From an uncultured Collinsella sp. (GTDB lineage Bacteria; Actinomycetota; Coriobacteriia; Coriobacteriales; Coriobacteriaceae), in NCBI GenBank assembly GCA_944321445.1, contig CALULJ010000024.1, positions 1 through 33,776 on the forward strand: a stretch of DNA of 33,776 bases. Reading direction: 5' to 3'. Both the position numbers and the translations under genes were made by a program. A model generated the notes under the pieces. The model was not told where the DNA came from and did no database searches. It saw nothing but the letters and a program-made list of their open reading frames with translations. How positions within the stretch are numbered: position 1 is the stretch's first letter; each line of letters opens with the position of its first letter. Positions 1 through 33,776 of the stretch are shown here, in pieces.

Positions 1-2313
1 GAGATCCTGCCCGACAAGTTCGACCTGCGCGACCGCGGCGTCGTGACGCCGGTCAAGTTCCAGAACCCCTGGGGAACCTGCTGGGGCTTCGCGGCCATCG
101 CCGCCTCCGAGACGAGCCTGCTCTCCGAGATGGGGACCACCTATGCGGAGACCGGCTTGGACCTCTCCGAGCGCCATCTCGCCTACTTCGCGGTCACCCA
201 CCTGCCCGACGACGAGGAAACGGACGCGAAGTACGACGGCCAGGGCGGTGAGGGCGGCTACAACGCGCTGACCGAGACCGATGACGTCCCCGACCCGGAG
301 TTCGCCGAGCAGGTGCTGGGGTACCCGCTCGAGAACGCGGTCCTCAACTACGGCGGCTACGTCACCTATGCGACCTCGCTGTTCTCCAACGGCATCGGGC
401 CCGTCGACGAATCGATGGCCCCGTACAGCAACGACGAGGGCATCGCCGACCACGACGCGTACTGGTCGGCGGCGGGCACCTGGACGCTGGACGAGGCCCT
501 GCGCGCCGGGTCGTCCGCGGCGCTCGAGGAGTCGTTCATCCTGCCCTCGCCCGCGACGTTCGACGAGAGCGACGCCTACGTGTACGACGAGGACGCGACG
601 GCGGCCATCAAGGAGCAGCTCTTCGAGGGGCGCGCCGTCTCGATCGCGTTTTGCGCCGACGCGTCCAAGCCCGGCGAGGAATCCGACGACGCCTACATCA
701 ACACCGAGACGTGGGCGCACTACACCTACCAGCCGGCCATGACGAACCACGCGGTGACCATCGTGGGCTGGGACGACGACTACTCCAAGGAGAACTTCAA
801 GGCCGGGCACCAGCCGCCGGCCGACGGCGCCTGGATCGTGAAGAACAGCTGGGGCTCCGCGAGCAACGAGTTCCCCAACAAGTCCAACTTCGGCGACGAC
901 GGCTACTTCTACCTGTCCTACTACGACCAGAGCATCTCGACCGTCGAGGCGCTCGACTACGACGTGGACGGCCGGGAGACCGACAAGAACGGGACCTATA
1001 TCGTCAACCAGTACGACTACCTGCCGACCCAGATGTCGTTCTCCCAGGGGCACGAGGACGTCACCCGCATGGCGAACGTCTTCACGGCCGAGGACGGCCA
1101 GAGGCTCACGAGCCTGTCCTGCGAGACGGCGCAGCCCGGCACGACCGTGACCTACGAGGTCTTCCGCCTGGCCGAGGACGCTGACGACCCGACAGACGGC
1201 GAGCTGCTCACCAGCTTCGAGGCGAGCTACGAGTACGGTGGCTACCATCTGGAGAGGATCCCCGCCCAGGACCGCGAGAAGATGGGCTTCTCCCAGGGCG
1301 ACCGCTTCTCGGTGGTCGTCACGGCGCGACTCTCCGACGGCGCGTACGGCATCCTGCTCCAGGGCGCGCCGAGCAGGCAGAATCGCGATGCCGAGCTCAA
1401 CAGCCTGCGCATCGGCGAGAGCCAGACGCACGCCATCGAGAACCGGGTCGTCGAGACGTTGCGTACCGGCTACCTCGAGGAGCATCCGGACGCGACGGAC
1501 GCGGAGGTCTCCGAGTACCTGGCGTCTCAGGAGCAGGCCATCGCAGACGACGTGGAGTCGGTCATCCAGGCGCAGGTGCCCGTGTTCTTCCGCTCGGTCG
1601 TCAACGAGGGTGAGAGCTACCTGTACTCCGGCGGCGCATGGTCCGACCTGGCCGATATGCTCGCGGGCGACAACCTTCCGATGGGCGACCTGCTCGTCTA
1701 CGACAACTTCCCGATCAAGGCATACGCCGACCCGTTCGACCACGCCTTCACGGACGTGCCCGCAGATGAGTGGTACAGCTCCTGGGTCGAGCGCGCGGCG
1801 GACCTCGGCCTCATGGGCGGCTACGGGGACGGCGCGTTCGGCCCCACCGACACGCTCGCGCGCGAGCAGGCGGCACAGGTCATGTGGAACCTCCTGGGAG
1901 CGTCCGACACGGACGCGCCCGCGGCAGGGCACGTCGACGTCGACCAGGGAGCCTGGTACGCCGACGCGGTCAACTGGGCGGTGGCGGACGGCGTCATGGA
2001 GGGCTACCGCGGCTCCGACGCGTTCGGCGTGGGAGAGGCGCTCACGCGCGAGCAGTTCTGCACGGTGCTCGCCAAGGCGGCGGGCGCCGACCTTGATGCC
2101 CAACCGACCGACGTCCTCGACGGCTTCCCCGATGCCGACGGCGTCTCCGCATGGGCGCGCGCGGCCGTGGCCTGGGCGGTCGAAGGCGGCGTCATCGGCG
2201 GGGTCGAGACCGCCGAGGGCGCGCAGCTCCAGGCGGGCCGCGCGATGACCCGCGCCGAGATGGCCAAGATGATGGTCTCCGCCGTCGACGCGGGCATCTT
2301 CGCCGAAGGATAA
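1..2313 (+). CDS. Secreted papain-like (C1) cysteine protease with three SLH domains, 5' truncated
   Basis: The reading frame is open from base 1, so the true start, signal peptide and most of any propeptide lie outside the window; the first visible codons already form the mature papain N-terminus (LPDKFDLRDRG-VVTPVK). A GTG at 43 is therefore not the start. Catalytic residues are clear: Gln (61-63), Cys in GTCWGF (79-81), His in NHAVTIVGW (748-750) and Asn in KNSWG (844-846). The protease domain ends near codon 320 and is followed by a beta-rich region (about 330-560) resembling the lectin-like region seen in bacterial C1 proteases; that assignment is tentative. Three SLH modules follow at about codons 582-635, 644-693 and 707-765, which normally bind cell-wall polymers. 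The protein is thus inferred to be an extracellular, wall-anchored endopeptidase. The next gene encodes a second SLH-anchored protease, suggesting a shared role in digesting host or dietary protein. The family call is firm; the substrate is unknown. Confidence 0.9.
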   Translation, partial: EILPDKFDLRDRGVVTPVKFQNPWGTCWGFAAIAASETSLLSEMGTTYAETGLDLSERHLAYFAVTHLPDDEETDAKYDGQGGEGGYNALTETDDVPDPEFAEQVLGYPLENAVLNYGGYVTYATSLFSNGIGPVDESMAPYSNDEGIADHDAYWSAAGTWTLDEALRAGSSAALEESFILPSPATFDESDAYVYDEDATAAIKEQLFEGRAVSIAFCADASKPGEESDDAYINTETWAHYTYQPAMTNHAVTIVGWDDDYSKENFKAGHQPPADGAWIVKNSWGSASNEFPNKSNFGDDGYFYLSYYDQSISTVEALDYDVDGRETDKNGTYIVNQYDYLPTQMSFSQGHEDVTRMANVFTAEDGQRLTSLSCETAQPGTTVTYEVFRLAEDADDPTDGELLTSFEASYEYGGYHLERIPAQDREKMGFSQGDRFSVVVTARLSDGAYGILLQGAPSRQNRDAELNSLRIGESQTHAIENRVVETLRTGYLEEHPDATDAEVSEYLASQEQAIADDVESVIQAQVPVFFRSVVNEGESYLYSGGAWSDLADMLAGDNLPMGDLLVYDNFPIKAYADPFDHAFTDVPADEWYSSWVERAADLGLMGGYGDGAFGPTDTLAREQAAQVMWNLLGASDTDAPAAGHVDVDQGAWYADAVNWAVADGVMEGYRGSDAFGVGEALTREQFCTVLAKAAGADLDAQPTDVLDGFPDADGVSAWARAAVAWAVEGGVIGGVETAEGAQLQAGRAMTRAEMAKMMVSAVDAGIFAEG

Positions 2314-2358
2314 CGGCACCGTCGGCGCGACGGCCCCGCGCATGCGCCGAGGCTCCCG

Positions 2359-2390
2359 GGCCCCGCGCCGCACCGGCGCGGCGCGGGGCC
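2359..2390 (+). terminator. GC-rich hairpin between the two protease genes
   Basis: A perfect 13-bp stem (GGCCCCGCGCCGC at 2359-2371 pairing with 2378-2390) encloses a 6-base loop. It follows the C1 protease stop by 45 bases and precedes the S8 protease start by 71. There is no T-run after it, so it may be a pause or mRNA-stabilising hairpin rather than an intrinsic terminator. Confidence 0.4.
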
Positions 2391-2461
2391 GATCCCGCAC
2401 GGCCGCATCGGCGCGCCGATGCGCAGGCGGAAAAACTGCACCCACAAGGAAAGGAACAGTC

Positions 2462-5400
2462 ATGAAGATACCGACCGGACGCAGAAGGCTCGCCTGGGCG
2501 CTCGGCATCGCGCTGGCGTGCGGGCTCGCCCCCGCCGCGGCGCTCGCCCAGCCCGCGCTGGCCGACCTGCTCGCCAACGTGACGGCGGCCTCCTCGGCGG
2601 CGCAGCGAAGTGACCAGGAGGCCGTGCCCGGCCAGGCGCTCGTCCTGTACCGCGCATCCGACTCCCAGGTGAGCCTGCTAGACGACTCCGCGAGCGCCGA
2701 CGAGCTTGCGGGCGCGGGCTTCGCGGTCGCCCAGACGTGGGACTTCTCCACCGTCGACCGAGCCCTCGAGCAGGGCGCCATCGAGCTCCAGAGCGACGAG
2801 GGGACATCCGGCGACGTCCCGGAGGGCGCGGACCTGCGCGTCGCGCTCGTCGAGCGCGAGGGCGCCGACGCCGACGAGCTGGTGGCCGAGCTCGAGGAGC
2901 TCGACTTCGTGGTGGCGGCGCAGCCGAACTACATCGCGACGGTGGATGGGTCCGCACCCGACGACACGCTGTATCGCGGCTGGCAGTACAGCATGACCAG
3001 CGAGAGCGCCGGCATCGACCTCGAGGCGGCCCTCGCCGCCCGCGAGAGCGCGCCTGCGACCTCGGGCAACATCGTCGCCGTCCTCGACACGGGCGTCGAC
3101 GCCTCCCATCCCGACCTCGCCGACCACATGTGGGAGAACCCCGGCATCCCCGGCCTGCCCGGCGGGGCGGGGTCGTGCGGATACGACTTCGCCGGCAACG
3201 ACGACGACCCGACGCCGGGCACCTCGTCCGTCGACTCCCATGGCACCCACTGCGCGGGAGTCATCGCCGGCATCCAGAACAACGCGGAGGGGATTGCGGG
3301 CGCGAGCGCCGACACCGAGATCATGGCGCTGAAGGTTGCCCCCGAGGACTGCAGGGGCGTGCTGTACCTCAAAGACATCGTCTCCGCCTACGAGTACCTC
3401 ATCGGCGCCGCGCTCTCCGGGCAAAACGTCGTATGCGCGAGCAACTCCTGGGAGATCGGCTTCTACGCACCGGTGCTCGATTACCTGGTGAACCAGGCCG
3501 GAAAGCTCGGCATCCTGTCCGTCTTCGCCGCGGGCAACGCCGGCTCGGACACCGCCACCGTCGGCACCGGGGCGACCACGGGTCTCGAGAGCCCTTACGC
3601 CGTCATCATCGCCTCGAGCAACAAGTCGAACGCCCTGTCGACCTTCTCGAACTTCAACGAGACTGCCGTCGACCTCGCGCTGCCCGGCTCCAACATCATG
3701 TCCACGGTCAGCACCGACGCCGCGCACGCCTACTTCTCCCCCAGCGTGTCGCTGGCCGCGGGCAAGGACCTGGAATACGTGAACGACTTCTCCGATTACG
3801 CCGCGGACTCATCCACCTACCGGCTCTACGTCTATAACGCCGACGGGACGCCCGCCTCGCCCGAGGCCACCGACGCGTTCACCATCGAGCAGGTCGCCGA
3901 TGCGGGCCACGGCACCCCCGGCCTCAAGGTGACCTTCGACCCCTCCCGGGCCGACGGGGGCTCCTCGTACACCATGACGCTCCAGTGGTATTTCGACAAC
4001 CCGTTCGTCGGCACGTCGCACGCGGTGCAGGACTTCGCCATCGGGGCGAGCGCGAGCATCGATGCCGCGAGCCCCGCCAACGCGAGGCTGTATATCGTGC
4101 CGTCCCTCTACTCGGTCAAGGACGGCGCGACCGTCCCGCTCCATGGCGTGTCGACCGTCTCCGAGGTGAACATCGACCTGACCACCGTCTACGACACCTC
4201 CCTATCCGCCCTCGACACCGAGTCCGACCGGTTGATCGGCGCCGTCCAGGCCTCCATCGCGCCCGCTGACGGCGTCTGGTCGAGCGAGCGGACCACCTTC
4301 TACATCGAGCCCTACGGCATCGGCCTGGTGGGCGGCGACGGCGTGGACGACGAGACGAGCGACTACGCCCCCTATGGCGAGATGAGCGGGACGTCCATGG
4401 CGACCCCGCTCGCCGCCGGCACCGTCGGGCAGCTGGAGGCGCTCGACCCCGAGGCGGACGCGCTCGAGCTGCGCGGCAAGCTGGTGGGATCGACCGTCCC
4501 GCTGAGCACGACGACCTATGGAGGCGTCGAGAAGCACACGGCGACCGACGGCCGCTTCGACTGGGACGTGGCGATCGACGACGACGCGATCAGCGCGAAC
4601 ACGTGGTCCGTCGACGCCGACCCGGCGACCGGCTCGGTCACCGTCCACGGCTACGCCCTTAGCGACGCGAGCGTCACCCTCGACGGCGAGGACGTCGCGT
4701 GCACGGCGCAGACCGACAGCGAGCTGACCTTCACGGCGCCCTCCGACGCCTTCGACGGGGAGTCCCACCGCATCGACGTGCTCGACCGGTCGACCGGCCG
4801 CACCCATCGCGCCTCCTACAGCCTCCCCGCGCGCGAGGCGTCCTTCGACATCATGTGGACCGACGGCTTCCCCGTCGGCGCGACCGATGCCGCCACGGGC
4901 GCCCTCGTGGGCACCTCGGACGCCCTGTACCTCGCCGACACGGTCGGCACCTACCTGTACCGCTCGGACAATCCCGGAAGCGGCTCATGGACCGCATGCG
5001 CCGCGCCCGGAGCGCCGTGGCAGTCGGCGACGCATGACTCCCACGCCCCGATAGCCTACACGGCCGTCGGGAGCGACATCGTCGCCGTCACGACCGACTT
5101 GGACGAGAACGGCATCGTCGTGCTCGCGGCGACCTACAGCGCGAAGAGCGATGAATGGAGCCCCTATCGGCGAACCGTCGCCATCGCGACCCCGGAGGAG
5201 GCCGCAGGGGCGATCTATGCCTCCTCGATCGTGGGCGCGACGGCGATCGGCGACACCTCCTACGCGCTCGTGGGCGCCGCGTACCAGCTCGCGTCGGGCG
5301 AGCAGGTCATACGATACGCGATCGCCTCGCTGGAGGGCCTCGACGGGGAGCTCTCCGCGACCGAGATCCGAACGGAACAGCTCCCGGGCATCACGCTCGC

Positions 5401-6451
5401 TCCGATCGCTCCCATCGCGCATGACGGCGAGATCTACGTGATCGGCGCGGTCGGCGGCGGGCGGACCGACCTCTCGACGACGTACGTGTCGCACGCATAC
5501 ACCGTCGACCCGGCAAGCGGGGCGCTCGACGACCTCGGCGCCATCGAGGGCGCGCCCGCCTTCACATACTCGGACTACGGAGACATCGAGAGGAGCGTGA
5601 CCGTCCCTGTCGAAGACGGCGTACTCATCTTCGCGCACCCGATCGCGGGCTCCGGCGACACCGCGTACGTCGACCTCGACACACTCGCCTGCGAGGGGAC
5701 GGCATGGCTCGGCGGCGACTCCGCGACGGGCGTCTCCATCACCTCGGCCGCGGTCTTCGACGGCTGCGTCCACCTGACCGCCTTCGATCACGGGACCGAT
5801 GCGGCATCCGCGACGGGCGCGCTCTACACGCTCCCGCGCGCTGCCGCAGAGCAGCTCACGGGTGCTATGTGCCCGACGGAGGGCTACGTCGACCTCGACG
5901 TGTCCGCGTGGTATCACAAGGCGGTCGACTGGGCGGTCGATGAGGGCGTCATGCTCGGCGTCGACGCGGACGCCGGCGTGTTCGGGCCCATGGTCTCGCT
6001 CACCCGCGCCCAGATGGCGCAGGTCCTCTACAACATGGCCGGCAAGCCGGCGGTCGATATCCCGATGCCCTACAGCGACTGCGCGCAGGAAGCCTGGTAC
6101 CGCGATGCGGTCACCTGGTGCGCGCAGCAGGGCATCTTCGAGGGCTACGGGGAAAGCGGCGAGTTCGGGCCGGACGACCCGCTGACGCGCGAGCAGATGG
6201 CGACCATCCTGTGGCGCATCGCCGAGCCCGAGGACGCGAGCGGAGCCGACCTGTCCCGCTACTCCGACGCCGCAACGGTGTCCGATTGGGCATACGAGGC
6301 CGTCGCGTGGGCGGTCGATGAGGGCTACCTGCGCGGCATCGGGGGAACGACCGAGCTCCAGCCGCAGGGCGACCTCGATCGCGCCCAGGCGGCGACCGTG
6401 CTCATGCGCGCCGACCGCGCCGGATTCCCCTTCCCGCGCCCGGCGGAATAG
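2462..6451 (+). CDS. Secreted subtilisin-like (S8) serine protease with IPT-like, propeller-like and three SLH domains
   Basis: 1329 residues. The ATG at 2462 is chosen over the upstream in-frame start at 2342 because AAGGAAAGG precedes it and a signal peptide follows at once (basic GRRR, hydrophobic core, ALAQPA cleavage region). Residues 60-165 look like an I9-type inhibitor propeptide. The catalytic triad is Asp209 (VLDTGVD), His260 (DSHGTHCAG) and Ser645 (SGTSMATP), with oxyanion Asn359 (AAGNAGS). Between Asn and Ser lie about 285 residues, far more than in subtilisin, so a beta-rich domain (about 420-625) is inserted in the catalytic domain. Then come an IPT/TIG-like segment (about 715-790), a kelch-like beta region (about 795-1130) and three SLH modules (about 1138-1192, 1201-1255, 1263-1325). 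It is inferred to be an exported, wall-anchored endopeptidase paired with the upstream C1 protease. Catalytic and SLH calls are firm; middle domains are inferred from pattern only. Confidence 0.93.
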   Translation: MKIPTGRRRLAWALGIALACGLAPAAALAQPALADLLANVTAASSAAQRSDQEAVPGQALVLYRASDSQVSLLDDSASADELAGAGFAVAQTWDFSTVDRALEQGAIELQSDEGTSGDVPEGADLRVALVEREGADADELVAELEELDFVVAAQPNYIATVDGSAPDDTLYRGWQYSMTSESAGIDLEAALAARESAPATSGNIVAVLDTGVDASHPDLADHMWENPGIPGLPGGAGSCGYDFAGNDDDPTPGTSSVDSHGTHCAGVIAGIQNNAEGIAGASADTEIMALKVAPEDCRGVLYLKDIVSAYEYLIGAALSGQNVVCASNSWEIGFYAPVLDYLVNQAGKLGILSVFAAGNAGSDTATVGTGATTGLESPYAVIIASSNKSNALSTFSNFNETAVDLALPGSNIMSTVSTDAAHAYFSPSVSLAAGKDLEYVNDFSDYAADSSTYRLYVYNADGTPASPEATDAFTIEQVADAGHGTPGLKVTFDPSRADGGSSYTMTLQWYFDNPFVGTSHAVQDFAIGASASIDAASPANARLYIVPSLYSVKDGATVPLHGVSTVSEVNIDLTTVYDTSLSALDTESDRLIGAVQASIAPADGVWSSERTTFYIEPYGIGLVGGDGVDDETSDYAPYGEMSGTSMATPLAAGTVGQLEALDPEADALELRGKLVGSTVPLSTTTYGGVEKHTATDGRFDWDVAIDDDAISANTWSVDADPATGSVTVHGYALSDASVTLDGEDVACTAQTDSELTFTAPSDAFDGESHRIDVLDRSTGRTHRASYSLPAREASFDIMWTDGFPVGATDAATGALVGTSDALYLADTVGTYLYRSDNPGSGSWTACAAPGAPWQSATHDSHAPIAYTAVGSDIVAVTTDLDENGIVVLAATYSAKSDEWSPYRRTVAIATPEEAAGAIYASSIVGATAIGDTSYALVGAAYQLASGEQVIRYAIASLEGLDGELSATEIRTEQLPGITLAPIAPIAHDGEIYVIGAVGGGRTDLSTTYVSHAYTVDPASGALDDLGAIEGAPAFTYSDYGDIERSVTVPVEDGVLIFAHPIAGSGDTAYVDLDTLACEGTAWLGGDSATGVSITSAAVFDGCVHLTAFDHGTDAASATGALYTLPRAAAEQLTGAMCPTEGYVDLDVSAWYHKAVDWAVDEGVMLGVDADAGVFGPMVSLTRAQMAQVLYNMAGKPAVDIPMPYSDCAQEAWYRDAVTWCAQQGIFEGYGESGEFGPDDPLTREQMATILWRIAEPEDASGADLSRYSDAATVSDWAYEAVAWAVDEGYLRGIGGTTELQPQGDLDRAQAATVLMRADRAGFPFPRPAE

Positions 6452-6476
6452 GCGCACGCGCAAGCGAAGCGGCACA

Positions 6477-6524
6477 GGGCCCGCGACGCACGGGATAAAC
6501 CGGCGTCGCGGGCCCTTACCTTTT
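6477..6524 (+). terminator. Rho-independent terminator of the S8 protease gene
   Basis: A perfect 13-bp stem (GGGCCCGCGACGC at 6477-6489 with 6503-6515) is followed by TTACCTTTTC. It lies 25 bases after the protease stop, between convergent genes. On the minus strand no T-run follows, so it mainly serves the + strand. Confidence 0.8.
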
Positions 6525-6561
6525 CAGCCTCACGAGGCATGCCGAAAACAGACGGGGCTCG

Positions 6562-6924
6562 CTACAGGTGGTAGCTGCCGAACAGCTCGGGGTATCCCTC
6601 ATCGACGGCGTCGTTGAACTGATGCGCGTACAGCCCGATGGCGAGCACCCAGGTGAGGGTCAAGACGATGGCGACAAGGATCGTGAGCGCCACCGCGCTG
6701 AACGCAAGCGCGGGCGTCGGGCCCGTGAGCGACCCGGTCATGATGAGCAATGCCGCCACGAGCACCGCCACGAACACGGTCACCCGCCGGAAGGCCCGAC
6801 GGCGCGCCCGATGGGCGCGCGCGAGCGCCGCGTGCAGCGCCGCGAGCTCGTCGACGGAGAAGCGCCTCTCGACGAGCTTCGCGCGCTCGTGGGCGCTCAG
6901 GCTGTTGATGTGCAGCTGCGCCAC
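6562..6924 (-). CDS. Small two-helix membrane protein, function unknown
   Basis: 120 residues from a GTG start at 6924. This start is preferred because GGGGAG sits directly upstream and the gene begins 7 bases after the ABC-F stop codon, which implies translational coupling; the longer frame back to 7257 lies wholly inside the ABC-F gene. The N-terminal ~45 residues are charged and Arg-rich (a run of RAHRARRRAFRR), followed by two hydrophobic segments at about 48-67 and 72-100, and a short acidic tail ending FGSYHL. This predicts a cytoplasmic N-terminus and two transmembrane helices. I do not recognise the family. Its placement suggests co-expression with the ABC-F protein, but no functional link can be seen. 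Confidence 0.7.
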   Translation of the reverse strand: MAQLHINSLSAHERAKLVERRFSVDELAALHAALARAHRARRRAFRRVTVFVAVLVAALLIMTGSLTGPTPALAFSAVALTILVAIVLTLTWVLAIGLYAHQFNDAVDEGYPELFGSYHL

Positions 6925-6931
6925 GGCTCCC

Positions 6932-8776
6932 CTACCCCTCGAGCTGCTCGCTCGCCTCGAGCCATGCGGTCTCGAGCCCGTCGATCTCGGCGCGCTCGGC
7001 GTCGATTCGCGCCTGCGTGGCGACGAGCGCCTCGTAGTCGGTCGGATCGATCGAGCCGAGCTCACACTCGAGCTCCTCGAGCCTCTTGCGGCGGCTCTCC
7101 ATTTTGCGCTCGAGCGAGGACACCTCGCGGCGCAGCCGCTGGCGCTCGGCGTTCGTGAGGCCGCAGGCATCCGGGACAGGGCCCGCCCCGGCGGCCTGCG
7201 ATGCGGCAGGCACCCCCGCGAGCCCGGAGCGGCCCGCGCCCTCGGGCGCCCCGTCATGCTCCCCTACCAGACGCAGGTACTCATCGACACCGCCTGCCAC
7301 ATGGCGCAGGTGCCCGTCGATGATGGCGTACTGGCTGTCGGTCACGCGCTCCATGAGGTAGCGATCGTGCGTCACCAAGATGAGCGTTCCCGGCCAGCTG
7401 TCGAGCAGGTCCTCCACGATGGCGAGCATGTCGGTATCGAGGTCGTTGCCCGGCTCGTCCAAGATGAGCACGTTGGGCTCATCGAGAATCGTGAGCAGAA
7501 GCGACAGTCGACGGCGCTGGCCGCCCGACAGATCGCCGATGCGACTCCACAGCTGCTGGGTGGTGAACCCCAGGCGCTCGAGCAGCTTCTCGGGACTCGT
7601 CTCCTTGCCGTCAACGATATAGAGGCGCTTATAGTGCGAAAGTAACTCGCGGATGGTTTGGTCCATGTAGGGCTTCAGCTCATCGAGCTGCTGTGACAGC
7701 ACGCCGAAGCGCACGGTCTGACCGATCTTCACCCGTCCGCGCGCAGGCGCGAGTTTCCCCTGGATAACGGAGAGGAGCGTCGACTTGCCCGCGCCGTTCT
7801 CTCCCAAAAGGCCGAAGCGATCGCCCGCGCCGATAAGCCATGTGGCATCCTCGACAACCGGGCGGAATGCGCCCGTCGCCGCATCGGTGTAGCCTGCAGT
7901 CGCATCGATCACGTCGATGACCTGCTTGCCCAGGCGGGCAACGGCCAAGCGCTTGAGCTCAAGTTCGTTGCGCACCGGAGGCACATCGGCGATGAGCGCG
8001 CGGGCCGCTTCGACGCGGAACTTCGGCTTCGTGGAACGGGCCTGTGCGCCGCGCGAAAGCCAAGCGAGCTCTTTGCGCGCCATGTTGCGCCGGCGGTCCT
8101 CGGCAACGGCGGCAAGGCGGTCGCGCTCCACGCGCTGCAGGATGTAGGCGGAGTAGCCGCCCTCAAAGGGGTCGACGCGCCCGTCGTGCACCTCCCACAT
8201 GGACGTGCACACCTCATCCAAGAACCAGCGGTCGTGCGTGACCACCAGCAGCGCGCCCACACCTGCCGACCAGCGGGTCTTCAGGTGAGCCGCCAGCCAG
8301 TTGATGGTGCGGATATCCAGGTGGTTCGTAGGCTCGTCGAGCATGAGCACGTCGTAGTCTCCGATGAGCAGGCGCGCAAGGTCAACGCGACGACGCTGGC
8401 CGCCGGAGAGCTCGCCCACCTTCCCCTCCCAGGGAACGTCGGAGATGAGGCCGTCCAGGATCTGGCGAACGCGCGGCTGCGAAGCCCATTCATATTCCGG
8501 CAGGTCGCCCACGACCGCATGGTGCACGGTGTCGTCGTCTGCCAGGGCATCTTTTTGCCCCAGTAGACCCACAGACACGTCGCGACGGTGCGTGACACGG
8601 CCGTCGTCCGGCTCGAGCTCGCCTGCGAGCACCGAAAGCAGCGTCGACTTGCCATCGCCGTTGCGGCCGACGATGCCGATGCGGTCGCCCTCGTAGACGC
8701 CGAGGGTCACGGCCTCGAAGATATTCTTGGTGGGAAACTCCAGGTGCACCGAGTCGCAGCCGAGCAGAATCGCCAT
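6932..8776 (-). CDS. ABC-F family ATPase, Uup-like with C-terminal coiled coil
   Basis: 614 residues with two ATP-binding cassettes and no membrane segments, the hallmark of the ABC-F family of ribosome-associated ATPases rather than transporters. Walker A motifs are GRNGDGKST (37-45) and GENGAGKST (about 322-330); signature motifs LSGGQRRR occur near 123-130 and 414-421; Walker B/DEP motifs are LMLDEPTNHLD and LILDEPGNDLD. A charged alpha-helical C-terminal extension (about 545-614, rich in Glu, Arg and Leu) resembles the Uup C-terminal coiled coil, which binds nucleic acid in known members. The ATG at 8776 has AGGAAGG upstream. Family members affect translation elongation, DNA repair-linked phenotypes or antibiotic protection; which applies here cannot be told. 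The second cassette has GND where TNH is usual in the EPTNHLD motif, a known Uup-like variation. Confidence 0.93.
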   Translation of the reverse strand: MAILLGCDSVHLEFPTKNIFEAVTLGVYEGDRIGIVGRNGDGKSTLLSVLAGELEPDDGRVTHRRDVSVGLLGQKDALADDDTVHHAVVGDLPEYEWASQPRVRQILDGLISDVPWEGKVGELSGGQRRRVDLARLLIGDYDVLMLDEPTNHLDIRTINWLAAHLKTRWSAGVGALLVVTHDRWFLDEVCTSMWEVHDGRVDPFEGGYSAYILQRVERDRLAAVAEDRRRNMARKELAWLSRGAQARSTKPKFRVEAARALIADVPPVRNELELKRLAVARLGKQVIDVIDATAGYTDAATGAFRPVVEDATWLIGAGDRFGLLGENGAGKSTLLSVIQGKLAPARGRVKIGQTVRFGVLSQQLDELKPYMDQTIRELLSHYKRLYIVDGKETSPEKLLERLGFTTQQLWSRIGDLSGGQRRRLSLLLTILDEPNVLILDEPGNDLDTDMLAIVEDLLDSWPGTLILVTHDRYLMERVTDSQYAIIDGHLRHVAGGVDEYLRLVGEHDGAPEGAGRSGLAGVPAASQAAGAGPVPDACGLTNAERQRLRREVSSLERKMESRRKRLEELECELGSIDPTDYEALVATQARIDAERAEIDGLETAWLEASEQLEG

Positions 8777-9132
8777 GGACGAGCCTTCCTAAACGTCAAA
8801 TGTCTCAAGGCACCATCCTAGCACGCCCTGTCCTCTCCGGGGACGGGGGTGCCACGCGCCAGTTTGGCCTCTGTGGGGACGGGGGTCATAGAGGACATTT
8901 TGTCTCCCTCCTAGGACGGCCCTGTCCGAAAAGTCGGTGTCTTCGGTAACAGGTTCGGAGCGGAACAGCCTGTCCACTGCGCCCCGTGGCATCGCCCGAT
9001 GCGTTGTGAGCGCTTCCGGGCTTCGACAGACAGGCTATTCTGCCCCACGAAAAGCGGTGAATAGAACGCCAAGCCTGTCCCCACAGACGCCACTTTGGTG
9101 CCTGGAACCCCCGTCCCCAGAGAGGCCAGAAC
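8777..9132. other. Non-coding stretch with copies of the GGGGACGGGGGT repeat
   Basis: No credible gene is seen. The stretch separates the ABC-F start from the pst terminator. It contains the repeat core GGGGACGGGGGTGCC at 8839, a second copy GGGGACGGGGGT at 8875-8886, and an inverted copy at 9107-9118. The segments 8866-8886 and 9107-9127 form a 220-bp-spaced imperfect inverted repeat that includes the flanking GGCCTCT. The ABC-F promoter must also lie here, but no convincing -10/-35 pair was found. Confidence 0.6.
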
Positions 9133-9168
9133 AAAAAACGCGGCGGCCTGCGCTGCACAGGCCGCCGC
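9133..9168 (-). terminator. Rho-independent terminator of the pst operon
   Basis: Read on the minus strand, a perfect 11-bp stem (GCGGCGGCCTG/CAGGCCGCCGC, + strand 9140-9150 and 9158-9168) with a 7-base loop is followed by GTTTTTTG. It lies about 75 bases after the pstB stop, so the operon ends with pstB. Confidence 0.85.
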
Positions 9169-9241
9169 TTGCATGGTATGCCGCACTGGGTTCCCGCACA
9201 CGCAACGGGTGCCGCAGTGGGCCGTATCTGGGAACATCCGG

Positions 9242-10078
9242 CTAGGAGAACATTCCCGTGAGGTAATCGTTCAGGCGCTTGTCGTTCGGGCGCTGGAAGA
9301 TCTGGTTGGTCTCACCGTACTCCACCATGTCGCCCATGTAGAAGAACGCCGTGCGGTTGGACACGCGCGACGCCTGCTCCATGTTGTGCGTCACGATCAC
9401 GATGGCGCGATCGGCCACGATCTGGCCCATCAGGTCCTCGATGGCCAACGTCGAAATGGGATCGAGCGCCGAGCAGGGCTCGTCGAACAAGATCACGTCG
9501 GGCTTCATGGCAAGCGTACGCGCGATGCACAGGCGCTGCTGCTGACCGCCGGACAGCGCAAAGGCGCTCTTGTCGAGCTTGTCCTTCACTTCGTCCCACA
9601 AGGCGGCGCCGCGCAGGCTCTCCTCAACCATCTGATCGAGGATGTCCTTGTCCTTGATGCCGTGGCGCTTCGGCGCAAACGTGATGTTCTCGCGAATGGA
9701 CTTATGGAAGGGGTTCGGCTGCTGGAACACCATACCGATCGACTTGCGCAGCTCGTAGAGGTTCTCGGTCTTGGTGTTGATGTTGCGCCCCTGGTAGAGG
9801 ATTTCACCCTCCACGCGGCAGCCGCGAATCTCACGGTTCATAAGGTTCAAGCTGCGAAGGAACGTCGACTTACCGCAGCCGGAAGGGCCGATGAGCGCGG
9901 TGATCTCGCCCTTGTGGAACTTCAGGCTCGTGTCGTTCAGCGCATGGTGGTCGCCATAGTACACGTTGACATCGCGCGTCTCGAGAATCACCTCGTCGGA
10001 GATGGCCACACCCGACACGCGCTTGCCCTGCTCGCTCGAGCCGACGCTCTGAAGGAACTGGTCGGTTTCGTTCGTCAT
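9242..10078 (-). CDS. pstB: Phosphate ABC transporter ATP-binding protein PstB
   Basis: 278 residues; the cytoplasmic ATPase that powers high-affinity phosphate uptake through PstCA. The start at 10078 is set by an ATGA overlap with the pstA stop and by AGGAGG ten bases upstream; the track's longer frame would run into pstA. Walker A is GPSGCGKST (64-72), the signature LSGGQQQR lies at 175-182, and Walker [13 protein letters not shown] at about 196-207. The Q-loop region [13 protein letters not shown] is typical of PstB. About 30 extra N-terminal residues precede the usual PstB start. It is the last gene of pstS-C-A-B; a terminator follows and no phoU is present. Confidence 0.97.
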
Positions 10079-11004
10079 TCGGCGGTCATCCTCCTTGCAA
10101 GCGCCTTGCCGGCAATGCGCGAAAGCACGTTGAACAGCAACACGCAAATCATCAGAAGCGCGGCGGTACCCCAGACGATGTGCTGGGCCTCGGGGCTTCC
10201 CTCGCCGTAAATCTTGTAGATGTGCACGGCGAGCGACTCACCCGGACGGAAGATGTTCCACGCGCAGGTGGGGCTGGCGAAGTTGAGCGAGAAGAAGTTC
10301 AGGCGCGCCGGCGAGCTCATGCCGGAAGTGAACAGCAGAGCCGCAGCCTCGCCGAACACGCGGCCGGCCGAAAGCACTACGCCGGTGACGATGGCAGGCA
10401 TGGCCGCCGGGATGAGCACGTGCAGAGTGGTCTCCCAACGCGTGAGGCCCATGGCCAGACACGCGTCGCGCTGGCTGGCGGGCACGTCCTCGAGCGCCTG
10501 CTGGATCACACGGGTAAGGATGGGGATGTTGAACATCGTGAGCGCGATGGCGCCGGAGATGAGCGAATAGCCCCAGCCGAAGTTCACCGAGAACATGAGG
10601 AAGCCGAACATACCGACAACGATGGACGGCAAGCTGGACAGGGTCTCGATAGCCGTAGAAGCGATCTTGGTGATGGGACCCTCGGGCGCGTACTCCACGA
10701 GGAACACCGCACCGCCCAAGGAGATGGGCAGCGAGATGATGAGGGTCAAAATCAGCAGATAGAACGAGTCGAACAGCTGGTAGGCGATGCCGCCTTCTGT
10801 GCCGTTCGAACGGCTCGGCTCGGTGAGGAAGCCCGGCTGCAGCAGCTGGCCGATACCCTGGGCCAGGATGTAGAGCACCATCGAGATGACGATGGCGATC
10901 ACGACGCCCACGATAAAGGTGAGGATGCCGGTCGCGATTCGGTCGTTGCGCATGGAGCGCTTGATGCGCGCCTCCTGCGCCTGCGCGGTGACGGTCTTAG
11001 CCAC
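10075..11004 (-). CDS. pstA: Phosphate ABC transporter permease PstA
   Basis: 309 residues from a GTG at 11004 that overlaps the end of pstC by 8 bases (GTGGCTAA); a GAAGGGGG stretch upstream can serve as ribosome binding site. A TTG at 11028 is an alternative start. The protein has about six hydrophobic segments, beginning near residues 26-50, and a binding-protein-dependent permease loop around [16 protein letters not shown]. It forms the membrane channel with PstC and contacts PstB. The overlap at both ends (pstC and pstB) shows tight translational coupling. A short stretch near [15 protein letters not shown] is typical of PstA proteins before the final helices. Confidence 0.95.
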
Positions 11005-11908
11005 GGGACTTCGCCCCCTTCGCGCCAATGAGGTGGATGATCATGATGAAGATGAGCGACATACCCATGAGCAGCAGGCCGAGCGACCACAGCACGTCGT
11101 TTTGTACCGAGCCGGTGGCGTAGACGGCCATGCTCGTGGTGAGCGTCGTGGTGATGGTCGACGCGGAATCGAGCAGGCCTTCAGGCATGGCCTCGACGCC
11201 GCCGATGACCATGCGCACAGCGAGCGTCTCGCCGAAGGCGCGCGTCATGCCCAAGATGACCGCGGTCATAAGGGAGGGCGTGGCGCTCTTCAGCACAACG
11301 TGCCAGATGGTCTGCCAGCGGGTGTAGCCCAGCGCGAGCGAACCTTGACGGTAGCCGTCGGGCACGGCGCGCAGCGCGTCGATGGAAAGCGTCGTCACGG
11401 TCGGCAGAATCATGAGCGCCAGCACGATGGAGCCCGGCAGGATGCCCAGGCCCAGGTCGACGTTGAAGATCACGCGCATCGCGCCCACGATCACGTGGAA
11501 GCCGATGAGGCCGAAGACGACCGAGGGGATGCCGACGAGCAGCTCGATAAGCGGCTGGAAGTACTTCTGGCCGAACTTGGGCTGAATCTCGACGACGAAG
11601 ATGGCCGCGCCGATTGCGATGGGCACCGCGATAATCGTAGAGATGACCGTCACGGCAAACGAGGTCACGATCAGCGGGAGCGCGCCCGTGAAGGGAAGCC
11701 CGGTAGCCTCGTTGGTGTTGGCGAGGTTCCACTCCGTTCCTGTGAAGAATTCTGCAACGTTAACGCCATCCTTGATGAAGGTGGAGAGGCCTCGCTGCGC
11801 GACCATGAAGATAAGGGCCACAACGACAAGTGTCACGAGCGCGACGCAGGCGCCCGTGACACTCAAGCCTACCTTCTCAAGGTTGCGTTTTGGCATCTGC
11901 TTTGCCAT
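10997..11908 (-). CDS. pstC: Phosphate ABC transporter permease PstC
   Basis: 303 residues with about six transmembrane segments, the first at about 14-36 (VTGACVALVTLVVVALIF). The ATG at 11908 follows GAAAGG. The region FFTGTEWNL after the first helix and the permease loop LRAVPDGYRQGSLALG are characteristic of PstC. Together with PstA it forms the phosphate channel in the cytoplasmic membrane. It starts 54 bases after the pstS stop in the same orientation and overlaps pstA by 8 bases, so the four genes form one operon. Confidence 0.96.
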   Translation of the reverse strand: MAKQMPKRNLEKVGLSVTGACVALVTLVVVALIFMVAQRGLSTFIKDGVNVAEFFTGTEWNLANTNEATGLPFTGALPLIVTSFAVTVISTIIAVPIAIGAAIFVVEIQPKFGQKYFQPLIELLVGIPSVVFGLIGFHVIVGAMRVIFNVDLGLGILPGSIVLALMILPTVTTLSIDALRAVPDGYRQGSLALGYTRWQTIWHVVLKSATPSLMTAVILGMTRAFGETLAVRMVIGGVEAMPEGLLDSASTITTTLTTSMAVYATGSVQNDVLWSLGLLLMGMSLIFIMIIHLIGAKGAKSRG

Positions 11909-11962
11909 AGCGCACCTTTCGAAAACTATCGACGTACAGGGCGTAATCCGAACGAATCGGAC

Positions 11963-12904
11963 TTACTTCTCGGTGACGTTGCCCTCGGCGTCCTTGACGA
12001 CAGTCATCTCGGACACGGGAATGAAGCCCTGCTCGGCAACGAGCGAACCCTGGACGTCGTCGGAGAGCATGTACTCTAGGACCGCCTTGGTGGCCTCGTC
12101 GGCGTCCTCCTTGCAGTACATGTGCTCGGTGGCCCAGATGGGGAACGAGTTGTCGTAGACGTTCTCGTCGATGGGCTCGACACCGTTGACCTTGATGGCC
12201 TTGAACTTGGTGTCGTCGAAGTGCGAGAAGTCGAGGTAGGAGATGGCGTTGTCGGTGGAGCCAATCTGGGTCACGACGTCGCCGGACTTATCGAGCTCGG
12301 CCTTGCCCTTGAAGGTGGACTCGGGCTGGCCAGCGCCGAAAACGGCAGCCTCGAAGGTGGCACGGGTGCCGGAGCCAGACTTACGGTTCATGACGTAGAT
12401 ATCAGCGTCCTCGCCACCGACCTCAGACCAGTTGGTGATCTCGCCGGAGAAGATGCCCTTCAGCTGCTCGAGGGTGAGGTCCTCGACGGTAACGTTCATG
12501 GAGACGACCGGGCCCATGCCCACGACGGCGACCTCGTGGTCAACAAGGTCGGTGCACTGGTCGGCCTCGAGCTTGGTCTCGGCGAAGACGTCGGAGTTAC
12601 CGATGGTCACGGTACCGTCGGCCACAGCGGTGAGGCCGGTGCCCGAACCGTTGCCGGAGCCGGTGATGGACACGTCGGGGTTCTCATTCATGAACTGCTC
12701 GGCAGCAGCCTCGACGAGAGCCTGGAAGGAAGAGGCGCCATCATAGGTGACGGTACCGGTGAGCGTAGAGCCCTCCGCAGCAGCACCGGAACCAGTAGTG
12801 GCAGTACCACCGCCACCGCAACCGGCAAGACCGAGACCTGCGACGGCGGCGACGCCACCGGCAAGACCGAGGAACTGACGACGAGAGCAAGCGTAGTCGA
12901 ACAT
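11963..12904 (-). CDS. pstS: Phosphate-binding lipoprotein PstS
   Basis: 313 residues; extracytoplasmic phosphate receptor that delivers phosphate to PstCA. The ATG at 12904 has GAAAGGAG upstream; longer frames lack a site. The N-terminus carries a twin-arginine-like motif SRRQFLG (7-13), a hydrophobic stretch and a lipobox LAGC with Cys29, so the protein is probably exported by Tat and then lipidated. A Gly/Ser/Thr linker follows. Phosphate-contacting motifs typical of PstS are visible: GSGNGSGTGL and RKSGSGTRATFE. It is the first gene of the operon and its upstream region carries an 11-bp direct repeat that may be a Pho box. The Tat-type signal is less common than Sec for PstS. Confidence 0.96.
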   Translation of the reverse strand: MFDYACSRRQFLGLAGGVAAVAGLGLAGCGGGGTATTGSGAAAEGSTLTGTVTYDGASSFQALVEAAAEQFMNENPDVSITGSGNGSGTGLTAVADGTVTIGNSDVFAETKLEADQCTDLVDHEVAVVGMGPVVSMNVTVEDLTLEQLKGIFSGEITNWSEVGGEDADIYVMNRKSGSGTRATFEAAVFGAGQPESTFKGKAELDKSGDVVTQIGSTDNAISYLDFSHFDDTKFKAIKVNGVEPIDENVYDNSFPIWATEHMYCKEDADEATKAVLEYMLSDDVQGSLVAEQGFIPVSEMTVVKDAEGNVTEK

Positions 12905-13065
12905 GGTTCTCCTTTCGCGAATGCGACGATTCGCACCAGTTGAGCAGGCGGCCATGCATACCCCGCCCGCGTTTCGACTCCGTACTCTATCGCGCGCCCA
13001 AATCCTAAATTCGCTCAACGGCGTCTTATTACTATGCTCTGACCAAGCATTACGCGCAGATTTCT

Positions 13066-13087
13066 ACCGGCTTACACCCGGCTTACA
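13066..13087 (-). promoter_or_regulatory. Candidate Pho-type operator: two 11-bp direct repeats upstream of pstS
   Basis: On the minus strand two adjacent 11-mers read TGTAAGCCGGG and TGTAAGCCGGT, with a weaker third unit AGAAATCTGCG directly after. PhoB/PhoP-family response regulators bind tandem 11-bp units upstream of pst operons. The spacing and position (about 160 bases before pstS) fit, but the sequence is not a known consensus, so the call is inferential. Confidence 0.5.
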
Positions 13088-13116
13088 TTCCCCGCCCACA
13101 TCATGCTTCCCCCAAG

Positions 13117-13229
13117 CCTGTCCCAAAAGAGGACAAAGTGTCCCCTGGCACCCCCGTCCCCAGAGAAGACAAAATGTCCTCTGTGGGGACGGGGGTGCCA
13201 GGGGACACTTTGTCCTCCAGGGGGACAGG
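13117..13229. repeat. Long palindrome of the GGGGACGGGGGTGCC family
   Basis: Arms 13129-13165 and 13179-13217 are inverted copies over about 37 bases with one 2-base bulge, around a 13-base loop. Outer CCTGTCCC (13117-13124) and GGGACAGG (13222-13229) extend the symmetry. It sits between the dipeptidase stop and the pstS promoter and could terminate or insulate transcription. The same core occurs near 8839-9127 and at 25488-25560. Confidence 0.85.
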
Positions 13230-13266
13230 TCTCACCAAACGTGACCTGCCCCCTTTTGGCGGTGAT

Positions 13267-14679
13267 TTAGAAGTCGATGTCCATCAGGCGCAGAATCGCC
13301 AGGATGTACATCTTGAGTGCGCCCTTGAGCTGCTCTTCGCTTGCGCACTCGTTGGGACCGTGCATGCTGCCGCCCCATGCGGGAAGCTCCAGCGTGCTGT
13401 CCTCGGGGCCGAAGGAGACGGCGCGCTTGAAGTTGCGCGCATAGGTTCCGCCACCCATGGAAAGGAGCTCGGCAGGCTTGCCGGTCACCTCGCGGTAGGT
13501 ATCGAGCAGCGCCTGGACGGCCGGATGGTCGGCTGAGACGGAGAACGGCGGCTTGGTGCTGTCGACCTCGCACGTCGCCCCGAAGCGCTCAGCCAGGGCA
13601 GAACAGGTCGCGGCAAGCTCATCGGCGGTGGTGCTGTCCGGGAAGCGCACGTCGATGGTTTGACGCAGGCGGCCGTCTGCGACCTCGATGGTGCCGCCGT
13701 TGAGCGTCAGCGGGCCGAAGGCATCGCTCGACGTCGCAATGCCCATGGCCTCGCCCGCGGTGTCCGCCATGATATGCGACAGGAGCTCCAGATACGGCTT
13801 TTCGCTCTCACTCACCAGATTCGCCTCGCGCAGATAGCCGACGATAAGGCCGATAGCGTTGATGGTGCCCTCGGGCAGCGAGGCATGGCCGCCGATGCCG
13901 TGCGCCAGAATGCGCGTGCGGCCCTCGCCCGCCGGCTCGACCTCGATGCGATCGGCATTCGCCACAGGGGCAGGACACGCGGAGGCATCGAGGGCAAGTT
14001 CGCACACGGACTCGGACGGAATGGCGTTCGTCGCCTCAGCGCCGCTCCACGAAACGATGACGCCGCCTTCGATGGGAGCACTCACAAAGGTGGCGCCGAA
14101 CAGGCCCTTCTCGGCATTGCACACCGGGAATTCGGCATCGGGTGTGAACAGGAAGTCCGGGTCGTCGTGTCCGTCGAGGTAGTGATGCACATCAGTCATA
14201 CCCACCTCCTCGTCGCAGCCCAGCAGTGCGCGGAACGTGTGGCGCGGCGCGATGCCCGCGTACTTGAGGTACGCACCGGCATACAGCGACAGAACGGCCG
14301 GACCCTTATCGTCGATGACGCCGCGACCAAGCAGCCAACCCTCGCGGCGCTCCATGGCGAAGGGATCGGTGTTCCAACCGGGACCGGCCGGCACAACGTC
14401 GACGTGCGCGATCGTGGCGATCTGCGAGCCCGATGTGCCCGGAAGGTCGGCGATGCCCACATAGCCCTCATCATCGCTCGTCTCGTAGCCGAGCTTCTGA
14501 GCGATCTCGAGCGCGCAATCGAGCGCTTCGCGCACAGGACGGCCAAACGGAGCGCCGGGCTCCGCAGCGCTGTCATCGGCAACCGACGGATGCTTTACCA
14601 GCGCGGCAATGTCTGCGACGACGTCCTCCCAGACCTCGTCCACATACGCCGCGACATCGGCCTCGAGCTGCTTATCCAT
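13267..14679 (-). CDS. M20 family dipeptidase, PepV/Sapep-like
   Basis: 470 residues; a metal-dependent dipeptidase that cleaves dipeptides in the cytoplasm. The ATG at 14679 is chosen for GAAAGGAG upstream. Metal-binding and catalytic motifs of family M20 are in order: His92 and Asp94 in AHVDVVPAG, Asp123 in GVIDDKGP, Glu157-Glu158 in CDEEVG, Asp181 in FTPDAEFPV, and a C-terminal His in MHGPNE. The DAEFPVCNAEKG signature is typical of PepV/Sapep rather than of carboxypeptidase G2 or DapE. The central dimerisation-like domain lies between about 195 and 390. No signal peptide is visible. Downstream is the palindrome at 13117-13229; the HAD gene lies 96 bases upstream on the same strand. Confidence 0.92.
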   Translation of the reverse strand: MDKQLEADVAAYVDEVWEDVVADIAALVKHPSVADDSAAEPGAPFGRPVREALDCALEIAQKLGYETSDDEGYVGIADLPGTSGSQIATIAHVDVVPAGPGWNTDPFAMERREGWLLGRGVIDDKGPAVLSLYAGAYLKYAGIAPRHTFRALLGCDEEVGMTDVHHYLDGHDDPDFLFTPDAEFPVCNAEKGLFGATFVSAPIEGGVIVSWSGAEATNAIPSESVCELALDASACPAPVANADRIEVEPAGEGRTRILAHGIGGHASLPEGTINAIGLIVGYLREANLVSESEKPYLELLSHIMADTAGEAMGIATSSDAFGPLTLNGGTIEVADGRLRQTIDVRFPDSTTADELAATCSALAERFGATCEVDSTKPPFSVSADHPAVQALLDTYREVTGKPAELLSMGGGTYARNFKRAVSFGPEDSTLELPAWGGSMHGPNECASEEQLKGALKMYILAILRLMDIDF

Positions 14680-14775
14680 CTTGTCTCCTTTCATAAAGCC
14701 CCGGGCGCATCCCCCGCAAGGCGATACGCCGGAACCATAGGTACCCATCCAAACGATACGAAGCGCGCGTCCGTG

Positions 14776-15492
14776 CTACACGCTCACATCGTCCTCATCA
14801 GAGCCGTCGAGCGTCACGCCCAAAACGGCCGCAACCTCATATATGCCGTGACAGATCACATCGGCACCAGCGCGCTCGTGCTCGCCGGGTTGCGCGGTCC
14901 CCGTGTACACGCCGATGCAGGGAATGCCGTTTTCGTGCGCGCCCTCGGTATCGTGCCGACGATCGCCCACCATGAGGGCGTCTGCCGGGCGCACGCCCAG
15001 CTGGCGCAAGGCTTCACGGATGCAATCCGCCTTGGTATCGCGCCCCGGCTCCAAACGACCCACGACCGCCTCAAACGGCGGAAGATCGAGGGCGGCGACC
15101 ATCTTCTGCGCCGTATCCTCCAAACGCGACGTCGCGACCGCGCAGCGCGTGCCACGTGCGGCAAGCGCGCTGAGCAGCGGGCGCACGCCGGGCAGCGCAG
15201 GATAGTCCTCAGGCGTAACCGTGTGGCGAAACACGTCACGATAGGCCTCGGTAAGGCGGACGGCCTCTTCCAGCGGCACGCCGCAGAGCTCCATGAACCC
15301 GTCGTACAACGGAGGCCCGATGAGCATATTGAGGTCCGGCAGAGCATCAACGTCGTAACCGCACCGCTCGAGCGCCTCGCGCGCAACGCGCAAAATGGCC
15401 TTTGCGGTATCGGCGATGGTGCCATCAAAATCGAACAGCACCACCGGACGCGCAGCAAGCGCAAGCCCGTCAAAGTCCTCTCGCTCCGTCAT
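14776..15492 (-). CDS. HAD-family phosphatase, phosphoglycolate phosphatase-like
   Basis: 238 residues. The ATG at 15492 is preceded by GAGGAGG; the longer frame to 15537 is rejected. HAD motif I is LFDFDGTIAD with nucleophile Asp21 and acid Asp23; motif II is the Ser/Thr in VATSR; motif III Lys is in RDTKADCI; motif IV is VGDRRHD. The alpha-helical C1 cap between motifs I and II matches the PGP/PpaX/GmhB-like subgroup I enzymes that hydrolyse small phosphate esters. The exact substrate cannot be told. It lies 96 bases before the dipeptidase and about 210 after rpsA, whose terminator separates them, so it may have its own promoter. Confidence 0.88.
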   Translation of the reverse strand: MTEREDFDGLALAARPVVLFDFDGTIADTAKAILRVAREALERCGYDVDALPDLNMLIGPPLYDGFMELCGVPLEEAVRLTEAYRDVFRHTVTPEDYPALPGVRPLLSALAARGTRCAVATSRLEDTAQKMVAALDLPPFEAVVGRLEPGRDTKADCIREALRQLGVRPADALMVGDRRHDTEGAHENGIPCIGVYTGTAQPGEHERAGADVICHGIYEVAAVLGVTLDGSDEDDVSV

Positions 15493-15646
15493 GCAATCCT
15501 CCTCGTCTCTCCCTGCTCGGCGGGCAGACCCGCACAAGTCGGATCACCCCATGCGTGCACCATCATACGCCATAGCCCGCACAAGCGGACGCCCTATTCC
15601 TTCCGCCACGCACGGCAGCCGTCCTGAACAAGAAGCAATAGGCAAC

Positions 15647-15681
15647 AAAAAAACGGGCTCCCGGATGACCGGAAGCCCGTT
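15647..15681 (-). terminator. Rho-independent terminator of rpsA
   Basis: On the minus strand a 13-bp stem with one mismatch (AACGGGCTTCCGG with CCGGGAGCCCGTT, + strand 15669-15681 and 15652-15664) and a 4-base loop runs into a T-tract. It starts 23 bases after the rpsA stop. Confidence 0.9.
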
Positions 15682-15704
15682 AGGCTCAAAGAATCGAGCA
15701 GTCG

Positions 15705-16862
15705 CTACTCAGCGGCCTCTTCCTTCTTCTCGGGAAGCGGAGCAACCTCGATCTCGACGCCGAGGGTCTCGGCGGCGGACTTCATCGAGAGGCTGATGCG
15801 ACGACGGTCGAGGTCGATCTCCATGACCTTGACCTGGACCTTGGCGCCCACATGGGTGACCTGGCTGGGCTGGTCGACGTGCTTGTTGGCCATCTCGGAG
15901 ATGTGCACGAGGCCCTCGATGCCCTCACCGAGGTCGACGAACGCGCCGAACGGCACGAGCTTGGTGACGGTGCCCTCGACGATAGCGCCCACGGGGTACT
16001 TCTTGACGAGTGCACGCCACGGATCCTCGGTGGTCTGCTTGAGACCAAGGGAGATGCGCTCGCGGTTGAGATCGACATCCAGGACCTCAACCTCGACCTC
16101 CTGGCCGACCTTGACGACCTCGGAGGGGTGGTTGACGTGGTTCCAGGAGAGCTCGGAGATGTGGATGAGGCCGTCGATGCCGCCCAGATCCACGAAGGCG
16201 CCGAAGTCCACGATGGAGGAAACGGTGCCCTTGAGGCGCATGCCGCTCTTGAGCTTGGAGAGGATCTCGGTGCGCTCGGCCTTGCGGGACTCCTCGAGCA
16301 CCACGCGGCGGGACAGAACGACGTTGTTGCGGTTGCGGTCCATCTCGATGACACGAGCCTCGATGGAGGTGTGCAGGTAGGAGCTGAGGTCCTTGACGCG
16401 ACGGAGGTCGACGAGGGAGGCGGGCAGGAAGCCGCGCAGACCGATGTCGAGGATCAGGCCGCCCTTGACGACCTCGATAACCTCGCCCTCGACGTTCTCG
16501 CCGGAGTTGAACTTCTCCTCGATGCGGTTCCAGGCGCGCTCGTACTCAGCACGCTTCTTGGAGAGCACCAGACGGCCGTCCTTGTCCTCCTTCTGAAGGA
16601 CGAGGGCCTCGATGGGATCGCCCAGCGAGACGATGTCTGCAGGGTTGGCATCCTTGCGGATGGAGAGCTCGCGAACGGGAATGACGCCCTCGGACTTGAA
16701 ACCGATGTCCACGAGAACCTCGTCGCGCTCAATCTTAACAACGGTACCGTTGACCAGGTCGCCCTCGTCGAAATCGGTGATCGTGCCGTCGATAAGGCTG
16801 TTCATCTCCTCCTCGTTGACATCGTCGAGGGAGAAAATGGACGAGTTCTGAATCTCACTCAA
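15705..16862 (-). CDS. rpsA: 30S ribosomal protein S1 with four S1 domains
   Basis: 385 residues; binds mRNA on the small ribosomal subunit during initiation. The start is TTG at 16862: the sequence reads GAAAGGGG-TCCACCT-TTG, with good spacing and no ATG or GTG in frame nearby. Four S1 (OB-fold) repeats are visible at about 30-98, 115-183, 200-270 and 285-355, each with the GxVxxxxxxGxxVD(L/I) pattern; the last two are the best conserved (SIVDFGAFVDLGG, KLVPFGAFVDLGE). The C-terminus is short and Glu/Lys-rich (PLPEKKEEAAE). Four repeats match the short S1 of Gram-positives rather than the six of E. coli; at 385 residues it lacks the long C-terminal tail of many actinobacterial S1 proteins. 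It is a single-gene unit with its own terminator. Confidence 0.93.
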   Translation of the reverse strand: MSEIQNSSIFSLDDVNEEEMNSLIDGTITDFDEGDLVNGTVVKIERDEVLVDIGFKSEGVIPVRELSIRKDANPADIVSLGDPIEALVLQKEDKDGRLVLSKKRAEYERAWNRIEEKFNSGENVEGEVIEVVKGGLILDIGLRGFLPASLVDLRRVKDLSSYLHTSIEARVIEMDRNRNNVVLSRRVVLEESRKAERTEILSKLKSGMRLKGTVSSIVDFGAFVDLGGIDGLIHISELSWNHVNHPSEVVKVGQEVEVEVLDVDLNRERISLGLKQTTEDPWRALVKKYPVGAIVEGTVTKLVPFGAFVDLGEGIEGLVHISEMANKHVDQPSQVTHVGAKVQVKVMEIDLDRRRISLSMKSAAETLGVEIEVAPLPEKKEEAAE

Positions 16863-17238
16863 AGGTGGACCCCTTTCGAACTACGGGGCCCCGATTGCTA
16901 GGACCTGCAGATTGCACGAACGCCCGGGCGGGTGCCCAGATGCCGTGCGCACCGTTTGGAACTTCTCGGGAGCCGACAGATACGGATGTGAAGCGTATGC
17001 ATTCACGTTTGTCTAGACTACGTGGAATCGTTTGGATTTTCAAGGACAAAGCTCGATTTTTACGTGAGCGGTACGTAAAGATTCCGCATTTGCTCCACGT
17101 ACACCCCTCCTTTAGCATGCCGTGAGGCATTATGACGTAACCGTAAGGTTAACCTTGATAAAGACCGTACGAAACCGGGTACAAGTCACCCGTGAACATC
17201 CAAGAACGCCCACGGCGAACAGGCAAGGAGGTGCACAT
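16863..17238. other. Divergent intergenic region between rpsA and a HAD gene
   Basis: This 376-base stretch holds no gene. It is AT-richer than its neighbours and carries candidate promoters for both flanking genes. A perfect 12-bp palindrome AAGGTTAACCTT lies at 17145-17156, directly overlapping a TTGATA (17155-17160) that could be a -35 for the + strand gene, so a repressor or MerR-like site is possible. Confidence 0.6.
17015..17043 (-). promoter_or_regulatory. rpsA: Candidate rpsA promoter
   Basis: The minus strand reads TTGAAA (17038-17043), a 17-base spacer, then TAGTCT (17015-17020). The -35 is good and the -10 is weak. It would give an rpsA leader of about 145 bases. Confidence 0.35.
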
Positions 17239-17973
17239 ATGCTCAAGGCGGTCGCATTCGATATGGACGAAACCCTGCTTAGCATCAACTTGGGCGCATT
17301 CATCGCGGTGCTCGCCCGCGACGAATCAAGTCTGCTTGCAGACATCGGCCGCAAAAACCCGTTGTCGATGTTTGCCGCCTACACAGGCGCCATGCTCGAC
17401 GTCAACCGCGCCGACCGCGACAACGCGTGCACCAACCGCGAACTGTTCGACGAAGCGATCTATCGCCGCGGCGGCGTGAAGCTCGCAGACCCCATCATCG
17501 CCGATGCCCTGGCCTACTACGAGCGCGAGGTCCTCCCTCACCGCAACGACGGCATCATCGCCGCGCGCCCCATGGAAGGTGCCCATAAAGCCCTGGACCA
17601 GGTGCTCTCCCACGGCCTGCGCATCGCCCTGCTCACCAACCCCAGCTTCGGCCGAACCTGCATCGAGACCCGCATGGCCTGGGCAAACATCCAAGACGCC
17701 CCCTTCGAGCTGGTCACCACCATGGAAAACACCCGCCGCGTCAAGCCGAACCCCGACTACTACCTCGACGCCCTGGAAGAACTCGGCCTATCCCCCACCG
17801 AAGTCCTCATGGTAGGCAACGACCCCCGCCGCGACTTCCCTACCCCCGACATAGGCCTGCGCACCGCCTTCATAGGTAAAAAAGCTCCCGCCAGAGCCAT
17901 CTGGCACGGCAGCATGAACGACTTCGCCAACGAGTTCGAAGCAATCCTCAACCAGTTCAACGAATTAAGTTAG
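17239..17973 (+). CDS. HAD-family hydrolase
   Basis: 244 residues. The ATG at 17239 has AAGGAGG seven bases upstream. HAD motif I is AFDMDETLL (Asp8, Asp10), motif II the Thr in LLTNPSF, motif III Lys in RRVKPNPDYY, and motif IV VGNDPRRD. The helical cap between motifs I and II is long and carries a hydrophobic stretch around LSMFAAYTGAML. This places it with subgroup I HAD enzymes that hydrolyse phosphate esters, with motif IV reminiscent of the YjjG/REG-2 type; the substrate is unknown. No operon partner is visible: rpsA is divergent and the next gene convergent. The 3' end is followed by a series of hairpins. Confidence 0.88.
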   Translation: MLKAVAFDMDETLLSINLGAFIAVLARDESSLLADIGRKNPLSMFAAYTGAMLDVNRADRDNACTNRELFDEAIYRRGGVKLADPIIADALAYYEREVLPHRNDGIIAARPMEGAHKALDQVLSHGLRIALLTNPSFGRTCIETRMAWANIQDAPFELVTTMENTRRVKPNPDYYLDALEELGLSPTEVLMVGNDPRRDFPTPDIGLRTAFIGKKAPARAIWHGSMNDFANEFEAILNQFNELS

Positions 17974-17977
17974 TCCC

Positions 17978-18039
17978 GTCGCGGGCAACGCCCGCGACGA
18001 ATACAAGCTGGGTCGGAGGCCTGCGGCCTCTGACCCAGC
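17978..18039. repeat. Two tandem hairpins after the HAD gene
   Basis: GTCGCGGGC/GCCCGCGAC (17978-17986 with 17990-17998) forms a perfect 9-bp hairpin five bases after the HAD stop. A second, 15-bp stem with one G-T pair lies at 18007-18021 and 18025-18039 around a TGC loop. No T-run follows either, so they may be REP-like elements or processing/stability hairpins rather than classic terminators. Confidence 0.7.
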
Positions 18040-18105
18040 GGAACGCGCCGAAGGCGCACCAATCTCTCCCCCACCAGCAAACCCCACGAGCGGGTACCCG
18101 CCGTG

Positions 18106-18184
18106 CCGGGGATGGGATGTGCTTTTGCGCACATCCCGCAGGCCGCAGGCCGAGGACGTGCACAAAAGCACATCCCATCCCCGG
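18106..18184. repeat. 22-bp inverted repeat at a convergent junction
   Basis: A perfect 22-bp inverted repeat (18106-18127 with 18163-18184; it contains GGGATGTGCTTTTG) flanks a 35-base centre holding tandem GCAGGCC copies. It ends 10 bases from the stop of the minus-strand gene at 18195. It can form a strong hairpin on either strand and probably blocks read-through between the convergent genes. Confidence 0.8.
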
Positions 18185-18194
18185 CCGCCAGCGC

Positions 18195-19514
18195 CTACAC
18201 GCGCGTTTTGCCAATCATGATGTTGAGAATCTCCACGTCGGTCGGCTTCATACCCACGCGGCCCACATATCCCATGCTTGCGATGGTCTTCTCCACTGTC
18301 TCCTTCACCAGACCCTCGCCCGCTTGGAATCCGCGACCCGCGAGCGCCATATCGGAGGCCAAAATCGCCGCATCAACAGCAGCAGAAATCTTAGCCGCGC
18401 AGCTGGGCTTGGCGCCGTCGCACACGATACCGCCCACGTTGCCGAGCGTGTTGACGATGGTCTCGTCGATCTGCTCGCGCATGCCACCGCGCATCCACGT
18501 GATGGCAGCGCCCGCGCCGCAGGCAGCGCACACCACGCCGCAAAACGCCGAAAGCGCACCGATGTAGCCCTTCACATGCGCCGCGACCAAATCGGACAGC
18601 GCGAGCGCGCGCACGAGCTTCTCGTGATCCGCACCCAGCTCCTCCGCATAGGCGACCACGGGAAGGCAACAGGTGATGCCCTGGTTACCCGACCCGCAGT
18701 TGATGACGACCGGCATGGAGCAGCCGCTCATACGCGCATCGGATCCAGCAGCGGCGCGAGCGCGGGCACGGCAGGCAACGCCTTCGCCGCGCGTCTCCAT
18801 AAGCGTGCGCCCTACCTCGGCACCCCAGGTATTCTGGAGCCCCTCGCGCGAAATGGCATCGTTGAGCTCAATCTGCCGCTCAAGCGCCGCGCGCGCCGCC
18901 TCGATGTCGCCAGACTCGGCAAACCCAACGATGGCGTCGATGGTGAGGTAGGCGTATGCGGGGTTTTCCTGCTGCTCGATGCTCGCGGGGTCGTTGTCGC
19001 GCGAACCTTCCAGCGCCTCGTCGTCTAGCGCGCGATACACCACGTTCGTGTGATGCTCGGCGATGACCACCTCGGCCACATGCCCCGCCGCGAGCGCGCG
19101 CACCTTGATATAGAGGTTGGGAACGCCCTCCACCAGCTCAACGGAGCAGTATCCGGCACGGCCCAGCAGCTCGCGCGCATGAGCGATGTCCTCCGGCTCC
19201 ACCGATTCGAGCACTTCCAGCGCGCTGTTGGGGTTGCCGCCCACGGCTCCCAAGGTCGCCGCGGCCTCGATGCCGTGCATGCCATCGGAGTTGGGCACGG
19301 TGACGCTCTTCACGTTCTTGATGATGTTGCCCGAGCAGCCCACCTCGAGCGCTTCCGGCTCCGCGCCCAGCGTCTTGCGCGCAAGCGCTGCCGCATAGGC
19401 GACGGCGATCGGCTCGGTGCAACCCAGCGCGCACACGAGCTCCTCATTCAGGATCTCGCACAGCGCGCGGTCGCGGACATCGGTGCAAAACGCAGAGGTG
19501 GTGGAAGCGGTCAT
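18195..19514 (-). CDS. L-cysteine desulfidase-like UPF0597 family protein (CdsB/YhaM type)
   Basis: 439 residues. The ATG at 19514 has GAAGGGAA upstream; the frame back to 19562 has no site. The protein matches the family once called serine dehydratase alpha-like (UPF0597; E. coli YhaM/CyuA, archaeal CdsB), [4Fe-4S] enzymes that break cysteine into pyruvate, sulfide and ammonia. Conserved cysteines occur in CALGCTEP (28, 32), GCSGNIIK, NCGSGNQGITCC and CDGAKPSC, plausible cluster ligands. NCGSGNQG is the family's most conserved patch. It is expected to be cytoplasmic and oxygen-sensitive, which suits an anaerobe. It stands alone, with its own promoter (19552-19579) and hairpins on both sides. 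Cysteine as substrate is inferred from the family; serine is an alternative. Confidence 0.88.
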   Translation of the reverse strand: MTASTTSAFCTDVRDRALCEILNEELVCALGCTEPIAVAYAAALARKTLGAEPEALEVGCSGNIIKNVKSVTVPNSDGMHGIEAAATLGAVGGNPNSALEVLESVEPEDIAHARELLGRAGYCSVELVEGVPNLYIKVRALAAGHVAEVVIAEHHTNVVYRALDDEALEGSRDNDPASIEQQENPAYAYLTIDAIVGFAESGDIEAARAALERQIELNDAISREGLQNTWGAEVGRTLMETRGEGVACRARARAAAGSDARMSGCSMPVVINCGSGNQGITCCLPVVAYAEELGADHEKLVRALALSDLVAAHVKGYIGALSAFCGVVCAACGAGAAITWMRGGMREQIDETIVNTLGNVGGIVCDGAKPSCAAKISAAVDAAILASDMALAGRGFQAGEGLVKETVEKTIASMGYVGRVGMKPTDVEILNIMIGKTRV

Positions 19515-19551
19515 GCTGTTCCCTTCAAGACCAAAATGATGCATCCCCACC

Positions 19552-19579
19552 ATTGTATGCATTGGCAGGCAGATTCCAA
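19552..19579 (-). promoter_or_regulatory. Promoter of the cysteine desulfidase-like gene
   Basis: On the minus strand TTGGAA (19574-19579), a 16-base spacer and TACAAT (19552-19557) form a good sigma-70-type promoter 37 bases upstream of the ATG. Confidence 0.55.
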
Positions 19580-19626
19580 CCGCATCTTATGCACACGCGC
19601 GCATGAGCCCGCGCCCATACAACAAT

Positions 19627-19657
19627 GGCCCGTTCGGGCAGAAAACTCGAACGGGCC
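19627..19657 (-). terminator. Hairpin terminator after argH
   Basis: A 10-bp stem GGCCCGTTCG/CGAACGGGCC (19627-19636 with 19648-19657) with an 11-base loop lies 28 bases after the argH stop. The following bases on the minus strand (ATTGTTGT) are only moderately T-rich. Confidence 0.65.
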
Positions 19658-19685
19658 TTCTTGACTCTCTATGGAATCTGGTTGC

Positions 19686-21125
19686 CTACAGCACAGAGCG
19701 CGTGCCCCGACCCATCTCGACCACGGGGGAAAGCTGCGCGACTGCCTGTTCGTCGGCATCGATGCCGGCGCAGACCTTTTCCATCTGGTCGGCCACGGCA
19801 GCGGGTGCCGTACCGCCCTGCGTCGTGCGCGCGGCCACGATGGCGTCCAGGTCGAACGCGCCCACCACGTCGTCGCCGAACAGGTCGCTCGCGGCGCGGA
19901 ACGTGTCGAGCGGCAGCTCGGAGATGTCGCATCCCGCCTTCTCGGCCTCGAGCACCAAATGGCCCACCACAGCGTGCGCCTCGCGGAACGGCATGCCACG
20001 CTTGGCCAGGTAGTCGGCCACGTCGGTCGCCGCCAGGTGCCCACGGTGCATGACGGCGCGCATGCGATCGGCGTTCACCGTCCACGTGCTCACCATGCCA
20101 GTCATGACGGTCAGGCACTGGTCGAGCGTGTGCGCGGCGTCGAGGGCGCCTTCCTTATCCTCCTGCAGGTCTTTGTTATAGGCAAGGGGCAAGCCCTTCA
20201 CCGTCACCAGCAGCTGCACGAGGTCGCCCACCACGCGGCCCGTCTTGCCGCGGATGAGCTCGGCGAAGTCCGGGTTCTTCTTCTGCGGCATGATCGACGA
20301 GCCCGTCGAGAAGGAATCGGACAGCGTGATGAAGCCGAACTCCTGGCTGCTCCACAGCACGATCTCCTCGGACAGGCGCGACAGGTGCACCGCCATGACG
20401 GAGCAGGCGTACTGGAGGTCGAGCAAGAAGTCGCGGTCGGACACCGCATCGAGCGAGTTCTCGATCACGCGGGAGAAGCCCAGGGCGTCGGCCGTCATCT
20501 GGCGGTCGAGCGGGTACGTGGTGCCCGCGAGCGCAGCCGCGCCCAAGGGCGACGCGTCCGCCGCATCGAAGGCGGCGCGCAGGCGGGTGAAGTCGCGCGC
20601 GAGCATCCATGCATAGGCAAGCAACTGGTGCGAAAACAGCACGGGCTGGGCGTGCTGCAGGTGCGTCATGCCGGGCAGCACGGTGTCTCCCGCCTGCTTG
20701 GCGGCCTCGACCAGCGCATGGCGCAGCCCCAAGTTATCTTCCATGAGCTGCTTGGCGAGCGCCTTGGCGGCCAGGCGCGTGTCGGTCGCCACCTGGTCGT
20801 TGCGCGAACGGCCGGTGTGCAGGCGGCCGCCCGCCGCGCCGATGCGCCGCGTGAGCTCGCTTTCGATGGACATGTGGATGTCCTCGTCGTTGATGTCGAA
20901 GGTGAACGTGCCGGCATCGATGTCCGCCTGGATGCCCTCGAGCCCCGCGCAGATGGCGTCGCGGTCCTCCTCGCTGATGATGCCCTGCGCCGCGAGCATG
21001 GTCGCGTGCGCGCGGGAGCCGGCGATGTCTTGCCGGTACAGGTGCCTGTCCACGGGAAGCGACGCACCGAACTCCTGCGTCACCTCGGATACAGCCTCCT
21101 CAAAGCGGCCGCCCCACAGCGCCAT
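19686..21125 (-). CDS. argH: Argininosuccinate lyase
   Basis: 479 residues; splits argininosuccinate into arginine and fumarate, the last step of arginine synthesis, in the cytoplasm as a tetramer. The ATG at 21125 has AGAGGAGGT upstream. The N-terminus MALWGGRFEE and the fumarase/aspartase superfamily signature GSSIMPQKKNPD (about 275-286, with the catalytic Ser in the flexible loop) are diagnostic; TGRSRNDQVATD is a further substrate-binding motif. Length is as usual for the family. It follows argG on the same strand after 114 bases that hold a possible promoter and a terminator-like hairpin directly before the ribosome binding site, so its expression may be regulated separately. Confidence 0.97.
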   Translation of the reverse strand: MALWGGRFEEAVSEVTQEFGASLPVDRHLYRQDIAGSRAHATMLAAQGIISEEDRDAICAGLEGIQADIDAGTFTFDINDEDIHMSIESELTRRIGAAGGRLHTGRSRNDQVATDTRLAAKALAKQLMEDNLGLRHALVEAAKQAGDTVLPGMTHLQHAQPVLFSHQLLAYAWMLARDFTRLRAAFDAADASPLGAAALAGTTYPLDRQMTADALGFSRVIENSLDAVSDRDFLLDLQYACSVMAVHLSRLSEEIVLWSSQEFGFITLSDSFSTGSSIMPQKKNPDFAELIRGKTGRVVGDLVQLLVTVKGLPLAYNKDLQEDKEGALDAAHTLDQCLTVMTGMVSTWTVNADRMRAVMHRGHLAATDVADYLAKRGMPFREAHAVVGHLVLEAEKAGCDISELPLDTFRAASDLFGDDVVGAFDLDAIVAARTTQGGTAPAAVADQMEKVCAGIDADEQAVAQLSPVVEMGRGTRSVL

Positions 21126-21146
21126 GTCTGACCTCCTCTTTGAAAA

Positions 21147-21174
21147 GCGCCCCCGGCATCACCGCCGAGGGCGC
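21147..21174 (-). terminator. Terminator-like hairpin (possible attenuator) just upstream of argH
   Basis: On the minus strand an 11-bp stem with one mismatch (GCGCCCTCGGC with GCCGGGGGCGC) and a 6-base loop is followed by TTTTC; the argH ribosome binding site begins nine bases later. It has the form of an intrinsic terminator placed in front of argH, so it could end argG transcripts or act as an attenuator. Confidence 0.65.
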
Positions 21175-21192
21175 GAAAAGTTGCCTCGTCTT

Positions 21193-21221
21193 AGTATACG
21201 CGATGCACGCACCCGCGGGAA
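21193..21221 (-). promoter_or_regulatory. argH: Possible argH promoter
   Basis: TATACT (minus strand, 21193-21198) is a strong -10; TTCCCG (21216-21221) at a 17-base spacing is a weak -35. A 6-bp hairpin (21215-21231) overlaps the -35 region. It lies upstream of the terminator-like hairpin. Confidence 0.35.
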
Positions 21222-21239
21222 AAGCTCCCGCTGCCGTGC

Positions 21240-22463
<1,224 letters not shown>

Positions 22464-22569
22464 GGCGTTTCCTTTCCTACAAGGCTTGGCGAACGAAACA
22501 TACTGGGCCGTCATGGCGCTATGACATTGTGTTAGAGGAATTCCGCGCGGCGCATTGCTGCCGTATGCG

Positions 22570-22652
22570 AAAACCCGACGCACCTATTGACGAACCCTGC
22601 CGGAGAGCCCCCTCTCCATACGAACAGAGACGACCAGGTTATCGTCGTCGGG
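22570..22652 (-). promoter_or_regulatory. argG: Candidate argG attenuator hairpin
   Basis: On the minus strand CCCGACG (22646-22652), which is part of the Arg codons closing the leader ORF, can pair with CGTCGGG (22574-22580), which is followed directly by TTTT (22570-22573). A competing local stem GACGAC/GTCGTC uses the same left arm. A ribosome stalled on the last Arg codons would cover the left arm. The loop is long (65 bases), so this is an inference. Confidence 0.35.
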
Positions 22653-22791
22653 AAATGGCACGCTGGCGTCGCGTGGCGATATCGGCAGCCGTCTGGCCGG
22701 GCATCATGGCGATTGCCGCCATGGCCTCATATGTCACCAGATCGAAGCCCACCGTTCGCTCCCGTCTCAATCCGTGCGTGCACCTGCTCAT
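22639..22791 (-). CDS. Arginine-rich leader ORF upstream of argG (putative)
   Basis: 50 residues from ATG 22791 to TAA 22639, ending RRQRAISRRR-stop. Ten or so arginines occur in 50 residues, six of them in the last ten codons, and the final three are consecutive CGA codons followed by TAA; CGA is rare beside CGC in this window. A candidate promoter lies about 30 bases upstream (22822-22850), which would make this the first ORF on the argG transcript. The ribosome binding site is poor (GC-rich GGGGCCCC upstream), and shorter in-frame starts exist. It may be a leader peptide whose translation senses arginyl-tRNA, or a chance ORF. No homology is claimed. Confidence 0.35.
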   Translation of the reverse strand: MSRCTHGLRRERTVGFDLVTYEAMAAIAMMPGQTAADIATRRQRAISRRR

Positions 22792-22821
22792 GCGGGGCCC
22801 GCGGGGCCCCGATTGGTCGCT

Positions 22822-22850
22822 ACTATACGCTAAAGTGCGCGCGGGGAAAA
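22822..22850 (-). promoter_or_regulatory. argG: Candidate argG promoter
   Basis: On the minus strand TATAGT (22822-22827) is preceded at 17 bases by TTTTCC (22845-22850). The -10 is good, the -35 weak. The predicted transcript would begin about 24 bases before the Arg-rich ORF and about 350 before argG. Confidence 0.4.
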
Positions 22851-22992
22851 CCTTCACCGAGGATTTTTAGGCGCTCCTCATGGATAGACCAGCTATCACA
22901 TGGCCTCTGAGCTGGAAGTTTGGCGCGCAATGGCGCCGCCACTCGAAACAAACCGGAAACCTTCGCGCGAAAAGGAAGCAAGTCGCGACGCG

Positions 22993-23203
22993 AACTAGAC
23001 AATTAGGGTCGATATGCATTTTTCTGGCAGACCGCTCGGTGGCCAGGCGGTGCAAAAGGCGCGCGCAAGGACCTTCGCCCGCCCCAATCCACGCAAAGGA
23101 GGGCCCGTTTGGGTATCGCCGGCGCTTATCACGACCCGCGACAGCCCGGCTGCCGTCTGACATCTATTGCCAAAAAATGCATATCGACCCAATTTGTCTA
23201 GTT
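22993..23203. mobile_element. MITE-like element with 36-37 bp terminal inverted repeats
   Basis: Segments 22993-23029 and 23168-23203 are inverted copies of each other with few differences; both contain GGGTCGATATGCATTTTT and begin AACTAGACAA. They enclose about 138 bases of GC-rich sequence with no ORF of note. The arrangement fits a non-autonomous transposable element or a dispersed intergenic repeat. No clear target-site duplication is seen. It lies between the MFS gene's 3' end and the argG leader. Confidence 0.6.
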
Positions 23204-23241
23204 CAGCAACCGGACACGGCTTCCCGTGGCGCAAATGCCCG

Positions 23242-24522
23242 TTACGAAACAGATTCATGCGCACTTTCGTCGAGGATGAGGCGTTCGATCTGGGCCCGAC
23301 GCGCGATGAGCACCGCCAGCGGAACGCCCAAAACCACACAACTTGCCCCCACGAGCACGCCTTGCACGCCAAACATGCTTGCGAGTACAGGCGCCGCGAA
23401 CAGCGGAATCACGCCGGCACCGTTGAAGCCCGCATTCATGACCGTGTTCACGCGACCCAGCAGGCGCAGCGGTGCGTGCATCTGCACAAGCGTGTTCTGC
23501 AGCGGCGTGACCATGCCAAACGCCGCGCCAAGCAGCACCTGGCCGGCAATCGCGCAGCCCACAAACGGCGTTCCCACGTAGAGCATGCACGCAGCTCCCT
23601 CCGCGGCGATGAGCAGCATGAGCGTGCGGACGTTCACCGAGCGATGCGGCACGCGCATGGCAAGCACCGCGCCCGCCACGGATCCCACGCCCGCCGCACT
23701 CGAGAGCCAGCCCATCCAGGAAATTTCAACGCGCAGCACATCGCGATAGTAGAGCGACTCGAGCGGGTCGAAGGCACCATAGCCGGCATAAGCCAGCACG
23801 CCGACCAAAAACAGCAGAGCGAGTGACGGGATGGAGAACACCGCCCGTACGGAGTCTGCGAAGGTGTCGGCGTCGCCGGTCGCTTCCCGCTCCCACGCAG
23901 AGCAGGCTGCGGCGCCATGACGCTCTGCCGCCGGCTCGCAGCCGACGCGGCGCAGAAGCAACACGGTGGGGGCTACGGCGAGCACTGCGAGCACGCCCGA
24001 GAACACGAAGACGCGCTGGGCGGGCAGCACTGCCGCGATGAGGCCACCGATGGCGGGACCTGCCACCACGGCAACGTTGGACACCACGGAAAGCAGGGCG
24101 TTCACGCGCTTGAGCCCGTCGGTGTCGCTTGTGAGATAAGCGGGGTAGCTCGACAGGAACGTGAAGCCGAGCCCCGTGGCAAAGCCGAAGCCCGCGCTCA
24201 TGCCCAGCACTGTGGGCACTTGAGCACCTACAAGCTGGTAGGCAGCGCACGACGCAGCGGTGGCGCCTAAGGCGACGACGGTGTGGACCGCGGGTCCGCG
24301 TCGGTCGAGCAGTGAGCCTCCCGCCGCGTTGCCTATAATGATGAACAGGTTGAAGAGCCCCACCGCAAGTGCGATGACGGCCGTGGTCGCACCCAGCTCA
24401 TAGGTGAGCACGCCAATGATGCCGATGAAATACGACGCCTGGACACCCAAATAATGAAAGAACCGCACAGCCGCCAGCGCAGCGGTTCCACGTGGGAGCT
24501 TTTTGCTCAAAGACAGTCCCAT
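23242..24522 (-). CDS. Major facilitator superfamily transporter
   Basis: 426 residues. The ATG at 24522 follows GGGGAGG; the frame back to 24762 overlaps the upstream HAD gene and is rejected. The sequence is hydrophobic with about twelve predicted membrane helices in two halves, split by a charged central loop (about 190-240, with AAERHGAAACSAWER). The loop after helix 2 reads GGSLLDRRGP, the usual MFS motif A region (GxLxDRxGxR) in slightly degenerate form. This predicts a proton-linked exporter or uptake carrier in the cytoplasmic membrane; the substrate cannot be told. It begins 46 bases after the Cof-type HAD gene on the same strand, so the two are probably co-transcribed. Confidence 0.88.
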   Translation of the reverse strand: MGLSLSKKLPRGTAALAAVRFFHYLGVQASYFIGIIGVLTYELGATTAVIALAVGLFNLFIIIGNAAGGSLLDRRGPAVHTVVALGATAASCAAYQLVGAQVPTVLGMSAGFGFATGLGFTFLSSYPAYLTSDTDGLKRVNALLSVVSNVAVVAGPAIGGLIAAVLPAQRVFVFSGVLAVLAVAPTVLLLRRVGCEPAAERHGAAACSAWEREATGDADTFADSVRAVFSIPSLALLFLVGVLAYAGYGAFDPLESLYYRDVLRVEISWMGWLSSAAGVGSVAGAVLAMRVPHRSVNVRTLMLLIAAEGAACMLYVGTPFVGCAIAGQVLLGAAFGMVTPLQNTLVQMHAPLRLLGRVNTVMNAGFNGAGVIPLFAAPVLASMFGVQGVLVGASCVVLGVPLAVLIARRAQIERLILDESAHESVS

Positions 24523-24568
24523 GGGGGACCTCCCCTTATACGTAGTCGAATATCTCCTACGCGAGGGC

Positions 24569-25402
24569 TTATGGCTCAACGACCTCCAGCAGCGCTTCGA
24601 TGACCTGCGCCACACCACGATCGTTGTTGGATGGCGCCATGAAGCGCGCATGGGCGTGCATGTGGTCCTCGGCGTTGGCGACGACGTAGCTGTGGCCCAC
24701 GGCCTCGAGCATCTGAATGTCATTGTAGGTATCGCCGAGCGCCATGGCGTCAGCGGTCGCAATGCCCAGATGCTCGCACAGGCGCGTGATGCCCGTACCC
24801 TTGTCGACGTGCTTGTTCATCATGTCGATCCACTCGCGCCCGGCGTTGGTGACCGAGAACCGGTCACCCCAAGCGTCGGCATACGTTTCGGCGTAAACAT
24901 CCTCGGCGGTGTGGTCGGGGAAATACACCGTGTACTTGTTGACGTCGACGTCGAGGTCGTCCAGCGAGTCCACATAGACGATCTGGGTAAAGAAGCGGCG
25001 GAAGAAATCGTCGTAGATACGGTCGCAGCTGCGCAGGTAGCCAGCCTCGATACCGCAGACCACCGGGCAGCCGCGCCCGTCAGCGAGCGTGAAGTCGATG
25101 AGCTCGTGGTACGTGGGAACGTCGATGAGGTCCTTGAACACCAACTCGCCGCGACACCAGATGGCGACACCGTTATCGGAGAGCAGCGCCATCTTGCTCA
25201 CATAATCGGGAAACATGTCGCGCAACGTGTAGAGCGGCCGGCCGCTCGCAGCGCAAAACGTGATGCCCGCGGCATCGAGCGCCTCGATGAGCTCGGCCAT
25301 ATTGGGCGGCATGGAACCGTCATCTGCCAGCAACGTGCAGTCCATATCGCTCGCAACGAGCTTGACGCGCGCAAGATCGGTATCGGCTTCGAACCCCTGC
25401 AT
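24569..25402 (-). CDS. Cof-type HAD-IIB phosphatase
   Basis: 277 residues from ATG 25402, with GGAAGGAAAG upstream. HAD motif I is ASDMDCTLL (Asp19, Asp21), motif II the Ser in AASGRP, and motif IV ALGDTYNDIQML. The cap is inserted between motifs II and III (C2 cap), as in Cof/YbjI-type sugar-phosphate and flavin-phosphate phosphatases. Motif I has Cys where Gly is usual (DMDCT for DxDGT), which is tolerated in the family. A KHVDKGTGI segment supplies the motif III Lys. It is cytoplasmic and lies upstream of the MFS gene, likely in one operon. The substrate is unknown. Confidence 0.9.
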   Translation of the reverse strand: MQGFEADTDLARVKLVASDMDCTLLADDGSMPPNMAELIEALDAAGITFCAASGRPLYTLRDMFPDYVSKMALLSDNGVAIWCRGELVFKDLIDVPTYHELIDFTLADGRGCPVVCGIEAGYLRSCDRIYDDFFRRFFTQIVYVDSLDDLDVDVNKYTVYFPDHTAEDVYAETYADAWGDRFSVTNAGREWIDMMNKHVDKGTGITRLCEHLGIATADAMALGDTYNDIQMLEAVGHSYVVANAEDHMHAHARFMAPSNNDRGVAQVIEALLEVVEP

Positions 25403-25487
25403 GTCTTTCCTTCCACCGTTTTCGCACTGGCAGAAATAATGGCACAACACACCGCCCGCGCCTAGCTCCCGCACAAGATGTCCCTCT

Positions 25488-25560
25488 CTGGCCTCCCTGG
25501 GGACGGGGGTGCGTCGCGGGCCGAGTTGGCGCCTCGCACCCCCGTCCCCAGGGAGGCCAG
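25488..25560. repeat. Perfect 26-bp inverted repeat of the GGGGACGGGGGTGC family
   Basis: Arms 25488-25513 and 25535-25560 are exact inverted copies around a 21-base centre. The element starts 10 bases after the polA stop (read on the minus strand) and ends before the HAD gene's promoter region. It can form a very stable hairpin but lacks a T-run. Third locus of the family also found near 8839-9127 and 13117-13229. Confidence 0.9.
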
Positions 25561-25569
25561 AACCGGTTG

Positions 25570-28344
25570 TTACTTGGCGTCGGCCCAGGTGATGCCGGTG
25601 GAGGCTTCGGCGATGAGCGGCACACGCAGCTGCACGACACCCTCCATCTCGGTGCGCACCATGGCGATGAGGCGGTCGACCTCAGCCTCCGGGCACTCGA
25701 AGTCCAACTCGTCGTGCACCTGCAGGATCATGCGGGCGGCAAACCCCTCGTCGCGCAGGCGATGCGCCACGCGCGCCATGGCGATCTTGATGATGTCCGC
25801 CGCGCTACCCTGCATGGGGTGGTTCATGGCCGTGCGCTCACCGAAGGAGCGCTGTGCCGGGTTGCGCATCTTGAGCTCAGGGATGGGACGGCGGCGTCCG
25901 AACATGGTTTCCGCATACCCCTTCTGCTTGGCCTCGGCCACCGTGCGATCAAGGTAGGTGCGCACGCCGGGGTAAGCGCGGAAATACGCCTCGATCATCT
26001 CACGCGCCTCGGCCATGGGGATGTCGAGCGACTGCGACAGGCCATAGGCCTGCTGACCGTACACGATGCCGAAGTTCACGGCCTTCGCGCGACTGCGCAA
26101 CTCGCGCGTGACCTCGTCAACCGGCACGCCGAACACGCGCGCCGCGGTCTCGGCATGGAAGTCCTCGCCCTCGTTGAAGGCCGCAACCAGGTGCTCGTCG
26201 GCAGACAGGTGGGCCAGCAAGCGCAGCTCGATCTGGCTGTAGTCCACCGCCACGAACACCTTGCCTTCACCGGCGGAAAACGCCGTCTTCACCGTGTGTC
26301 CCAGCTCGGAGCGCGTGGGGATGTTCTGCAGGTTGGGGTTGGAGGAAGACAGGCGGCCCGTGGCGGTGATGGTCTGGTTGTAGGTGGTGTGCACGCGCCC
26401 GTCCGTCGCGCGCAACGGACCCAGCGTGTCAAGATAGGTGGACTTGATCTTGGTCTTCTCGCGCCACTCCAGAATGAGACGCACGATCTCGTGGTCGCGC
26501 GCAAGGTCGTCGAGCACCTTGGCGTTCGTGGAGTAGTAGCCGCGCTGGGTCTTCTTCAGGCCCTTCGTAGGCAGGCCCATGACGTCGAAAAGGATGTGCG
26601 ACAGCTGCATGGGGCTGCCGATGTTGAACGAGTCGTCGCCGGCGAGTTCGCGGATGCGTCCGGCGAGCTCGTCGATCTGCCCGGTGAGCTTGTCGGACAT
26701 GGCATGCAGGCGCTCGGGATCGACGAGCATGCCCGTACGCTCCATGTCGGCAAGCACCGGCACGAGCGGCATCTCGATCTGCGTGAACACGTTCACAGCG
26801 CCATCGCGATCAAGCGCCGAGGCCAGCGGGACCAGCGCCGCTAAGGCAAGTACGGCGGAGCGCCCCGCAGCGGCGACAGCACCCTCCGCCGCGCCCTCCT
26901 CCCCCGCAGCAGGCGGCAGGGGCGCGCCCAGGTACGCATCGGCGATGTAGCCGTCGTCGAACGACGAGCGGGCGGAATCGAGCAGGTAGGCAGCGACCAC
27001 CGTGTCGAAGATGCGCGCCGGATCGACCGCAAGCGCATCCATCACCGCAAACTCAGAGGAATCGACGGGCACGATCTCGTGGATGAGGCCCTTCACGTCG
27101 GGCGAAACCACCTTGCCCTCGGCAAACAGGCGCGCAAGCACGCCCGCGATCAAGCCGTGCGAAAAATCGAACCCGGCGGCAGCGGGCAGGGCACATGCAG
27201 CGCCGTCGGGCTCCTCGAAGGCAAGCAGCGCATCGGGAACGGCGACCCACAGCGTATGTGTGAGGCCGAACAGCGCGCCTGCCTCGCGGTCGTCATCGAG
27301 CACCGCGGCGACCCACTCCCCCGCCTCGATGGCAGAAGCGAGCTTGCCGGCAGCGTCCTCGATACCCTCACCGGTCGCTGCGTACGCACGTTGCGGTACG
27401 GGAACTTCGATACACGCAACCGCCTGCGCGGCGCCGTCCGCCCCACCGTCGATTAACGCCAAGAAGCGGTTTTGCATGGCGTTGATGCCCAGCTCGCCCA
27501 AGGCGTCCGACACGGCGGCGGCGTCGTAGGCCGGGAACGCCGTGCGCTCGAAGTCGAGCTCCACGGGCGCATTCGTTTGAATGGTGGCCACGCGGCGCGA
27601 CAGCAGCGCGTCGTCGATATGAGCGCGCAGGTTCTCGCCCATCTTGCCCTTGACCTCGTCGGCATGCGCGATGACCTCGTCAAGGCTGCCGTACTGCGCG
27701 ATGAGCGCGCTCGCCTTCTTGGGACCAATGCCCGGCACGCCGGGGATGTTGTCGGAACTGTCGCCCTTCAGGCCATAGAAGTCCGGCACGAGCTCGGGCG
27801 TGATGCCGTGGTAGAGGTCCTCGACCGACTCGGGCGTCATGATCTGCACGTCGGACAGGCCCTTCTTGGTGCCCACGATGCGCACGTGCTCAGTGGAGAG
27901 CTGGTACATGTCGCGATCGCCGGTGATGAGGTACATGTCGCAGCCCGCGGCCTCGCCCGTGCGGGCGAGCGTGCCCAGGATGTCGTCGCCCTCCCAACCC
28001 TCGGCCTCCAGAATGGGCACCGACAGCTTGGCCAGGAGCTCTTTGATCATGGGGAACTGCTGGCGCAGGTCGGGGTCCATCGGCGGGCGCTGCGCCTTGT
28101 ACTGCGGCAGCATCTCCATGCGCACGCGCGGCTTGCCCTTGTCGAAGGCCACGGCCACGCCGTCCGGATGGAAGGCGTCGACCATCTTGAGGAACATGTT
28201 GAGGAAGCCGAAGATGGCGTTCGTGGGGCGACCGTCCGGCGCGTTCATAGTGGGCGGCACGGCGTGGAACGCGCGGTGCATGAGCGAGTTGCCGTCGATG
28301 ACGGCAAAGACGCGGCGGGAATCGGCTGCGGTGGTATCGGGCAT
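25570..28344 (-). CDS. polA: DNA polymerase I
   Basis: 924 residues; fills gaps and removes RNA primers. The ATG at 28344 follows GAGAGGAC; the frame to 28494 is rejected for lack of a site. The 5' nuclease domain (1 to ~310) has VIDGNSLMHRAF, GWEGDDILG, ITGDRDMYQL and the GLKGDSSDNIPGVPGIG helix-hairpin-helix. The polymerase domain (~545-924) has motif A VDYSQIELR (near 700), motif B RAKAVNFGIVYG (near 754) and motif C QVHDELD (near 875). The middle 3'-5' exonuclease-like region is Ala-rich and seems to lack the catalytic carboxylates (the DTE motif aligns to a poor match), so proofreading is probably absent, as in Bacillus and Thermus enzymes. It is followed by the palindrome at 25488-25560 and lies divergent from the RCC1 gene. 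Confidence 0.97.
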   Translation of the reverse strand: MPDTTAADSRRVFAVIDGNSLMHRAFHAVPPTMNAPDGRPTNAIFGFLNMFLKMVDAFHPDGVAVAFDKGKPRVRMEMLPQYKAQRPPMDPDLRQQFPMIKELLAKLSVPILEAEGWEGDDILGTLARTGEAAGCDMYLITGDRDMYQLSTEHVRIVGTKKGLSDVQIMTPESVEDLYHGITPELVPDFYGLKGDSSDNIPGVPGIGPKKASALIAQYGSLDEVIAHADEVKGKMGENLRAHIDDALLSRRVATIQTNAPVELDFERTAFPAYDAAAVSDALGELGINAMQNRFLALIDGGADGAAQAVACIEVPVPQRAYAATGEGIEDAAGKLASAIEAGEWVAAVLDDDREAGALFGLTHTLWVAVPDALLAFEEPDGAACALPAAAGFDFSHGLIAGVLARLFAEGKVVSPDVKGLIHEIVPVDSSEFAVMDALAVDPARIFDTVVAAYLLDSARSSFDDGYIADAYLGAPLPPAAGEEGAAEGAVAAAGRSAVLALAALVPLASALDRDGAVNVFTQIEMPLVPVLADMERTGMLVDPERLHAMSDKLTGQIDELAGRIRELAGDDSFNIGSPMQLSHILFDVMGLPTKGLKKTQRGYYSTNAKVLDDLARDHEIVRLILEWREKTKIKSTYLDTLGPLRATDGRVHTTYNQTITATGRLSSSNPNLQNIPTRSELGHTVKTAFSAGEGKVFVAVDYSQIELRLLAHLSADEHLVAAFNEGEDFHAETAARVFGVPVDEVTRELRSRAKAVNFGIVYGQQAYGLSQSLDIPMAEAREMIEAYFRAYPGVRTYLDRTVAEAKQKGYAETMFGRRRPIPELKMRNPAQRSFGERTAMNHPMQGSAADIIKIAMARVAHRLRDEGFAARMILQVHDELDFECPEAEVDRLIAMVRTEMEGVVQLRVPLIAEASTGITWADAK

Positions 28345-28669
28345 GGATCGTCCTCTCTTCAATGTGCTGGCATACAGTCTACCCGCCCGCGCGGACTCGC
28401 GCCACGACGTCCACGGGGAACCACATCCTGGCCGCTGCCGCAGGTTTACGCGCACGCGGCGGCGAACGGGACGTTTTTGGCGCCAGTTGACCACGCTCCT
28501 AGAACCGTTGCGCTGTATGGTCAGATTAAGAGCGGATCATCTGCGGCGGCGGGCACGTTCCGGCGCGCGAAGCGCAAACGTTCCGACACCCGTCCGCCCG
28601 CAAAACCCGGCCTCCTGCCGCCGCGATGCTCCGCACGCGATTCGCACGATAACGCGGACAGAAGGAACT
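28345..28669. other. Divergent intergenic region between polA and the RCC1-SLH gene
   Basis: No gene seen in 325 bases. On the minus strand TAGACT at 28376-28381 is a plausible -10 for polA, about 25 bases before the expected leader start; its -35 is poor. On the plus strand TTGACC occurs near 28491-28496 but without a well-spaced -10. The rest is GC-rich with no other notable structure. Confidence 0.45.
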
Positions 28670-30352
28670 ATGAGTAAACGCAGGGGTGGCATCCTACCGG
28701 CAATCGTGCTGGGAACTGGCCTGCTTGCAGCCATGCTCCCCGCGCAGGCGCTCGCTGCAATCCCCGAAGGCCCCTTCGAATCGCATCACGTCAAAACGGT
28801 TGAGGCGGGCGGAGAGCGCGGCGCAGCGATCACGTCCGACGGGTCGCTGTGGATATGGGGCGCCAACCACATGGGCCAATTGGGCGATGGCACCACTGAA
28901 GATAGCCTCGAGCCGCTCAAGATAATGGACGACGTGGTCGACGTGTCGCTTGGAGATTTTGAGACCGCTGCCGTGACCGAGGACGGAAGCCTTTGGATGT
29001 GGGGCGGCGGCGAGACCGACCTCGAGCACAAAGAGATCATGGACAACGTCGTCGACGTCGAGCTGGGAGCGGGTCATTGCGCCGCCATCACGGAAGACGG
29101 ATCGCTCTATATGTGGGGATTCAACTACTTTGGTCAGGTCGGCGACGGCACGTTAGAAGACCGGGATGAACCGATCAAGATCATGGACGACATGGTTGAT
29201 GTCGCCACATCGTTCGGAACCACACTCGCCGTCACCGCGGATGGAACCGTGTGGGGCTGGGGCAGTAACTCCGATGGCGAGGTTGGCGACGGCACCACCG
29301 AAAAACGCACCGTACCCGTCAAGGTCATGGACGGCGCTGTGGCCGTCTCGGCAGAATTTCTCACCTCGTCCGCACTGTGCGCAGACGGCTCGCTATGGAT
29401 GTGGGGCGACAATAACAATGGAAGCATCGGCGATGGCACAGAAGACGAAAAAACCGTTCCGGTGAAAGTCATGGAGGGCATAAAGCAGGTATCGCTCGGC
29501 ACCGGCCATGCCTCCGCAGTTGCCGAAGACGGTTCACTGTGGATGTGGGGCACAAACTATAATGGCCAGCTGGGCAACGGCACCCTCGAGAACCAACTGA
29601 CACCCATCCGCGTGATGGAAGGCGTGCAGAGCGTTGCATTGGGTATGACCTCCACCTGCGTAGCAACCGAAGACGGACTGCTATGGACATGGAGCGGTAA
29701 CGAAGGAGGCCAGCTGGGTGACGGCACCACCGAAGACCGTAGCACCCCTGCGCGGATACAGGTGGGAAGTGTCTGCCCCGCCGAGGCTTTCGAGGACGTG
29801 GACCTCACCATGTGGTACCACGAAGCCGTCGACTGGGCGCTTCTGAACGGCGCCATGAACGGCTATGAAAACGGGACCTTCGGCCCGGACGACCCGCTCG
29901 CCCGCGAGCAGGCGGCCGCCGTGCTGTGGAACCTGCTCGGCAATAAGGACACGTCTGCTCCCGCCGCGACGCACGCCTACGTGGACCAGAACGCTTGGTA
30001 CACCGATGCCGTCAACTGGGCCGTTGAGAACGGCTACATGAACGGCTACGACGGCACCGATCGCTTCGGCATCGGCGATGCGCTCACTTGCGAGCAGTTC
30101 GCCTGCGTGATCGCCAACGCCGCGGGCGCCGACCTCGATGCTGCCGACCCCTCCGCCATGAGCAAGCTGCCCGACGCGGGCGCGGTCAGCGACTGGGCAG
30201 AAGATGCCATGGCATGGGCCGTGGACCTCGGTGTCATCAACGGCGTGGAGACGGACAACGGCCGTGAGCTGCAGCCCGGCCGCACCATCAGCCGCTCCGA
30301 GATGGCCGCTATGACCATGAACGCTGTGGCGTGCGGAGCACTGGACATCTAG
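28670..30352 (+). CDS. Secreted protein with seven RCC1 repeats and three SLH domains
   Basis: 560 residues. The ATG at 28670 follows GAAGGA and begins a signal peptide (MSKRRGG, hydrophobic core, AQALAA cleavage). The frame upstream to 27839 is antisense to polA and is rejected. Residues ~40-365 hold seven repeats of about 48 residues with the pattern VSLG..H..A(I/V)TEDGSLWMWG.N..GQLGDGT, matching RCC1/BLIP-II-like seven-bladed propellers; the second repeat is shorter and lacks the GQLGDGT loop. Three SLH modules follow (about 373-425, 430-485, 500-556) and should bind the cell wall. A wall-anchored propeller suggests ligand, protein or glycan binding rather than the eukaryotic Ran exchange role. 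The SLH modules resemble those of the two proteases at the start of the window. A terminator follows. Confidence 0.93.
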   Translation: MSKRRGGILPAIVLGTGLLAAMLPAQALAAIPEGPFESHHVKTVEAGGERGAAITSDGSLWIWGANHMGQLGDGTTEDSLEPLKIMDDVVDVSLGDFETAAVTEDGSLWMWGGGETDLEHKEIMDNVVDVELGAGHCAAITEDGSLYMWGFNYFGQVGDGTLEDRDEPIKIMDDMVDVATSFGTTLAVTADGTVWGWGSNSDGEVGDGTTEKRTVPVKVMDGAVAVSAEFLTSSALCADGSLWMWGDNNNGSIGDGTEDEKTVPVKVMEGIKQVSLGTGHASAVAEDGSLWMWGTNYNGQLGNGTLENQLTPIRVMEGVQSVALGMTSTCVATEDGLLWTWSGNEGGQLGDGTTEDRSTPARIQVGSVCPAEAFEDVDLTMWYHEAVDWALLNGAMNGYENGTFGPDDPLAREQAAAVLWNLLGNKDTSAPAATHAYVDQNAWYTDAVNWAVENGYMNGYDGTDRFGIGDALTCEQFACVIANAAGADLDAADPSAMSKLPDAGAVSDWAEDAMAWAVDLGVINGVETDNGRELQPGRTISRSEMAAMTMNAVACGALDI

Positions 30353-30395
30353 CCACCGAAGCGGACGCCGCGCACTCCGCGCGTCGGCCATGAAT

Positions 30396-30442
30396 GAGGG
30401 CTCCCCTCGACCCATTGTGGTCGAGGGGAGCCCTCTTATTCC
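30396..30442 (+). terminator. Rho-independent terminator of the RCC1-SLH gene
   Basis: A perfect 17-bp stem (30396-30412 with 30419-30435; GAGGGCTCCCCTCGACC) with a 6-base loop is followed by TTATT. It begins 43 bases after the stop. Confidence 0.9.
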
Positions 30443-30620
30443 AGCACCTTTCCAAGAGCACCAAGCCACGGATTCAAAGTTGACCCGGATTCCTGTCGAT
30501 TGGCACCCTGCGGCACGAGCGAGCCGTCCATGGCACCAGTTGACAAGACGCATGGGACGAAAGCGCGGTAAGGTAAAGGTGAACAATAGGTCCACTAACT
30601 ACGCACAAGGAGGAGCAGCT

Positions 30621-30869
30621 ATGGCAGACCACGATACGCAGCTCGATACCTCCCCCACCCCCGACGGCGTGAGCCCCATCGACGATAGCCAGCTCGATGA
30701 GGCCACCGGCGGCATGCAGATGATTCGCATGAGCATGAAGTGCAACGACTGCGGGCACACGTTCTATTTGGGAGGCAACGCCAGCGAAATGCCCTCCACC
30801 CGCAAGTGCCCTTACTGCGGCTCCATCCGAGTGTCCACGCTCAGGACAGACCGGTGGGAGTTTGTGTAA
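30621..30869 (+). CDS. Small zinc-ribbon protein with double-glycine leader-like N-terminus
   Basis: 82 residues. The ATG at 30621 is preceded by AAGGAGGAG, one of the best ribosome binding sites in the window; the frame upstream to 30390 runs through a terminator and is rejected. Residues 1-31 are acidic and end DDSQLDEATGG, the form of a GG-type leader peptide used by class II bacteriocins and some RiPPs. Residues 41-66 hold two CxxC knuckles (CNDC, CPYC) 18 residues apart, a zinc ribbon, followed by a short basic strand (RVSTLRTDRWEFV). No signal peptide or membrane helix. No transporter or maturation gene lies nearby. It could be a regulatory zinc-ribbon protein with a chance GG motif, or an exported peptide; function is unknown. 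Confidence 0.75.
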   Translation: MADHDTQLDTSPTPDGVSPIDDSQLDEATGGMQMIRMSMKCNDCGHTFYLGGNASEMPSTRKCPYCGSIRVSTLRTDRWEFV

Positions 30870-30919
30870 GTAGTCTTTGCATTGGATTGATTCGCCGACG
30901 TCCATGATGCGCACGCTCG

Positions 30920-30957
30920 GCGCCGCTCGGCCAAATGAGAGGCCGGGCGGCGCTTTT
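30920..30957 (+). terminator. Rho-independent terminator of the zinc-ribbon gene
   Basis: A 13-bp stem with one mismatch (GCGCCGCTCGGCC at 30920-30932 with 30941-30953) and an 8-base loop is followed by TTTTC. It lies 50 bases after the stop. Confidence 0.85.
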
Positions 30958-30969
30958 CGTGTCCATAAG

Positions 30970-31006
30970 AAAGGGCGCCTTTCCTCCTCCAGGAAAGGCG
31001 CCCTTT
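30970..31006 (-). terminator. Terminator of the small membrane protein gene
   Basis: A perfect 16-bp stem (AAAGGGCGCCTTTCCT at 30970-30985 with 30991-31006) and a 5-base loop. On the minus strand it ends in CCCTTTCTTATGG and lies 30 bases after the gene at 31037; the AT ends make it usable on either strand. Confidence 0.8.
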
Positions 31007-31036
31007 GCATAGCGCTGCGGGACCATGCGTGATGCG

Positions 31037-31528
31037 CTACGCCATGTGCGCTCCCGCTGGGGCGGGCTTGCGCCCGGTCGCGGCGAGCACCGCGATGATG
31101 ATCATGAGCACCAGCAGCACAGGGTTGCAGCCGATGAGCGAGGCGATGACGCCAACGATGGCCCACACGAGCAGCGAGTTCTGCTTATTTGCCCGCCTGG
31201 CGTTACGAATGCCCATGATGCTCGCGATGAGCGCGACCACATGGGCAGCCGTCAGGGCGCCCAAAAACGTGCTGCCCAACCCGAGCACCCAGTCGACCGT
31301 ACTCGCAGGATCGCTGGCAGGAATGCCCAGGTCCTCGAGCGACTGCACATCAGCAGGGTCGACTTCCAGCGAATACGACGCCTGTTCACGCAAATCGGGA
31401 TCGTTCATGGCGATGCCGCCCAAACCGAACCCTGCGAGGAGGAACCCGAAGAGCAGGGCGCAAAGCAGCGAGATGATGGTGGTCGCGATGCTGAGCCCTC
31501 GAATGATTCCGGCGTATGAGTTCTGCAT
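31037..31528 (-). CDS. Small membrane protein, function unknown
   Basis: 163 residues from ATG 31528; GAAAGG lies 11 bases upstream. A GTG at 31537 would leave too short a spacing. Three or four hydrophobic segments are seen at about 12-40, 80-105 and 118-150 (the last long enough for two helices, interrupted by IGCNPV). Between the first and second is a polar, acidic loop of about 40 residues (DPDLREQASYSLEVDPADV), likely outside the cell. The tail is short and basic (TGRKPAPAGAHMA). The plan, with an IRNARRANKQ basic loop between helices, resembles small DUF4190-like membrane proteins, but that is only a resemblance. It is convergent with the zinc-ribbon gene and next to the trailer end of the CRISPR array. 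Confidence 0.8.
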   Translation of the reverse strand: MQNSYAGIIRGLSIATTIISLLCALLFGFLLAGFGLGGIAMNDPDLREQASYSLEVDPADVQSLEDLGIPASDPASTVDWVLGLGSTFLGALTAAHVVALIASIMGIRNARRANKQNSLLVWAIVGVIASLIGCNPVLLVLMIIIAVLAATGRKPAPAGAHMA

Positions 31529-31982
31529 AAGGCTCACGTCCTTTCACGGCTTTCAAACGATTTTCCGTACACCCTTAAGGTAAAGCACATCGAGGCGATG
31601 GGTAGCGGCAGTTCGCGCCTGCTGGGGCGCTTTCGTGCCATGGGGATGGTTGGAACGTTGGAACAGGGCGTCTTCAAGCATCGAAACTAATCTTTGAGCA
31701 GCTATCGATGGCGCACGGCCACCAAGCCGACAATTATTGATGCATGCAGTGACGCATACCATGCATCGGCCACAGTTATAGACGCTACTCAAACTCCCCA
31801 CCTTGCTTGCTAGAACATCCAAACATGCGCAAGAGGCGAGTACTCTGCAACAATGATTCACCGACTGGGTTGCCGTTCGCCCATTCATGAAAAGCCAAAC
31901 GAGCGATCGCTCGAAAGCCCATTCAAAAACTGCTCCATATATGCAGGAAACACGGAGACGAGTTGTTATTCTCGCTGCCATG
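31529..31982. other. AT-richer region between a membrane protein gene and the CRISPR trailer
   Basis: No credible gene: the only frame over 100 codons begins inside a CRISPR repeat. GC content is visibly lower than in the rest of the window. It holds a perfect 14-bp palindrome CGAGCGATCGCTCG (31900-31913), an inverted pair GATGCATG/CATGCATC (31739-31746, 31760-31767), and a short direct repeat GCCCATTCA (about 31879 and 31917). It must include the promoter of the membrane protein gene and the end of CRISPR transcription. Confidence 0.5.
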
Positions 31983-33776
31983 GGAATTATCCCCGCATGC
32001 GCGGGGAGCACTCCTCCGTCCTCTTGTAGAGCGTCTCGATGTCGGGATCATCCCCGCATGCGCGGATAGCACACGTCGTGCGCTGCCGCGTTTCCTCGGT
32101 CGGCGGGATCATCCCCGCATGCGCAGGGATCACCGGACGATAGACGACGCGAACGAGCTGTGCGGGGAACACTTAGACTCGTAGCGAGCCATTCACTTAG
32201 CACCGGAATCATCCCCGCATACGCGGGGAGCACGCGGCCTCGTCGCCCACCCAGTTCATGCCGCAGGGACCATCCCCGCAAACGCGGGGAGCACCCAGCT
32301 ACGGATGCGGCGCCCGACGTCTGCTTTGGGATCATCCCCGCATGCGCGGGGAACACCGAATCGCGTAGTCGGTGCCGCACCCCTTGACGGGATCATCCCC
32401 GCATACGCGGGGAGCACACAGTCCCATCGGAATCCATCTCGGGCGAGATGGGATCATCCCCGCATGCGCGGGGAGCACGAAAGGTAAGTGCGGGATGGTC
32501 TTCAGCTGCTGGGATCATCCCCGCATGCGCGGGGAGCACCTGTCAGCCGAGGGTTACAGGCCGTGGCGCCGGGGATCATCCCCGCATGCGCGGGGAGCAC
32601 TTGATTTCGTCATCGTCAGCCGCGTGCGACGGAGGATCATCCCCGCATGCGCGGGGAGCACAGATGCCGCGCCGGGAGAATCTGTTTACCAGCGGGATCA
32701 TCCCCGCATGCGCGGGGAGCACGCGGTCTGCTGGTCGAAGCCGCGGTTGCGGGCGGGATCATCCCCGCATGCGCGGGGAGCACGGGCCCACGACCGACGC
32801 TATCTGGCCCACGGTGGGATCATCCCCGCATGCGCGGGGAGCACTGAAGACGCCTTCAACGAAGCTCTTGCCGCATGGGATCATCCCCGCATGCGCGGGG
32901 AGCACGGGCTGTCCGACGGTACCGGCACGAACACCGGGGGATCATCCCCGCATGCGCGGGGAGCACTTCCCATGAGGAGGTACCATGACCCCTGCAGAGG
33001 GATCATCCCCGCATGCGCGGGGAGCACCGCCGAGACGAACGCCTCGGCCTGCGTCCAGTCGGATCATCCCCGCATGCGCGGGGAGCACTAGGAGTAGCCG
33101 CCAATCTCGTTCAGGACGCTGGGATCATCCCCGCATGCGCGGGGAGCACGTCGGGGACGGCGTGCAGATAGTCGACACGATGGGATCATCCCCGCATGCG
33201 CGGGGAGCACACCACGGCGTGGACCGTGAGGCCCGACCCCGTGGGATCATCCCCGCATGCGCGGGGAGCACACGTCGTTCGCGATGGATTTCATGACGGT
33301 GTAGGGATCATCCCCGCATGCGCGGGGAGCACATGAGTATAGAACTCAGCTGTTGCGTGGTCACAGGATCAACCCCGCATGCGCGGGGAGCACCAGAGCG
33401 CGCCGCCAAGCGCCCCCATCGCCATGGGATCATCCCCGCATGCGCGGGGAGCACCCTCGCTCAATGAAGCAGTAGCACGAAAGCTTGGGATCATCCCCGC
33501 ATGCGCGGGGGGCACTTCAGGCCACGCTGGCGCAGGCCACCGCGAAGAGGATCATCCCCGCATGCGCGGGGAGCACTTCAGCCGCGAGTCCAAGCAGGAC
33601 GACGACCAGGGATCATCCCCGCATGCGCGGGGAGCACACGAACATTACGGCCTTACCGGTGTCCATCTGAGGATCATCCCCGCATGCGCGGGGAGCACCG
33701 CTAACACCTACACCACCTCTAACGAGAACGGGGCTCACCCCCGCATCCGCGGCGAGCACCACCGACCGGGGACACG
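31983..33776 (-). CRISPR. Type I-E CRISPR array, 29 repeats plus one truncated
   Basis: Repeats are 28 conserved bases plus a variable 29th, at a 61-base period, giving 32-base spacers. Within the repeat CCCCGCATGCGCGGGG is a perfect hairpin. In the crRNA sense (minus strand) the repeat starts GTGCTCCCCGC and ends GCGGGGATGATCC, the form of type I-E repeats, so transcription should run leftward and the leader should lie to the right, beyond the window. Repeat starts (+ strand) run 31984, 32045, 32106, 32206, 32267, 32329 and then every 61 bases to 33732. Repeats from 32329 to 33671 are nearly identical; those at the left are degenerate, as expected of the trailer end. The last one (33732) is also degenerate, close to the window edge. 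No cas gene is in the window. The array may continue past 33776. Confidence 0.97.
32161..32172 (-). repeat. Truncated CRISPR repeat
   Basis: Only TGCGGGGAACAC, the last 12 + strand bases of a repeat, remains here. It is followed by a normal 33-base spacer (32173-32205) and preceded by a shortened 27-base spacer remnant (32134-32160). The gap from 32106 to the next full repeat is 100 rather than 122 bases, so about 22 bases spanning a spacer-repeat junction were lost. Confidence 0.75.

Follow-up and report, generated by a model that had tools for sequence, protein, structure and literature searches.

A conserved arginine leader peptide and probable ribosome-mediated attenuator upstream of argG in Collinsella and related Coriobacteriia

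Amino acids known to be served by leader-peptide attenuation include Trp, His, Leu, Thr, Phe and Ile/Val, and the control of arginine synthesis in bacteria is usually ascribed to ArgR or to T-boxes. In fungi, the nascent chain of the arginine attenuator peptide (arg-2/CPA1), a eukaryotic system, makes the ribosome stall in response to arginine. A comparative study of the Actinobacteria detected neither a conserved RNA structure nor an attenuator ahead of arginine operons, and it described the LEU element 5' of leuA, which combines a leader peptide with a pseudoknot (PMC1262725). In the Salmonella speF leader, the progress of the ribosome over consecutive Arg codons of orf34/speFL reports on arginine and alters the folding of the mRNA (PMC6386406), while rare Arg codons in the uORF rbfL of Staphylococcus aureus sense arginine limitation (PMC13009471); neither of these Arg-codon leaders serves arginine synthesis (PMC6386406, PMC13009471). 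Our search of the open-access literature returned no report of an Arg leader-peptide attenuator for arginine synthesis, and with no precedent in Rfam, Pfam or NCBIfam either, the initial annotation of the locus described here was apparently right to regard such an attenuator as new in this lineage. A conserved Arg leader in three families of Coriobacteriia would fill a gap among the known attenuators.

The window, by which we mean the whole 33,776-nucleotide stretch analyzed, comes from a Collinsella genome whose closest named relative is C. ihumii GD8, and it carries argG followed by argH on one strand (Table 1). We consider it probable, at roughly three chances in four, that a cis-acting, ribosome-mediated arginine attenuator governs these two genes. 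The initial annotation had pointed to TATAGT, an ATG frame ending in RRQRAISRRR, CCCGACG, a local GTCGTC and a CGTCGGG running into TTTT, and all of these are present on the minus strand. The ATG at 22791 opens a longer frame (MSRCTHG...TRRQRAISRRR, ending at 22639) that had been taken as the leader, but long leaders of related species almost all start exactly 27 codons 5' of RRQ, and for this reason we begin the window leader at the GTG at 22752, which is preceded by an SD-like GGGAGCG. Among the 37-aa leaders, most of which have an SD-like site, the start codon is GTG, ATG or TTG, and the conserved start, SD-like site, stop and codon-like substitutions qualify the leader as a predicted ORF with a ribosome-binding site.

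Table 1. Features of the arginine leader region and of the genes downstream of it, in window coordinates
Feature	Position	Strand	Basis
argH, argininosuccinate lyase, next gene 3' of argG	19686..21125	(-)	Pfam PF00206/PF14698
argG, argininosuccinate synthase, gene under proposed control	21243..22463	(-)	Pfam PF00764/PF20979
Segment Y, GACGGCCC, imperfect partner of X (GACGGGCTC in C. ihumii)	22505..22512	(-)	helix search
Segment 3, CGTCGGG then TTTT (CGTCGGGTTTT)	22570..22580	(-)	2:3 helix conserved, U-run not
Segment X, GGGTTCGTC, partner of Y 5' of the argG RBS	22589..22597	(-)	own-versus-cross test
Central hairpin, CTCTGTT...GGAGAGGGGGCTCTCC...GGCAGGG	22595..22629	(-)	alignment pairing
Local complement GGTCGTC, alternative partner of segment 2	22629..22635	(-)	fold and reading by eye
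Segment 2, CCCGACGACGA and stop TAA (second Arg cluster, RRR), 5' arm of 2:3 helix	22639..22652	(-)	helix tests
First Arg cluster, CGA CGC CAG (RRQ), likely sensing codons	22663..22671	(-)	conservation in distinct C-termini/cores
Leader ORF, GTG start 22752, 37 aa, MGFDLVTYEAMAAIAMMPGQTAADIATRRQRAISRRR, stop TAA	22639..22752	(-)	21 distinct 37-aa leaders share start position, C-terminus and stop
GC-rich hairpin, GGGGCCCCGCGGGCCCC, near presumed transcript 5' end	22794..22810	(-)	read by eye
TATAGT, -10-like, presumed leader promoter	22822..22827	(-)	sequence reading

The sequence flanking TATAGT, CACTTTAGCGTATAGTAGCGACCAATCG, is identical in C. ihumii (L031). A pattern scan scored no consensus sigma-70 promoter pair, so the start site of leader transcription is a putative one. 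The hairpin near the presumed 5' end has a C. ihumii counterpart with unrelated letters and similar pairing (CGACGCTCCTATGCGTCG, by eye). A consensus pattern scan found no terminator, and the isolated leader RNA folds with no greater stability than its shuffles (z = -0.09); neither these scans nor the isolated fold was informative about the element. The leader peptide has no relevant family match in Pfam or NCBIfam; Rfam 15 gives no match at gathering score in the window and chance-level matches in the leader region and its relatives, and neither a T-box nor a known Rfam riboswitch appears to match the leader region.

Coriobacteriaceae, Atopobiaceae and Eggerthellaceae all include genomes in which a leader with RRQ-x-RR or RRQRAISRRR immediately precedes argG, and the Arg codons conserved across these three families bear out the proposal of an arginine leader peptide 5' of argG. 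Most Collinsella carry a shorter form (MQFVKIITTADNAIRRQRAISRRR-stop), and the N-terminus of the main Collinsella leaders differs from that of the 37-aa type. In Atopobiaceae and Eggerthellaceae the leaders end in RRQ-x-RR, as in L046 (MNVHSAQTPAAALLPSRRQNRRITP-stop), Parafannyhessea (L103; MQHNMTAVSSLRRQNRRITLRCQRVLTCVF-stop) and a Slackia MAG (L107; MFATAQQFSFRRQDRRNTLRCTRVFLAVHTR-stop), and outside Collinsella residue 4 and the tail vary freely. Two covariance models, R1 for the Collinsella type and R2 for the Atopobiaceae type, were searched over 296 Coriobacteriia genomes, with R2 matches at E > 1e-5 counted as chance. R1 matched 40 genomes at one locus each, which lies just 5' of argG in all 39 with listed argG coordinates; R2 gave 51 matches at E < 1e-9, every one (51/51) directly 5' of argG on the same strand. 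The two models together yield 91 loci, and 90 of the 90 with listed argG coordinates adjoin argG. Some of the searched genomes supplied training sequences, so these E-values are not independent, but even with shared training genomes the absence of further strong sites is informative. What this comparison of sequences establishes is the conservation of the ORF, its codons, its helices and its link to argG, along with the terminators of relatives described below.

Three observations on variant loci belong here. The window argG shares 98% identity with the C. ihumii gene, 92-95% with those of An7/An307-type relatives, which belong to another GTDB genus, and 85-87% with that of Olsenella; against the remaining genomes of its own genus the figure drops to 59-62%, and yet its leader is of the Collinsella type; argG seems, from these identities, to have been swapped out under a kept leader. 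Upstream of argG in L032 and L033 the RRR-stop end is kept (CTTCCCCGACGACGATAG) and the first RRQ cluster is lost, a natural variant that could be used to tell which Arg cluster senses arginine. In L108-L110, which are Parvibacter and a related Eggerthellaceae MAG, another leader-like ORF ending in ARRR-stop or LRRR-stop (CGACGACGT) sits about 220-240 nt 5' of argG and is possibly an independent or divergent version of the Arg leader.

CGA CGC occurs in 17 of 17 distinct Collinsella-type C-termini and CGA CGC/CGT in 29 of 29 distinct Atopobiaceae/Eggerthellaceae cores, so that the first Arg codon is CGA in 46/46, a count to be read with the fact that CGA was part of the search pattern. CGA accounts for 5% of the Arg codons in window genes as against 4 of the 6 in the leader. 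An end-product codon cluster of this kind ahead of the biosynthetic gene is what characterizes the trp and his leaders, and the trp/his/leu/thr attenuators further resemble these loci in having a short leader ORF with tandem end-product codons, an antiterminator arm after the control codons and, in most of the relatives considered here, an intrinsic terminator before the biosynthetic gene.

Strict intrinsic terminators lie between leader and argG in 7/7 Eggerthellaceae, 23/29 Atopobiaceae and 7/9 T-bearing Collinsella, where chance would supply 0.01-0.03 per sequence, and in 0 of 19 sequences made up of 13 from the window clade and 6 from main Collinsella. In several types the segment 3' of the Arg codons pairs with the 5' arm of the terminator: GATGTCGCG:CGCGACGTC in the L046 type, TGCGATGCC:GGCATCGCG in L103, GTGCTGCT:AGCAGCAC in L050, L085 and L086, and GTGTTGTC:GACAACAC in L134. 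Own antiterminator pairs beat cross-species pairs in permutation tests that correct only partly for relatedness (p 0.0005 with 26 sequences, p 0.026 with 16). In the Collinsella lineages L028 and L116/L118/L119, a U6 terminator has TCGTCGAG as its 5' arm, and the RRR-stop segment (CTCGACGACGA) pairs with it; the 2:3-type helix there is a predicted antiterminator. Judged by their sequences, the L046-, L103-, L050- and L134-type and the L028/L116-type loci have the layout of classical attenuators, and the pairings support mutual exclusion of antiterminator and terminator in L028, the L116 type, Atopobiaceae and several Eggerthellaceae. Most Atopobiaceae and all 7 Eggerthellaceae examined thus carry a predicted trp-type attenuator, with a terminator and often with a co-evolving antiterminator. 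The 2:3 helix and the terminator lie apart in L114, L115 and L120-L122, where mutual exclusion is thus less assured, and a post-terminator pairing in Atopobiaceae is weak as a group (p 0.02). Among close relatives this one sensor is coupled to a classical terminator, to an offset one or to none.

Helices were sought as strict contiguous pairs, a loose-mismatch search having given long imperfect duplexes. The 2:3 helix, in which segment 3 is CGTCGGG, GTCGTCGGG or similar and segment 2 contributes CCCGACG (22652-22646), occurs throughout the window clade and reaches 12 bp in L125. Own pairs exceed cross pairs at p 0.00005 (26 sequences, relatedness only partly corrected), and silent Ser changes from TCC to TCT in segment 2 are matched by GGG to GAG in segment 3; the comparison with relatives that the initial annotation had proposed thus finds both a conserved ORF with an Arg-codon end and co-varying arms. 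A local complement of segment 2 comparable to that in the window is seen by eye in other Collinsella-type leaders. The central hairpin is also maintained: 95% of cells are paired in its helix 3 and 92% in its helix 4, and 3 pairs have changed on both sides.

If these elements act together as we propose, transcription would begin near TATAGT and the leader peptide would be translated as RNA polymerase proceeds. When charged Arg-tRNA is scarce, the ribosome would halt at the first Arg cluster, CGA CGC CAG, and the segment that follows it (CCCGACGACGA-stop in Collinsella) would be free to pair with segment 3; we take 2:3 to be the ON fold because starved ribosomes reach the first Arg cluster first. 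When arginine is plentiful, the ribosome would reach the stop codon and cover segment 2, giving an alternative OFF outcome, which in Atopobiaceae, Eggerthellaceae and some Collinsella would be an intrinsic terminator just 5' of argG. The window clade would have kept the sensor and the 2:3 helix, and since it has no recognizable intrinsic terminator, its OFF step is probably Rho-dependent or translational; C-over-G bias, taken as a sign of Rho sites, gave no clear difference between clades. We infer the direction of the arginine response, the co-transcriptional timing and this OFF step. Masked folding of the window is consistent with the scheme: with a ribosome at the first CGA the 2:3 helix forms, and with one at RRR or at the stop it is prevented, although no terminator competes with it, as none lies between leader and first gene in the window itself. 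It is here that the locus departs from the trp/his/leu/thr attenuators, in the lack of a recognizable terminator in the window clade, in serving arginine and argG, and in a C-terminus kept at the level of amino acids.

A second long-range pairing raises the alternative that control is translational or acts through RNA decay, X:Y reshaping the 5' UTR so as to expose or hide the argG start or a nuclease site, in the manner of the LEU element or speF. Segment X lies between the central hairpin and segment 3 and Y about 50 nt 5' of the argG start, and since X:Y crosses 2:3, a pseudoknot is possible. X:Y covaries strongly even though Y lies beyond the terminator (own-versus-cross 0/20000 permutations in 26 leaders, relatedness only partly corrected), reaching 12-17 bp in several lineages and 9 bp in L002, and the window clade is without a terminator. 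On the other hand, X:Y is weak and imperfect in the window, and a pairing of Y with the argG RBS, read by eye as GCCCA:TGGGC in the window, was rejected as own pairs were no better than cross pairs (p 0.47). We hold this account to be possible but clearly less likely than the attenuator. The LEU element resembles the Arg leader in joining end-product codons in a leader peptide to long-range, possibly pseudoknotted pairing; it differs in amino acid and sequence and in pairing its codon run with the leuA Shine-Dalgarno box, whereas the Y:RBS pairing at argG shows no covariation. Like orf34/speFL, the leader would sense arginine through consecutive Arg codons, but orf34/speFL is a DUF2618 peptide that controls ornithine decarboxylase via Rho, RNase G and RBS sequestration, and the Arg leader peptide has no Pfam match to speFL/DUF2618 (PF10940) up to E 1. 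A likeness of FAHRN..FD in L045 to SpeFL was discarded as coincidence, not being conserved in the neighbors L081, L097 and L101. In rbfL, unlike here, stalling blocks the RBS of a biofilm regulator and represses it, with no attenuator.

The peptide itself counts to some degree against an attenuator, its amino-acid conservation exceeding what a sensor of codons only would need. In codons 31-34 (RAIS) all 439 pairwise differences are synonymous and 0 non-synonymous, as compared with 680 synonymous and 2572 non-synonymous in codons 2-27, and ATY near the N-terminus, A15 and A22 are also largely conserved in the 37-aa leaders. These substitution patterns indicate amino-acid-level selection on the C-terminus, which makes an arginine arrest peptide conceivable: high arginine would bring the ribosome to a halt on or close to its stop codon, where segment 2 ends, so that segment 2 is masked and argG is off. 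Arrest, like codon sensing, predicts repression by arginine. Against it, residue 4 and the tail are free to vary outside Collinsella, the main Collinsella have their different N-terminus, and the peptide belongs to no known Pfam or NCBIfam family, so we regard arrest as rather unlikely. Less likely again is a dual sensor in which the Arg codons read Arg-tRNA charging, the conserved peptide (ATYE.MA...QNAA...RRQRAISRRR) arrests the ribosome at the stop on arginine, and the signal passes through a long-range, pseudoknot-capable RNA switch that has no intrinsic terminator in the window clade. Were it true, bacteria would have in this leader an equivalent of the fungal arginine attenuator peptide, which likewise governs arginine synthesis from a leader peptide but is eukaryotic, and whose nascent-chain arrest by arginine is a fungal feature and only a possibility here.

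The initial annotation had offered a different attenuator, in which CCCGACG:CGTCGGG-TTTT acts as an intrinsic terminator whose left arm is hidden when a ribosome stalls on CGA CGA CGA, turning argG on. The arms are indeed complementary and conserved, the window has a U4, and a ribosome at RRR does prevent the helix in masked folding. The U-run, by contrast, varies (GGGTTGATC in L002, GGGTTCACC in L113, GGGAGCTTC in L117, GGGTGTTCC in L123/L124), and no strict terminator occurs in the window clade; what stands of this proposal is the helix and not its identity as a terminator. The sign of the response would also be wrong, since a starved ribosome halts first at the upstream CGA CGC (22671-22666), where it leaves the CCCGACG arm free, and a terminator freed by that stall would silence argG when arginine is short. 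The arm is equally masked once the ribosome has reached the stop codon, so that full translation would resemble stalling, and in some relatives a helix of this type is a predicted antiterminator. We judge the terminator reading improbable.

Ordinary repression by ArgR with the leader ORF irrelevant is less probable still. ArgR is encoded in 42/43 genomes of the genus, and a second control of argG-argH is therefore possible, but for the same reason the presence of ArgR was rejected as a discriminator of leader loci, and an ArgR-box-like palindrome is absent upstream of the window argG and of nearly all leader loci tested, one weak match apart. Such sites occur in 11/12 argG loci without a leader, from which the motif itself was read, and the distribution suggests that the leader and ArgR control substitute for one another. 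Because the outputs of the sensor vary and the leaderless lineages carry ArgR-box-like sites, the swapping of regulatory outputs is open to direct study in gut bacteria. The palindromes upstream of argG in L034-L044, which lack the leader, take the ArgR-box-like form TATGCAN7GCATA.

A chance Arg-rich ORF in GC-rich DNA can be dismissed: this GC-rich window has 8 stops whose preceding 10 codons include 6 or more Arg, so that a single such end is unremarkable and the case rests on the relatives, but the fixed start, stop and codons conserved in three families refute chance, and it is on this conservation that we judge the leader real.

Two further features of the window were noted. At 22992-23204 there are 32-nt inverted arms (GAACTAGACAATTAGGGTCGATATGCATTTTT) 149 nt apart, and similar pairs, about 160-230 nt apart and with interiors that do not match, stand at about 12 other sites in the genome; they may be repeats of a MITE-like or structured family in which the core varies. 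An 837-aa ORF at 27839-30352 (+), which overlaps the 5' part of polA on the opposite strand, encodes RCC1-like repeats and two S-layer homology domains (Pfam), and its product is a putative surface protein.
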